This document shows, one piece after another, positions 1 to 64,000 of a stretch of DNA of 64,000 nt. Below the pieces are notes generated by a model that worked only from the letters and a program-made list of their open reading frames with translations, had not been told where the DNA came from and did no database searches. The stretch is from an uncultured Candidatus Hydrogenedens sp. (GTDB taxonomy: Bacteria > Desulfobacterota_D > UBA1144): the NCBI GenBank assembly GCA_902609885.1, contig CACLTT010000001.1, forward strand, positions 62,001 through 126,000. Direction: 5' to 3'. The stretch's first letter is position 1, and the number at the start of each line of letters is the position of its first letter. The translations under genes were made by a program, and so were the position numbers.

Positions 1-270
1 TACATTTATATCATAGTAATCCTGACTTCTCTTTAACCACCATGAGGCTATATTTCCAAGATGAAAGACATAATCTATATCATTAAAATAACCTTTAAAT
101 GTATTTGGGAAACGTAAATCACCTAAAAAACATTTATATCCCTTAGATCTATACTTATCATAATCAGACTGGTTCCTGACCAAAATATGTACATCAAATG
201 AGTCATTTTTTAAACTATCTATTAAAAAATTACCAACATACCCAGTTGCACCAGTCACAAAACATTTCAA
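1..270 (-). CDS. NAD(P)-dependent epimerase/dehydratase, N-terminal part (runs off window)
   Basis: Reverse strand reads (TTG)KCFVTGATGYVGNFLIDSLKNDSFDVHILVRN..., a Rossmann GxTGxxG motif, with AGGAGA upstream of a TTG start. Confidence 0.75.
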   Translation of the reverse strand, partial: MKCFVTGATGYVGNFLIDSLKNDSFDVHILVRNQSDYDKYRSKGYKCFLGDLRFPNTFKGYFNDIDYVFHLGNIASWWLKRSQDYYDINV

Positions 271-279
271 AAGATTCTC

Positions 280-696
280 CTAAGGAACTATAATCTTTTT
301 TTCTTCGTGAATAATTTTACCTTCTTGTTGAGCTTGTTCTTGAGACGCTTTAATTAAAGAAAGTGCTCTTTCTTCAATTAATTTAAAAAGATTAACTTGG
401 AAATCTTTGTCAGGAACGCATACTCTTGGCAAAATATGACCTAAAGTTGCAAGTTGAACAAGGAATAAGACATTGGCTTTAACAGCTTCATCTGGAACAT
501 TCTCCCCTGCATTTTTTTTAAATTCATCAGTGAAAAAAGTTTCTAACTCTTTTACTACATCTGATAAGTGATAGACAGGTTCTTTAGGCTGAGACTGCAG
601 CCCGGTATTAAATGCTTGCGCAATTTGCATCCTAATAGTGTTAGCCAGCTGTTCTTCTGGACTAGGTTGTTGTGTATTATTTTTTTCTTCAGACAT
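280..696 (-). CDS. hypothetical protein (138 aa)
   Basis: Intact ORF; no family recognised. Confidence 0.6.
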   Translation of the reverse strand: MSEEKNNTQQPSPEEQLANTIRMQIAQAFNTGLQSQPKEPVYHLSDVVKELETFFTDEFKKNAGENVPDEAVKANVLFLVQLATLGHILPRVCVPDKDFQVNLFKLIEERALSLIKASQEQAQQEGKIIHEEKKIIVP

Positions 697-753
697 TTTA
701 AACCCCTTATTTTTTTATAACAATATATTATACTGTTATTTGAAGTAAAGGAT

Positions 754-2433
754 ATGAGTAATAGAGTTGAAGGGGGCTTTGCCCTAGTAAAAACGCTGAA
801 AGACATGGGAATATCTGATGTTTTTACACTTGCAGGTGGTCATATTAATCCTATTTATAATGCTTGTAAAGAACTTGGCATTAGATTAATAGATACACAT
901 CACGAGCAGGGCGCTTCTATGGCAGCTGATGCCTATGGAAGAGTAACAAAAAAACCAGGTATTTGTCTTGTAACAGCTGGACCAGGGTTAACTAATGTTA
1001 TGACCGGTATGTCTGGGGCATTTTTATCAAATTCTCCTTGCATATTTATATCAGGAAAATCAGGGGTGGAAGAAAATGATAGACTCCCACTTCAAGAAGT
1101 TGATCAGGAAGCCATGGTAAAGCCTGTAACCAAATGGGCAAAAACTGTTTACGATACAAAAAGAATCCCTGAGTATACAGCAAATGCATATAAGATGGCT
1201 GTTACTGGTAGACCAGGACCTGTTTATCTTGGTTTGCCTCATGAAGTTTTATATGAGAAATCAGACTTTGAAGATTTTGATAAACCACAAATTAATTTTC
1301 CCACAAATCCAGAAGTATCTGATGAAGACATTGAGAAAATTCTCAATACTTTATCCTCATCATCTAGACCTATTATAGTTGCTGGAAGCGGGGCGTGGTA
1401 TTCAGGTGCAACAAAAGAATTGGAACACCTAATTGAATCACATGATATTCCATTATATACATTAAATTTTGGTAGAGGAATTGTTTCTGATCTTCATAAA
1501 AATTGTTTGGGACAGGCAAGCCCATCCGCAATGAATGCTTTTAAAAAAGTTTCGTCTGAGTCAGATTTAATAATTCTGTTAGGTGTAAGATTAAGTTTAT
1601 ACATAGGTTGGGGTAGAACTTTTAATCCAGATGCAAAAGTTATTCAGGTTGATATAGAAACTGAAGAGATTGGAAGGAATAGGATTGTAGATATTCCTGT
1701 GATTTCCGATGTAAATAAATTCTTAATTAAATTAAATTCTAATATTTCATCTTTAAAAAAATTTGAAAATTGGATGAGTATTGCTAGAGAATGGAAGGAC
1801 TTAGAATGGAAAGAAGTTGATAAATTAAAGTCTGACAATTCAACACCAATGCATGTTTTGAGAGTTGTTAAAGCAGTCGAAGAAGTGCTTCATGGAAACT
1901 GTATGTTATGTATTGATGGTGGTGACACACAAGCCTGGACTGACTCATCGTATGTAATAAAAAATCCTGGTAATTATGTAAAAGGTGGTCCATTGGGTTG
2001 TATGGGAGTAGGGGTACCGTTTGCAATAGGCTCTAAGGTTGCTTATCCAGACAGACAAGTTGTTTTGATAAGTGGTGATGGGGCAGTAGGAATGAATTTA
2101 ATGGAGTTTGAATCTGCAGTTAGGCACAATATACCTTTTTTATGTATTGTTTGTAATGATAAATCATGGGGAATGACTAAACATCAACACTGGTTAAATT
2201 ATGGAAAAGAAAACACACCAGCTGGACACGAAATGCCCTTTATAAAATTTCATGAAATAGTTCAATCTATGGGTGGATATGGTGAGCTAGTTGAGAATCC
2301 TGCGGATTTAATTCCTGCAATTGAAAGATCAATCAAATCAGGTTTACCATCTTTAGTCAATGTTATTACTAATCCTGATGCAACGAGTGCTGCAACTCAT
2401 GCAATAACTGCTATGATGACTCCTAAGGAATAA
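754..2433 (+). CDS. TPP-dependent enzyme, acetolactate synthase / 2-hydroxyacyl-CoA lyase-like
   Basis: HHEQGASMAADAYGR, GDGAVGMNLMEFESAVRHNIPFLCIVCND (intact GDG...N TPP motif). Confidence 0.85.
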   Translation: MSNRVEGGFALVKTLKDMGISDVFTLAGGHINPIYNACKELGIRLIDTHHEQGASMAADAYGRVTKKPGICLVTAGPGLTNVMTGMSGAFLSNSPCIFISGKSGVEENDRLPLQEVDQEAMVKPVTKWAKTVYDTKRIPEYTANAYKMAVTGRPGPVYLGLPHEVLYEKSDFEDFDKPQINFPTNPEVSDEDIEKILNTLSSSSRPIIVAGSGAWYSGATKELEHLIESHDIPLYTLNFGRGIVSDLHKNCLGQASPSAMNAFKKVSSESDLIILLGVRLSLYIGWGRTFNPDAKVIQVDIETEEIGRNRIVDIPVISDVNKFLIKLNSNISSLKKFENWMSIAREWKDLEWKEVDKLKSDNSTPMHVLRVVKAVEEVLHGNCMLCIDGGDTQAWTDSSYVIKNPGNYVKGGPLGCMGVGVPFAIGSKVAYPDRQVVLISGDGAVGMNLMEFESAVRHNIPFLCIVCNDKSWGMTKHQHWLNYGKENTPAGHEMPFIKFHEIVQSMGGYGELVENPADLIPAIERSIKSGLPSLVNVITNPDATSAATHAITAMMTPKE

Positions 2434-2435
2434 AT

Positions 2436-4235
2436 TTATTCTTTCCCTGATAAAACGGCCATGAATGCCTCTTGAGGAATTTCTACATTACCAACATTTT
2501 TCATTCTTTTCTTTCCTTTTTTTTGTTTATCAAGAAGTTTATTTTTTCTAGTAACATCTCCACCATAAAGTTTTGCTGTAACATCTTTTCTAAAAGCTTT
2601 AACAGTCTCTCTTGAAATTATTTTAGCTCCAATTGCGGCCTGAATAGCAATTTCAAATTGTTGTCTAGGAATAAGTTTTTTTAATTTTTCAACGAGCTCT
2701 TTGCCTCTATAATAAGAATTATCCTTGTGGGTTATCAAAGATAATGCATCAACTATTTCACCATTAATTAATATATCAAGTTTAACAAGATTACTTATCT
2801 TTAACTCGCTCTGTTCATAATCCATTGAACAATATCCCTTGGTTATTGATTTAACTTTATTATAAAAGTCATATATCATTTCTGACATTGGAAGTTCATA
2901 CTCTAAGACGGCTCTATCCTCGGATATGAAATTAATATTTTTTTGTATACCTCTTCTTTTTTCACAAATATCTAAAAGTCCTCCTAAGTATTTTTTTGGA
3001 GTATAAAGACTTATATTCACAAATGGCTCACTTATAGTATCAATTTGGCTTCTGTCAGGTAATAGTTTTGGATTATCAACCCTTACTATTTCAGAATTCG
3101 TTTTTTTTATTTCATAAACAACTGTAGGCGAGGTTATTATTAGTGATAAATTAAACTCTCTTTCAAGCCTCTCCTTTACTATTTCCATATGAAGTAAACC
3201 CAAAAATCCGCATCTAAACCCAAAACCAAGAGCCGCAGAATTTTCTGGTTCATAATCTATTGAAGAATCATTTAGGCTTATTTTTTCTAGTGATTCTTTT
3301 AGATTTTCATAAAAATTAGAATCAACAGGATATAATCCACAAAACACCATGGGTTTAATATCTTTAAATCCTCTTAGAGGCCTTTTAGCAGGTGTGGTTG
3401 AGATTGTTAAAGTATCTCCTACTTTGGCATCACTAATTTGTTTTATTGAGGCTGTTAAAAAACCTACCTCTCCAGCCGATAACAAAGTAACATTTTTTGC
3501 CTCAGGACTGAAAACACCCAAATTTCTAATTTCATAAGTTTTATCTGATGACATTAATTTTATCGTATCTTTATTATTAATTTTGCCATCAAAAACTCTG
3601 AGAAGTAGAACAACTCCGAGGAAAGAATCAAACCAGCTATCGATTATTAATGCCCTTGTTTCATTTATTTCTGATTTTTGAGGTGGGGGAATTTTAGTTA
3701 TGATTTGATCAAATATATCCTCGATTCCCTGACCGGTTTTAGCGCTTACATATAATGCTTCACTACAATCAATTCCAACTGCATTTTCAATTTCTTCACA
3801 AACTCTTTCTGGGTCAGCGGATGGTAAATCTATTTTGTTTATTATAGGTAATATTTCTAATCCCATATCTGCCGCAAGAAAAGCATGAGCCAAAGTTTGT
3901 GCTTCTACACCTTGAGCTGCATCAACTACTAATAATACTCCTTCGCAAGCCATTAAGCTTCTTGATACTTCATATGAAAAATCTACATGACCAGGAGTAT
4001 CAATAAGATTAAATATATATTCTTCTCCAGATTTTGAAGTGTAATTTATTCTCACAGATTGAGCCTTAATTGTAATTCCTCTTTCTCTTTCTATATCTAG
4101 ATTATCAAGGAACTGGTTTTGCATTTCTCTTTTTGAGACCGTCTTGGTTATCTCAAGTATCCTATCAGCCAAAGTCGATTTTCCGTGATCAATATGTGCA
4201 ATAATACAAAAATTTCTAATATTTTTTTGATTCAT
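2436..4235 (-). CDS. lepA: Elongation factor 4 (LepA)
   Basis: NFCIIAHIDHGKSTLADRILE, DTPGHVDFSYEVSRSL, full-length 599 aa. Confidence 0.97.
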   Translation of the reverse strand: MNQKNIRNFCIIAHIDHGKSTLADRILEITKTVSKREMQNQFLDNLDIERERGITIKAQSVRINYTSKSGEEYIFNLIDTPGHVDFSYEVSRSLMACEGVLLVVDAAQGVEAQTLAHAFLAADMGLEILPIINKIDLPSADPERVCEEIENAVGIDCSEALYVSAKTGQGIEDIFDQIITKIPPPQKSEINETRALIIDSWFDSFLGVVLLLRVFDGKINNKDTIKLMSSDKTYEIRNLGVFSPEAKNVTLLSAGEVGFLTASIKQISDAKVGDTLTISTTPAKRPLRGFKDIKPMVFCGLYPVDSNFYENLKESLEKISLNDSSIDYEPENSAALGFGFRCGFLGLLHMEIVKERLEREFNLSLIITSPTVVYEIKKTNSEIVRVDNPKLLPDRSQIDTISEPFVNISLYTPKKYLGGLLDICEKRRGIQKNINFISEDRAVLEYELPMSEMIYDFYNKVKSITKGYCSMDYEQSELKISNLVKLDILINGEIVDALSLITHKDNSYYRGKELVEKLKKLIPRQQFEIAIQAAIGAKIISRETVKAFRKDVTAKLYGGDVTRKNKLLDKQKKGKKRMKNVGNVEIPQEAFMAVLSGKE

Positions 4236-4254
4236 AATTTTATTAAATTATAAA

Positions 4255-5445
4255 TTAATATAATCGATTAAACAGGACTCCTGTTGCCACTTTTGGATAA
4301 AAGTATGTTGATTTTTGTGGCATTTTATCGTCATTTAATACAACTTTCATTATATCTTCGGGAACAAACTTTGGTAAAATGATTCCCAAAGAGTTTTCAG
4401 AGATAGAAGATTTTGCATCCTCTAAACTCTTGAAAAAATCTAGTTCATCATAATTATTTTTAAATTTATCTATTATTAAATCCTGGACGGCATATACGCT
4501 CATTGAATAAAATCTTTTTTCATCACTATCTTTTATTTGGCAAAGCAGTTTAACTTTTTCAGATTCTGAAATTATAAAAAATTCATTTGGTCCTAATTCA
4601 TCCTCTATAATTTCTTCACTATATTCACTGACAATAAAACTATTACTTATGCTTTTGATTATATCCTTAATTCCATTCACATTTTGCAAAATCCTATGCG
4701 TGGGATTTATTAGAAGACCATCTTGATTTGCTCCCGAAAGATAAAACATTGCATATTCTGATTCCTTTGTTTTAACTTCATTCATGTAATTTAAAGAAGT
4801 TTCATATCTATGATGACCATCAGCAATTAAAATTTCTTTATCATTAAAATTCTCTTCTATCTTATTAATAATTTCACTATCTGAAATTTGCCATATTTTG
4901 TTCAAAATTCCATCAGAAGATCTTGCCACAACTATAGGCTGATTACTTTCTAAAAATTCATTTAGTATGTTATCAATTTTTTTATCATTATTATCATAAA
5001 CACCAAATATAGGGCTTAGGTTGGTTTTACATGCCCTCAATAATTTTAATCGATCCTCTTTAGGTCCACTGAAAGTTTCTTCATGGGGTAAGATTATTTT
5101 ATCCTTAAATTCGTGAATCTTAACGAGTCCAATCAAACCTATCCTTTTATATTCTTTTCCTTTGTAAGTAAATTCTTGTAGGTATGGATATAGGGATCTT
5201 TTTTCATCTTGAGCCAAAATATTATTTTCTATCCAATGATTTAATGTATTCATTGAAATTTTATATTTTTCATCACCTTTACCGTCATTAAAATCAATAT
5301 GTACAACATTATATTGACTTGAATTCATCAATTCTTTTTGCTGTTCAGAATTTATTACATCATATGGAGGCGCTATTACATTAGAAATCTTTTTAATTTC
5401 CTCTTGATTATACCTTAGGCCCTTGAAAGCCTTAACTTTTGCCAT
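4255..5445 (-). CDS. DUF1015 family protein
   Basis: FKGLRYN...VIAPPYDVI...; IADGHHRYETSLNY. Confidence 0.85.
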   Translation of the reverse strand: MAKVKAFKGLRYNQEEIKKISNVIAPPYDVINSEQQKELMNSSQYNVVHIDFNDGKGDEKYKISMNTLNHWIENNILAQDEKRSLYPYLQEFTYKGKEYKRIGLIGLVKIHEFKDKIILPHEETFSGPKEDRLKLLRACKTNLSPIFGVYDNNDKKIDNILNEFLESNQPIVVARSSDGILNKIWQISDSEIINKIEENFNDKEILIADGHHRYETSLNYMNEVKTKESEYAMFYLSGANQDGLLINPTHRILQNVNGIKDIIKSISNSFIVSEYSEEIIEDELGPNEFFIISESEKVKLLCQIKDSDEKRFYSMSVYAVQDLIIDKFKNNYDELDFFKSLEDAKSSISENSLGIILPKFVPEDIMKVVLNDDKMPQKSTYFYPKVATGVLFNRLY

Positions 5446-6058
5446 AATTTAGCTCCTTAATAATTGTTTCAAATTGAATATCTCCATCTCTAATTAAATT
5501 CAAACCATCTTTGTTTACATTTAAAATAGTTGAACCTTTAGAATATCCAATGTCTCCATAATCTACTATAAAATCCAAAGATTCTTCAAACTCATCAATA
5601 ATATCTGAAATATTGAATAAATTTTTCCCCCCTGAAATATTAGCACTCGTTGACACAATTGGAAAATCAATTTTTTTATAAATTTCTTTATTAAAATTAT
5701 CAGATGATATCCTACAGCTAACCTTATTGTCTAGGCCTATAAAATTATTGTAAAACATATTCTTATTTTTAGGTAGAAGTAAAATCGATAATTTCCCAGG
5801 TAAAAATTTATCAATAATTTTCTTTTCAAGTTCAGATATTGAAAAAAAGTAATCAAGCATACTTATATCTTTAAATAAAAGAGAAAAGAAATGGTTTTTA
5901 TTTCTACCTTTTAATGAAATTATTTTTTCTATAGAAGATTTATTATCATATCTGCAGCCAAGTCCATACAGCGTATCAGTTGGATAGCAAAATATTGATC
6001 CTTGTTTAATCAAGTTAGATATTTTATCAAAATCTATATTGTTTTTATTTATTATCAA
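5432..6058 (-). CDS. tsaC: Sua5/YciO/YrdC family threonylcarbamoyl-AMP synthase
   Basis: SIFCYPTDTLYGLGC, IVSTSANISGG. Confidence 0.85.
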   Translation of the reverse strand: MIINKNNIDFDKISNLIKQGSIFCYPTDTLYGLGCRYDNKSSIEKIISLKGRNKNHFFSLLFKDISMLDYFFSISELEKKIIDKFLPGKLSILLLPKNKNMFYNNFIGLDNKVSCRISSDNFNKEIYKKIDFPIVSTSANISGGKNLFNISDIIDEFEESLDFIVDYGDIGYSKGSTILNVNKDGLNLIRDGDIQFETIIKELNYGKS

Positions 6059-6061
6059 AAC

Positions 6062-6550
6062 TTATTTGTTATGTTTTTCTGCAGCTTTCATAACTTTTTT
6101 CTTTAAGTTTTGTCTGAAGGTATTAAGTGATTCTTTAACCTCAGGATATTTTATTGATAAAATTGAAGCAGCATATATTCCAGCATTTCTAGCTCCGCCT
6201 TTACCGATTGACATTGTTGCCACAGGAATCCCTGGCGGCATTTGAACAATTGACAACAAAGAGTCAAGGCCATTTAGACAAGATGAATCAATTGGAATTC
6301 CAACAACAGGCAATGTTGTATAAGATGCTACTACTCCAGGCAAGTGAGCAGCCCAACCAGCCGCGGCAATAATAACTTCAATACCTCTCTCTTCAATTTG
6401 ACCCATGTATTCTGCCAAGAGCTCAGGAGTCCTATGCGCAGAGGCTACTCTAAGATCATACTCAACACCAAGTTCTTCAAGAACTGTACAAGCATCTGAG
6501 GCTTTTTCTAAATCGGAGTCACTACCAACTATAATTGCTACTTTTGCCAC
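6062..6550 (-). CDS. purE: 5-(carboxyamino)imidazole ribonucleotide mutase
   Basis: VAIIVGSDSDLEKASDAC, VASAHRTPELLAEY, AAGWAAHLPGVVAS. Confidence 0.95.
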   Translation of the reverse strand: MAKVAIIVGSDSDLEKASDACTVLEELGVEYDLRVASAHRTPELLAEYMGQIEERGIEVIIAAAGWAAHLPGVVASYTTLPVVGIPIDSSCLNGLDSLLSIVQMPPGIPVATMSIGKGGARNAGIYAASILSIKYPEVKESLNTFRQNLKKKVMKAAEKHNK

Positions 6551-6568
6551 AGTTTTAAGGTATCTTGT

Positions 6569-7342
6569 TTGAAGAGGATTTTCAACAGATTTTTTTTAAT
6601 TATGATTACAAGATTTTTTGAGGAGTTTATTTGTTTTGTAACACAGCATGATCATGCGAGAATATCTCTTGATATTTTCAATTGTTTTAATGAAAATTTA
6701 AAACAAAAAACTAATAATTTAGATGCTTTAAAATACTCTATTCGGAATCATGACAGTGGGTGGATAGAATTTGATAATTATCCAAAAGTTTCAAATGATA
6801 ATAAAATATATTCGTTTCAAGATCTCAATCAGGAACTTCAATATGAATTATGGTTTAAAAGTATCAACTCTTCAATAAATTCATATTCATCACTACTAAT
6901 TTATGAACATTTTAAATATTTATCACTCAATTCATCCAAGGAAAATTCATTTACTAATGATTTTATAAATAAAAGTGAGTCATTAATTAAAAAATTACTC
7001 CCATATGATTTAGATGAAATAATAAATACTGATGAATTTAAATTTGAATTAAGTTGCCTACAAATATGTGATTTAATTTCTTTAATAATATGTAGAGAAA
7101 AAGACTTGGGAGGCAAAAAACCCTTATTGTTTTTAGATAATAATAATACAATCGATTATAAATTAAAAAAAATAGATAAATCTGTCTATAAAGTAAGTTC
7201 GGAATTATTTTCCAAAAAAGAAAACTTATTCGAGATACCTTATAAGCAAATTGAATTAGATTTGGTTATGGAACCAAAAAAACTTAAAAAGAAATATATT
7301 GAATCTGAATTGAAGTTTAGAAAAATATATTTTATTACATAA
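6569..7342 (+). CDS. DUF3891-like protein
   Basis: VTQHDHARISLDIF, IRNHDSGWIEFDNYP. Confidence 0.65.
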   Translation: MKRIFNRFFLIMITRFFEEFICFVTQHDHARISLDIFNCFNENLKQKTNNLDALKYSIRNHDSGWIEFDNYPKVSNDNKIYSFQDLNQELQYELWFKSINSSINSYSSLLIYEHFKYLSLNSSKENSFTNDFINKSESLIKKLLPYDLDEIINTDEFKFELSCLQICDLISLIICREKDLGGKKPLLFLDNNNTIDYKLKKIDKSVYKVSSELFSKKENLFEIPYKQIELDLVMEPKKLKKKYIESELKFRKIYFIT

Positions 7343-8891
7343 CAGATTTATATTCTGAAACATTAATATTCTTTAGAAAATCTCTCTTAATCTTTTGAGT
7401 TGAGGTTTTCTCAAATTCTATATCTGATAAGTAAACTTTTGAAATTCTTTTATATCTTTCAATTTTATTATTTATACAACTTATTATATTTTTAATTTTA
7501 TCATAGTTTATTTCTTTATACTCATCATTTAATTTTATTAAAGCTGAAATTTTTTTTTGATCCAAACTAAAGATTACAGATTCTTGAATCTCTATAAAAT
7601 TATTTAATAATTCTTCAATTTCTTCAGGATAAATATTTTCACCACTCGGGCCAATAATTACAAATTTTTTTCTACCGCTTATAAATAGATAGCCTTCATG
7701 ATCTTTTCTGCCAATATCACCAGTATTTAAATAATCATCAACTATGGACTCTTTAGTGGCATCAATATTATTATAATAGCCTTGAAAAATATTTGGACCT
7801 TTAACATGAATAACACCATTGCCATATGAATCTTGATTTAAAATTTTTAAATCACAACTGTTTATCACTTTACCAACAGAGCCAATTTTTTTACTTTTTA
7901 ATGGGTTAACAGAAACTAGCGGTGATGCCTCCGTTAATCCATATCCTTGTATTATTTTGAGACCAATTTTGTCGAAAAAAGATTCAATTTCAAAGCTCAA
8001 CGGTGCACCACCACAGAAAAAAAATTTTAATTTATTTAATCCAATACTTTTTCTAAAGATATAGCCAAATAATTTAGGAAAAAATCTTATAATATTTTGC
8101 AAAATGTTAGATTTAATCTGTTTTTTTTTAATTCCATTATAAATTTTTTCTAACAATAGTGGTACCACTGGAAATATATTAGGTTTTATTAATTTTAATT
8201 CTTTAGATAATGTTTTAATGTCTAGCCCAGAGCAAAAGTGAACAGTATTGATTAAATTCAAACTTACTAAAATATTACATGTAAGTTCATAAACATGACT
8301 CATTGGCAGAACTGAAAAACTTCTTAATTTCCCTTCTTTTTGAAGCATTTTTGATATTTCCATGATATTTGAAAGAATATTTTTATTTGAAAGCATTGCT
8401 CCTTTAGGATCGCCTGTTGTTCCTGATGTATATAAGATTATTGCAATTTTATCCTCGTAGTCTTTTGATGATTTTCCTATTTTTATATGTTTTTTGTTGA
8501 ATGAGGAATTAAAAAAATCATAAATATTTAATTCATTTACTTCAAATTTTGAATCTTTTTCATTAATTAATAATTCTGCTTCCGATAATTTTATGATTTT
8601 TTCAGTACCAAAATCATTCATTTTTATATCTATTGGGACGCAAATACAACCTAATTTAAGTATTGAAAAAAAACTTACTACCCATTGAACCGAATTTTTG
8701 GCCTTAATAGCTATTTTTGATCCAGGTTTAATACCAATTTGAGATAATTTGTATGCGCAATTATCTGAATATCTATCTATTTGAAAATAAGTGAATTTTT
8801 CCAAATTGCCCTGATTTAGCTGGGTAAATGCAATATTTGATTGATCATTATGTTTAAGAATATCGGATATAGCGACCATATTTTTAACCAT
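7335..8891 (-). CDS. AMP-dependent acyl-CoA synthetase/ligase
   Basis: ILYTSGTTGDPKGAMLSN, IQGYGLTEASPLVS, NTGDIGRKDHEGYLFISGRKK. Confidence 0.9.
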   Translation of the reverse strand: MVKNMVAISDILKHNDQSNIAFTQLNQGNLEKFTYFQIDRYSDNCAYKLSQIGIKPGSKIAIKAKNSVQWVVSFFSILKLGCICVPIDIKMNDFGTEKIIKLSEAELLINEKDSKFEVNELNIYDFFNSSFNKKHIKIGKSSKDYEDKIAIILYTSGTTGDPKGAMLSNKNILSNIMEISKMLQKEGKLRSFSVLPMSHVYELTCNILVSLNLINTVHFCSGLDIKTLSKELKLIKPNIFPVVPLLLEKIYNGIKKKQIKSNILQNIIRFFPKLFGYIFRKSIGLNKLKFFFCGGAPLSFEIESFFDKIGLKIIQGYGLTEASPLVSVNPLKSKKIGSVGKVINSCDLKILNQDSYGNGVIHVKGPNIFQGYYNNIDATKESIVDDYLNTGDIGRKDHEGYLFISGRKKFVIIGPSGENIYPEEIEELLNNFIEIQESVIFSLDQKKISALIKLNDEYKEINYDKIKNIISCINNKIERYKRISKVYLSDIEFEKTSTQKIKRDFLKNINVSEYKSVM

Positions 8892-8932
8892 TCTATAAAT
8901 TTATTTTATAAAAAACTTAATTTTATCATATT

Positions 8933-8949
8933 TTGGCACGATGGTTGCC
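8933..8949 (+). promoter_or_regulatory. sigma-54 (RpoN) promoter of amt
   Basis: TTGGCACG-ATGG-TTGCC, near-identical to the TGGCACG-N4-TTGCW consensus, 33 bp before the amt ATG. Confidence 0.85.
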
Positions 8950-8982
8950 AAAGTTAAATAAAAATATTAATAGGAGGGAAAT

Positions 8983-10269
8983 ATGAGTAAATTTAATTAT
9001 AAAAATTTTTTCGTATTTCTATCATTAGGTTTTCTAACTGTATTTTTGACTGGCTCAGCGTCAGCATCAAGCAGTCCTGATGAAACCGCATTTATTTTTA
9101 ATACATTATTATTCCTTATTTGCGGTTTTTTAGTCATGTGGATGGCAGCAGGATTTGCAATGTTAGAATCCGGAATGGTTAGATCTAAGAACGTTTCCAC
9201 AATTTGTCTTAAAAATGTGGGATTATATGCAATTTCTGGCATAATGTTTTATTTAGTGGGCTACAACTTAGCCTACGGAATCGCTGAAGGAGGCTACATG
9301 GGTTCATTCAGTATGTTTGTACCCGGTGAAGATATAGCTACAGGCTATGCTTCTCATTCAGACTGGTTCTTCCAAATGGTTTTTTGTGCAACTACTGTCT
9401 CTATCGTTTCAGGGACTATTGCAGAAAGAATTAAAGTTTGGAGTTTCTTCATTTTCGCAGCTATTTTAGCTGGCGTTATTTATCCAATCGAAATGGGTTG
9501 GCAATGGGGTGGTGGATGGTTATCATCCATGGGATTCTCTGATTTTGCTGGTTCAACACTTGTGCATGCCGCAGGTGGTGCAGCTGGGTTAGCAGGCGCA
9601 ATTATTATTGGGCCTAGAATTGGTCGTTTTGTAGACGGTAAGGCAATTCCAATCCCTGCTTCTAGTATTCCTCTTGCAACTCTAGGTACATTTATTTTAT
9701 GGCTTGGCTGGTTTGGTTTTAATGGTGGGTCTCAACTTGCTATTGGATCCCTAGATGACGCAGCAGCTGTTTCAGACATTTTTGTTAATACAAACTTAGC
9801 AGCTTGTGCAGGTTTATTAGTTGCAATAATAGTTGCTCAAACAATGTTTGGTAAATGTGATGTTACCTTTGCTCTTAATGGAGCCCTGGCTGGTCTTGTA
9901 TCTATTACGGCCGAGCCTCTTGCACCTAGTGCCACAATGTCAATGATGATAGGTGGTATTGGTGGAGTGATAGCTGTATTCGGAACTAAGTTTTTCGAAA
10001 GCGTTCAAGTTGACGATGTTGTTGGTGCTTTACCTGTTCACTTATTGGCAGGTATTTGGGGCACAGTAGCAGTCGCAATATCAACTGATGTTTCAGCTGT
10101 AACACAATTAATTGGTACTGTATCAGTAATTGTGTTTGTATTCGTTCTATCTGCAATAGTATTTTTGGCACTTAAAGCAACAGTAGGTTTAAGACCATCA
10201 GCAGAAGAAGAAGAATTAGGATCAGATGCATCTGAGGTAGGTGTTGAATCTTATCCTTATTTTAAATAA
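8983..10269 (+). CDS. amt: Ammonium transporter
   Basis: AmtB family: WMAAGFAMLESGMVRSKN, STLVHAAGGAAGLAGAIIIGPRIGRF, HLLAGIWGTVAVAI; AGGAGGG RBS. Confidence 0.95.
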   Translation: MSKFNYKNFFVFLSLGFLTVFLTGSASASSSPDETAFIFNTLLFLICGFLVMWMAAGFAMLESGMVRSKNVSTICLKNVGLYAISGIMFYLVGYNLAYGIAEGGYMGSFSMFVPGEDIATGYASHSDWFFQMVFCATTVSIVSGTIAERIKVWSFFIFAAILAGVIYPIEMGWQWGGGWLSSMGFSDFAGSTLVHAAGGAAGLAGAIIIGPRIGRFVDGKAIPIPASSIPLATLGTFILWLGWFGFNGGSQLAIGSLDDAAAVSDIFVNTNLAACAGLLVAIIVAQTMFGKCDVTFALNGALAGLVSITAEPLAPSATMSMMIGGIGGVIAVFGTKFFESVQVDDVVGALPVHLLAGIWGTVAVAISTDVSAVTQLIGTVSVIVFVFVLSAIVFLALKATVGLRPSAEEEELGSDASEVGVESYPYFK

Positions 10270-10310
10270 TTAATACCTATAATACCTAGCCTATATCTCC
10301 TTGGTAGGCC

Positions 10311-10341
10311 AAAAAGCATGCCCCTAGCGGGCATGCTTTTT
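10311..10341 (+). terminator. Rho-independent terminator of amt
   Basis: Perfect 13-bp stem AAAAAGCATGCCC-CTAGC-GGGCATGCTTTTT. Confidence 0.9.
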
Positions 10342-10622
10342 GCCTTTTAAGATACTCTCAAAACTATATAATACTTATCGCAGATTTATTACCACTACCA
10401 CTTAGATGACTAAATTAAAACACGTTAAATATGGTTAATCGTCTTCAGTAGATATTTAAATGAACTTGTTAGAAACTTAGAAATATTACCTCTGTCTATG
10501 GCGCTAGATTTCTCTTAGAAGGTATTGTTTCGGTGACATTGGGAGATATTAAATCAAGAAATGGGTTCCACATTATTAATTTTTGATAATAAAATGAAAC
10601 ATGATGCTATATGAATAGTTAA

Positions 10623-10811
10623 TTATTTTTCAGATAGCAGCTTGCCACCAACAGACCACTGATTTCTAGGTATTTCATCAATTTGAACATATGTTGATGA
10701 AGGTGGTTTACCTGCTACTATTTCCATTGTTTTAGTTATTTCTTCACAGATCTTTTTTCTCTGTTCATCTGATAGGCTACCACCAACTTTCACGTTAATA
10801 TATGGCATTTT
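10623..10811 (-). CDS. 4-oxalocrotonate tautomerase family protein (62 aa)
   Basis: MPYINVKVGGSLSDEQRKKICEEITKTMEIV...; internal ATG chosen because P follows M (catalytic Pro). Confidence 0.85.
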   Translation of the reverse strand, partial: KMPYINVKVGGSLSDEQRKKICEEITKTMEIVAGKPPSSTYVQIDEIPRNQWSVGGKLLSEK

Positions 10812-11004
10812 AGCACCCGAAAAGCACAATAAATTTTTTGCCACAGCAGTGACATACTTTATCTGGCTTTTCATCCTTATCGTTGTAATGATCGTTTTGT
10901 GAAACAGGAAATAATGCAGCTCCACAATGAGGACACTCTTTATGATACGCAGAAATTGGTTCTAGGATTTGTTTGTTAACTTCTAACTTATTGGTATCAC
11001 TCAT
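10810..11004 (-). CDS. Small zinc-ribbon protein (64 aa)
   Basis: CPHCG...CHCCG; overlaps the tautomerase start by 2 nt. Confidence 0.7.
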   Translation of the reverse strand: MSDTNKLEVNKQILEPISAYHKECPHCGAALFPVSQNDHYNDKDEKPDKVCHCCGKKFIVLFGC

Positions 11005-11020
11005 ACTTTAAGTTTACAAT

Positions 11021-11080
11021 AAAAAAAGCTCCTTTACCAAGATGCCGTCACCCCGTAAATAAACGACCTTGAAGGAGCTT
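11021..11080 (-). ncRNA. Candidate structured leader RNA / sRNA with terminator-like stem
   Basis: AAGCUCCUU...AAGGAGCUUUUUUU with inner CAAG/CUUG and GUCG/CGGC helices, loop UUUAUUUACGGGGUGA; same orientation as and 5' of the 10810-11004 ORF. Confidence 0.65.
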
Positions 11081-11086
11081 AGCTTT

Positions 11087-11114
11087 ATATTAACTAAAAA
11101 TTTTTTTTTGCCAA
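11087..11114 (-). promoter_or_regulatory. Putative sigma-70 promoter for the structured RNA
   Basis: TTGGCA-N16-TAATAT on the minus strand; predicted TSS near 11080, the 5' base of the hairpin. Confidence 0.45.
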
Positions 11115-11161
11115 TTAAATTTAAAAATAAAGAAACTAAGTTTTTCAATTATAATATTTAC

Positions 11162-12508
11162 ATGATCTATGAATGCGTGAAGTGTGGTTTAACCTCTCCA
11201 GTTAAAATGGGAAAATGCCATAAATGTAATGAATGGAACTGTTTTGAAGAAAAAAAAGAGAGCAAAAAAAATAACCTTAAATTATTAGTCTCAAATAAAC
11301 TATCTGACTTAAAGACTCTATCAAATAAGCAGATTGAGTCTTCGATTATTGAAATGGATCGCGTATTAGGTGGTGGATTTACAGTTGGCTCAACTATATT
11401 GCTTGGTGGCGAACCAGGGATTGGCAAGTCAACTTTGGCCTTACAGCTCGCTGCAAATCTTTCCAATTCGAATTCTGTTTTATATGTATCAGCTGAGGAG
11501 TCCATATCTCAAATTAATTTAAGATCAAAACGGCTAGGTATTACATATAATAATTTATTTATTTTGAATGATGCCAGTATAGATCAGATTTTACTTCAAA
11601 TAGAAGATGCAAAGCCGAACATTGTGATAATTGATTCTATTCATGCATTGACGTCAAATGATTTAGATTCTCCATTAGGTTCAATTTCACATCTAAAAAC
11701 ATCTTCTCAAACACTTTCTGAATATTGTAAAAAAAATTCAGTCATATTAGTACTTATATGTCATATCACTAAAGATGGAACTATAGCAGGCCCCAAAACT
11801 CTTGAGCATTTAGTTGATACAGTATTATATTTTGATCAAATTGAGTCTGATGAGCTCAGAATTTTAAGAACAACAAAAAATAGGTTTGGCCCAACTAATG
11901 AGATTGGTATTTTTAAAATGACCGAAAAAGGACTTATTGAGGTATGTGAATCATCAAATATTTTTATTTCTGATAGCACCAATTCTTATCCAGGCACAGC
12001 TATCTCATCAACATTTGAGGGTTCCCGATCTATATTGATAGAGATTCAATCTCTTGTATCGGCTCCAAGCCAGTCTTATGGAAAACGTTATTCTAATGGA
12101 ATAGAAATTAACAGAATAAATATGTTAATAGCAATTCTTGAGAAGTTTTCAAAAATCACTTTCAACGATAAAGATATTTTTGTAAACGTCTCTAAGGGAG
12201 TAAAGGTTAAAGATCCATCTGTAGATTTAGCAATTATTGCTGCACTCTTATCAAGTTTTAAGGATTTAACAATTCCTCTAGATAATGTCTTCATTGGCGA
12301 AGTAGGACTAGGAGGAGAAGTCAAGACTGTCACAAAAATTGAAAAAAGAATAAAGGAATTTGAAAGAATGGGTTTTAAAAAATGTTTTATACCTTATCAG
12401 TCTCTTGCTCAATCTAAAAGTTTGGAAAGATATTCTTCAAATCAGATGAAATTAATTTCTATCAATAATATAAACGAGCTTAACCAATATATTGGTGAAG
12501 TTGAATGA
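11162..12508 (+). CDS. radA: DNA repair protein RadA
   Basis: MIYECVKCG...GKCHKCNEWN zinc finger, GGEPGIGKSTLALQLA; start moved from the track's 11069 to the ATG at 11162. Confidence 0.93.
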   Translation: MIYECVKCGLTSPVKMGKCHKCNEWNCFEEKKESKKNNLKLLVSNKLSDLKTLSNKQIESSIIEMDRVLGGGFTVGSTILLGGEPGIGKSTLALQLAANLSNSNSVLYVSAEESISQINLRSKRLGITYNNLFILNDASIDQILLQIEDAKPNIVIIDSIHALTSNDLDSPLGSISHLKTSSQTLSEYCKKNSVILVLICHITKDGTIAGPKTLEHLVDTVLYFDQIESDELRILRTTKNRFGPTNEIGIFKMTEKGLIEVCESSNIFISDSTNSYPGTAISSTFEGSRSILIEIQSLVSAPSQSYGKRYSNGIEINRINMLIAILEKFSKITFNDKDIFVNVSKGVKVKDPSVDLAIIAALLSSFKDLTIPLDNVFIGEVGLGGEVKTVTKIEKRIKEFERMGFKKCFIPYQSLAQSKSLERYSSNQMKLISINNINELNQYIGEVE

Positions 12509-13281
12509 AGATTGGAATTTTTGATTCAGGTATTGGGGGTCTGACAGTATTTAGACAATTGATGAAAAAGTTACCAAATAATGATTATGTTTATCTTGGA
12601 GATACAGCGAGACTACCTTATGGAATAAAATCTAGAAAAACAGTTATTGAATATTCTATAAAAAATACACAGTTTTTAATAAATAAAGGATGTGATTTAA
12701 TTGTCATTGCTTGCAATACAGCTTCTGCTTTTGCGGATGATACTTTAAGAAAAAAATTTAATGTACCAATTTTTAATGTTATAGATTCAGGTGTTTCTGC
12801 AGTAAAAGATTCTGGCATACGGAATATCGGAATTATTGCGACTCCCTCAACCATTGATAGTAAAACTTACAGCAATAGATTGAAGAAGGTGAAAAACATA
12901 AAAAAAATTATTAGCAAGCAATGTCCAATATTTGTTCCTATAGTAGAAGAGGGTCTTAAGTCTAAAGGATATATTGACCAAATTATTAATGAAAATCTTA
13001 ATATTTTCAAAAGAAATAAAATTGATGGCTTAATACTTGGTTGTACGCATTATCCAATCTTAAAGGGAAAAATTAAAAAATTTTTAGGTCCAAATGTAAA
13101 AATATTTGATTCTTCAGTTGAAATAGCGAAATCCATAAAGATTCAACTTGGTTTAACAAAAAAAAATAAAAGTCTTAAAAAAGAAGTGTATCTTACAGAT
13201 GGATCTAAATATTTTAAGACAGCATTAAGAAGTATGTTTAATAATGTAAATTTTAATGTGAAAATAATTGATATCAGGTAA
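12505..13281 (+). CDS. murI: Glutamate racemase
   Basis: IGIFDSGIGGLTVFRQL, ACNTASA, LGCTHYPIL. Confidence 0.95.
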   Translation: MKIGIFDSGIGGLTVFRQLMKKLPNNDYVYLGDTARLPYGIKSRKTVIEYSIKNTQFLINKGCDLIVIACNTASAFADDTLRKKFNVPIFNVIDSGVSAVKDSGIRNIGIIATPSTIDSKTYSNRLKKVKNIKKIISKQCPIFVPIVEEGLKSKGYIDQIINENLNIFKRNKIDGLILGCTHYPILKGKIKKFLGPNVKIFDSSVEIAKSIKIQLGLTKKNKSLKKEVYLTDGSKYFKTALRSMFNNVNFNVKIIDIR

Positions 13282-13302
13282 GAATCTCCTACCTGATATC
13301 AA
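13268..13302. terminator. Perfect inverted repeat between convergent murI and etfA
   Basis: TTGATATCAGGTA-9 nt-TACCTGATATCAA, overlapping the murI stop; weak U-tracts. Confidence 0.6.
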
Positions 13303-13307
13303 ACTTG

Positions 13308-14282
13308 TTATCCTAATTTTTTAATTTCATCAGTCAACACTGGAAGTACATCAAACAAGTCACCACAAATACCATAATCACATTTTTGAAAAATTGGCGC
13401 ATCCGGATCTTTATTGATAGCAACTATAACTTTGGAAGAGCCCATACCAGCATAATGTTGAACAGAGCCTGAAATTCCTACAGCAACATACAAATTAGGT
13501 GATACGACTTTTCCGGTCTGACCAACTTGCATCTCGTAGGGAACCCATCCTGAATCAACTGCTGCCCTTGATGCACCTGCACCTGCTCCAATTGAATCAG
13601 CAAGATCATAAACAATTTTAAAATTATCGCCATTAGCCATTCCACGACCGCCTGAAACAATTTTATCTGCCTCTGTTAGTTCAGGCCTTTCTTTAGGAAT
13701 AATTTTAGTTTCTATTACTTTATAATTGTCATCTACTGGTAGATCGACTGTTTCAGACACTACTTCGGGACTTCCAGATCCTTCAATAGGCTTAAATGCA
13801 TTAAGTCTAATTGTAGCAATCATTGGTTTTACATCATGAAAACTTACTGTTGCTATAGATTTGCCTGAATATTTATATCTTTTAACTTGAAGAGCTGATT
13901 CAGAACTAATATCTATATCAATTGCATCAATTGTAAGACCAGCGCCTGTTCTTGAAGCCACTCTAGGTAGATAATCTTGATTCTTTAAAGTGTTTCCACC
14001 TAATACAATATCAGGATTATTCTTTTTAATAATTTCTGAAAGTGCAGTTGCATATAAAGATGGATTAAAATCTTTTAATACAGGGTTTTCTACTTTATAA
14101 AACTTTTCAGCTCCATATTTACCAAGATCATCTTCAATGGCACCTGAACTTTCACCTATAAAAACTGCACATATTGTTGAACTATTTTTCTCTTTTAATT
14201 TTGATGCAGCAGCTAGAACTTCATAAGTAACATTACGTACTTTATCCTGTGCTGTATCAACTAATACCCAAATTTCACTCAT
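13308..14282 (-). CDS. etfA: Electron transfer flavoprotein alpha subunit
   Basis: VSGGRGM...YVAVGISGSVQHYAGMGSSKVIVAINKDPDAPIFQ. Confidence 0.95.
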   Translation of the reverse strand: MSEIWVLVDTAQDKVRNVTYEVLAAASKLKEKNSSTICAVFIGESSGAIEDDLGKYGAEKFYKVENPVLKDFNPSLYATALSEIIKKNNPDIVLGGNTLKNQDYLPRVASRTGAGLTIDAIDIDISSESALQVKRYKYSGKSIATVSFHDVKPMIATIRLNAFKPIEGSGSPEVVSETVDLPVDDNYKVIETKIIPKERPELTEADKIVSGGRGMANGDNFKIVYDLADSIGAGAGASRAAVDSGWVPYEMQVGQTGKVVSPNLYVAVGISGSVQHYAGMGSSKVIVAINKDPDAPIFQKCDYGICGDLFDVLPVLTDEIKKLG

Positions 14283-14292
14283 ATTTTTCTCC

Positions 14293-15105
14293 TTATATAA
14301 TTTTTGCTTCTTCTCTTAATAATTTAGCAAGTTCAGAAGATGCTTGTTGAACATCGTTACCTTCAATAACTTTTAAACTACGAGTTATTGTTGGTATTTC
14401 TATTGAATCTGTTTTTACTCTTGAGCCTGCTACACCCAAAGCGTCTGCAGATATACCAATTTCATCAGAATTGATATCTCCTGGACCGACCTCTTCACAA
14501 GGTTTTTTCTTAGCTTTCATAATACCTGGTAAGGAAGCATATCTTGGCTCATTAATTCCCTGCTCAACAGTTATGATTGCAGGAAGTTTGAGCTCCCTGA
14601 TTTCCTCTCCGCCTTCAATATTAGAAGTTACTTTGGCAGTTTTAGAGCCTTCATCCACTTCAACCTTAGATGCTAATGTTGCTTGTGGAATTCCTAACTC
14701 TTCTGCTACTTGAACAGGAACTTGATTAGATTCTTCATCAATCCATTTTTTTCCTGCAATAATTAAATCTATGTCTCCCAATGATTTAATTTTGGAGCCT
14801 ATGACTTTCCCCAATGCATAAGAATCCATATCTGCAAAGGAATCATCTTTAATATGAACTCCACTATCTCCACCCATAGCTAGAGCTGTTCTTATTGCAT
14901 CAACAGAGCGGTCAGCTCCTACTGTAAGTACTACGACTTCAGCTCCAGTTTTTTCTTTTATTTGTACTGCTTCTTCTACAGCATATTCATCAAAAGGATT
15001 TAAAATCCATTTAATATCATCAGTCTGTATCCCATTTCCTGAAGAATTAGCTTGAATTTTTGCTTCAGTGTCAGGAGTTTGCCTAACAATTACTAGAATT
15101 TTCAA
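14293..15105 (-). CDS. etfB: Electron transfer flavoprotein beta subunit (TTG start)
   Basis: (TTG)KILVIVRQTPD..., NPFDEYAVEEA; AGGGGG RBS just upstream of the TTG. Confidence 0.93.
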   Translation of the reverse strand: MKILVIVRQTPDTEAKIQANSSGNGIQTDDIKWILNPFDEYAVEEAVQIKEKTGAEVVVLTVGADRSVDAIRTALAMGGDSGVHIKDDSFADMDSYALGKVIGSKIKSLGDIDLIIAGKKWIDEESNQVPVQVAEELGIPQATLASKVEVDEGSKTAKVTSNIEGGEEIRELKLPAIITVEQGINEPRYASLPGIMKAKKKPCEEVGPGDINSDEIGISADALGVAGSRVKTDSIEIPTITRSLKVIEGNDVQQASSELAKLLREEAKII

Positions 15106-15184
15106 TTTTTTCCCCCTTGGACTTAAAAAGTACCAAGGAAATTTTAAGTAATAGAGGATTAAAGTCAAGATATAAAAGAGCTTT

Positions 15185-15787
15185 TTATATTTTTCTTCTA
15201 TCTGTTATAGCTTTTGCAAGGGTATTTTTATCAATATAGTCAACCTCAGAGCCTAAAGGCATTCCAATTGCAATTCTAGATATGTTTTTACAATAATTTT
15301 GAATTTGTTCTTTTATGAATTGTGCAGTGAATTCACCATCATTTGTTGGATCGGTTGCTAAAATTATTTCATTGAATTTAGATTTTTTAATTCTACTAAC
15401 CAATCTTTCAATCTGTAAATCTTCAGGTTTAATACCTTTTGGAACTGATAAAAGACCTTGTAATACATGGTATTGCCCTTTATATTCGCCACTCTTTTCA
15501 ATTGATAACATATCAAACATATTTTCAACAATACAAAGTATTTTTGAATCCCTAGAATTATCATTACATATACAATAGTTGTTAAAAATAAAGTTATTGC
15601 AAGTTTTACAAACTTTAACTTTTTTTCTTGCTTCAACCATTGATTTTGCAATTTCTAAAGTAAGGTTAGGGGGGTTTTTCATAAGAAAAAGAGCCAATCT
15701 TGAAGCTGTTTTTTCACCTATACTAGGAAACTTGGACAAAGATTCTATCAATTCATCAAATTCTTTACCTAAAATTTTATTTTTCAT
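15185..15787 (-). CDS. recR: Recombination protein RecR
   Basis: LSKFPSIGEKTASRLALFL, CIVENMFDML, LATDPTNDGEFTAQFI. Confidence 0.95.
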   Translation of the reverse strand: MKNKILGKEFDELIESLSKFPSIGEKTASRLALFLMKNPPNLTLEIAKSMVEARKKVKVCKTCNNFIFNNYCICNDNSRDSKILCIVENMFDMLSIEKSGEYKGQYHVLQGLLSVPKGIKPEDLQIERLVSRIKKSKFNEIILATDPTNDGEFTAQFIKEQIQNYCKNISRIAIGMPLGSEVDYIDKNTLAKAITDRRKI

Positions 15788-15792
15788 ATAAT

Positions 15793-16122
15793 TTATAAAA
15801 GGCCTGGAGGAATACCCATAGAGGATGCAACTTCCCCCATTTTATTTTTAATTTTTTCTTTTCCTTTATCTAATGCTTCATTAACTGCAGCTTGAATTAA
15901 ATCCTCTAGCATATCTTTATCGCCAGACTCCAAAACCTCATTTTCTATATGAATAGATGTTATTTCTCCTTTAGCTTTAGCCTTAACTTTCACCATTCCT
16001 CCACCAGAAGTAGTTTCCACAATTTCATTTCCTGCATCCTCTTGAATCTCTTCCATTTGCTTCTTCATTTTTTCTGCTTGCTTCATCATGGTTTTCATGT
16101 TTAAGTTTCCAGGCATTTTCAT
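15793..16122 (-). CDS. ybaB: YbaB/EbfC nucleoid-associated protein
   Basis: MMKQAEKMKKQMEEIQE...GGGMVKVKAKAKGEITSIHIENEVL; between dnaX and recR. Confidence 0.92.
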   Translation of the reverse strand: MKMPGNLNMKTMMKQAEKMKKQMEEIQEDAGNEIVETTSGGGMVKVKAKAKGEITSIHIENEVLESGDKDMLEDLIQAAVNEALDKGKEKIKNKMGEVASSMGIPPGLL

Positions 16123-17474
16123 TCTTGATTCTCCTTTTCTATTTCTAAAATTCTACAATCAAATGTATCAAAAAGACTTTTAATTGACTCTGACTCGAAT
16201 AGTTTATCTTTATTTTCCTTTAAATTGAAGGCTTCCTCTTCAACATGAGGCTCAACTGTTAAACTATTCTTTTCCTCTCCATTAGATTTTTCAGCATTAT
16301 TTATCTTTGATTTCTCAAGTTCTTTTTTTTTATACAAATTATCATTATTTATATTTTTAACTTTTTTTTTTGGCTCTTCTTCACTAATTGTTTCGAAACT
16401 AATGAAGTCAGAAATTAAACACAATTTTATAATTGTAGTCTCGGCAGAAATTTTAATATTTGGACTTTTGATTATAGAATTATATGAGCTAATTAAATTA
16501 TCAAAAATATTTTCAAATTCATGTACCGAGAAATCTTTAAATTTTGTTAAAATATTTTCATTTATTTTCTCTATTGTTGAATCTTCACTATCTATTTTCA
16601 ATTTTGCATAAATTAGGCTTCTGAAAAAAAACATTAAGGATAAAATAAATTTTTTAATGTCATATCCTTTTGAGCAAATTTCTGAAAATAATTCTATGCT
16701 ATCTTTTACATTTCCATTCAATATTTTAGTTGATATTAAATATATTGTTTCTTTAGGTGTTATACCTAATTTAGAAATAGCATTTTTATACTTAATATCT
16801 TTATTTAAAGAGTTTGATAATAATTCTAAAATACTTAACGAATCTCTAGCTGATCCATTTGCTTCGTTGGCCAAAAGCTTTATAGAATCCTCATCTATTT
16901 TTATGTTTTCTCGGTTACAGACTTTTTTTATTAAATCTTCAATTTTACTTGAATTTAGATTTGTGAAACTTATTAGCTGACATCTAGACGATATTGTAAT
17001 AGGAATTTTTTCAACCTCTGTTGTTGCTAATATAAAAATAGTATTGTCGCTAGGCTCCTCTAGCGTTTTTAATAATGCATTAAATGCGGCTTTAGATAAC
17101 ATATGTGCTTCATCTATAATAAATACTTTGTATTTACATTTTAGTGAAGAATATTGAGATATATCTATAACATCTCGAATTTGATCAACCCCATTATTTG
17201 AAGCAGCATCAATTTCTATAACATCTAAAGACTTTCCACCATCTATATCATCACCAATTTGTGGATTGCTATTTATTTCTTCAGAATTAATGGCCTTTGC
17301 AAATATTCTTGCCATTGAAGTTTTACCAATACCTCTTCCACCACAGAATATTAAAGCATGAGGTATTGAGTTATTTTTAATAAAGCTTTCTAAAATAGAA
17401 ACGGGTGTTTCTTGACCGATAACGTCACGGAAATTCTTAGGCCTATATTTTCTTGCTAAAACTACATATGACAT
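16119..17474 (-). CDS. dnaX: DNA polymerase III subunit gamma/tau
   Basis: MSYVVLARKYRPKNFRDVIGQE, GGRGIGKTSMARIFAKA, IIDEAHMLSKAAFNALLKTLEEP. Confidence 0.95.
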   Translation of the reverse strand: MSYVVLARKYRPKNFRDVIGQETPVSILESFIKNNSIPHALIFCGGRGIGKTSMARIFAKAINSEEINSNPQIGDDIDGGKSLDVIEIDAASNNGVDQIRDVIDISQYSSLKCKYKVFIIDEAHMLSKAAFNALLKTLEEPSDNTIFILATTEVEKIPITISSRCQLISFTNLNSSKIEDLIKKVCNRENIKIDEDSIKLLANEANGSARDSLSILELLSNSLNKDIKYKNAISKLGITPKETIYLISTKILNGNVKDSIELFSEICSKGYDIKKFILSLMFFFRSLIYAKLKIDSEDSTIEKINENILTKFKDFSVHEFENIFDNLISSYNSIIKSPNIKISAETTIIKLCLISDFISFETISEEEPKKKVKNINNDNLYKKKELEKSKINNAEKSNGEEKNSLTVEPHVEEEAFNLKENKDKLFESESIKSLFDTFDCRILEIEKENQE

Positions 17475-17481
17475 AACTTTT

Positions 17482-17549
17482 TCCAGGCCGGCTTGTTACC
17501 GTTGCTACATTTCTGTCCTGGCGGAGTTCACAAGCCGACGAAAATTCTT
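17482..17549 (-). ncRNA. ffs: Small SRP RNA (4.5S)
   Basis: GGCUUGUGAACUCCGCCAGGACAGAAAUGUAGCAACGGUAACAAGCC: terminal helix, AGCAACGG asymmetric loop, GAAA tetraloop. Confidence 0.9.
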
Positions 17550-17636
17550 CGGAGAGTGTGGGATTCGAACCCACGAGAGGGTTGAACCTCTACACGCTTT
17601 CCAAGCGTGCGCCTTCGGCCACTCGGCCAACTCTCC
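17550..17636 (-). tRNA. tRNA-Ser (GGA)
   Basis: GGAGAGTTGGCCGAGTGGCCGAAGGCGCACGCTTGGAAAGCGTG...GGTTCGAATCCCACACTCTCCG. Confidence 0.96.
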
Positions 17637-17713
17637 AATAAATTAATATTAACATTTTTAAGAAAATTAGTTTATTAATATTATTTGTATTTAATTCAGG
17701 TAAATTTTGAATA

Positions 17714-18256
17714 ATGAAAAAATGGATAATTAAAGAAAAAGAATTTTTAAAAAATCTTAAAATATTTAATCTTTTTAAATATAAATTACAATCTCCATAC
17801 AAAAAAAAAGAAAAATCTTTTGATTTTTATGTGTTCAATTCCCCTGATTGGATTAATATTTTACCAATAACAGAAAATAGTGAAGTTGTGTTTGTTCAGC
17901 AATATAGAGCTGGAACTAACTCTATAACATTGGAGCTGCCAGGGGGTATGATTGACCCTGGTGAAAGTGTCTTGTCGTCAGCGAAAAGAGAACTGTTTGA
18001 AGAAACAGGTTACAAGTCTAAGAGCTGGAGAAAATTAGGATATGTTCATCCTAACCCCGCAATTATGAATAATTCATGCCATACTTTTTTGGCAGAAAAT
18101 GTAGAATTAATATCGGAACCTCAAAATGCTGGAAGTGAATATACCCAAGTCAAAAAATATCCTTTAGATCAACTCGAGAGTTTGATTGTAAAGAAAAAAA
18201 TTTCTCATTCCTTGGTAATTAATGCAATTTATTGGTATAAAATAATAAATAAATAA
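17714..18256 (+). CDS. NUDIX hydrolase (ADP-ribose pyrophosphatase-like)
   Basis: LPGGMIDPGESVLSSAKRELFEETGY Nudix box. Confidence 0.9.
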   Translation: MKKWIIKEKEFLKNLKIFNLFKYKLQSPYKKKEKSFDFYVFNSPDWINILPITENSEVVFVQQYRAGTNSITLELPGGMIDPGESVLSSAKRELFEETGYKSKSWRKLGYVHPNPAIMNNSCHTFLAENVELISEPQNAGSEYTQVKKYPLDQLESLIVKKKISHSLVINAIYWYKIINK

Positions 18257-18340
18257 GGGCGAGTGGCGGAACTGGTAGACGCGGTGGCCTCAAAAGCCAT
18301 TGAATTTCGATTCGTAAGGGTTCAAGTCCCTTTTCGCCCA
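18257..18340 (+). tRNA. tRNA-Leu (CAA)
   Basis: GGGCGAGTGGCGGAACTGGTAGACGCGGTGGCCTCAAAAGCC...GGTTCAAGTCCCTTTTCGCCCA. Confidence 0.96.
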
Positions 18341-18365
18341 TATTAAATTATGTATTATATAAACA

Positions 18366-18815
18366 ATGGATATTAAAAAGTTTCTTGATATAAAATTTCT
18401 TGTTTTCTTATTTTTTACACTGGATGGAAGAATAAAAAGAAGAACCTGGTGGTATTCTCAAATTTTTCTTATTATTGTAGGAATATTAATATTAATACCT
18501 ATAGGAAGTATCTTAGAAGCCCTTGATTGGCAAGACCCTGAATTAGAAAAATTTGTTCAATTCTTTGTTTTAATAATTTCTTTTTTGGCTGTTTTTTTAG
18601 ACTCTAAGAGACTTCAAGATAGATCAATAAATGGTTTAGTTGCCGTTATCCCATACATATTATCCGTTCCTTATCAATTTGGACTTATATCGGATTCGAT
18701 TCTACAGTTTTATGTTTTAGTTGTATTAGCGGCAAGAATTTATATATTTGTAAATGCTGGATTTTTAAAAGGTGATGATGGCGATAATAAATATGGCCCA
18801 GAACCTGAACATTAA
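18366..18815 (+). CDS. DUF805-like small membrane protein
   Basis: FFTLDGRIKRRTWWYSQIFLI, several TM segments, LDSKRLQDRS. Confidence 0.75.
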   Translation: MDIKKFLDIKFLVFLFFTLDGRIKRRTWWYSQIFLIIVGILILIPIGSILEALDWQDPELEKFVQFFVLIISFLAVFLDSKRLQDRSINGLVAVIPYILSVPYQFGLISDSILQFYVLVVLAARIYIFVNAGFLKGDDGDNKYGPEPEH

Positions 18816-19930
18816 TATCTTGGCATTTTATCATCAAATTTTGCAGCCCATGCATCAATACCGCCAGCTAAATTCCTTACTTTTTTATACCCCATTCCTA
18901 TTAAAATTCTAGTTGCTTGAAGACTTCTCATTCCATGATGACAATACACTATAATATCATCCGCAGTATCTAGTTCGTGAACCCTAGAAGTTAAATCACC
19001 AAGCGGAATTAGTTTTGAATTATTGAGATTACAAATCTCATATTCACCTGGTTCTCTAACATCTAAAAGTTTAATTTTGTCCATGGAGTCTTGAATTTTA
19101 CTAAATTCATCAATTGAAATTTCTAAATCCGTTTCATTTTCTTCGGGTTTATTTAATCCACAAAATTCTTCATAATCTATCAATTTTTCAACCTTTGGAG
19201 TATCTGGATTTTTCCTTAATTTAATTTCTCTAAATGACATCTTTAATGAATCATATATTAATAGTCTTCCGCTGAGAGTTTGACCAACATCAAGTAAAAT
19301 TTTTACTGTTTCAGTAGCCTGAATTACTCCAATAATTCCAGGTAGGATTCCCAAAACTCCACCTTCAGCACACGAGGGAACCATTCCTGGTGGGGGTGGC
19401 TCAGGATATAAATCTCTATAATGTGGCCCATCTTTATAATTAAAAACTGTCGCTTGACCCTCGAATCTGAAAATACTTCCATATACGTTAGGTTTTCCAA
19501 GAATTACACATGCATCATTGACGAGATACCTCGTTGCAAAATTATCTGTTCCATCAACTATCACATCATAGTCTTTAAATAAATCTAATGCATTATCTGC
19601 TGTTAATCTTAAATTATAAGTGTTGACATTTATATCAGAATTCAACTCTAGCAATCTTTTTTTTGCAGATTCGACTTTTAGATCTCCGACTCTTTCTTCA
19701 GCATGAAGAATTTGTCTCTGAAGATTACTTAAATCTACAACATCAAAATCCACAATACCAATAGTCCCAATCCCTGCGGATGCAAGATAAAGGGCTAATG
19801 GTGAGCCTAGACCTCCGGCACCAATACATAAGACTTTTGATTTAGCTAATTTTTCCTGACCTTTAACACCCACTTCAGGCATAATTAAATGTCTGCTATA
19901 TCTTCCTATCTGATTTTTTGTTAATCCCAT
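18812..19930 (-). CDS. moeB: ThiF/MoeB adenylyltransferase fused to a rhodanese domain
   Basis: IGRYSRHLIMPEVGVKGQEKL, GAGGLGSPLALYLASAGIG; C-terminal rhodanese VYCHHGMRS. Confidence 0.9.
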   Translation of the reverse strand: MGLTKNQIGRYSRHLIMPEVGVKGQEKLAKSKVLCIGAGGLGSPLALYLASAGIGTIGIVDFDVVDLSNLQRQILHAEERVGDLKVESAKKRLLELNSDINVNTYNLRLTADNALDLFKDYDVIVDGTDNFATRYLVNDACVILGKPNVYGSIFRFEGQATVFNYKDGPHYRDLYPEPPPPGMVPSCAEGGVLGILPGIIGVIQATETVKILLDVGQTLSGRLLIYDSLKMSFREIKLRKNPDTPKVEKLIDYEEFCGLNKPEENETDLEISIDEFSKIQDSMDKIKLLDVREPGEYEICNLNNSKLIPLGDLTSRVHELDTADDIIVYCHHGMRSLQATRILIGMGYKKVRNLAGGIDAWAAKFDDKMPRY

Positions 19931-20080
19931 TAAATACCTTCTAAAAGTGAAAAATATATCATAAAAAATAATTTTTGGAATAAAATTATTATAATTTTCA
20001 TATAATTTGTGTTTTTTAATCTTATTAAGTAGAATCAAATACATTTATTAATTAATTAAATATTGGTGAATACATCTAAA

Positions 20081-20626
20081 ATGAGAGAGACAACTGTAAA
20101 AATTAGTGTAACCCAAGATGGTTTATTACCTGAAGAAGTTACGCTTCTAGGAAAGATTTTTTTACCAGCAATCCAAAAACAAATTTTAAAATCTACTGGT
20201 TTTGAAAAAATTGATGATTCAACTTTTGCCGGTGTTGTTCCAATAAAAATCACTACAAACTCTAAGATTCAAGAAATAGAATTTGAAGTTGGTGCTATAC
20301 CAGATTTTAGAAAGAAAGTGGTAGAATTTGTTAATCAAGTTAGCTTATTGGAGTTCGTTAAAGAAGAGCCTGTCAAAGAAGATGAAAAATCTTTAAAAAA
20401 GACTAAATCTGCTTCTTCAAATGAAAAAAAGCTAAAAGCTAAATCAAAAAAAGCTAAATCCAAAAAAGTTATATCAAAAAAAGCTACACCAAAAAAGAAG
20501 TCAATTGATATTAAAAAACTATCCGCCAAAAAAACAACTGCAAAAAAAGTTTCTGCAAAGAAAAAGCCTGTAATTAAAAAAATACAAAAAAAGGCTGTAC
20601 CAAAAACTAAAAAGGGGAAGAAATAA
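20081..20626 (+). CDS. Uncharacterised protein with Lys/Ala/Ser-rich H1-like C-terminal tail
   Basis: N-terminal ~90 aa globular region; tail KAKSKKAKSKKVISKKATPKKKS...KKAVPKTKKGKK; ATG at 20081 preferred over the track's 20063 TTG. Confidence 0.7.
   Translation: MRETTVKISVTQDGLLPEEVTLLGKIFLPAIQKQILKSTGFEKIDDSTFAGVVPIKITTNSKIQEIEFEVGAIPDFRKKVVEFVNQVSLLEFVKEEPVKEDEKSLKKTKSASSNEKKLKAKSKKAKSKKVISKKATPKKKSIDIKKLSAKKTTAKKVSAKKKPVIKKIQKKAVPKTKKGKK
20395..20620 (+). repeat. Degenerate low-complexity AAAAAAGCTAAA-type coding repeat
   Basis: Repeated AAA-rich units coding K-K-A/S-K. Confidence 0.6.
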
Positions 20627-22089
20627 TTAACAGAAAAGATATAAGAGAATCTTTAACTTTTGATGATGTTTTACTAATACCTTCTTACTCAACAATTATG
20701 CCCTCTGAAGTAAAAGTTGAGACAAAAATTACGAAAAAAATTAAAATAAATATTCCTATTATAAGTGCTGCTATGGATACTGTAACTGAAGCACGAACTG
20801 CCATTGCAATGGCACAAGAGGGAGGCTTAGGTGTAATACATAAAAATCTATCTATAGATTGCCAATCGGATGAAGTTCAAAAGGTCAAAAAATATGAGGG
20901 GGGGATGATTATCGAGCCTCACACTATTTCGCCAGAGGCAACTGGTATACAAGCTCTTGAAATTATGACAACTAAAAACTTTACTGGACTTCCTGTTACA
21001 GAGAATGGCGGAAAACTCTTAGGAATAATTACTATGAGAGATTTGAGATATGAGAAAAATCTCCATTATAAAGTCCAAAAATTAATGACTCCAAAAAAAG
21101 ATTTAGTTACAGTAGAGGTTGGAATTAGAACAAACGAGGCAAGACAGCTGTTGAATAAATATAAAATTGAAAAACTCCCTGTTGTTGATAAAAATTTCAG
21201 ACTTCAGGGTTTAATAACTATGAAAGATATTGAAAAAAGTAAGCAACATCCATATTCATCGAAAGATAACCAAGGAAGATTAATTGCAGCAGCTGCAATC
21301 GGTGTTGGTAATGATATGCTCGAAAGGCTTGATAGTCTTGTTAAGCATGGATTGGACTTGGTATTTATTGATACTGCTCATGCTCATTCAAAGAAAGTTA
21401 TAGATTCACTCAAGGTAATCAAAAGGAAATATAAAAAACTCGAAGTTGTTGTAGGAAATATCGCTACAGCCGAGGCCGCAAAGGCTTTAATAGCTGCTGG
21501 AGTTGATTCTTTAAAAGTTGGTATAGGTCCGGGTTCTATATGTACTACAAGAATAATCGCCGGCATAGGGGTTCCTCAAATGACTGCAATAATGGATGTT
21601 GTCAGCATCGCAAAAAAATCTAATATTCCCGTAATTGCTGATGGAGGAATAAAATATTCAGGAGATATCACAAAAGCACTAGCAGCAGGAGCTGACTGCG
21701 TAATGATTGGTAATCTACTAGCAGGAACAGATGAGTCACCCGGAGATCTTGTTCTTTATCAAGGAAGATCATATAAAACATATAGAGGTATGGGTTCAGT
21801 AGAAGCAATGAAAGATGGAAGCAAAGATAGATATAGTCAAGATGATATAATTGATGCAAAGCTTGTCCCCGAAGGTATAGAAGGCAGAGTTCCATATAGA
21901 GGTCCGACGAGCAAAGTTATTTTTCAACTTGTAGGTGGATTGAAAGCTGGTATGGGATATACTGGCTCAAAAAATCTTAAAGAACTGAAGAAGGCTAAAT
22001 TTTTAAAATTAACCGGGGCTGGATTGAAAGAAAGCCATGTTCACGATGTAGATATAAGCAGAGAAGCACCCAATTATACATTAGATTAG
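20626..22089 (+). CDS. guaB: IMP dehydrogenase (non-canonical ATT or ATA start inferred)
   Basis: [27 protein letters not shown] domains; [20 protein letters not shown]. Conserved N-terminus lies upstream of the track's ATG (20698); in-frame TAA at 20608. Confidence 0.9.
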
Positions 22090-22092
22090 ATT

Positions 22093-23622
22093 ATGCAAAG
22101 TAAAGTTCTTATCTTAGATTTTGGCTCCCAAGTAACAAAGCTAATCGCAAGAAATATAAGAGAGCTAAACGTATACTGCGAAATAATTCCTTATAATTCA
22201 AGCTTAGAAAAAATAAAATCTATGAACCCAGATTGCTTAATTCTGTCTGGAAGTCCAGCAAGTATTCATGACAAAAAACCTCTGTTTTTTGATGAAAGAA
22301 TATTGGATGACAATATGCCGATTCTTGGGATATGTTATGGAGCTCAACTTATATCTAAAATTTTTAAATCAAATGTTAAGAAGTCTAAAATAAGAGAATT
22401 CGGCCCATCAAAATTGATTAAATTTAAAAATAATAAAATTTTACAAGGAATAAAAAATAGAAGCGTTTCCTGGATGTCACATGGTGATACAATTATTAAA
22501 TTAGGATCTAAACTACAAGTCCTGGCTAAATCAGAATTTGGTTCAATAGCCCTTTATAAACATAAAAACAAAAATATTTATGGAACACAATTCCACCCTG
22601 AAGTTGTCCACACATCATTTGGAAAAAGATTTCTATCAAATTTTATTTTTTTAATTTCATCTTGTAAGAATAATTGGAAGCCTGGAAAATTAATAAGACT
22701 TAAGACTTCAGAAATTAAAGAATTGGTTGGAAAGAATAAGGTAATATCTGCAATATCTGGTGGAGTAGATTCAAGTGTGTCTTCTGTTTTGGTGGCACGA
22801 GCAATAGGGACAAAGCTTAATTCATTTATAGTTGATACAGGTTTAATGAGAAAAAATGAAGTAAAGTTAATTCTCCCAAATCTTAAAGAGTTAGGAGTAA
22901 ATCCTAAAATCATCAATGCTTCAAAATTATTTTTTACTAGATTAAAAGGTATAACAAATCCAGAGAAGAAAAGGAAAATTATTGGTAAAACTTTTATTGA
23001 ATTGTTTGAAAAAGAAGCAATAAGAACAAAAGCTAATTTCTTAGTTCAAGGAACTTTGTATCCGGATGTAATTGAAAGCGTAAGTATTAGTGGCCCTTCC
23101 TCAGTTATAAAATCTCATCATAATGTCGGAGGTTTACCTAAAAACATGAAGCTTTCTTTAGTTGAACCTTTAAGAGATTTGTTTAAGGACGAAGTAAGAG
23201 CCCTTGGTAAGAGTCTAGGAATAGAAAAAGATTTAATTGGCAGGCATCCATTCCCAGGTCCTGGCTTAGCAATAAGAATACTTGGCGAAGTGACAGAGGA
23301 AAGAGTAAAGATACTTCAAGAGGCGGACGATATTTACACTAGAATATTAAAAGAAAAAAAATTATATGATCAGATCTGGCAAGCATTTTGTGTATTAATT
23401 CCTATCAAAACTGTAGGTGTAATGGGAGATGAAAGAACCTATGAAAGTACTATTGCTATCAGAGCGGTTAACAGTACTGACGGTATGACAGCTAGCTGGT
23501 ATAGGATTCCATATGATATTTTAGACTTGATATCCTCAGAAATTATTAATTCAGTCAAAGGTATAAATAAAGTTGTTTTTGATATTTCTAATAAACCACC
23601 TAGCACTATTGAGTGGGAGTAA
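22093..23622 (+). CDS. guaA: GMP synthase (glutamine-hydrolysing)
   Basis: ILGICYGAQLI, AISGGVDSSVSSVLV, RHPFPGPGLAIRILGE. Confidence 0.96.
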   Translation: MQSKVLILDFGSQVTKLIARNIRELNVYCEIIPYNSSLEKIKSMNPDCLILSGSPASIHDKKPLFFDERILDDNMPILGICYGAQLISKIFKSNVKKSKIREFGPSKLIKFKNNKILQGIKNRSVSWMSHGDTIIKLGSKLQVLAKSEFGSIALYKHKNKNIYGTQFHPEVVHTSFGKRFLSNFIFLISSCKNNWKPGKLIRLKTSEIKELVGKNKVISAISGGVDSSVSSVLVARAIGTKLNSFIVDTGLMRKNEVKLILPNLKELGVNPKIINASKLFFTRLKGITNPEKKRKIIGKTFIELFEKEAIRTKANFLVQGTLYPDVIESVSISGPSSVIKSHHNVGGLPKNMKLSLVEPLRDLFKDEVRALGKSLGIEKDLIGRHPFPGPGLAIRILGEVTEERVKILQEADDIYTRILKEKKLYDQIWQAFCVLIPIKTVGVMGDERTYESTIAIRAVNSTDGMTASWYRIPYDILDLISSEIINSVKGINKVVFDISNKPPSTIEWE

Positions 23623-23691
23623 TTTTTTCATTAGATTCCCAACTAAAATTTAATTATATGTAAATATCGATTTCATAGTTATATTCTTAGT

Positions 23692-23979
23692 ATGAAATCA
23701 TGGTTTGAATTTAATCATTTAAGAATTGCAGATTCGTTAAATAATAGACCTAGAAAAAACATAATTATTTTATATTTTATTCACATGTTTATTGGTTTTA
23801 GAGAAGCTTTAAAGCAAATTTTGATGGCTTTCGCTAGTCTGATTCATGCTATTTTTCCCCCTTTATTTAACTTCAAACTTCTCGAAATGGTTATTAAACA
23901 AGCAATTGGATTACATAAATATCTTCCCCAGCACCCAGATTGGAAAAAACTTAAAGATGAACTTAACAAAAATTCTTAA
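23692..23979 (+). CDS. hypothetical protein (95 aa)
   Basis: Intact ORF overlapping the start of the next gene by 23 nt. Confidence 0.5.
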   Translation: MKSWFEFNHLRIADSLNNRPRKNIIILYFIHMFIGFREALKQILMAFASLIHAIFPPLFNFKLLEMVIKQAIGLHKYLPQHPDWKKLKDELNKNS

Positions 23980-24643
23980 CGAAGGAATTACTATAAATAC
24001 AAGTGGAACTACCGGTCCTAGTAAACCAATTTATCAGCCTGTTAATAAAATTAAAGCTGCCAACAATATTGCTAGAGAAGTCCAAATGATTTCAAAAAAT
24101 AGTAAAATTTTAACTGTTTGTACATTGGATCATGCCGGTGGTTTATTTGCTCAAACTCTTCCCGCTTATGAAGTTGGTGCGAAAATACATATTGAAAAAT
24201 TTAATGCTTTTAAATGGATTAAAATGATAACTAATTTTACTCATTCACATCTAACTCCTGCAATGGCAGAGGCAGTAACGAAAACTAAGACTTGGAATGA
24301 TATTGATTTATCCAAAATAGTTATTACCTGTGGTAGTGATAAAGTCTCATCTGAGATTGTTGAAATTTTTATTGAAAAAAATTGTAAGTTTATTGTTAAT
24401 TGGGGAATGAGTGAGGTTGGCCCCATTGCAATAAATAAGATTTTTAAAAAGGGTATGAAAGTTGAATATTTGAAGGATTATTCATTAATGGGAAATAAAG
24501 CTTATGTCGATACAAAAATTGTTAATAATGAGCTCTATGTTAAAGGGGAAATATGTGTTTTTGATGGGTGGTTTGCTACAGGAGATTTAATAAAAAAAAT
24601 TGATGATAATTTTTGGTTCGACAAAAGAATAGACCAGCTATAA
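23957..24643 (+). CDS. Minimal AMP-binding (adenylation-domain) protein
   Basis: INTSGTTGPSKPIYQP (A3), NWGMSEVGP (A5), FATGDL (A7), DKRIDQL end (A8-like); about 228 aa. Confidence 0.75.
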   Translation: MNLTKILNEGITINTSGTTGPSKPIYQPVNKIKAANNIAREVQMISKNSKILTVCTLDHAGGLFAQTLPAYEVGAKIHIEKFNAFKWIKMITNFTHSHLTPAMAEAVTKTKTWNDIDLSKIVITCGSDKVSSEIVEIFIEKNCKFIVNWGMSEVGPIAINKIFKKGMKVEYLKDYSLMGNKAYVDTKIVNNELYVKGEICVFDGWFATGDLIKKIDDNFWFDKRIDQL

Positions 24644-24650
24644 TTATACA

Positions 24651-24782
24651 ATGGATAAAGTCTATAAAATTCTGTTAGCAATCATCGGTATTAGTCTAGT
24701 TTGTTTGAATCTACAGCTTGGTTATCAATATTATAATATCGATAATAAAGTCATCACTATAAAAGTTATTCAAGATAAATAG
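24651..24782 (+). CDS. Small membrane protein (43 aa)
   Basis: MDKVYKILLAIIGISLVCLNLQLGYQYYNIDNKVITIKVIQDK; below track length cutoff. Confidence 0.45.
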   Translation: MDKVYKILLAIIGISLVCLNLQLGYQYYNIDNKVITIKVIQDK

Positions 24783-24893
24783 GCCTTTTAAAATTTTTGA
24801 ATTTGGTTATTTTTTTATTATGTGTATGACCTCAAAAATAATTATAGGTTCAATAATTATATTTGAAATCTATATGTTTGTTTCAATTTAGTT

Positions 24894-24962
24894 ATGTCTA
24901 AATTGCTTTTGTCAATACTGGTTATATTTATATTTTCCTACATATACTTTCTTAAATATTAA
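24894..24962 (+). CDS. Tiny single-TM peptide (22 aa)
   Basis: MSKLLLSILVIFIFSYIYFLKY. Confidence 0.25.
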   Translation: MSKLLLSILVIFIFSYIYFLKY

Positions 24963-24988
24963 AGCTTTAAAAAATTAAAAATTTCAAA

Positions 24989-25019
24989 ACTAGAGAGTAA
25001 TTTAATGTTTCTCACTAGT
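24989..25019 (-). terminator. Likely terminator downstream of 25021-25401
   Basis: Imperfect stem ACTAGTGAGA/ACTCTCTAGT followed by a U-rich stretch on the minus strand. Confidence 0.5.
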
Positions 25020-25020
25020 G

Positions 25021-25401
25021 TTATCTACACTGTCCAGAATTAACTATAAAGGAAGACATTAGACCGCCAGATCTGTTATCGTAGTATTGATATTGAACAT
25101 CTCTAAGGTTGCCTAAGAGTTCTGCAGTTTGTGGATTTGTACAAAGACCCTCTTTAACTTGATTTTGATAAGCTAAGCCAAGATCATTCTTGCTAATATT
25201 TGTAACTCTATATAAATAAATTAATCTTGGCCCAGTGGGAAAATCCATACAAGTTGTATAATCTAAGATAAAACCATTATTGAAATCCATAGGAGTTTCA
25301 GCATTAACTTCATCGGAGAGATATAGGCAATCGTCAAAAGAGTACATTGCTTTTACTTCAAAAGAAGAAAGTAAGAGAAAAAGAAAAAAAATATACTTCA
25401 T
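25021..25401 (-). CDS. Secreted/periplasmic hypothetical protein (signal peptide)
   Basis: MKYIFFLFLLLSSFEVKA-MYSF signal peptide. Confidence 0.65.
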   Translation of the reverse strand: MKYIFFLFLLLSSFEVKAMYSFDDCLYLSDEVNAETPMDFNNGFILDYTTCMDFPTGPRLIYLYRVTNISKNDLGLAYQNQVKEGLCTNPQTAELLGNLRDVQYQYYDNRSGGLMSSFIVNSGQCR

Positions 25402-25421
25402 ATAATTATAATAATATAAAA

Positions 25422-26027
25422 TTAGTATTGCACAATATCTGGATCAACAGTTCTCCACATATACCAAGTCGCTACACTACAATATGGACTCCACAGTTTT
25501 TTAAAATAAATTAAATATTTTTCGCTCGGCGGATAGTACAATTTGTAATTTTTAGAAATAGCTTTTAAAAAACCAATATCCTGAATAGGAAATATATTTA
25601 ATCTATTTTGATTAAACAGAAGAAACATTTCTGATGACCACCTACCTATACCTTTATTTTTTGATAAATATTTGATTGCATCATTATCATTCATATATTT
25701 GAGTTTTTTAATATTAAAATTTTTTTTTATAAAATTATCTGCAAGCCCATGAATATATTCTATTTTTTGTCTGGAGAAGCCACAATTTCTCAAATCATTT
25801 TTGCTTAATTTCAAAATTTTTTCTGGCGTAATACTAATACATTTTGATTCTAATTTTAACCATACTGAATCAGCTGATGCTACAGACACCTGTTGACCTA
25901 CGATAGATTTACATAAGGAATAAAAGGGATCCTTCCTTGATACGAGCTTTCCACTATATTGTTTCATAATCTTTGACAATATTTTATCTTTTCTGGAAAG
26001 ATATTTTCTTGCTTGATTCCAATCCAT
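25422..26027 (-). CDS. alkA: DNA-3-methyladenine glycosylase II / HhH-GPD family
   Basis: KSIVGQQVSVASADSVW, NKGIGRWSSEMFLLF. Confidence 0.85.
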   Translation of the reverse strand: MDWNQARKYLSRKDKILSKIMKQYSGKLVSRKDPFYSLCKSIVGQQVSVASADSVWLKLESKCISITPEKILKLSKNDLRNCGFSRQKIEYIHGLADNFIKKNFNIKKLKYMNDNDAIKYLSKNKGIGRWSSEMFLLFNQNRLNIFPIQDIGFLKAISKNYKLYYPPSEKYLIYFKKLWSPYCSVATWYMWRTVDPDIVQY

Positions 26028-26049
26028 AAAGTAATTTTACCAACAATAT

Positions 26050-26676
26050 ATGTTATTTAATAAATTAAAAAATCTATTTAAGAGCAGTGAGCGAATTGAA
26101 AAAGCAATTCCTAAATTTAAACTTAAAGAGAAAAATATTAGGAATTGTGAAATAATTTTAAACCGAGAAGATTTACTTTCCAAAATACCAAAAAATTCTG
26201 TAATTGCTGAACTTGGGGTAGATGAGGGAGAGTTTAGCTCTAAAATCTTATCTAAGACTCAACCTAAATTACTTTGTTTGATTGATATGTGGGGAACTAA
26301 TAGGTACGGAGAAGTAAAAGCTAAATTAATTAATTCAAAGTTTATCAACGAGATAAAGAAAAATATTATTAAAATATATAGATTGGATTCTGTAAAGGCA
26401 GCAGATATTTTTGATGATGAATTTTTTGATTGGATTTATATTGATACTGATCACTCTTATACAACAACTTATAAAGAATTAAATTCTTGGGCTAGTAAAA
26501 TAAAAGAAAACGGAGTTATTGCAGGGCACGATTATATGATGGGTAATTGGTTGAAAACTCAAAGGTATGGAGTTATAGAAGCTGTTCATCAATTTTGTGT
26601 TGAGTATAACTGGCAGATTATATATTTAACTGCTGATCAAACTGAAAATATTAGTTTTGCTATAAAAAGAATTTAA
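26050..26676 (+). CDS. Class I SAM-dependent methyltransferase-like protein
   Basis: IAELGVDEGEFSSKIL, DWIYIDTDHSYTTTYKEL. Confidence 0.75.
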   Translation: MLFNKLKNLFKSSERIEKAIPKFKLKEKNIRNCEIILNREDLLSKIPKNSVIAELGVDEGEFSSKILSKTQPKLLCLIDMWGTNRYGEVKAKLINSKFINEIKKNIIKIYRLDSVKAADIFDDEFFDWIYIDTDHSYTTTYKELNSWASKIKENGVIAGHDYMMGNWLKTQRYGVIEAVHQFCVEYNWQIIYLTADQTENISFAIKRI

Positions 26677-26972
26677 ATTCTTCCCATAATCCATTTGATT
26701 CTATTTGATATGATTCTATCTATACTATAAGGTGCTCGATGGATATCGTTATATATTTTATTACTACTATTTATGACTACTTTTTTACGAAGTTCAATAT
26801 TATTTTCAAAATAAATATATGTAAATTTAAATATATTGTAATCAAAATTTATGGACCGCTTGTATTTTATATTTTTCTTTAGCCCTTTTAAATTTTTATT
26901 GAATGGTATATAGATGTCCTCTTTTAAATATTTTGATTTTATTTCATTAAATTCATTCTTACTCATTCCCAT
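26673..26972 (-). CDS. hypothetical protein (99 aa)
   Basis: Intact ORF sharing TTAA stops with the methyltransferase. Confidence 0.5.
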   Translation of the reverse strand: MGMSKNEFNEIKSKYLKEDIYIPFNKNLKGLKKNIKYKRSINFDYNIFKFTYIYFENNIELRKKVVINSSNKIYNDIHRAPYSIDRIISNRIKWIMGRI

Positions 26973-27060
26973 ATAAATATTTTATTTAAAATAATAAGGT
27001 AAGCAAAATAATTATTATAATATTAAGTAGGCATCCAAAAGGGATACCGGGAAGAAACAA

Positions 27061-27243
27061 TTACTTTTTCTCCTTATTATTATAATGTATAACTAGGGCC
27101 AAAATTATTATTAAAATACCAATTACCGCTGGAATTCTAAAAATAGAGACAATAAACCCGAATACTGCTCCTAACAACCCCCCTTGTCCCAACACTAGAA
27201 TTAAAATTCCAAAAATTATAAGATATTTAGTCAATTTACTCAT
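27061..27243 (-). CDS. Small Gly-rich membrane protein (60 aa)
   Basis: Two hydrophobic segments: LIIFGILILVLGQGGLLGAVFGFIV, IPAVIGILIIILALVIHY. Confidence 0.55.
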   Translation of the reverse strand: MSKLTKYLIIFGILILVLGQGGLLGAVFGFIVSIFRIPAVIGILIIILALVIHYNNKEKK

Positions 27244-27277
27244 TGCTATTTAATTATCAAGAAATATTATATATGAA

Positions 27278-27367
27278 ATGAAGCAATTAATTGAACTTAT
27301 AAAATCAAAGCCTTATTCATTTATAATAATTTTGATAGGTATGATTTTAGTGTACTTAGGAATTTAA
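27278..27367 (+). CDS. Tiny membrane peptide (29 aa)
   Basis: MKQLIELIKSKPYSFIIILIGMILVYLGI. Confidence 0.3.
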   Translation: MKQLIELIKSKPYSFIIILIGMILVYLGI

Positions 27368-27370
27368 CAA

Positions 27371-27646
27371 TTAATTATCTAGAAACTCTTCTAATTCACT
27401 AGCTAATTCTGAATCTATTCTTTCAACATCCTCTAAAGAGTAAAATTTATTTTTTATATTAGTAGCTATATTTTGAAGATGGGCATTATATATATTTTTT
27501 GAACCTTCAAATTCTTCTCTGATATCTTCACTATTTTCATCAGATGGTTTTATATTTTCATATTTAATTCTCAAAGATTCCTTTGATTCTTTTAATTTTA
27601 ACCAGCCATCTCTAAGACTATTAATTATTACATCTGCTTGACTCAT
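27371..27646 (-). CDS. hypothetical protein, acidic/helical (91 aa)
   Basis: Intact ORF in a tight minus-strand run. Confidence 0.55.
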   Translation of the reverse strand: MSQADVIINSLRDGWLKLKESKESLRIKYENIKPSDENSEDIREEFEGSKNIYNAHLQNIATNIKNKFYSLEDVERIDSELASELEEFLDN

Positions 27647-27650
27647 ATTT

Positions 27651-27845
27651 TTATATTATTTTTTTAAGAAAAAATTTACCATTAAAAACAAATATTAATT
27701 CCCACCCATCTTTACCAAGCACATTAAGCTTTTTTGTTAATTCCTCATCAGGATCAACTTTTTTTACATTTTCATATATATCTAAATCATGAGACTTAGG
27801 CTGATTTAAATCTTCAAATTTTAATATTTTGTATTCAAAGCTCAT
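27651..27845 (-). CDS. DUF4177-like small protein (64 aa)
   Basis: MSFEYKILKFEDL...LTKKLNVLGKDGWELIFVFNGKFFLKK; internal ATG chosen to avoid overlap with the upstream ORF. Confidence 0.6.
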   Translation of the reverse strand: MSFEYKILKFEDLNQPKSHDLDIYENVKKVDPDEELTKKLNVLGKDGWELIFVFNGKFFLKKII

Positions 27846-27846
27846 T

Positions 27847-28029
27847 TTATACCTCTGGCTCATCCAATTCAATATCTTCTGATATTTGAATATCAACTTC
27901 TTCAATATTATCGGATAAGTCTTCAAGTGATTTAATATGAGTATCATATTCCTCTTTAGTAATTTTATTCTCTTTTAAATACAAATTTAACATCCTTAAA
28001 TCGTAAGGATTAATTGATCTGTTATCCAT
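27847..28029 (-). CDS. hypothetical protein, acidic (60 aa)
   Basis: Intact ORF directly upstream of 27651-27845. Confidence 0.5.
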   Translation of the reverse strand: MDNRSINPYDLRMLNLYLKENKITKEEYDTHIKSLEDLSDNIEEVDIQISEDIELDEPEV

Positions 28030-28056
28030 TATTAACCTCTATGATAAATAATTAGT

Positions 28057-28260
28057 TTACTTTGCAGCACCAATTGATTGATCTTTACATGTTTGACAAT
28101 CACAACCAATCATCCAGCCAAAAACTTGCGATTCTTTTTTGCATTGTTTACAAGCAATAGTAAATAAACAACCTTCTCTTCTATTTTGATTTTTTTTAAC
28201 TTCCCAGGTTTCAACAGGCTCGCCAGGACAATCCCAACAAATTCTTTTTAGTTCTTTCAT
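28057..28260 (-). CDS. Cys-rich putative metal-binding protein (67 aa)
   Basis: CWDC...C...CKQC...CDCQTC. Confidence 0.6.
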   Translation of the reverse strand: MKELKRICWDCPGEPVETWEVKKNQNRREGCLFTIACKQCKKESQVFGWMIGCDCQTCKDQSIGAAK

Positions 28261-28327
28261 GATAGAACCTCCAACGGTATAATTTTTACAAAATATAAGC
28301 TTTTGTCAATAATGATATAATATTTAA

Positions 28328-29083
28328 ATGAAATTAATTCTTGAAATAGGAAATTCATCCACCAAGCTCGCAGTTTGTAGTGGTTTAAAGATTTCCAATA
28401 TGAATTATTTAAAAAATACAGATAATGCTAAATTTTTGGCAAATTTGAATAATATTGTTGAAAATCTTGAACTGAAAAAGCCAAAAATTAATCAAATTGT
28501 GATCTCGTATGTCAACAAAAAAATGATGAAAAAAATCAAAAAAAATCTAATGAACAAATTTCCAAATTTGAAATTAATTATATTAAAAGAGAAAAAATAT
28601 AAAGATTTTAAAATTAAATATAAAAACATAGATAGTTTTGGATCTGATCGTTTTTTTAATTGTTTAGGGGCTAGGGCTTTAAATAGTAAGACAGGTAGTA
28701 TTATAGTTGATATTGGAACTGCAACCACATTCGATGTGATTTCAAATAACTTTGAATATTTGGGTGGTATGATAATTCCAGGACCGCTAACATCATTTTC
28801 ATCATTGCTTTCTAATACATCTATGATTGGAAAATATGAACTTATTTATAAACAAGGAATACTAGGTAAGTCTACTCATGATTGTCTATCAATTGGATTT
28901 ACCCAGGGGAATTCTAAAATGATTGAATCATTAGTTTCAAATATAGTAAATAAATATGGCAAAAGCTATAATACTTTTATAACAGGTGGCTTGACAGATA
29001 TTTTTAAGAAATATTTACCAAAAAAATATATATTTGACAAACTGCTGACCCTGAAGGGCATAGCTTTTTATTTAAAAGATTAA
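28328..29083 (+). CDS. coaX: Type III pantothenate kinase
   Basis: LILEIGNSSTKLAV, DSFGSDRFFNCLGAR, IIVDIGTATTFDVI. Confidence 0.93.
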   Translation: MKLILEIGNSSTKLAVCSGLKISNMNYLKNTDNAKFLANLNNIVENLELKKPKINQIVISYVNKKMMKKIKKNLMNKFPNLKLIILKEKKYKDFKIKYKNIDSFGSDRFFNCLGARALNSKTGSIIVDIGTATTFDVISNNFEYLGGMIIPGPLTSFSSLLSNTSMIGKYELIYKQGILGKSTHDCLSIGFTQGNSKMIESLVSNIVNKYGKSYNTFITGGLTDIFKKYLPKKYIFDKLLTLKGIAFYLKD

Positions 29084-29084
29084 G

Positions 29085-29435
29085 ATGATTTTTAAATTTT
29101 ACATATCTAAAAAATTATTATTAACTCAGATTTGTAATGTAGGTGAAAATTTCAGGAAATTTATTTTTTATGGATTATTCAACCCTAAGAAAACTGGTTC
29201 ATATATATCTATAGAATTAGATATTACGAAATTAAACTTTTATTCAGATTTACGCAAATATAAAGTTAAAGATATTGAAATTGATAACTACAAAATTATT
29301 ATTGATAGCCATAAAAGACTTAAAATACAATATTTTATTAATAATAAGGTATATGTTATGAATTCGTATATCCCATTTTATGGAAAAACATCAAAGAATA
29401 AAATTTTCATTAATAATATTAAAAATATTCTTTAG
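29085..29435 (+). CDS. hypothetical protein (116 aa)
   Basis: Intact ORF immediately after coaX. Confidence 0.5.
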   Translation: MIFKFYISKKLLLTQICNVGENFRKFIFYGLFNPKKTGSYISIELDITKLNFYSDLRKYKVKDIEIDNYKIIIDSHKRLKIQYFINNKVYVMNSYIPFYGKTSKNKIFINNIKNIL

Positions 29436-29474
29436 TTTTTGTAAAATAAAATTCAAGAGGTAATAATAATAAAG

Positions 29475-30191
29475 ATGAAAACAATATCTTTGCATGACTT
29501 AATTGTTAGATTGCAAGAGAAAAAAATAGCTTTGGGCCCCGATCCTAAAGCTACAGTTAGTATGTATTCCGAACTTGGTTTAATACCTTCGCCCAGAATA
29601 AAAGCACATGAATCCGGGGACCTCCCACCAGAAATTTCATATCCAATAGATACTATTAAGAAAATAATAGAAATTAAGGATCTTAAGAAAAAAGGTTTAA
29701 GACTTGAGGAGATTCGTGACTCATATGCATTAGATTATGTAAAAGATGCTATTCAGGACATTATGACTAGTGATGATGACAATAAGATTAAAGAGATGGC
29801 TGTTCTTTTGTTTGAACAAGATGATAAATTATCGGGAGTACTTGAAGCTCCTATTCTCAAGGTGATTGAAACTAAAAATGCTAAAGAACTTAATAAGTTA
29901 TTATCATTATTTGCAACACAAAGTTTATTTTCGATGAATGATGCAAATGCTCTTTTAGAAAAATATAATGTAAATGATGCAAAAAGGTCTTTATTCAAAT
30001 CAATATTTTATTTATCTGTAATATGTCTAAGATTGGCTAGAAATAATAAAGATAAAGCTTTAGAGGATCTTGCTTTTGAAATTTATAATAAAATGGTTCT
30101 TTTACCAATAGAAAGAGCTAGTAAAAAAGTTCAAGAAGAATTTAAAAGTTCCTTTGAAAAACATATAAAATCTAAGAAGCTTGGCTCATAA
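29475..30191 (+). CDS. MerR-type HTH protein with uncharacterised C-terminal region
   Basis: TVSMYSELGLIPSPRIKAHES...YPIDTIKKIIEIKDLKKKGLRLEEIR. Confidence 0.7.
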   Translation: MKTISLHDLIVRLQEKKIALGPDPKATVSMYSELGLIPSPRIKAHESGDLPPEISYPIDTIKKIIEIKDLKKKGLRLEEIRDSYALDYVKDAIQDIMTSDDDNKIKEMAVLLFEQDDKLSGVLEAPILKVIETKNAKELNKLLSLFATQSLFSMNDANALLEKYNVNDAKRSLFKSIFYLSVICLRLARNNKDKALEDLAFEIYNKMVLLPIERASKKVQEEFKSSFEKHIKSKKLGS

Positions 30192-31737
30192 GTTTATATT
30201 CAAAACTATCAATTAAAGCTTTCCAACTTGCTTCGACAATATCACTTGAAACACCTATTGTTGACCAAGAAGTTTTTTTATCACTTGATTCAATTATCAC
30301 CCTAACTAATGACTCCGTTCCCTTGCTGCCTGATACAACCCTGACTCTGTAGTCTTTTAACTCAACCTCCTTAAGAGATGGATATTCATTTACCAAAGTT
30401 TTTCGCAATGCATTATCTAACGCATTCACAGGACCTGTACCAGAAGATTCATTTTCTATAATTTGATTATTAATTTTCACTTTTACTTTAGCAAATGAAT
30501 CAGATGATGGAATAATTTGTCTAGTATTGATTTCAGTTTCAAGCAGTTCAATTTTTGGTACATAGTTACCTGAAAATTTTTTTACAAAAAGTTCAAAAGA
30601 TGCATCAACATTTTCAAATTCATAGCCATTATTTTCCAATTTTTTTAATTCTTGTAAAATTATAGATAAATTATCATCGTTAATATTTGTAATTCCAAGC
30701 TCATCGAGTTTATATGAGATATTGCTTCTTCCTGATAAGTCAGATACGAGAATTCTTCTCTTGTTTCCAACAAGTTCAGGTTCAATATGTTCATAAGTTG
30801 AGGTATCTCTCATTACTGCACTAACGTGAATACCACCCTTATGAGCAAAAGCACTTTTACCTACAAAAGGTAATTTGTTATTAATTGGCAGATTTGCAAG
30901 CTCATTTATGAAGTTTGATACTTCTGATAATTTTTCTAAATTTTCTTTTTTAATACATTCTATGTTCATTTTTAGATTCAGATTTGCAATTATTGAACAA
31001 AGGTTAGCATTACCGCATCTTTCACCATATCCATTTATTGTTCCCTGTATTTGATTTGCACCTGCTAGAACTGCTTGAAGCGCGTTCGCAACCCCCAAGT
31101 CAGAGTCATTATGTGAATGAATTCCAAGTATCTTATTTTTTGAAAATTCTTTAACCACTTTAACAGCCTTGTCTATTTCCCATGGTGTTGAACCACCGTT
31201 TGTATCACATAGAATTACACCATCAGCACCACCGTTAATTGCGGATAGTATTGTTGATATTGAGTATTTTTCATTAGCTCTATAACCATCAAAAAAATGT
31301 TCAGCATCAAAAAAAACTTCATCAGTTCTTTTCTTTAAATATTCAATTGTATCATAAACAAGCTCTAGGTTTTGTTCATTTGATATTTTTAATGCTTTAT
31401 TTACATGAAAATCCCAAGTTTTTCCTACAATGGTTATAACATCAGTTTCTGCTTTTAGAAGTGATTGCACATTAGGATCATTATCGCAATTATTATTAGC
31501 TCTTCTTGTACTACCAAAAGCCGCAAGTTTTGAATTTATTAATTTTTCATTTTTAATTTTTTTAAAAAAATCTTCATCTCTATCATTTGACCCAGGCCAT
31601 CCACCTTCGATATATTTTATTCCAAGCTCATCTATTTTATGAGCTACTCTTATCTTATCTTCAACAGAAAATGAAATACCTTCACCTTGAGTCCCGTCTC
31701 TTAATGTAACATCATATACATCTACATTATTCATCAT
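30172..31737 (-). CDS. cimA: (R)-citramalate synthase
   Basis: VDVYDVTLRDGTQGEGISFSVEDKIR, LCDTNGGSTPWEI, HSHNDSDLGVANAL, ERCGNANL. Confidence 0.92.
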   Translation of the reverse strand: MMNNVDVYDVTLRDGTQGEGISFSVEDKIRVAHKIDELGIKYIEGGWPGSNDRDEDFFKKIKNEKLINSKLAAFGSTRRANNNCDNDPNVQSLLKAETDVITIVGKTWDFHVNKALKISNEQNLELVYDTIEYLKKRTDEVFFDAEHFFDGYRANEKYSISTILSAINGGADGVILCDTNGGSTPWEIDKAVKVVKEFSKNKILGIHSHNDSDLGVANALQAVLAGANQIQGTINGYGERCGNANLCSIIANLNLKMNIECIKKENLEKLSEVSNFINELANLPINNKLPFVGKSAFAHKGGIHVSAVMRDTSTYEHIEPELVGNKRRILVSDLSGRSNISYKLDELGITNINDDNLSIILQELKKLENNGYEFENVDASFELFVKKFSGNYVPKIELLETEINTRQIIPSSDSFAKVKVKINNQIIENESSGTGPVNALDNALRKTLVNEYPSLKEVELKDYRVRVVSGSKGTESLVRVIIESSDKKTSWSTIGVSSDIVEASWKALIDSFEYKLMSQAS

Positions 31738-32960
31738 TATCCTAATCCGAACTCTTTATGAAGAGAGGATATTGCCTTTTTGCACAAATTTTTATTAATT
31801 ACACAAGAAATTTTAATTTCTGAAGTACTAATCATGCTTATGTTTATTTTAGATTTTGCAAGTGATGTAAACATTCGAGTTGCAATCCCAGTATGAGTTT
31901 TCATTCCAGCACCTACTATCGAAACCAAAGCGATCTTTTCATCTTTAATAAGTTTATAATAGTAAAGCCTTGACTTGTTTTCTCTTAATATTTTAAATGT
32001 TTTATTCAAGTCTTCCTTGGGTATCGTAAAGGTGAGGTCAGTTTCACCTTCAGTGCTTATATTCTGAACAATCATATCAACGATAATACCAGATTCACTA
32101 ATAGGTTTAAAAATTTTGCTAGCAATACCTGGTGTGTCTTTAATCCCTATAATTGAAATTTTTGCTTGTTTTAAGTCATGCGTTATTCCTGATACAACTT
32201 TTTTTTCTCTTAATGGTATTTTTTTTTCATTCATAACAATTGTTCCTTTTTTTTTATTATCAAATGTAGATTTAACATAAATTTTTGTATTTGATTGGTT
32301 TGCCACTTCTACGGCTTTAGATTGTAAGACTTTAGATCCAAGGCTAGACATTTCAAGCATTTCTTGATATGAAATATAATTAATTTTCTTTGCTTTTCTA
32401 TATAATCTAGGGTCTGTTGTATATATCCCATCTACATCATCTTTAAGGAGCTCGCATCTTTCAGCCTTTAAAGCTCCAGCTATCGCAACTGCAGATAAAT
32501 CTGAACCACCTCTACCCAAAGTTGTTATATCGTTATTTGAATTAATACCTTGAAAACCAGGAATCACAACTACAAATCCTTTTGATAAATATTTTTTAAT
32601 TTCTTTTGTTCCTATAGAAACGATTGAAGCCTTACCATGAATATTATCAGTCAAAATGTTTGCCTTTGATGCATCTAGGCTTAAGGCTTTAACATTTATT
32701 TCATTTAATGCCATAACTAACAAGCTGGAGGATACTTTTTCACCAGTTGAAATAATTTGATCATACTCTCTTTCGTTAGGTAATAATGAGATTGAACTAA
32801 TTAATTTTATTAACTTATCTGTTTCACCTGCCATTGCAGATACAATAACTACAGTTGAGATTTTTTTATTTTTAAGTTTTTTTATATTTTGAGCAATTTT
32901 TTTTATTTTAGTAATACTTCCAACACTGGTGCCGCCATATTTTTGAACAATAATTTCCAT
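31737..32960 (-). CDS. lysC: Aspartate kinase
   Basis: IIVQKYGGTSVGSI, TTLGRGGSDLSAVAIAGAL, two ACT domains. Confidence 0.95.
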   Translation of the reverse strand: MEIIVQKYGGTSVGSITKIKKIAQNIKKLKNKKISTVVIVSAMAGETDKLIKLISSISLLPNEREYDQIISTGEKVSSSLLVMALNEINVKALSLDASKANILTDNIHGKASIVSIGTKEIKKYLSKGFVVVIPGFQGINSNNDITTLGRGGSDLSAVAIAGALKAERCELLKDDVDGIYTTDPRLYRKAKKINYISYQEMLEMSSLGSKVLQSKAVEVANQSNTKIYVKSTFDNKKKGTIVMNEKKIPLREKKVVSGITHDLKQAKISIIGIKDTPGIASKIFKPISESGIIVDMIVQNISTEGETDLTFTIPKEDLNKTFKILRENKSRLYYYKLIKDEKIALVSIVGAGMKTHTGIATRMFTSLAKSKINISMISTSEIKISCVINKNLCKKAISSLHKEFGLG

Positions 32961-32964
32961 AATC

Positions 32965-33396
32965 TTAAATCTCTATACTAATCTCTCTTTGGTTAATATT
33001 ATCTCTTATAAAATTAAAATAAATACTAAATGACTTTTCTTCAAAAATTTTTAATTCCTCTAAAAATTTATCTGGCCATTCTATAAATGTTAAAGAATTA
33101 CTTTCATTTAGGATTTCATTCATACCTATCATCTCTAATTCTGAAAAATCTTCAACTCGATAAAAATCAAAATGGTTGATACGCATATTACTCACGGAAT
33201 TATAACTATTGAGAATTAAGAAACTAGGGCTTGAAACTTGATTAATAACATTGATTTTTTCACAATATTTCCTGACAAAAGTAGTTTTGCCTGATCCAAG
33301 ATCACCATGGAGCAAAATTATATTTTTATCACCTTGATTAGCTCTTATATAGTCTATTAATTTATCTAGTTCTTTTATATGCCAAATTTTATTCAT
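32965..33396 (-). CDS. tsaE: tRNA t6A biosynthesis ATPase TsaE
   Basis: LLHGDLGSGKTTFVRKYCE, NHFDFYRVEDFSEL, FIEWPDKF. Confidence 0.93.
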   Translation of the reverse strand: MNKIWHIKELDKLIDYIRANQGDKNIILLHGDLGSGKTTFVRKYCEKINVINQVSSPSFLILNSYNSVSNMRINHFDFYRVEDFSELEMIGMNEILNESNSLTFIEWPDKFLEELKIFEEKSFSIYFNFIRDNINQREISIEI

Positions 33397-34987
33397 TTAC
33401 AATAATTTTCTCGTTTTGATCCTTCAAATTTTTATTTGTAGGCCAAAAACATTCAGGAATATATTTTATTATATCTCTAGCTAATATACCTCTATTATAT
33501 TTTTTGCTCCTAACAATATCCCCCGCTTTACCATGCGCATATACACCCAAGATTGCAGAATTTATTGTTGAATAATTTTGAGCTGTAAGACTTCCAATGA
33601 TTCCAGATAAAGAATCACCCATACCGCCTGTTGCCATACCTTCATTTCCAGATCCATTTATATATATTTCTCCTTTTATGCCGGAGGTTATTGTACGAAA
33701 TCCTTTTAATACAGTTACAACATGATTTTTTTTCGAAAATGATCTTGCAACTGATATTCTATTGTTTTGAATCTCAGAAATTTTTGTTTTTATCAATCTA
33801 CTCATTTCTCCAGGATGAGGAGTGATTATTATGTTTTTTTTATGTTTTTTTAAAAGGGATATATCTTCATCTAAACAATTTAAAGCATCTGCATCTATAA
33901 TAAACTTACAATCAAAATTTTTAACAAGTTCAAAAATAAGTTTTTTAAATTTTTTTGAATTTCCCATACCAGGTCCTATTAGAATAGAAGTTGGTTTTTT
34001 TGTTAATTTTTTCTTTAAATTTTCAATAAAACTATTATCATCAAAAGTTTTTCCATCTTTTTTATTAGGCATATCAATTATTATTGCTTCTGGAACATTC
34101 TTCTTTAGAATAGGAGATATACATTCGGGTATGCAAATACTAACAAGCCCACAACCAGATCTATATGCAGAAAGTCCAGCAATAGTTACAGCGCCTGGCA
34201 TATTCTTAGAGCCCCCAATAATCAGGAGATGCCCATGACTTCCTTTATTAGATGATTTTTTTCTTTTCAATAAATTTTTTGAAAAAAAATCATGATCGAT
34301 ATAGTAGTGACTAGTCTTTAGAAATATTTCTTTTGGTGTCCCAAGATTTATTACATGGATTTTTTTTGATTTTTGGTAACCTGGGTCATTAATTAATCCA
34401 ACCTTTGCAATATCATAAGTAATGGTTAAGTCAGACTTTATACAAATACCTAACTCCATACCAGAAGTTGCGCATTGACCTGATGGAATATCTAAGGAGC
34501 ATATTTTTCTTTTTGAATTGTTTATGAATTTAATTATTTTGAATATATTTGAATTTGATTTAATTTTTCTGTTTAGTCCAATACCAAAAATTCCATCAAC
34601 AATTAAATCATAATTTTGAAGTTTTGAATTAGAGATTTTTTTAATAAAATTAGTTTTAATTCTTTTTAAAACTCTTAAATTTATATTTAGTTCAGGTGAA
34701 TTACTTTTATTACTATTTATTAAAAAAATATCAACTTTTATTCCACTGATTTGCAAGTGCCTCGCAACAACTGCAGCATCCCCCCCATTATTTCCATTTC
34801 CAATAATTATTAAGACGTTTGATAATTTAAAGTTTTTTTTTATAACTTCGGATGATTTAAGACCAGCAATTTCCATTCTTATCAGTGAACTTATTTTATA
34901 TTTTGAACTGATATTTTTATCTATCATTTTTGCTTCATTTGAATCAGCGATATTCATATTGAAATCATAAACCATTGAAAATTGCAT
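33389..34987 (-). CDS. nnrDE: Bifunctional NAD(P)H-hydrate repair enzyme (epimerase + dehydratase)
   Basis: GNGNNGGDAAVVARHL, GIFGIGLNR; GSHGHLLIIGGSKNMPGAV, TPHPGEMSRL, GTGGMGDSLSGIIG variant. Confidence 0.9.
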   Translation of the reverse strand: MQFSMVYDFNMNIADSNEAKMIDKNISSKYKISSLIRMEIAGLKSSEVIKKNFKLSNVLIIIGNGNNGGDAAVVARHLQISGIKVDIFLINSNKSNSPELNINLRVLKRIKTNFIKKISNSKLQNYDLIVDGIFGIGLNRKIKSNSNIFKIIKFINNSKRKICSLDIPSGQCATSGMELGICIKSDLTITYDIAKVGLINDPGYQKSKKIHVINLGTPKEIFLKTSHYYIDHDFFSKNLLKRKKSSNKGSHGHLLIIGGSKNMPGAVTIAGLSAYRSGCGLVSICIPECISPILKKNVPEAIIIDMPNKKDGKTFDDNSFIENLKKKLTKKPTSILIGPGMGNSKKFKKLIFELVKNFDCKFIIDADALNCLDEDISLLKKHKKNIIITPHPGEMSRLIKTKISEIQNNRISVARSFSKKNHVVTVLKGFRTITSGIKGEIYINGSGNEGMATGGMGDSLSGIIGSLTAQNYSTINSAILGVYAHGKAGDIVRSKKYNRGILARDIIKYIPECFWPTNKNLKDQNEKIIVNE

Positions 34988-35096
34988 TCCAATAGGAAAA
35001 TTAAATAATTAACTTAAAAATCATTAAAAAATTAAATAGTATTGTTATTAGTAAATTTTATTTAATGTAGTAATATTCAATATATTAGATAATTAT

Positions 35097-36074
35097 ATGT
35101 TAGATAGAAATAAAACATTTTTGGAGTCTTTAAACTTTTCTGCATTAGGTTTTTCGAAATTCCTGAAAACTAAAATAAGTGGTGCACCCAAGTTGGTTAA
35201 TTTGGAAGTTACAAAATTATGTAATGCTAGATGCGATTTTTGTGACTATTGGCAAACAAGAAATGAGGAAAGGCTAAAAGATTATTCTGATTTAATAAAA
35301 AAAATAGATCCTCTTGTTGTAATGGTCACAGGCGGTGAGCCTATGTTGAGAAAAGATATTGTTGAAATTATAAGACAAATTAAATCAGCATCTTTCTTTA
35401 CTTATACCGGCATTATAACGAAAGGAGATCTATTAAATATCGATAAAGCTAGAAAACTTTATGATGCAAAAATTGATCAAATTGCAATTTCCTTAGACTT
35501 TTTAGGGGATAGGCATTCAGAAAATCGAGGTGTTAAGGGGTTATGGAATCATATTTCAGAATTGATTCCAGAAATTTCTAATAAACTAAAGAAAACAATT
35601 TCGATTAATTCAATAATTATGGATGATAATCTTGATGAAATTGTTGCTATGGCAAAACAAGCTAGGGACTGGAGAGCAAATATCTCTTTTAGCTCTTACT
35701 CTGTTATGAAATCTAATAATGATAGCCATTTTGTTAAAGAAGAAACACAAAAAGTAAAAAATGTTATTAACGAACTGATCGCTCTCAAACGTGAGTGGAA
35801 GGATACTATTGTATCTAGCGAATATTACTTAAAGCAAATTCCAGAGTTCTTTCAAAAAGGTTATGGACCAAGCTGTAATGCTGGACATTCCTTCTTAACT
35901 GTTACGCCTGATGGATATATAAAAAGATGTTCTGAAATGCCGGCAGTATGTCATTATAAAGATTTTAGTCCGGGTTTCTTTAATAAAACTGATTGTAAGA
36001 CCTGTTGGTTTGGATGTAGGGGTGAAACTCAAGCCCCTATACTAGAAAAAGGAAAAGAGCTCATTGGTCTTTAG
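35097..36074 (+). CDS. Radical SAM protein with C-terminal Cys cluster
   Basis: CNARCDFCDYW (CxxxCxxC), TGGEPMLRKD; C-terminal CNAG...CSEM...CKTCWFGC. Confidence 0.9.
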   Translation: MLDRNKTFLESLNFSALGFSKFLKTKISGAPKLVNLEVTKLCNARCDFCDYWQTRNEERLKDYSDLIKKIDPLVVMVTGGEPMLRKDIVEIIRQIKSASFFTYTGIITKGDLLNIDKARKLYDAKIDQIAISLDFLGDRHSENRGVKGLWNHISELIPEISNKLKKTISINSIIMDDNLDEIVAMAKQARDWRANISFSSYSVMKSNNDSHFVKEETQKVKNVINELIALKREWKDTIVSSEYYLKQIPEFFQKGYGPSCNAGHSFLTVTPDGYIKRCSEMPAVCHYKDFSPGFFNKTDCKTCWFGCRGETQAPILEKGKELIGL

Positions 36075-37416
36075 GTTCCCAGGTAGTAGAATCTTTTTTA
36101 TCGACTAAAATAAAACCTAACTTTTCTGCCTTATCTCTTAGTTCATCTGCAAGTTTCCAATTTTTTTCTTTTCTAGCTAAATTTCTTTTATCAATAATCT
36201 CCAATATGATTTCATCATCCTCAGGCTCTTCTTTGATTGTAAAAAGGTTCATCCATCCATTTATACCCATAACATTTTCAAATTCCTTTATTTCATCTAT
36301 ATTATTTATATTTATCTCTCCATCATTGACGCACTTAAAGAAGATCCCAAAAGCCTTTGCTGTATTAAAATCATCTAGCATCGCTTCCTTCCATAGTATA
36401 TTAAACTTTTTAATATTATTTTTATTTGGTGAATTTGTTCTAATTCTTTTTATAATTTTTTTTATACTTCTTTCAATTTCCATGAGTCTCTCCTCAGAAA
36501 GATCAACTGGCGTTCTATAATGGTGAGAAAGAAAAAAAATTCTTATTAGATTAAAGTCCCATCTTTCAAGCGCATCTCTAATGTTTATGATATTACCAAT
36601 TGATTTTGACATTTTCTCTTGATTTATATTTATCAAACCATTATGAAGCCAATAGTTTGCAAAATTCCCCTCATTAATACTCTCAGATTGAGCTATTTCA
36701 TTCTCATGATGTGGAAAAATCAGATCTCTTCCTCCTCCATGTATATCAAAATTTGAACCTAAATGATTACAGCTCATTACAGAACATTCAATGTGCCAGC
36801 CTGGTCTTCCTTTACCCCAAGGGCTATCCCACGATGGCTCATTATTTTTTACTTTTTTCCATAATGCGAAATCTAAATCGTTTTTTTTATTTGGATTAAA
36901 TTCTACTCTATGGTTTGTCAGCATTGAATCAATACTTTGATTAGATAACTTTCCATAGTTTTCAAATTTACTTATATTAAAATACACGTCTCCATTAGCT
37001 TCGTATGCAAAGCCCCTGTCAATTATTGATAATATTAAATTAATTATTCCATCAATATTATCTGAGACACACGGTTGAAAATCAGGTTCAATGCAACCCA
37101 AATCTTTCATATCTTTTATATATTCTTGTTTGTACTTTTCGGCAATCTCTTTAGAATCAACATCAAATTCAATAGCTTTACTAATTATTTTATCATCTAT
37201 ATCAGTAAAATTTTTAACATAAGTTACTTGATATCCAATATTTCTTAAAAATCTAACAATTACATCAAATACTATTGCAGATCTTGCATGACCCATATGA
37301 CTGCTTGAATACACAGTAGGCCCACAAACATAAATACCAACTTTTCCATCTTTTATTGGTTTAAATACTTCTTTTTTGTTTGTTAAAGAATTGTAGAGAC
37401 TTAGTTTATTTTCCAT
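36061..37416 (-). CDS. cysS: Cysteinyl-tRNA synthetase
   Basis: YVCGPTVYSSSHMGHARS, ECSVMS, HGGGRDLIFPHHENEIAQSE, KMSKSIGN. Confidence 0.97.
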   Translation of the reverse strand: MENKLSLYNSLTNKKEVFKPIKDGKVGIYVCGPTVYSSSHMGHARSAIVFDVIVRFLRNIGYQVTYVKNFTDIDDKIISKAIEFDVDSKEIAEKYKQEYIKDMKDLGCIEPDFQPCVSDNIDGIINLILSIIDRGFAYEANGDVYFNISKFENYGKLSNQSIDSMLTNHRVEFNPNKKNDLDFALWKKVKNNEPSWDSPWGKGRPGWHIECSVMSCNHLGSNFDIHGGGRDLIFPHHENEIAQSESINEGNFANYWLHNGLININQEKMSKSIGNIINIRDALERWDFNLIRIFFLSHHYRTPVDLSEERLMEIERSIKKIIKRIRTNSPNKNNIKKFNILWKEAMLDDFNTAKAFGIFFKCVNDGEININNIDEIKEFENVMGINGWMNLFTIKEEPEDDEIILEIIDKRNLARKEKNWKLADELRDKAEKLGFILVDKKDSTTWEPKDQ

Positions 37417-38220
37417 TTACGAAAGCTCTTCTCCACCGTCAATTCTTATGACATTGCCAGTTATCCAATCGGCACCTGGATGTGAAAGTGCAACTATGCT
37501 CCCAGAAATATCACCAGGAAGGGTTAGTCTTTTACTAGGATTAGCCTTTAAAGCCCCATCAACAATTTCTTTATTTCCTGGTATTTTTTCTAATGCAGGC
37601 GTAAGAGTTACTCCAGCACATAAAGAATTTGCTGTTATTCCTTCAGGAGCTAATTCAACAGCTATCTGTCTAATGTGAGATTCAAGTGCAGATTTCGCTG
37701 CTGATACAGGTCCATATGTAGGCCAAATTTTTCTACTACCCGCGCTAGACATTGCATAAATTCGAGCATTTTTGCTGAATAAGTCTCTCGAATATATATC
37801 TTGAGTCCAGTAAACTAATGAATTGGCCATTACATCTAAGGTCATTTCCATATTTTTTTGAGTTACATTTTGTTGAGAATCGTTTGATACATATGGCTTT
37901 AATGATCCAAAAGCTAAAGAGTGAAGTAAAATTTTAATTTTTTTATCGTCTTTACCAATTAATTCATATATTTCATCAAGACAGTCTTTCCTTTTTTGTT
38001 CATCTGCGGCATTTATATTATAGAATTTTGCCTTAGAGTCATTTTTTTCAATATGTTGAACAATTTCTTCAACGTTCTGCATTGTTCCTTTTCTATCAAG
38101 ATGAATACCAATAATATTGACGCCATATTCCGATAATTTTTTTGAAACTTCTCCACCGAATCCACTTGATGAGCCTAATATAAGAGCCCATTCATCCTTA
38201 AGCCAATTATTTATTTCCAT
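37417..38220 (-). CDS. Enoyl-ACP reductase-like SDR (FabI/FabL-type)
   Basis: ALILGSSSGFGGEVSKKL, YGPVSAAK (Y-x6-K), GNVIRIDGGEELS; start set to the ATG with AAGGAAGG RBS. Confidence 0.8.
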   Translation of the reverse strand: MEINNWLKDEWALILGSSSGFGGEVSKKLSEYGVNIIGIHLDRKGTMQNVEEIVQHIEKNDSKAKFYNINAADEQKRKDCLDEIYELIGKDDKKIKILLHSLAFGSLKPYVSNDSQQNVTQKNMEMTLDVMANSLVYWTQDIYSRDLFSKNARIYAMSSAGSRKIWPTYGPVSAAKSALESHIRQIAVELAPEGITANSLCAGVTLTPALEKIPGNKEIVDGALKANPSKRLTLPGDISGSIVALSHPGADWITGNVIRIDGGEELS

Positions 38221-38294
38221 ATTACCTTCCTTAAACATTTTATAGAAAGTTTACGCATTAGGAGATCATATTCAAGGTATTATAAGTTAGAGAA

Positions 38295-39530
38295 ATGAAA
38301 AATATAATTGAAATAATAACAACTGGCGATGAAATCTTGTCAGGAATTACTCAGGATACAAACTTTTCTTGGTTGTGTGACTCAATATTTAAGTATGGAC
38401 TTAAGGTAAATTATCATCAATGCATTGGAGACAACCTTGAGCATTTAATAAATTCGCTTGAATTAGCTTCATCTAGATCCAATATAATAATTTTTACCGG
38501 TGGATTAGGACCAACAGATGATGACTTAACCAGGTTGGCTGCATCTAGATTTTTTAACAAGAAGCTTATACAAAATAAAAATTCAGAAAAAAAAATAAAG
38601 AATATTTTTAAAAAAAGAAAGCGAAAATATTCTAAAATTAACAAAAAGCAGTCTTTTTTTCCTGAGGGAAGCAAAATAATAGAGAACCCTTTTGGGACAG
38701 CTGATGGATTTTTAATTAAGAAAAAAAATAGTTCTTTTTATTTTTTTCCAGGTGTCCCCAAAGAGTTGAAAATTATGATTGAAAAATCATTGTTTAAAAA
38801 TCTTTATAAACTTATAAAATCATCAAAAAATTTTATGAAATCAGAAATGCTTAAAATATATGGATTACCCGAATCAGAAGTTGCAGAAATAATTGATGGA
38901 ATTAGTTCAATAAATACAGAAGTTGGTTATAGGCCAAGTAATTTTGAAATACACCTTAGACTAACATCATTTGGTAATACAAGTGAAAACGCATTATCAG
39001 AGTCAAAAAGATTTAAGACCAGGATTGAAAAGAGGCTGAAAAATTTTATTTTTTCTGATAAAGGTGAAACATTAGCCGAGGTAGTTTTTAAAAAATTATT
39101 GAGTAATAAAATTACAATATCTTTTGCAGAATCATGCACTGGTGGAATGATCTCAAATACTTTAACAGATATACCTGGTTCATCAAAAGTGTATGGTCTA
39201 GGATTAAATACATATAGTAACACTGCGAAAAATAAAATTTTAAATGTCCCGTTCAAATTGATAAATAAATATGGAGCTGTTAGTAGAGTGGTCGTGAGAT
39301 CGATGGTAAAAAATTTGATAAAATTATCAAGCTCTGATGTGGGCGTTGCAATATCGGGGATTGCTGGGCCTGGCGGAGGAACAGATGACAAACCTATAGG
39401 AACAGTATTTGTTGCTTATCTAATGAATAATAAAGTTATAACTAAGAAATATTTTTTTACTGGGACGCGAAAGACAGTTAAATTTAGAACCACTCTTGAA
39501 GTTTTTGATTTTTTGAGAAAAAACCTATAA
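38295..39530 (+). CDS. cinA: CinA family protein (MoCF-like domain + PncC-like C-terminal domain)
   Basis: IEIITTGDEILSGITQDTN, FTGGLGPTDDDLTR, SFAESCTGGMISNTLTDIPGSS. Confidence 0.93.
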   Translation: MKNIIEIITTGDEILSGITQDTNFSWLCDSIFKYGLKVNYHQCIGDNLEHLINSLELASSRSNIIIFTGGLGPTDDDLTRLAASRFFNKKLIQNKNSEKKIKNIFKKRKRKYSKINKKQSFFPEGSKIIENPFGTADGFLIKKKNSSFYFFPGVPKELKIMIEKSLFKNLYKLIKSSKNFMKSEMLKIYGLPESEVAEIIDGISSINTEVGYRPSNFEIHLRLTSFGNTSENALSESKRFKTRIEKRLKNFIFSDKGETLAEVVFKKLLSNKITISFAESCTGGMISNTLTDIPGSSKVYGLGLNTYSNTAKNKILNVPFKLINKYGAVSRVVVRSMVKNLIKLSSSDVGVAISGIAGPGGGTDDKPIGTVFVAYLMNNKVITKKYFFTGTRKTVKFRTTLEVFDFLRKNL

Positions 39531-39588
39531 TAAAATAATATGGAAACAATCCTTTAAATCCTGTATATTACAAAAATAGGAGAATTAA

Positions 39589-40614
39589 TTGGCGGAAACT
39601 AAAAAAAGTACAGATCAAATAGATGATTCTAAGGATAAACTCAAAGCTATAGAGTCGACAATTTCTTCAATTGAAAAGCAATTTGGGAAAGGATCGATAA
39701 TGAGGTTAGATGGTGATACTGTGAAGGATGTTGTATCAATCTCAACCGGTTCAATATGTATTGATAGTGCACTTGGGGTAGGTGGATTTCCAAGAGGAAG
39801 AATCATTGAGATATATGGCCCAGAGGCTTCTGGAAAAACTACTTTAGCTTTACACGCGATAGCTGAGACCCAAGAAAATGGAGGAGTAACAGCTTTTGTT
39901 GATGCAGAACATGCATTTGACCCATCATATGCAAAAGGTATAGGTATAAAAAATGAAGAACTATTAATTTCTCAACCTGATTATGGCGAACAAGCACTTG
40001 AAATAGTTGATCAACTCGTACGAAGTTCTGCAGTCGATATGGTCGTAGTTGACTCTGTCGCAGCGCTGACTCCTAAATCTGAGTTAGATGGAGAAATGGG
40101 TGATACTCATGTCGGTTTACAAGCAAGATTGATGTCTCAAGCTTTAAGAAAAATCACTGCTACTGTTTCAAGATCTAAATGTACGGTAATATTCATAAAC
40201 CAACTTAGAATGAAAATTGGTGTTCCTTCTTATATGAGTCCAGAGACAACTACTGGGGGTAATGCTTTAAAATTTTATTCCTCAGTAAGGCTTGATGTTA
40301 GAAGAATAGCATCTATTAAAACTCCTGATAGTGTTGTGGGAAACAGGGTTAGAGTCAAAGTAGTTAAAAATAAAGTTGCCCCACCATTCAAAGAGGCTGA
40401 AGTTGACATAATTTTTGGAAAAGGTATTTCTAAGTTAGGCGAGCTTATTGATCTCGGAGTTGAATTAGGTTTCGTTGAAAAGGCTGGTGCTTGGTATTCA
40501 TATTCTGGCGAAAGGATCGGACAAGGTCGTGAAAATTCGCAGAAGTTCTTGGTTGAAAATCCTGATATGAAAAACAAATTAGAAAATGAGATTAAATCTA
40601 CTATTAACAAATAA
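39589..40614 (+). CDS. recA: Recombinase RecA (TTG start)
   Basis: [56 protein letters not shown] then TTG. Confidence 0.97.
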
Positions 40615-41247
40615 ATGATTTCTTTATCATTAGATACATGTAATAAAAAAACAAGTATATGTCTTAAAAAGAATGATTACTATTTAACTGAAACTATTGA
40701 TTCTGACACCCCGAACCATTGTGAAATATTGGTACCTATGATTCAAAAAATTTTACAATCAAACAAAAATAATATTTCTGATATTGATGAAGTAAGAGTT
40801 AACACAGGCCCTGGTAATTTAGTTTCACTTAGAATAGGGATTACGGTTGCTAATATTTTATCAAAATCTCTAAAAATTCCTATTATAGGGATTCCTTCAT
40901 TTTATGCACATAATGGTTGCAATGATATTTATGATCATTCTGTCATAATTGCAATAAATATTAGGAATGGATTATATGCATATGCTGAATTTGATTCTAA
41001 TTCTATGAAAATTTTAGATTATAGTTTTAAATCAGATCAAGATAAAATAAATAAAATAATATCTAGAAATCATAAATTAATTTCTGATTCACTAATTGAT
41101 GATTTCTTAGTCTCAAAAGGTTTTTGTCAGAATGATATTTCAGCATATAATATTGCAAAGCTTGAAACATCAAATTTGATGAATCTATTACAGAAAAGCA
41201 TTCCAATAAGACCAATTAATGAATATTCATTTGTAGTCAATAACTAA
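40615..41247 (+). CDS. tsaB: tRNA t6A protein TsaB-like
   Basis: MISLSLDTCNKKTSICL, IDEVRVNTGPGNLVSLRIGITVANILS. Confidence 0.85.
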   Translation: MISLSLDTCNKKTSICLKKNDYYLTETIDSDTPNHCEILVPMIQKILQSNKNNISDIDEVRVNTGPGNLVSLRIGITVANILSKSLKIPIIGIPSFYAHNGCNDIYDHSVIIAINIRNGLYAYAEFDSNSMKILDYSFKSDQDKINKIISRNHKLISDSLIDDFLVSKGFCQNDISAYNIAKLETSNLMNLLQKSIPIRPINEYSFVVNN

Positions 41248-41268
41248 TTTTAATATATAATAAAACGA

Positions 41269-42810
41269 ATGAAAAAGTTTCTAGGCGCAGAACTATTTTT
41301 TGAGACTTTGTACAAGTTGGGGATCAAGACTATTTTTGGCTTGCCTGGAGGTTATGTATTAAAGATTTATGATGTAATGCCATCATATGCAAAAAAAATT
41401 AATCATATATTAACAAGACATGAGCAAGCAGCAACTCATATGGCAGATGGTTTTTCAAGAGCTAGTGGTTTACCTGGGATTATTCTATGTACATCAGGGC
41501 CTGCTGCGACAAATACAATAACAGGAATCTCAACAGCTTATGCTGATTCAGTACCTGTATTGATTTTTACTGGTCAAGTCCCTACGCCTTTTTTGGGTAG
41601 TGATGCATTTCAGGAAGCGGATCATATTGGAATAACTAGAACATGCACTAAACATAATACTCTTGTTAGAAAAACAATTGATTTACCTAAAGCGATTGCT
41701 GAAGCTCTTTATATATCAAACACTGGAAGAAAAGGACCAGTTTTGGTTGATATGCCCAAGGACGTAATAATAGGTGAAAGCACTTTTAATTTTCCAAAAA
41801 GTGTAAAAATAAGTAGTTACGATGACAATATAAGCTTAAAAAATACTGAATATAAAAATTTTATTAATGCTTTTAAAATCTCAAAAAAACCTTTGTTTAT
41901 TTTAGGAAGAGGTGCATGCTCATCTGACTCTCAAAAACATATGAGAAAAATACTTAAAAAATTCAAATCTCCTGCACTAACATCAATTCTTGCGTTAGGG
42001 CTGATAAGTGGATCAGAATATGACTGTGGTGTTTTAGACTATGATAGTTCTTCAATATCAAAAAATCTTATTGAAGAATCAGATTTAATCATCTCAATCG
42101 GTTGTGATTTGTCAAAAATTATCAATATTAAAAAATTGCAAAATAAATTACTAGCTAATATTAATATAGATAAAGTGGATTTAAATGTATTGAATGGGAG
42201 TGATATTAATTTACATTCAGATTCAGGTGAATTCATGAAAATGCTATCTGATGAAAATCAAATTGATTTTGATTGGACTGATAACGAAATAAGTGAAATC
42301 AGAAATAATTATAAAATAAATATTAAAAAAGAAATTGATTCAAATAAAAAAGCAAAGATATTTTCTTTAATTTCTCGTATTTGTCCGAAAGATACAATTT
42401 ACTGTTCAGATTTTAGTTATGATGAAGTTAATTTGCAAAAGTTTCTAGAAATTTCTGATTATAAAAATAATTTAATGTCTGGTGGAAATGGCACACCAGG
42501 ATATGGGTTTCCAGCAGCAATTGGTGCAACCTTTTCAAGGCCAAAATCTAAAGTTGTATCAATCTCATCAGGTAAAAATTTCCAATTTAATATGCAAGAA
42601 ATGATAGTTGCCGTTGAGCAGAAAATTAACTTATCAATAGTTGTAATAAATGATTCGAGTGATGAAAAATATCCTGGACCTAATTATAAACTTTTAGCGG
42701 AATCATTTAATGTTAGAGCCACTAGGACAAATATATCAACCCTCCTTGAGAAAGATTTAAAAAAGTTTCTCGACTATAAAGGTGTAACTTTGATCGAAAT
42801 TCTAATTTGA
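41269..42810 (+). CDS. ilvB: Acetolactate synthase large subunit homologue with degenerate TPP/Mg motif
   Basis: FGLPGGYVLKIYD, RHEQAATHMADGFSRASG, GQVPTPFLGSDAFQEAD; SISSGKNFQFNMQEM where GDGSFQMN is expected; followed by ilvH and ilvC. Confidence 0.85.
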   Translation: MKKFLGAELFFETLYKLGIKTIFGLPGGYVLKIYDVMPSYAKKINHILTRHEQAATHMADGFSRASGLPGIILCTSGPAATNTITGISTAYADSVPVLIFTGQVPTPFLGSDAFQEADHIGITRTCTKHNTLVRKTIDLPKAIAEALYISNTGRKGPVLVDMPKDVIIGESTFNFPKSVKISSYDDNISLKNTEYKNFINAFKISKKPLFILGRGACSSDSQKHMRKILKKFKSPALTSILALGLISGSEYDCGVLDYDSSSISKNLIEESDLIISIGCDLSKIINIKKLQNKLLANINIDKVDLNVLNGSDINLHSDSGEFMKMLSDENQIDFDWTDNEISEIRNNYKINIKKEIDSNKKAKIFSLISRICPKDTIYCSDFSYDEVNLQKFLEISDYKNNLMSGGNGTPGYGFPAAIGATFSRPKSKVVSISSGKNFQFNMQEMIVAVEQKINLSIVVINDSSDEKYPGPNYKLLAESFNVRATRTNISTLLEKDLKKFLDYKGVTLIEILI

Positions 42811-42860
42811 TTCATATATAATGATTAAATTAGATTAATTTATTATATGGAGTTGTAATA

Positions 42861-43340
42861 TTGAGACATGTAATATCAATACTAGTAGATAATGAGCCAG
42901 GCGTTTTAGCTCGTATAGCAGGTTTGTTTACTGCGAGAGGATTCAACATTGAAAGTCTTTGTGTTGCTGAAACCGAAAAAAAATCACTATCTAGACTTAC
43001 ATTAGTTACTTCTGGTGATGATTGGATAATCGAACAAATAATTAAACGTTTTGAGAATATGATTAACGTTATTAAGGTTGATGATTTTAAAGAAACTGAA
43101 AGTTTGCAGCGAGAACTTTTGATTGCAAGAGTGACTCCAACTTCAAAAACTAGGTCAGAGGTTTTAAGAGTGGCTGATATTTTTCGTGCGAAAGTTGTTG
43201 ATGTAGGTACAAAATCATATGCACTTGAAATTACTGGAAGTAAAGATAAGTTGGAGGCTTTTGTAGAAATACTTAGGCCACTTGGTTTAAAAGAGATTAA
43301 CAGAACAGGTTTAATATCACTGAAAAGAGAAAAAAATTAA
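42861..43340 (+). CDS. ilvH: Acetolactate synthase small subunit (TTG start)
   Basis: RHVISILVDNEPGVLARIAGLFTARGFNIESL. Confidence 0.95.
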   Translation: MRHVISILVDNEPGVLARIAGLFTARGFNIESLCVAETEKKSLSRLTLVTSGDDWIIEQIIKRFENMINVIKVDDFKETESLQRELLIARVTPTSKTRSEVLRVADIFRAKVVDVGTKSYALEITGSKDKLEAFVEILRPLGLKEINRTGLISLKREKN

Positions 43341-43356
43341 TTTTATGGAGTAGTAT

Positions 43357-44373
43357 ATGAAAGTTTTTTATGAAAAAGATTGTGATTTAAGTTTAATTAA
43401 AGATTTACATATTGGTATTGTAGGTTTTGGTAGTCAAGGCCATGCTCATGCATTAAATTTAAAAGATTCTAATATAAATGTATCTGTAGGTTTGAGAAAA
43501 GAAGGTGAAAGTTGGTCTAAAGCTGTTTCGGCGGGTCTCAATGTTTTAGAGGTTTCTGAACTGGTCAAAAAATCTGATATAGTTATGATTCTTGCGCCAG
43601 ATACTAGTCAAAAAGATATATATGATAAACAAATAAAAAGTAATTTAACACCTGGAAAATATCTAGCTTTTGGACATGGATTTAATATTCATTATAATCA
43701 AATAGTTCCCGATAATGATATTAACGTTTTTATGGTAGCTCCAAAGGCCCCAGGCCATACTGTTAGAGGAACATATGAAGAAGGTGCGGGAGTTCCAGGA
43801 TTAATTGCAGTTAATCAAGACCCTAGCGGGAATACCAAAAATATTGCATTAGCCTATGCAGCTGGAATAGGTTCAGCTAGAGTTGGAATTATAGAGACGA
43901 CATTTAAAGATGAAACAGAAACAGATCTATTTGGTGAGCAATCTGTTCTTTGCGGCGGTCTCTCAAGTTTGATTCTTGCAGGATTTGAAACTTTAATTGA
44001 AGCTGGCTATCCACCAGAGATGGCTTATTTTGAGTGTTTACATGAAGTAAAACTCATAGTCGATTTAGTTTATCAAGGTGGGATATCTAATATGAGATAT
44101 TCAATTAGTGATACTGCTAAATACGGCGATATTACAAGAGGACCAAGATTAATTGATGATTCTGTTAAAAAAAGAATGAAGAATATTCTAGATGAAATTC
44201 AAAGTGGGCAATTCGCTGACGAATGGATCAACGAGAATAAGTCAGGTAGGCCAAATTACAATAAACTTTTAAAAGAGGGCGAGACTCATCCGATTGAAGA
44301 TATAGGTGAAACACTTAGATCAATGATGACCCCTTTATTTAAGAAAAAACTTGTAGATAAAGATAAAAATTAG
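43357..44373 (+). CDS. ilvC: Ketol-acid reductoisomerase
   Basis: [54 protein letters not shown]. Confidence 0.97.
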
Positions 44374-44375
44374 TA

Positions 44376-45026
44376 ATGAAAATAGATTATGAATGGACAG
44401 TTGCAAAAGAAGGCTATATTCCTATTTTGGTGTCCATATTTATTACTTGGATTTCCACTGCATTATTAGGAGTTTCTTTTTTTTCCTTAATTGTCTTTAT
44501 ACTTTTATTATTAGTAATTTATTTTTTTAGAGACCCAGATCGAATTTTACTTAATAAAAATGGATTAATTTCACCAGCAGATGGAAAAATAATATCAGTT
44601 GATCTATTTAAAGAAACAGAGTTTTTAAATAAAGAAATGAGGCGAGTTTGTATATTTTTATCAATATTTGATTGCCATATAAATAGAGCCCCAACTAAAG
44701 TAAAAGTTATTGAAACTAGATATTATCCTGGTGCTTTTTTCTTTGCTAATTCTTCGAGATGTATAGAAAACGAAAGACTTTATATTCATATGAGAGATGA
44801 GAATAATGAAGATATTATTTTAATACTTTATGCAGGTTTTATAGCAAGAAGGATTGTGCCATATATCAAAAATGGTGATTTTTTAAATAAGGCTGATAGA
44901 CTAGGAATTATAAAGTTCGGATCGAGGGTAGATATTTATGTTTCAAATGATTATTCTTGTAATTTTAAAGAGGGAGATAGTGTCGTAGCGGTAGAATCGT
45001 TATTGTTTGAAAAAGATGAAAAATAA
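44376..45026 (+). CDS. psd: Phosphatidylserine decarboxylase (short form)
   Basis: YFFRDPDR, LISPADGKI, CIFLSIFDCHINRAP, IKFGSRVDIY. Confidence 0.92.
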   Translation: MKIDYEWTVAKEGYIPILVSIFITWISTALLGVSFFSLIVFILLLLVIYFFRDPDRILLNKNGLISPADGKIISVDLFKETEFLNKEMRRVCIFLSIFDCHINRAPTKVKVIETRYYPGAFFFANSSRCIENERLYIHMRDENNEDIILILYAGFIARRIVPYIKNGDFLNKADRLGIIKFGSRVDIYVSNDYSCNFKEGDSVVAVESLLFEKDEK

Positions 45027-45780
45027 AAAATTAATTTCTTTAATACCAAACCTTTTAACTTCATTAGCTTTATTAATGGGGCTGCTGGCTATCTTTAATG
45101 TAATAAATAGTAGTTTTAATTATGAAACCTTTTTAGGTTTTGAAAAACCATTATGGTGGACATGTATTTTTATATATACTGCTGCTTTTATAGATTTCCT
45201 CGACGGAAAAATTGCTCGTTTGCTTAATAAAGATTCTGTTTTTGGTATGCACTATGATTCTTTATGTGATTTAATTTCTTTTGGTCTAGCTCCTTCTATT
45301 TTGGCTTATTCAACATATCTTTATCAATTTGAAAAATTTGGTCTTATAACATGCATTTTTTATGTGTTGTGCGTTTCTTTAAGACTTGCTAGATTTAATA
45401 CTTTATCACATGATGAAAAAGAAAGTTTTTTTATTGGCCTTCCAAGCCCCATGGCAGCAGGACTAATAGTTTCAGTTGTTATCCTTAATTTAAAATTTAA
45501 TATATTTTCTGTTAGTAATGTCAGCTATTTATTTCTATTTTTAATACCTTTTGTTGGCCTCTTAATGGTCAGTAATACTATTTTTATTAAGAAATTGAAA
45601 ATAAAAGGAATGACTAAATTTAATTCACTAATAATTATATCAATTCTCTCATTGGCCTTGCTGACCAATATTGAATTAGGATCTTTTATCTTCTTCTATT
45701 TTTATTTATTCTTTTCACTTTTTAAATATTTTTTATTTAAATTTAGAAGAAAAATTAGTGAGACAAAAGAAAGTTTTTAA
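45007..45780 (+). CDS. pssA: CDP-diacylglycerol-serine O-phosphatidyltransferase
   Basis: IPNLLTSLALLMGLLAI, DFLDGKIARLL...FGMHYDSLCDLISFGLAP. Confidence 0.93.
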   Translation: MKKMKNKKLISLIPNLLTSLALLMGLLAIFNVINSSFNYETFLGFEKPLWWTCIFIYTAAFIDFLDGKIARLLNKDSVFGMHYDSLCDLISFGLAPSILAYSTYLYQFEKFGLITCIFYVLCVSLRLARFNTLSHDEKESFFIGLPSPMAAGLIVSVVILNLKFNIFSVSNVSYLFLFLIPFVGLLMVSNTIFIKKLKIKGMTKFNSLIIISILSLALLTNIELGSFIFFYFYLFFSLFKYFLFKFRRKISETKESF

Positions 45781-45792
45781 TTAAAATATAAA

Positions 45793-48387
45793 ATGATAAA
45801 TACTCAAGAATATTTTTTAGCAAATGGCTTAAGAGTTATATTAAAAGATGTTCCAAATTCAACGGTCTCTTCCGTTTTTGTTTGGGTAAAAACTGGCAGT
45901 GCTTATGAAAATGATCATGAAAGAGGACTTGCGCATGTTCATGAACACATGATTTTTAAAGGAACCTCTAAATTAGGCGTAGGGGAGATATCAAAAAAAA
46001 TAGAGTCTTATGGAGGAGATGTTAATGCTTTCACGTCTTTTGATGAAACTGCATACTTTGCCACTGTATCAAATGATTTTGTCCCACAGGTTTTAAATAT
46101 TTTTTCTCAATGTATGTATGACGCAACTTTTGATAGTGAAGAATTATCTAAAGAGCTTGAAGTTATATTGGAAGAAATTAAAAGAGGCAATGATTCACCT
46201 TCTAACAGGTTATGGGATATGGTATTTGAATCAGTATTTAATGGAAACGATTATAGTTTGCCAATAATTGGTACACCTAAATCAGTATCAAGCTATAAAC
46301 AAGAAGATATAAAAAATTTTTATAATAAGTGGTATGTCGCTAAGAATATGTCAGTAATTATAGTTGGGTCAATTAATAATAAGAATATAAAAAAAAATAT
46401 TGAAAGATACTTTTCACCTCTTAGAAATAATGAGGTACCTCAAATATCTAAAAATTTTAAAATATCTGATGATCAAAGAATTCTATGTAATTTTCAAGAA
46501 ATGGATGTTAATGAAAGTTATTTTAATATATCTTTTTCTACTCCTGATGCTAATGACTTAAAATATGCATCATTCGATTTATTTTCAGCAATTTTGGGGT
46601 CTGGTGAAAGTTCCATACTATATAAAAAAATTAAAGAAGAACTCGGGTTAGTAACAACAATATCATCTGGAAATTATACTCTTAGGCATGGTGGTTTATT
46701 TTATATTCAAGGAACTACAGTAAATAGAGATATTTATCATGTAATTTATAAAATAATAGATTATTTTGTTGAATTAGTGAATGGAAATTTTGATAAAGAT
46801 CAACTGCAAAGGGTTAAGACTGAAATATTGCTAAATGATATTTATAGTCAGGAAACTGTCCAAAGCCAAGCACGAACAATTGGGAATTTATTTTCCAATA
46901 ATCAAGATTTAAGTTTTATAGATCAATACAAAAATGTAATTGTTTCTCTCAGTAAAAAAGATTTATTAGATAATATTAAAAAAAATTTTAATGTAAAAAA
47001 ATTAAAGTTTAATTTTTTATCGCCCATAAATACAAATCTTACTAAACCCAAAGATTTTGAAAAGATTATAAAAGATAAAATTAAATTTAATAAAGAAATA
47101 GATAATGATATAAAAGACTTTAAGAGTATTAATTACTCGCTAAAAAAAATAATATCTCCTGATGTTAAAGTTTATGATTTAGATTCAAATATAAAACTTT
47201 TGTGTATGCAAAATAACAAAACTCCTCTTATATCTTTAAGGGCAGCATCTTTGGGAGGTTCAAATTATGAAAATAATGAAACAAATGGCTCTTTCGGGCT
47301 ACTCAGTGAAATGTTTTTGAGAGGTTCTGAAAAATTTAGTAAGAACGAAATAGCTATGAAAACAGAAATTTTGGGTTCGGAATTTAGCGGTTTTTCTGGT
47401 CGAAATTCTTTTGGTTTAAAAATGATTGGTCCTTCAGATCATATTAATAAATTAATACCTATATTTTCAGATGTAGCGTTAAATCCAACATTTCTTGATA
47501 GTGAATTTCAGATTGCCAAATCTGATACATTGTCATATATTTCAAAACTTTCTAAGAATTCATCAGCAGTTGTAAGTGATATTTTTTTTAAAAATCTTTT
47601 TAGGGACCACTCTTATGGATTAAATCAAATAGGTACAATAAATTCTGTTACAAATATTTCTATATCCGAGATAAAGAAAATTCATAATAATTTTATAAAT
47701 AAAAATAATTTAATTCTATGTGCGATTGGAAATTTTGATTTCTTAGAATTAAAAAATAACTTAGATGAGCACTTTAAAATAGAATCTAATAATTTCAAAA
47801 TTCCTGAAATAGAACCATTCCAAAGAATTAATAAAAATGTAAGTGAAAATATCAAATTAGGAGATAAACAACAATCTCATATTATTGTTGGTACATATGC
47901 TCCTAATATAAAATCTGATGAAAGATATATTTTTAATATAATAAACAGCGTTTTATCAGGAATGGGTGGAAGATTATTTATAGAATTAAGAGATAAGAAA
48001 AGTCTAGCTTATTCGGTAACGTCTTTTTTCACACCCACTCTTGAGTATGGATATTTTGGTATCTATATTGGATGTTCGCCTACAAAAAAAATGGAAAGTA
48101 TTAATTCAATTAATAATGAATTAGAAAAACTATTAACTAATGGTATTTCTGAAAATGAGCTAGACAGAGCCAAAAATTCTTTGATTGGTAAAAATGATAT
48201 ATCTCTTCAAAGAAATACATCTATCAACTCAAGAATATCTATTCCATTTTTATATGGTCTTGATCCCAACGAGCCATTTACATTTGCGCAAAAAATTAGA
48301 TCCATTAATAAAACTGAAGTAGATTCAGTTATTCAAAAATTTTTTGATAAAACAAATTTTGTTACTGTATCAGTTGATCCAAATTGA
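45793..48387 (+). CDS. M16 family zinc metallopeptidase (tandem-domain)
   Basis: HVHEHMIFKGT (HxxEH) in the N-half; second M16-like half without HxxEH. Confidence 0.92.
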   Translation: MINTQEYFLANGLRVILKDVPNSTVSSVFVWVKTGSAYENDHERGLAHVHEHMIFKGTSKLGVGEISKKIESYGGDVNAFTSFDETAYFATVSNDFVPQVLNIFSQCMYDATFDSEELSKELEVILEEIKRGNDSPSNRLWDMVFESVFNGNDYSLPIIGTPKSVSSYKQEDIKNFYNKWYVAKNMSVIIVGSINNKNIKKNIERYFSPLRNNEVPQISKNFKISDDQRILCNFQEMDVNESYFNISFSTPDANDLKYASFDLFSAILGSGESSILYKKIKEELGLVTTISSGNYTLRHGGLFYIQGTTVNRDIYHVIYKIIDYFVELVNGNFDKDQLQRVKTEILLNDIYSQETVQSQARTIGNLFSNNQDLSFIDQYKNVIVSLSKKDLLDNIKKNFNVKKLKFNFLSPINTNLTKPKDFEKIIKDKIKFNKEIDNDIKDFKSINYSLKKIISPDVKVYDLDSNIKLLCMQNNKTPLISLRAASLGGSNYENNETNGSFGLLSEMFLRGSEKFSKNEIAMKTEILGSEFSGFSGRNSFGLKMIGPSDHINKLIPIFSDVALNPTFLDSEFQIAKSDTLSYISKLSKNSSAVVSDIFFKNLFRDHSYGLNQIGTINSVTNISISEIKKIHNNFINKNNLILCAIGNFDFLELKNNLDEHFKIESNNFKIPEIEPFQRINKNVSENIKLGDKQQSHIIVGTYAPNIKSDERYIFNIINSVLSGMGGRLFIELRDKKSLAYSVTSFFTPTLEYGYFGIYIGCSPTKKMESINSINNELEKLLTNGISENELDRAKNSLIGKNDISLQRNTSINSRISIPFLYGLDPNEPFTFAQKIRSINKTEVDSVIQKFFDKTNFVTVSVDPN

Positions 48388-48412
48388 TTTTAATATATAG
48401 AATCAGTATATT
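48384..48412 (+). promoter_or_regulatory. Putative sigma-70 promoter of tRNA-Leu (UAG)
   Basis: TTGATT-N17-TATATT; -35 contains the TGA stop of the M16 gene. Confidence 0.5.
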
Positions 48413-48436
48413 AATACATTCATTTTAATAATGAAT

Positions 48437-48518
48437 GGGAGCGTGGCGAAATTGGTAGACGCACTAGATTTAGGATCTAGCGCCTTCGGGTGTGGGGGTT
48501 CGAGTCCCCCCGCTCCCA
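48437..48518 (+). tRNA. tRNA-Leu (UAG)
   Basis: GGGAGCGTGGCGAAATTGGTAGACGCACTAGATTTAGGATCTAG...GGTTCGAGTCCCCCCGCTCCCA. Confidence 0.96.
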
Positions 48519-48533
48519 TATTGGAGAAATTAT

Positions 48534-49847
48534 ATGAGTTTTGAAATTATTGAGATTAGTAAAACTGAGAAGCAAGCAAAATTTAATGTAAGTGAGAAAG
48601 AGGTATCTAATGGATTTATAGAAGTTGCTAAGCTGTACCAGAAAGATGCAGATGAAAAAGGATTTAGAAAAGGAAAGGTTCCATTAAATATTATTGAATC
48701 CAAATATTCTAAACAAATTTTAGAAGAACTAAAAAGTAGATTGATTAATCTATACGTAAGAAAATTATCAATCGAGAATAACCTTAATGTAGTTAGAACA
48801 TCCAAATTAAAAGATCAAGGAATAAGCAAAAGTTCTGATTTTAAATTCGAAATTAATGTTGAAATAATTCCAGAATTCAAACTAAAAGATTACAAAAAAA
48901 TAAGTATTGAAAAAGAAGTCTTCAAATTAACAAAAAAGGAAATAACCGAGGCAAAATCAAATGTAATGAATAATTTTGCCACCACAGAAGAAGTTCCAAA
49001 AAGAAAGAAAATAAAAAAAGGTGATTTTGCAGATATTAATTTTTCTGGATTCATAGAAACAAAAGAAATCGAAAAGTTAAAAAGACAAAATGCTATAGTT
49101 GAAATTGGTAATGGTTCTTTGATTCCAGAAATTGAAAATGAGATTTTGAATGCTGAGAAAAATAAAGAAGTTGAATTTTTTGTTACATATCCAAAAGATT
49201 TTCCCATTGAAGATGCCGCATCTAAAAAAGTAAAATGTTTGTTAAAGATAAATAAAATTTTAAAAAAAGTAACACCAATAATAAATCAAGAGTTTTTGGA
49301 AAAAATAGGGTTTAAAACTGAAGATGATTTTGATAAAAGAATTTCTGAAGATCTTAATACATCTTTGGAACAAAAGTCCCAATCATCTCTAAGAAAAAAT
49401 CTATTTGATGAATTAATTGATCAGAATGAATTTGATTTTCCTCAATCTTTTGTAGATGATGAAAAGATAAGATTGAAACAAGATTATAAAAACAAAATGG
49501 CTCAACAAGGTATTAAAGTGGAAGATCTTGATGATAAAACACTTAAAGTAATTGACGACTCTGCATTCAGAAATGTCAAAATTGCATTGATTTTTGCAGA
49601 AATTTCTAAATTGGAAAATATTATTGCTGAAGATAAAGAGGTGGGCGAATATTTAGCTGCCTTTGCTTCATCACAAAAAGTACCTGTAGATAAAGTATTA
49701 AAATATTATAAAGACAATAATTTATTAAATGATGTTAAAGTTAAGCTTACAGATGAAAAAGTTATTCAATTTTTAATTTCCAGTGCAAAAATTAAGGAAG
49801 TAAAGCCCAAAGAAGAAAAGAAAAAGCCTAAAAAAGATAAAAGTTAA
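48534..49847 (+). CDS. tig: Trigger factor
   Basis: KGFRKGKVPLNIIESKY, KKGDFADINFSGFIE; first upstream of clpP-clpX-lon. Confidence 0.92.
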   Translation: MSFEIIEISKTEKQAKFNVSEKEVSNGFIEVAKLYQKDADEKGFRKGKVPLNIIESKYSKQILEELKSRLINLYVRKLSIENNLNVVRTSKLKDQGISKSSDFKFEINVEIIPEFKLKDYKKISIEKEVFKLTKKEITEAKSNVMNNFATTEEVPKRKKIKKGDFADINFSGFIETKEIEKLKRQNAIVEIGNGSLIPEIENEILNAEKNKEVEFFVTYPKDFPIEDAASKKVKCLLKINKILKKVTPIINQEFLEKIGFKTEDDFDKRISEDLNTSLEQKSQSSLRKNLFDELIDQNEFDFPQSFVDDEKIRLKQDYKNKMAQQGIKVEDLDDKTLKVIDDSAFRNVKIALIFAEISKLENIIAEDKEVGEYLAAFASSQKVPVDKVLKYYKDNNLLNDVKVKLTDEKVIQFLISSAKIKEVKPKEEKKKPKKDKS

Positions 49848-49895
49848 TAAAATTGCTTAATTGACTATAATTTTTCCTTAATTAAAATCAACATA

Positions 49896-50504
49896 ATGAC
49901 AAATTCATTTTTTGTACCTATGGTTGTTGAGCAAAGTTCCAGAGGCGAAAGAGCTTTTGATATATATTCAAGACTCTTAAATGAAAGAATTATCTTTCTT
50001 GGTGGCCCAATAGATGATAATTTAGCAAATATTATAGTTGCTCAAATTCTATTCCTTGAGTCAGTTGATAAAGAAAAAGACATAAATTTATACGTAAATT
50101 CACCTGGTGGCAGTGTAACTGCGGGATTAGCAATTTATGATGCAATGCAATATGTTTCTAATAATGTTTCGACAATGTGTTTTGGAATGGCGGCTAGTAT
50201 GGGGGCTGTTATTTTGGCAAGTGGTACTGAAGGAAAGAGATTTTCTTTACCTAATTCGACTATAATGCTTCATTCAGTTGGGACACAACTTGGTGGACAA
50301 TATCATGATCTAGAAAAAGAAATGGAAGAGACTAAAAGGAAGCAAGGAGTCATATCAGAAATTCTATCAAAACATCTCAAGAAAGATATTGATCAAATTA
50401 CCGCAGATATCCAAAGAAATTTTTATCAAACTGCTGAAAATGCTTTGAAATATGGACTGATTGATACTATTATAAGTAATAAAGAGGATAAAAATGGCAA
50501 TTGA
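49896..50504 (+). CDS. clpP: ATP-dependent Clp protease proteolytic subunit
   Basis: [46 protein letters not shown]. Confidence 0.96.
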
Positions 50505-51762
50505 TTCTAAGGATAATTTGCATTGTTCTTTCTGTGGTAAAGGACAAAAAGAGGTAAAAAAATTAATAGCTGGGCCAACTGTATATATATGCAACGAATG
50601 TGTTGACTTGTGTAACGAAATTATTGATGACGAAGATGAAAAAAATATTGAATCTGAACTTCAAGAAGAGATTCCAAAACCTTTTGAAATCAGGGAGCAT
50701 TTAGATTCATATGTTATAGGTCAAGAGAAAGCAAAAAAATATCTTTCAGTAGCCGTTTATAACCATTACAAAAGAATTTCATTTAATTCATTGCCAAAGA
50801 AAAGGAATGATCCTATGTCCGATGTTGAGATACAAAAAAGTAATATTATGCTCATTGGACCTACTGGCTCTGGTAAGACTTTGTTAGCGCAAAGCTTGGC
50901 AAAATACTTGAATGTCCCTTTTACTATTGTTGATGCGACATGTTATACCGAAGCAGGATATGTTGGAGAGGATGTTGAAAATATGCTTGTAAGTTTGCTT
51001 CAAGCTGCAGATTTTGATGTTGGACAAGCCGAAAAAGGAATAATTTATCTTGATGAAGTTGATAAATTAGCCCGTAAAAGTGGTGATAGTCCATCTATAA
51101 CACGAGATGTTTCTGGTGAAGGTGTTCAACAAGCTTTATTAAAAATTATTGAAGGATCTGTTGTTAATGTTCCTCCAAAAGGAGGAAGAAAGCATCCGCA
51201 GCAAGAATTTGTTCCAATAGACACTAGCAACATTTTATTTATTCTAGGTGGATCTTTCAGTGGACTTGAAAAAATAATTTCGGAGAGGGTTGGAAAAAAT
51301 ATTATAGGTTTTTCATCTAAAAAAATTGAAGAGGATGAAAAGAGTTCGGTTAAAGTCAGATCCGAAGATTTAGTAAAGTTTGGTTTTATTCCAGAATTTA
51401 TAGGTAGGATTCCAGTAATAACATCCTTGAACCAGCTTGATCAAGAATCATTAATTCAAATATTAACTGAACCAAAAAATGCTTTAATTAAGCAATATCA
51501 AAAATTAGTAAGTTTGAATGATAATGTTAAATTAGAATTTACAAATGATGCTCTAATTTCAATTGCATCAGAGGCTTTGAAGAGGGGCACTGGAGCAAGA
51601 GGCTTGAGATCGATTATCGAAAACTCTATCCTGGATATAATTTATGATTTACCAAACCAGCCAGGCGTTACTAAATGTTTAGTTACAGATGAGGTAATAA
51701 ATGATAATAAGAGACCTTTATTATCTTTTGAAAATAGTAATAAAACTAACAGTAATTCTTAA
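50494..51762 (+). CDS. clpX: ATP-dependent Clp protease ATPase subunit
   Basis: [27 protein letters not shown] zinc-binding domain, [15 protein letters not shown]. Confidence 0.97.
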
Positions 51763-51874
51763 AAAATAAGCCATTTTCTCCTATTTTTGTCTTATTTTCG
51801 CATTTTTCTTGCATAAAACATATAAATGGTTATTTTGATTATATAGAGTAACTTTCAAACTCTGGAGGTTTTTT

Positions 51875-54277
51875 ATGAGTAACCCTGTCTATACTATACC
51901 ATTATTACCCTTAAGAGATGTCGTAATATTTCCACATATGGTGGCCCCACTCTTTGTAGGAAGAGAGAAATCTATTAGAGCCCTTGAAGAGGCTATGAAA
52001 ACTGATAAAAAGATTTTGCTTTCTGCGCAAAAAGATGCCAAAACTAATGACCCAGGCCCTGAGGATATTTATTCCACTGGCACTGTTGGAACGATTGTTC
52101 AAATGCTTAGACTTCCTGATGGAACTGTTAAAGTTTTAGTAGAAGGAAAGAATAGAGCAAGTCTAAAGAACTTCAATGATGAAAATAAGTTCTTTTCAGT
52201 TGAGGTTGAAGACTTAGATGAAATTGTTGAAACTGATTCAGAAACTAATGCAATAATGAGAACTCTCATCGAATCTTTTGAGGATTATATTAAACTTAAT
52301 AAAAGAGTACCAAGTGAAACACTTGCAACTATTACAGCGATTGATGATCCAAGTAAGCTTTCCGATACCGTAGCTTCCCATTTATCATTCAAATTATCTG
52401 ATAAGCAAGAAATTTTGGAAAATCTTGATTCATCAAAAAGACTTGAAGCAATATATGAGAAAATTCAATCTGAACTCGAGATTTTACAAGTTGAAAAGAA
52501 AATTCGTAATAGAGTAAAGAAACAAATGGAAAAAGCCCAAAAAGAGTATTATTTAACTGAACAGATGAAAGCAATTCAAAAAGAATTAGGCGATAAAGAT
52601 GATTTCAAAAGTGAAATTTTAGAATTTGAAGAGCAACTCAAGAAGAAAGATATCCCTGAGGATATTAAGACAAGGATTGAAAAAGAAATTAAAAAGCTAA
52701 AAGGAATGTCCTCGATGTCTGCTGAAGCAACTGTTGTAAGAAACTACATAGATTGGCTAGTTTATTTACCTTGGAATTCAGATCTTACCGAAGATGAAAT
52801 ATCTATCGATAATGCTCAAAAAGTTTTAGACAATGATCATTTTGGTTTAGAAAAACCTAAAGAGAGAATAACTGAATATTTAGCTGTCAGAGCTTTAACT
52901 TCAAAGCAAAAAGGCCCCATCTTATGTTTAGTGGGTCCTCCTGGAGTGGGAAAAACTTCTTTAGCTAAATCTGTGGCAAATGCCATGGGTAGAAAATTTG
53001 TGAGAATTTCACTTGGTGGTGTTAGAGACGAAGCTGAAATTCGTGGACATAGAAGAACATACATAGGTGCGTTGCCTGGAAAGATTATTCAAGGAATGAA
53101 AAAAGCGGGAACTAAAAATCCTGTTTTTCTTTTGGATGAGATTGACAAAATAGGTGCAGATTTTAGGGGAGATCCTGCATCCGCTCTACTAGAGGCGCTT
53201 GATCCTGAGCAAAACTCAACTTTTAATGATCATTATCTTGAAGTTGATTATGATTTATCTCAGGTTCTATTTATTACAACTGCAAATGTTTTACATACAA
53301 TCCCCTGGGCATTACAAGATAGAATGGAAATTATAAAACTTTCAGGTTATACAGAACTTGAGAAGAAAAAAATTGCAGAAAAATATTTAGTACCAAAACA
53401 ACTTGAAAACAATGGCTTAACAACCAAAAATGCCTCAATTACTGAAAAAGCCCTAGATTTTTTAATTCAAAGATATACAAGAGAGGCTGGTGTCAGAACC
53501 CTTGAAAGAGAAATTGGCAGTGTTTGTAGAAAAACAGCTAAAGAAGTTGTTAGAAATGGTAAAGATTTTTCCCAGAAAATTACACCTAAAATAGTTCAAA
53601 AATATTTAGGTGTGCCGAAGTTTAAACACGGAGAAATTGAAGATAAAAGTCAAATAGGTATGTCTACAGGTTTAGCATGGACTGAGGTAGGTGGAGAGCT
53701 TTTAAATGTTGAAGTTTCTGTTGTACCTGGAAAAGGCTCTTTTACCGTAACTGGTAAATTGGGAGAAGTTATGCAAGAATCTACCAAGGCAGCCATGAGC
53801 TATGTAAGATCTAGAGCGAAAAGACTTGGACTTGATAGGAATTTTTATCAAAAAATAGATATTCATGTTCATGTCCCCGAAGGAGCTCAACCTAAAGATG
53901 GACCTTCTGCTGGAATAGCTATATCTACAGCAATTATATCAGCACTAGTTCAAAAAGAGGTCAAAAAGGATGTGGCTATGACTGGCGAAATTACTTTAAG
54001 AGGAAGAATTCTTCCTATTGGTGGCCTTAAAGAAAAGATTTTAGCCGCCCATAGGGGTGGAGTTAATACCGTTCTAATTCCAGATGAAAACGAAAAAGAC
54101 TTAAACGATATACCAAAAGAAATTAAAAAAGATATTGATATAGTTAGCGTTAAACATATGGATGAGGTAATATCTCATGCAATCAAATCAAAGGATGAGA
54201 TTTTAAAGGATCTTGTACTCCCTGATATGCCCGTGGATGTAGATATTGATGACGAAAAGCCACTAAACTTGTCTTGA
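51875..54277 (+). CDS. lon: Lon protease
   Basis: [52 protein letters not shown]. Confidence 0.97.
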
Positions 54278-54301
54278 CATTTATCTCTCCCGAGATAGTA
54301 T
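54274..54301 (+). promoter_or_regulatory. Putative sigma-70 promoter of the tRNA-Val/tRNA-Asp pair
   Basis: TTGACA-N16-TAGTAT; -35 contains the lon TGA stop. Confidence 0.65.
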
Positions 54302-54313
54302 AGAAATCTTATC

Positions 54314-54385
54314 GGGCGCTTAGCTCAGCGGGAGAGCGCTTCCCTTACAAGGAAGATGTCACAGGTTCAAATCCTGTAGCGCCCA
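54314..54385 (+). tRNA. tRNA-Val (UAC)
   Basis: GGGCGCTTAGCTCAGCGGGAGAGCGCTTCCCTTACAAGGAAGATGTCACAGGTTCAAATCCTGTAGCGCCCA. Confidence 0.96.
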
Positions 54386-54395
54386 TTTATATAAT

Positions 54396-54469
54396 GGGGT
54401 CGTAGTTCAGCTGGTTAGAATGCCGGCCTGTCACGCCGGAGGTCGCGGGTTCGAATCCCGTCGGCCCCG
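54396..54469 (+). tRNA. tRNA-Asp (GUC)
   Basis: GGGGTCGTAGTTCAGCTGGTTAGAATGCCGGCCTGTCACGCCGG...GGTTCGAATCCCGTCGGCCCCG. Confidence 0.96.
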
Positions 54470-54485
54470 TTAAGGATTTTAAAAT

Positions 54486-55922
54486 TTGTCGGATTCAATA
54501 AATGTTCCAAATCACATATCGCGGGAATCATTCAATTACCAAATATCTGTATTAAAAAATGAAATTCCTATCAAGAAGCTAGAAATAATAAGACCTTGTA
54601 ACATTAATGATGGGATATTAGAAGTCGGTTCATTCTATAAAAGTTTATCTAAATATAATAAAAACTACTTTGAAGATGGGTCGTCTTTTATTCCAGCTTC
54701 TGGTTCTGCAACAAGAATGTTTAATCTTGATAAAAAAGAGATAGAGATACTAGAAAATATTAAAAAATTACCTTTCTTTAATCATATTATTGAAGATTTT
54801 AATAAAAATAAGAAGATGTTGGATGAATTCAAACATAAAAATGATCTTATTAAACTAAATCACTTATTGTCTAATCTATTTGAAAAATTTAGTAAAAAAC
54901 CCAAAGCTTTAATACCTTTTCACCAAATAGATAAATATGAAATTTCACCTCTAGAAGAAATTATTTTATATAATGAAAAAATTTCCAAAAAAAGAAAGAT
55001 ATATTTTACTGTGCAGGATGAGCACCAAGAGGAAATAAATTATAAAATTATTAATTCGCGAATATTGAAAAAAAATAACATATCAATGGAAAACAAAGTT
55101 TTTTTTACGCTACAAGAAAAATCTACAAATAGTATTTGTATTAAATCAAATGGCCATTTGCTCAAGGATAATAAGGGCAATATTCATACTCAGCCTTCTG
55201 GCCATGGTGCTTTAATTGATAATATTAATGATATCAATGAAAGTGTATTTTATATTCACAACATAGATAATATAACGCCAAAAAATATCAAGAAGAGACT
55301 TTTAAATCATAATAGAATGTGTGCAATTCTTAAATATATTCATGAAAATATAAAAATTATACTTCTAGATTGTATTGAAAATAATATAAAACCCATTCAG
55401 GAAAACAATTTCTATAATGAATTTATCAAAAAAAATTTATCACATTTATATATAGAAAATATCGATATTGGAAAAATAGAAAATCTATATACCCTTTTAC
55501 ACAGACCAATAAGAGTTTGTGGAGTTGTTGAGGATAGCGGAGCAAAGGGAGGTAAACCCTTTTGGGTTAAGGATGGTGATAGCTTGTCATTGCAATTAGT
55601 TGAAGAGTCACAAGTGCCATTAGATGATCCCGAAATTTTAAAAATATGGAATTCCTCAATATATTTCAACCCTGTAGAAATGGTTTGTCTGAACAAAGAT
55701 ATACACAATAATAAATTTGATTTAAATAAATATAAAAATGAAACACTCAACATGATTGTGAATAAAAGAATTTTTGATCATGAGGTTAAGTTTATAGAGA
55801 AAGCTGGTCTCTGGAATGGAGGAATGCACCACTGGATAACAATCTTTGTTAAAATTGATAAAGAACTTTTTACACCTGTTAAGAATATTTCTGATTTATT
55901 TTTAGAGATTCATCAGCCATAA
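54486..55922 (+). CDS. DUF4301-like protein
   Basis: FIPASGSATRMF, VCGVVEDSGAKGGKPFWV; first codon uncertain. Confidence 0.75.
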   Translation: MSDSINVPNHISRESFNYQISVLKNEIPIKKLEIIRPCNINDGILEVGSFYKSLSKYNKNYFEDGSSFIPASGSATRMFNLDKKEIEILENIKKLPFFNHIIEDFNKNKKMLDEFKHKNDLIKLNHLLSNLFEKFSKKPKALIPFHQIDKYEISPLEEIILYNEKISKKRKIYFTVQDEHQEEINYKIINSRILKKNNISMENKVFFTLQEKSTNSICIKSNGHLLKDNKGNIHTQPSGHGALIDNINDINESVFYIHNIDNITPKNIKKRLLNHNRMCAILKYIHENIKIILLDCIENNIKPIQENNFYNEFIKKNLSHLYIENIDIGKIENLYTLLHRPIRVCGVVEDSGAKGGKPFWVKDGDSLSLQLVEESQVPLDDPEILKIWNSSIYFNPVEMVCLNKDIHNNKFDLNKYKNETLNMIVNKRIFDHEVKFIEKAGLWNGGMHHWITIFVKIDKELFTPVKNISDLFLEIHQP

Positions 55923-55941
55923 TTAAATATAATTTTTTATA

Positions 55942-56031
<90 letters not shown>

Positions 56032-56035
56032 ATAT

Positions 56036-56110
56036 GCGCCTGTAGCTCAGTTGGATTAGAGTGCCAGATTACGGCTCTGGAAGTCGAGGGTTCGAGTCCT
56101 TCCAGGCGCG
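56036..56110 (+). tRNA. tRNA-Arg (ACG)
   Basis: GCGCCTGTAGCTCAGTTGGATTAGAGTGCCAGATTACGGCTCTGG...GGTTCGAGTCCTTCCAGGCGCG. Confidence 0.96.
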
Positions 56111-56785
56111 TTCTTTTTCAATATTTTTTAATATTAAATTCGAATTTTTAATAGAATTTTTTATCCATTCATTTCTCAGTTCTGCTTTCTCACTGTTCTG
56201 TAGAAAAATTGATTTTTTTGATTCCCTGATTTTAAACATTATATTGCTCAAAATAATTGCACATGAAACAGAAATATTATAACTTTGAGCAAAACCATAC
56301 ATTGGTATGGAAATAATGTGATCACAATAAGTCATAAAATCTTTTGATAAACCTTTTTCTTCATTTCCAAATGCAAATATCAATTTATTATCTAATCTTA
56401 AATCAGGCAGGTTACAAGTTTTACTATTTTTTACTGTTGATGTTCCAACTATCTTGTATCCATTTTTTTTAATTCTATTTATATAATTTTCTAATTTTTC
56501 ATCTTTATTTTTTGATTTGATACTGATCCACTTCTCTGCTCCAAGAGATACATTTTTACCAGAATTTTTAATTTTTTCTGAATTTATTGTATAAATATCT
56601 TGTATACCAAGATTGTCACATGTTCTTATTACAGCACTCAAATTATGTGATTGATAAATATTTTCTAATAATACTGATATATGCCTCGTCCGCTTTGATA
56701 AAACCTTGTCAATTTTTTCTTGCCTGTTTTTGGATATTAATTTTTCTATTAACTGGTAATAAATTTTATTCATTTTATTTTCCAA
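56069..56785 (-). CDS. trmH: SpoU/TrmH family RNA methyltransferase
   Basis: NLSAVIRTCDNLGI, FAFGNEEKGLSKDF, IPMYGFAQSYNISVSCAIIL; C-terminal tail overlaps tRNA-Arg. Confidence 0.88.
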   Translation of the reverse strand: MENKMNKIYYQLIEKLISKNRQEKIDKVLSKRTRHISVLLENIYQSHNLSAVIRTCDNLGIQDIYTINSEKIKNSGKNVSLGAEKWISIKSKNKDEKLENYINRIKKNGYKIVGTSTVKNSKTCNLPDLRLDNKLIFAFGNEEKGLSKDFMTYCDHIISIPMYGFAQSYNISVSCAIILSNIMFKIRESKKSIFLQNSEKAELRNEWIKNSIKNSNLILKNIEKERAWKDSNPRLPEP

Positions 56786-56821
56786 ATATGAATCCTAGGA
56801 TATCATATTAATTAATAAAAA

Positions 56822-57829
56822 ATGAAAAAAAAAGATATTTTAGTAACTGGTGATAGGCCAACAGGTAATCTTCATTTAGGACATTATGTTGGTACTTTAG
56901 AAAATAGAATAAAGCTACAGAATCAATTTGATTGCTTTTTTTTGATTGCTGATTTACATATGCTTACAACTCATAATGAGAAAGTCGACGAATTGAGATT
57001 AAATATTGAATCATTGGTGATTGATTGGATCTCAGTTGGATTAAATCCTAATAATTCATGTTTTTATCTTCAATCTTTAGTACCTGAAATTAATGAGCTA
57101 ACACTACTTTTATCAATGATATGCTCTGTGCCTAGGGTTCAAAGAATCCCAACATTAAAAGAAAAAACATCCCAACTGGGCGATAATGAAAACTATTCTG
57201 TAGGATTATTATCATATCCAATTTTAATGTCAGCAGATATTTTGATATTTAATGCAAATAAAGTTCCTGTCGGTGAAGATCAACTCTCCCATGTTGAACT
57301 TGCAAGGGAATTATCAAGAAGATTCAATTCACTTTACGGTTATACGATTACAGAGCCTGAGCCATTAATAAGTAAATTTTCAAGGCTTGTTGGAATAGAT
57401 GGTAAGAGCAAGATGAGCAAATCATTAAATAATTGTATCTACTTAATTGATAATCAAGAGGAGGTAAACAAAAAGGTTATGAAAATGTTTACTGACCCGA
57501 ATAGAACAAGTCCTGATATACCAGGTAAAGTTGAAGGAAACCCTGTATTTATATATCATGATATTTTTAATCAGAATAAAGCTGAGGTTGATGAATTTAA
57601 GGAAAGGTATAAAAAAGGTAAGATTGGAGATGTAGAGATTAAAAAATCTTTAGCCAAAAACATAAATCTTTTTCTAGAACCTATTAGAGAAAGAAGATCG
57701 CAACTTAAGAAGAATAGAAGTGAAATCTTTGATATAATAATAGATGGTTCAACAAGAGCCAGAAAATTAGCAAAAGAAAATATAGATAGAATTAAAGATT
57801 CTATGAAAATTAGTTTTAAGGAGATTTAA
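56822..57829 (+). CDS. trpS: Tryptophanyl-tRNA synthetase
   Basis: TGDRPTGNLHLGHYVGTL, KMSKSLNN. Confidence 0.96.
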   Translation: MKKKDILVTGDRPTGNLHLGHYVGTLENRIKLQNQFDCFFLIADLHMLTTHNEKVDELRLNIESLVIDWISVGLNPNNSCFYLQSLVPEINELTLLLSMICSVPRVQRIPTLKEKTSQLGDNENYSVGLLSYPILMSADILIFNANKVPVGEDQLSHVELARELSRRFNSLYGYTITEPEPLISKFSRLVGIDGKSKMSKSLNNCIYLIDNQEEVNKKVMKMFTDPNRTSPDIPGKVEGNPVFIYHDIFNQNKAEVDEFKERYKKGKIGDVEIKKSLAKNINLFLEPIRERRSQLKKNRSEIFDIIIDGSTRARKLAKENIDRIKDSMKISFKEI

Positions 57830-59062
57830 ATGTCAAAAGAATCATATTCAGATCCGTTACCAGTAGGTGTTATTCCTGATCTAGATTATACGCCAAAACA
57901 AATGCGTGCCTGGGTTATTCGAAAGGAGAGGCATGGCGAACCAACCAAGTCATTTCAAGAAGAAATAATGCCAGTGCCTGAATGTGGCCCAAATGATGTA
58001 TTAGTTCTTGTTGTTGCAACAGGAATTAACTTCAATGGAGTGTGGGCTGGGCTTGGAGAGCCAATATCTGTATTAGATGTCCATAAGGGTGATTTTCATA
58101 TTGCAGGAAGCGATTGCTCAGGGATTGTATGGGATGTTGGTTCTAATGTTAAAAGTTGGAAAAAGGGTGATGAGGTTATTATTCATTGCGGTGTTGAAAG
58201 TGAAGAGCCGCATTCAAATATGACGCAAAGTAATGCTGACTTTATTAGTTATGACCCAATGGTAAGTAAACAAGCTCAAATATGGGGCTATGAGACCCCA
58301 AATGGATGTTTTGCTCAATTTACTAGGGTTCAAGTACAGCAAATATTGAAAAAACCTAAGCACTTGTCATGGGAAGATGCTGCATCTTATGCACTATGCT
58401 ATTTTACTGCATATAGAATGTTGATTACAAAAGCAAATATACAACCCGGTGAAGTTGTTCTTGTTTGGGGAGCTGCAGGTGGTCTAGGTGTTTTTGCTTT
58501 ACAAATTTGTAAAATGATGGGTGCTAAAGCAATTGCTGTTGTATCATCAAATGATAAATTCAAAATGTGCGAAGAGCTTGGAGCAGTCGGTGTAATAAAT
58601 AGGAAAGATTTTCCTAACTTACCATATAAGAAAAATGAGACAGAAGAAGAGTCTAAGTTGAGATTCAAAGAAATGAAGAATTTTGGAAAAAAGATATGGG
58701 AAATTTTGGGAGAAAGAAAAAGTCCTAATGTTATTTTTGAACATCCTGGAGAAACAACTTTCCCTACAAGTGTATTTGTATGTGAAAGATTTGGAAGAGT
58801 TGTTATATGTGCAGGAACTACTGGTTACGATTGTATGTTTGATGTCAGATATCTTTGGATGTTACAAAAAGATGTAATCGGATCACATTTTGCAAATGCA
58901 TTAGAATGTGTTCGCGCAAATGAGCTTGTTCATCAAGGACTAATCAATCCAGTTGTATCTGAAATATTTAATTATGATGAAATACCTAAAGCACATCAGC
59001 TAATGTATGAAAATAAACACTCAGGCAAGATGGTTTGTATGGTTCAAGGAACTAAATCTTAA
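57830..59062 (+). CDS. ccr: Crotonyl-CoA carboxylase/reductase
   Basis: MDR family: MRAWVIRKERHGEPTKSFQEEIMPVPECGPNDVLV, GLGEPISVLD, VWGAAGGLGVFALQICKMMGAKAIAVVSS. Confidence 0.9.
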   Translation: MSKESYSDPLPVGVIPDLDYTPKQMRAWVIRKERHGEPTKSFQEEIMPVPECGPNDVLVLVVATGINFNGVWAGLGEPISVLDVHKGDFHIAGSDCSGIVWDVGSNVKSWKKGDEVIIHCGVESEEPHSNMTQSNADFISYDPMVSKQAQIWGYETPNGCFAQFTRVQVQQILKKPKHLSWEDAASYALCYFTAYRMLITKANIQPGEVVLVWGAAGGLGVFALQICKMMGAKAIAVVSSNDKFKMCEELGAVGVINRKDFPNLPYKKNETEEESKLRFKEMKNFGKKIWEILGERKSPNVIFEHPGETTFPTSVFVCERFGRVVICAGTTGYDCMFDVRYLWMLQKDVIGSHFANALECVRANELVHQGLINPVVSEIFNYDEIPKAHQLMYENKHSGKMVCMVQGTKS

Positions 59063-59843
59063 GATTTTCATATATATAATTAGGTTTAAAAATAAAATTT
59101 TTAATTGTACTTTTATTTGTTTTTCCTGAAAGTATAAGAGCTGAATCAAGACCATTTCTTTTTGCGCCTTGTATATCTGTGACTAAATTATCTCCTAAAG
59201 TAATGGTTTCATACCTATTAGTTCCAAGTTTTTCCAAAGCTAATGAAAAAATCGATTTTGATGGTTTACCGAGATTTATAACTTTAGTATTATAAGTTTT
59301 AAGGATTGCAGCAATTATAGATCCTGTCGCAGGTACATTTCCCATTTTAGTGGGGTAAGAATTATCTGTACTTGTAGCAAACAGTTTTGAACCATTCTGG
59401 ACACATAGTGAAGCATACATTAAATCTTTATATGAAAAATTTATATTGCCTGAAACAATAATACTTTCTGCCTTTTTATAATCCTCATATTTTTCTAATA
59501 TATTTATATCTGATTTGATAAGATAATTTTTTAGTTTAGTACTAGAAAAAACCATAATATTTTTATTTTTAATCTTTCCTATCTTAATCAGATTAATAAA
59601 ATTGTTTATTGGGTTGATAACTTGATCTTTTTTACATTCAATATTTTCAGAACTCAGAATCCTACTATATTCGTCTGGTGATAAGCTTGAATCATTTGTT
59701 AAAAAAACATAATCTTTATTCAACTTTAATAATTTACTAATAAATCTCTTAGAATAGGGGAGTGGTTTTTTGTCTAGATAGATAACTCCATCTAAATCAA
59801 TAATAAAACCCTTATATTTTTCTAAGATTTTTTTCATCCCCAA
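59052..59843 (-). CDS. HAD-superfamily (NagD-like) phosphatase
   Basis: KGFIIDLDGVIYLDKKPLPYS, FLTNDSS, TLGDNLVTDIQGAKRNGLDSALIL. Confidence 0.92.
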   Translation of the reverse strand: MGMKKILEKYKGFIIDLDGVIYLDKKPLPYSKRFISKLLKLNKDYVFLTNDSSLSPDEYSRILSSENIECKKDQVINPINNFINLIKIGKIKNKNIMVFSSTKLKNYLIKSDINILEKYEDYKKAESIIVSGNINFSYKDLMYASLCVQNGSKLFATSTDNSYPTKMGNVPATGSIIAAILKTYNTKVINLGKPSKSIFSLALEKLGTNRYETITLGDNLVTDIQGAKRNGLDSALILSGKTNKSTIKNFIFKPNYIYENLKI

Positions 59844-60157
59844 ATTTCTTTAGCAAGTTTTTGATCTCTTACTCTTGTAGATTCTTTTGAAGTAATTTTT
59901 ATTATTTTTTGCTCAGGTTCTTCTGCTATTAGTATTTCAAGCAAATCTAAAACTTGTAGTGAGGCTTTTTTAAATCCCTCATAATAATCAGTCGATTCAC
60001 CTGAGGCTTTTGCAGTTTTATTATCAAGAAATAGCGCAATTGCTGCATGGTCTTTATTGATATTATTATCAATTTCAATTTTCCAATCTGCATAGTCTCC
60101 GATTAGATAAACTTTACTCCATTCAGCTAATATTTCATCAAAATTAAGGTTTCCCAT
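59834..60157 (-). CDS. hypothetical protein (107 aa) between EIIA-Man and HAD genes
   Basis: Intact ORF; tight operon spacing. Confidence 0.55.
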   Translation of the reverse strand: MGNLNFDEILAEWSKVYLIGDYADWKIEIDNNINKDHAAIALFLDNKTAKASGESTDYYEGFKKASLQVLDLLEILIAEEPEQKIIKITSKESTRVRDQKLAKEIWG

Positions 60158-60552
60158 TATATATTTAAATCTCCAGCAACTATTATATTATCTTTACAAG
60201 AATTAACAATTATTTTAACTGCTTCTTGAAAATTATCATTAATTTCAATTGTTGATGCTTTTAGTAACATTGGTAGGTTGATTCCAGATATAATTTCTAC
60301 AAACCCTTTTTTATAATAAGGAAGACTTATATTGGAGGGTGTTCCTCCAAACATATCAGTAAAAATTATATTATGCTCGGATTCAATTAAACTATTAGAG
60401 ATTCTATTTGAGTAGGTTTCAAATTCCCTTGAATTTTCATCAATAGATATTGTATAAATTTTTCTATTTATTGCCTTATCTAGTATAAATTCAACAGAGG
60501 ATTTTAGTTCAATACATAAGTTTCCATGGGTGATAATAAGTATATTGAACAT
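60157..60552 (-). CDS. PTS EIIA (mannose/fructose-type) component
   Basis: ILIITHGNLCIELKSSVEFI, IIFTDMFGGTPSNISL. Confidence 0.9.
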   Translation of the reverse strand: MFNILIITHGNLCIELKSSVEFILDKAINRKIYTISIDENSREFETYSNRISNSLIESEHNIIFTDMFGGTPSNISLPYYKKGFVEIISGINLPMLLKASTIEINDNFQEAVKIIVNSCKDNIIVAGDLNI

Positions 60553-60581
60553 TCATGAATTTTAATCATATATTTGATAAT

Positions 60582-61058
60582 TTACAATTTACCTTCAGAA
60601 TTTAGTTTTTTTACTGCTATTTCAATTAGAGTCGAGATATTTCTACCAGGACTGACAGGTATTTCTATATTGGGAATTTTTATTCCCAAAATTTCCTCCT
60701 CTTTCGTATCATAGCCCAACCTTTCATATTTATTTTCTTTATTAAATTCAATCAGATCAACAATTAAATTTATTGAGGATTCATCTAGGATTGATGAATA
60801 TCCAAATATATTCTTAACATTTATGATTCCTATCCCTCTGATTTCAATTAGGTTTTTTATATTTTCTGGAGCGTAGCCTAAAATTTTATTTTTTCTATTA
60901 TCTACTAAAACTAAATCATCAGCAACGAGTTGTGCTCCTTTATTTAAAAGTTCCGCTGCACACTCGCTTTTACCTATTCCGCTTTTACCCCTTATAAGTA
61001 TTCCAAAACCGCTAATATTGAGTAAAACTCCATGAATACTATATTTGTTTATTTTCAT
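60582..61058 (-). CDS. hprK: HPr kinase/phosphorylase (short form)
   Basis: IRGKSGIGKSECAAELLNKGAQLVADDLV, IEIRGIGIINV. Confidence 0.92.
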   Translation of the reverse strand: MKINKYSIHGVLLNISGFGILIRGKSGIGKSECAAELLNKGAQLVADDLVLVDNRKNKILGYAPENIKNLIEIRGIGIINVKNIFGYSSILDESSINLIVDLIEFNKENKYERLGYDTKEEEILGIKIPNIEIPVSPGRNISTLIEIAVKKLNSEGKL

Positions 61059-61503
61059 AGTTTTTAATTATATTAAATATATCAAAAGAATCATTTGAAT
61101 CTATTACTTTTGAGATAAGTTCTTTTATAGAAAATAGATTAGCAATATTCTTTAATACCAGTAAATGGTTTTTAGTATCAGACTCAGGATGAAGCAACAT
61201 AATGATAATTTTTGTTTTTTGACCATCTACTGATCCAAAATTTATACCGTTTTTGCATATGGCCAAAGTACAGTAACTCTTTGTTAGACCGGGAATTTTA
61301 GCATGTGGTATTGCAATATAATTATCTAATGCTGTACTACATAATTGCTCTCTTTCAAAAATTAGTTTTTGCGTTAATTCATAATTTAGCGATTTATCAA
61401 AACTACAAATATTTTTTATAATTTCATTTAGACATAAGCTTTTCTGATCGGATTTTATGTTATTAAATATTAAACCAGGTGTAAGAATATCAGATAATTT
61501 CAT
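61039..61503 (-). CDS. ptsN: Nitrogen-PTS EIIA (PtsN)
   Basis: YIAIPHAKIPGLTKSYC; downstream of rpoN. Confidence 0.9.
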   Translation of the reverse strand: MKLSDILTPGLIFNNIKSDQKSLCLNEIIKNICSFDKSLNYELTQKLIFEREQLCSTALDNYIAIPHAKIPGLTKSYCTLAICKNGINFGSVDGQKTKIIIMLLHPESDTKNHLLVLKNIANLFSIKELISKVIDSNDSFDIFNIIKNYENKQI

Positions 61504-62825
61504 TGTGCCTTTCTTCTATCAGATGATGATGGTATTTTAAGTAAATTTCTGTATTTCGCAATAGTCCTTCTGGCAATATTTATACCTTTTGTTTTAAGTA
61601 TTTCTTTAATGTTTTCATCAGACAAAGGGCTTAGACTATCTTCGTTTTCAATTATTTCTTCTATTAAAAACCTAATTGAGACAGAAGACGCATCATTATC
61701 AGAATCAATTTTATTACTAAAAAATTCTTTTAAGTTAATAATACCTCTTTTCGTAAGAATATACTTATTGCTAGTTATTCTACTTATAGTTGACTCATGA
61801 ACATTTAATTTGCTAGATATATCAGATAATTTTAAAGGCTTAAGATATTTATTTCCATTTTTTAAGAATTTAGTCTGAATTTCGCATAATAATCTGATTG
61901 TTTTTTCATACATGAGATTTCTTTCTTTTATTGTTTTTATGAGTAAACCAGCATTGGATATTTTTGTATATAAAAATTCATGAACTTCTTTACTTAGGCT
62001 AGATTTATCATCAAGTAGCTTTTGATAATATTCTGATATTTTGATTTCTTTGTAAATTTTATTTGGTTGATAAATAAGTTTTTCATTATCAAAATACACG
62101 TAAGCTTCGTAATCATTACTGTATGAACCTATATTTCTATTATCAAATTGCTCTCCAGGCTTTGGATTTAAATTTTTAATTTCCTCAAATAACGAATCTA
62201 GAAATTCATAACTTAATCCATATTTAGCACTCAATTTCTCAAATTCAGAGTTTCCAAGCATTTCAATATCATTCAAAATTATTTTTTCTTTTAGTAACAT
62301 GTTATGCGAGTTATTAAATTTTAGTTGCAATAATAGACACTCTGCAAGATTTCTTGCAAAAATTCCTGGGGGGTCAAACTTTTCTTGGCAGAAATTTATT
62401 GCTTCTTCAATCTGCATGTCAGAATAATTATTTTTAATATTTTCTTTTAAAAGCTCTAAAATTTCTTTATTTTCTAATCTTAAATATCCTGACTCATTGA
62501 TAGAAAATATTATTACTTCAATAATTTTTTTAAAATTTTTATCTATTTTCATAGTTCTTAATTGTTCTACTAAGTACTCTGTAAGTGTCAATGGCTCGTT
62601 TTCAATTTGAATTAAACTATCATCATAGCTTGGAATAATATCATTTTTTGAAATTGGAACACTTGCAATTTCTTCAACACAGGGGTTCTCTTCTAATTCA
62701 CTAGATATTAACTTGTCCAATTTTAGATTTCCTAAAGATATAAGCTTTATAAAAAGCTTGGACTGTGGACTAAGTCCAGCTTTCTGCTTTGTAGCTACAG
62801 ATATCTTGTTTGTAATTTTATTCAT
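61500..62825 (-). CDS. rpoN: RNA polymerase sigma-54 factor
   Basis: N-terminal Q-rich activator region; C-terminal ARRTIAKYRNLLKIPSSSDRR RpoN box. Confidence 0.95.
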   Translation of the reverse strand: MNKITNKISVATKQKAGLSPQSKLFIKLISLGNLKLDKLISSELEENPCVEEIASVPISKNDIIPSYDDSLIQIENEPLTLTEYLVEQLRTMKIDKNFKKIIEVIIFSINESGYLRLENKEILELLKENIKNNYSDMQIEEAINFCQEKFDPPGIFARNLAECLLLQLKFNNSHNMLLKEKIILNDIEMLGNSEFEKLSAKYGLSYEFLDSLFEEIKNLNPKPGEQFDNRNIGSYSNDYEAYVYFDNEKLIYQPNKIYKEIKISEYYQKLLDDKSSLSKEVHEFLYTKISNAGLLIKTIKERNLMYEKTIRLLCEIQTKFLKNGNKYLKPLKLSDISSKLNVHESTISRITSNKYILTKRGIINLKEFFSNKIDSDNDASSVSIRFLIEEIIENEDSLSPLSDENIKEILKTKGINIARRTIAKYRNLLKIPSSSDRRKAQ

Positions 62826-62850
62826 TTTATTATTAGTTTAAAATGTTTAT

Positions 62851-63054
62851 ATGACTTTTGGCAAATTAATAATTATTTTAGGCGCTGTTATAGTTTTAGT
62901 CGGTATAATTTATGAGTTCACATCCTTTTTTTCAATATTTAAAAATAATCCTTTGGATTTTAAATTTACCATAGGAAATACTAAAGTTTTTTTGCCTTTA
63001 GGGACATGTTTAATAATTAGTATATTTTTAACGATTTTAATTAAATTATTTTAA
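62851..63054 (+). CDS. DUF2905-like small membrane protein
   Basis: GKLIIILGAVIVLVGII...DFKFTIGNTKVFLPLGTCLIISIFLTILIKLF. Confidence 0.75.
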   Translation: MTFGKLIIILGAVIVLVGIIYEFTSFFSIFKNNPLDFKFTIGNTKVFLPLGTCLIISIFLTILIKLF

Positions 63055-63644
63055 GTACTTCTAAAATATTGTTTTTCAAAAATATCGATTTTATCAGAGT
63101 GAATCATTGTCAATGCTATATCATCTAATCCCTCTAGCAAACATTTTTTTCTGAAAGGATCAAGTTCAAAATAATATTCATTATTTAAATCTTTAATTTT
63201 CTGATTATCAAGATCTATATAAAGTTTGTAAGATGAGTCATGAATTGAAAATTTAAAAAAATTATTCAGCAATTTAGAGTCTACAACTATTGGAAGAATG
63301 CCATTTTTAAATGAATTATTATAGAAAATATCTGCAAATGATGTGGAAATAATAACTTTAAAACCATAATCTCTTAAAGCCCAAGGGGCATGTTCACGTG
63401 AACTTCCACATCCAAAGTTATCTTGTGCAAGCAATATTTTTGATCCTTTATATTCATTCTTATTTAATATAAAATTCTCGTTAGGTGAGCCATCATCATT
63501 AAATCTCCAATCAAAAAATAAGAATTCGCCAAATCCAGTTCTTTCTATTCTCTTTAAAAATTGTTTTGGAATAATTTGATCTGTATCAACATTCGCTGAA
63601 TCTAATGGCATTACTTTGCTACTAAAATTAATAAATTTTTCCAT
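63051..63644 (-). CDS. leuD: 3-isopropylmalate dehydratase small subunit
   Basis: SANVDTDQIIPKQFLKRIERTGFGEFLF, NFGCGSSREHAPWAL. Confidence 0.96.
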   Translation of the reverse strand: MEKFINFSSKVMPLDSANVDTDQIIPKQFLKRIERTGFGEFLFFDWRFNDDGSPNENFILNKNEYKGSKILLAQDNFGCGSSREHAPWALRDYGFKVIISTSFADIFYNNSFKNGILPIVVDSKLLNNFFKFSIHDSSYKLYIDLDNQKIKDLNNEYYFELDPFRKKCLLEGLDDIALTMIHSDKIDIFEKQYFRST

Positions 63645-63645
63645 T

Positions 63646-64000
63646 TTAATAATCTTCCCAATCTATATCGTACTCTCTTACATCAATAAATCTTCCACTT
63701 ATTGCAGCGGCAGCAGCCATAATTGGACTTACAAGGTGAGTTCTTCCACCTTTACCTTGCCTACCTTCAAAATTTCTGTTTGATGTACTAGCACATCTTT
63801 CTCCAGGAGAAAGTTTATCAGGATTCATAGCTAAACACATACTGCATCCAGACTCTCTCCATTCACAGCCAGCATCTTTAAAAATTTTATCAAGACCAAG
63901 TTTCTCAGCTTGATACTTAACTAATTGTGAACCAGGGACTACGATGGCATTTATATTATTTGCAACTTTATTTCCTTTAAAAATTTTACTTGCTGCTACT
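63646..64000 (-). CDS. leuC: 3-isopropylmalate dehydratase large subunit, C-terminal part (runs off window)
   Basis: [49 protein letters not shown]; reading frame continues to the window edge. Confidence 0.95.

Follow-up and report, generated by a model that had tools for sequence, protein, structure and literature searches.

A predicted single-hairpin small RNA gene beside radA in marine Dadabacteria, with the nrdA leader as a possible target

Introduction

What might a compact RNA hairpin do that stands between two divergent transcription units, immediately in front of a small gene encoding a zinc-ribbon protein? The question is raised by a ~60-nt element in the window analysed here, a stretch of 64,000 nucleotides from the genome of an uncultured marine bacterium. 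A preliminary description based on the letters of this DNA had offered two answers, an attenuator/riboswitch-like leader of the zinc-ribbon/tautomerase gene pair or a ~60-nt sRNA, and had pointed out that the hairpin terminates no upstream gene; radA being divergent, this is confirmed. The alphaproteobacterial setting which it had assumed is wrong, the host being a marine Dadabacterium. Little work has been done on sRNA regulation in uncultured marine bacteria with streamlined genomes, and a full-text search of the literature for Dadabacteria in combination with small RNA returned nothing relevant. Our comparison of related genomes suggests that the element is a stand-alone sRNA gene, previously undescribed and specific to its lineage, a reading to which we assign a probability of about three in four.

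Results

Structure and conservation of the hairpin

The features of the locus are collected in Table 1. Sequence, strand and coordinates of the hairpin are as first described, and the fold together with the covariation confirms the compact structured RNA with three stacked helices, bulges and a U-tract that had been proposed. When folded as a 60-nt transcript (with G as the first base in place of A), it has a basal helix of 9 bp, separated by a 3-nt 3' bulge from an upper helix composed of CAAG/CUUG and GUCG/CGGC with a 2-nt 3' bulge, at -20 kcal/mol (z = -3.7; 0 of 200 shuffles as good); folded along with its flanks it reaches z = -2.4. In 12/12 loci the sequence shows a G/C-rich stem with a U-tract behind it, as in an intrinsic terminator, and a transcript running from the start of the stem to the U-tract is predicted to measure about 58-60 nt.

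Table 1. Features at the hairpin locus, in window coordinates.
Feature	Position	Strand	Remarks
4-oxalocrotonate tautomerase family protein (PF01361)	10623..10808	minus	domain match
zinc-ribbon protein, 64 aa	10810..11004	minus	no Pfam or NCBIfam family above cut-off
-10 TAAACT, leaderless zinc-ribbon promoter	11011..11016	minus	predicted; exactly 6 nt before ATG 11004
putative -35 TTGGTA, zinc-ribbon promoter	11035..11040	minus	inside 3' half of hairpin; 18-nt spacer
sRNA gene	11021..11080	minus	predicted; ~60 nt, whole transcript one hairpin; without Rfam match
terminal U-tract	11021..11027	minus	U-tract in 12/12 loci
basal helix P1, 3' arm AAGGAGCUU	11026..11034	minus	covariation
upper helix P2, 3' arm CGGC-AU-CUUG, AU bulged	11038..11047	minus	folds and comparison of loci
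apical loop UUUAUUUACGGGGUGA, 16 nt	11048..11063	minus	UACGGGGU invariant in 12/12 loci
loop core ACGGGGUG	11049..11056	minus	perfect complement of nrdA leader loop CACCCCGU
upper helix P2, 5' arm CAAGGUCG	11064..11071	minus	folds and comparison of loci
basal helix P1, 5' arm AAGCUCCUU	11072..11080	minus	covariation
-10 element TAATAT, sRNA promoter	11087..11092	minus	TAnnnT in 12/12 loci; predicted start 11080
-35-like element TTGGCA, sRNA promoter	11109..11114	minus	position conserved in 12 loci; mostly TGACA in relatives
radA -10 TATAAT	11150..11155	plus	exactly 6 nt before ATG 11162; leaderless promoter
radA	11162..12508	plus	divergent from hairpin

The hairpin occurs at 12 loci in 11 of the 14 genomes of one marine Dadabacteria family, in four of its five genera, and at all 12 loci it lies between the divergent radA and the zinc-ribbon/tautomerase pair. 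One genome (G008) carries two divergent loci with sRNA and zinc-ribbon gene on different contigs (L029 and L033), which may reflect duplication or mixed strains. Neither sRNA nor zinc-ribbon gene nor radA was found in G002 and G012, genomes that are perhaps incomplete; radA has no match in these two and in G006 (3/14 family genomes). In G006 the order of genes is etfAB, murI, zinc ribbon, tautomerase and amt, and with these neighbours intact and radA missing between murI and the zinc-ribbon gene, its loss is probably real. The hairpin has decayed there as well (fold z +1.2): this genome, 93% complete, keeps the nrdA leader loop discussed below, while radA and sRNA are absent.

A search with 4227 Rfam models placed the hairpin in no known family at the gathering threshold, which is where the preliminary description had left it, and permissive thresholds added nothing. 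A search of 44 further genomes from the phylum gave no convincing homologue, just weak and shorter matches which we take to be ordinary terminators. Matches to the exact pattern on viral contigs all fall inside open reading frames, and none fits the hairpin model.

Covariation and conservation of the loop in homologues, the two signs by which the preliminary description had proposed to judge the element, are both present among the 12 loci. Helix P1 is 97% paired, with three pairs altered on both sides (C-G to G-C and U-A to G-U in G003, U-A to C-G in G008), and the covariation score of 0.209 compares with 0.148 ± 0.019 for shuffled alignments, is matched by 0 of 500 shuffles and exceeds all slid controls. 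The sequence of P2 varies by genus (CAAGGUG/CACCUUG, CAAGAUG/CAUCUUG, CAAGGUU/AACCUUG, AAGUUG/CGGCUU), and the helix forms in every fold examined, being short in G009. The loop stretch UACGGGGU is unchanged throughout and the G that follows it is kept in 11/12 loci; in G013 the loop reads GGGGUAA.

Two predicted promoters

A scan for promoters found TTGGCA-N16-TAATAT, in which 11087 is the last base of the -10. Taken alone, this motif is no better than chance, since 14 promoter-like sites were found where 16.9 were expected. Because such sites are frequent by chance in A/T-rich DNA, the case for an sRNA promoter rests on conservation: the distance from the -10 to the stem is 6-7 nt in 12/12 loci, and the predicted start falls on or beside the first stem base. 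The promoter named in the preliminary description, with its start at about that base, has thus kept its position in 12 loci.

Downstream of the hairpin, TAnnnT is found exactly 6 nt before the ATG or GTG of the zinc-ribbon gene at 13/13 loci including that of G006, the three middle bases being variable. Since it is retained in G006 without the hairpin, the zinc-ribbon promoter and the hairpin gene are best regarded as separate, overlapping functions. The spacer to the putative -35 is longer than the usual 16-17 nt, and the TTG of that element would coincide with the CUUG arm of P2. In G009, CTTG is kept although the 5' partner of this arm is altered, and G006, which has lost the hairpin, still has a TTG at the same spacing before the -10. 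No conserved ribosome-binding site was found between hairpin and zinc-ribbon start codon. These comparisons suggest for the zinc-ribbon gene a leaderless promoter of its own and transcription apart from the hairpin. Its product shows two conserved parts, EPISAYHKxCPxCG and CHCCGKKFxVLFGC, and the tautomerase gene follows close behind.

A similar arrangement is seen elsewhere in these genomes. TAnnnT at 6 nt precedes 68 of the 406 unit-heading genes of G000 (24.4 ± 5.3 at other distances) and 60 of the 414 of G005 (25.4 ± 4.4), and TTG is enriched 16-17 nt further upstream. The signal and a Shine-Dalgarno sequence are nearly exclusive, with 1 gene having both against 16 expected, and 53 orthologue pairs have it in common compared with 4-16 at control offsets. 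Leaderless promoters are thus apparently a general feature of these Dadabacteria, as judged from their genome sequences; leaderless bacterial genes are already on record in other groups (PMC3160421).

The nrdA leader as a candidate target

The target scan went through the G000 and G005 genomes stretch by stretch, which gave 888 orthologue pairs and 407 orthologous upstream regions. The best conserved match of the sRNA loop to start regions lies in the 5' UTR of the gene for the ribonucleotide reductase large subunit, which NCBIfam NF005544 identifies as NrdA-type, class Ia (1332 bits; cut-off 965). Here the loop core ACGGGGUG is perfectly complementary, over 8 bp, to the invariant leader loop CACCCCGU, with a predicted energy of -16.0 kcal/mol as compared with -12.5 for the next-best conserved site (gap 3.5). 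In G000 the site, TTGCACCCCGT, is found at C1:10702-10712, ~51 kb before the window, and in 14/14 family genomes it occurs exactly once, upstream of nrdA. Outside the family, 16 matches to TTGCACCCCGT were checked and 0 lie upstream of nrdA; one with a longer common stretch (L214) falls within coding sequence, on the strand opposite a fabD-like gene.

The leader carries a conserved hairpin (GGGGCAAGG...CCUUGCCUC) ~50 nt before the nrdA start codon. Its apical loop, nearly invariant around CCCUUUUGCACCCCGU, holds the pairing site, which is mostly unpaired in predicted folds. For ten genomes, a predicted pairing energy of -14.2 kcal/mol stands against an opening cost of about 2.3-4.8 kcal/mol, which leaves pairing favourable by roughly 9-12 kcal/mol. 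How often a loop would find such a partner by chance depends on the treatment of tRNAs. With tRNAs masked, 4/800 shuffled loops attain the same -16.0 kcal/mol somewhere in the 407 regions; with tRNAs unmasked, 6% match an equally good conserved site, several of them via tRNA sequence. By a simpler count, 146/2000 permuted 9-mers (7%) have a conserved 8-nt complement.

sRNA and nrdA site co-occur in 11 genomes, and the invariant part of the sRNA loop is the very stretch complementary to the site; the GGGGUAA loop of G013 leaves 7 bp. No compensatory change was seen between the two loops, since both hardly vary. The nrdA loop is invariant over more bases than the sRNA could pair with, and the fact that G006 keeps it without the sRNA implies that it must also serve something else, which weakens the target call. 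The leader hairpin, intact in G006, may have a cis function of its own. Taken together, these comparisons make nrdA a tentative target, at somewhat less than even odds.

Discussion

Conservation, structure, promoter placement and complementarity of the sRNA all emerge from the comparison of genomes, and they have to be weighed against other ways of reading the same hairpin. As a cis-acting attenuator or riboswitch-like leader, the terminator hairpin would control read-through into the zinc-ribbon and tautomerase genes by way of a ligand or protein bound at its loop. Its place, just 16 nt ahead of the start codon of the zinc-ribbon gene and always followed by the same genes, would suit such a role, and by inspection UUUAC of the loop could pair with a downstream GUAAA in some genomes. 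However, the zinc-ribbon -10 holds its leaderless distance even where the hairpin is lost, the stretch from hairpin to start codon shows no conserved ribosome-binding site, and with the hairpin beginning at the start site there is no room for a separate sensing domain or antiterminator. The signature of a separate leaderless promoter for the zinc-ribbon gene, just past the U-tract, leads us to favour a stand-alone sRNA over a leader, which we consider improbable; of the two roles first proposed for the element, the sRNA is therefore retained and the leader disfavoured. Two more readings did not hold: a T-box is rejected, UGGU fitting tRNA-Pro occurring in G000, G001 and G004 only, and a small ORF from UUG after the Shine-Dalgarno-like GGGGUGA ends after two codons in G003, G007 and G010 and enters the zinc-ribbon frame in G005 only, and so is not conserved. 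A further reading, a mere terminator which shields the zinc-ribbon promoter from minus-strand transcripts and whose RNA product has no function, agrees with the intrinsic-terminator form directly before that promoter; an invariant loop of 8-9 nt would be unexpected for it, as would a conserved promoter that starts at the stem, and it is very improbable.

A stand-alone ~60-nt sRNA might equally act elsewhere, on another mRNA, tRNA-Pro, the anti-Shine-Dalgarno tail of the ribosome or a protein, with the nrdA match due to chance. All evidence for the sRNA itself stands without a target, the unmasked permutation p is about 0.06, the nrdA loop outlives the sRNA in G006, and by inspection GGGGUGA of the loop could pair over 7 bp (one G-U) with the anti-Shine-Dalgarno UCACCUC. 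Against this, nrdA leads the conserved matches by the margin given above, in a loop that is both invariant and exposed. An action elsewhere is accordingly a serious contender, if likewise short of even odds. Among such partners, tRNA-Pro(GGG) drew attention in that its genes (L091 and others) begin in several genomes with TACGGGGTG, the same 9-mer as in the sRNA loop; as this start is found in some genomes only, we take it as coincidence.

On the reading that we prefer, a stand-alone sRNA acting on nrdA, RNA polymerase would start at the base of the stem, near 11080, transcribe the single hairpin and stop at its U-tract, thereby releasing an RNA of ~58-60 nt whose working part would be the exposed loop ACGGGGUG. 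None of the 14 family genomes yielded an Hfq, so that a mode of action not needing Hfq is required, and the sRNA would act without it. The sRNA loop would pair with the leader loop CACCCCGU over 8 bp in a loop-loop (kissing) complex and thereby change the translation or stability of nrdA. The zinc-ribbon and tautomerase genes would be transcribed separately and leaderless from a promoter overlapping the 3' half of the sRNA gene. In this account we infer transcription and termination, as well as intracellular pairing and the direction of regulation. It is tempting to go further and to speculate that a one-hairpin, Hfq-independent sRNA regulates ribonucleotide reductase by kissing a dedicated nrdA leader hairpin, that the sRNA gene also serves as core promoter for a leaderless neighbour, and that its decay along with radA in G006 ties it to DNA repair and dNTP supply; as a whole, this picture is doubtful.

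CopA/CopT and RNAI/RNAII are antisense RNAs that act by loop-loop (kissing) contacts, and OxyS-fhlA does the same in trans. Like them, the Dadabacteria element is a small stable hairpin, and its G/C-rich loop is complementary to a loop in the leader of the putative target. The genes of the sRNA and of this target lie apart on the chromosome, unlike the situation with CopA and RNAI, and the pairing of the two RNAs is a prediction. With terminator-type bacterial sRNAs it shares an own promoter and a terminator hairpin with U-tract at the end, but it consists of the terminator hairpin entirely, the loop being its main free segment, and its hosts lack a detectable Hfq. Attenuator-type leaders such as the PyrG leader (Rfam RF02371) likewise have a coding region directly behind a terminator hairpin; the match to RF02371 is, however, below threshold (20.6 bits; cut-off 65), and the downstream gene is unrelated and apparently has its own promoter.

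A conserved sRNA with a predicted target provides a concrete, testable case in this group of bacteria. An sRNA gene that overlaps the promoter of a leaderless gene is also a compact arrangement, which an annotator could mistake for a riboswitch. If nrdA is indeed the target, there would possibly be a post-transcriptional layer of control on ribonucleotide reductase besides that of the NrdR-like boxes, which were seen by inspection upstream in the nrdA leader. Finally, the nrdA leader provides the family with a second structured RNA besides the sRNA: its hairpin (L098:10673-10732 on contig C1 of G000, outside the window, and L198-L211), which has no Rfam match, is characterized by a near-invariant stem and loop CCC(C)UUUUGCACCCCGU, with a conserved GUGAUUAU-like stretch upstream.
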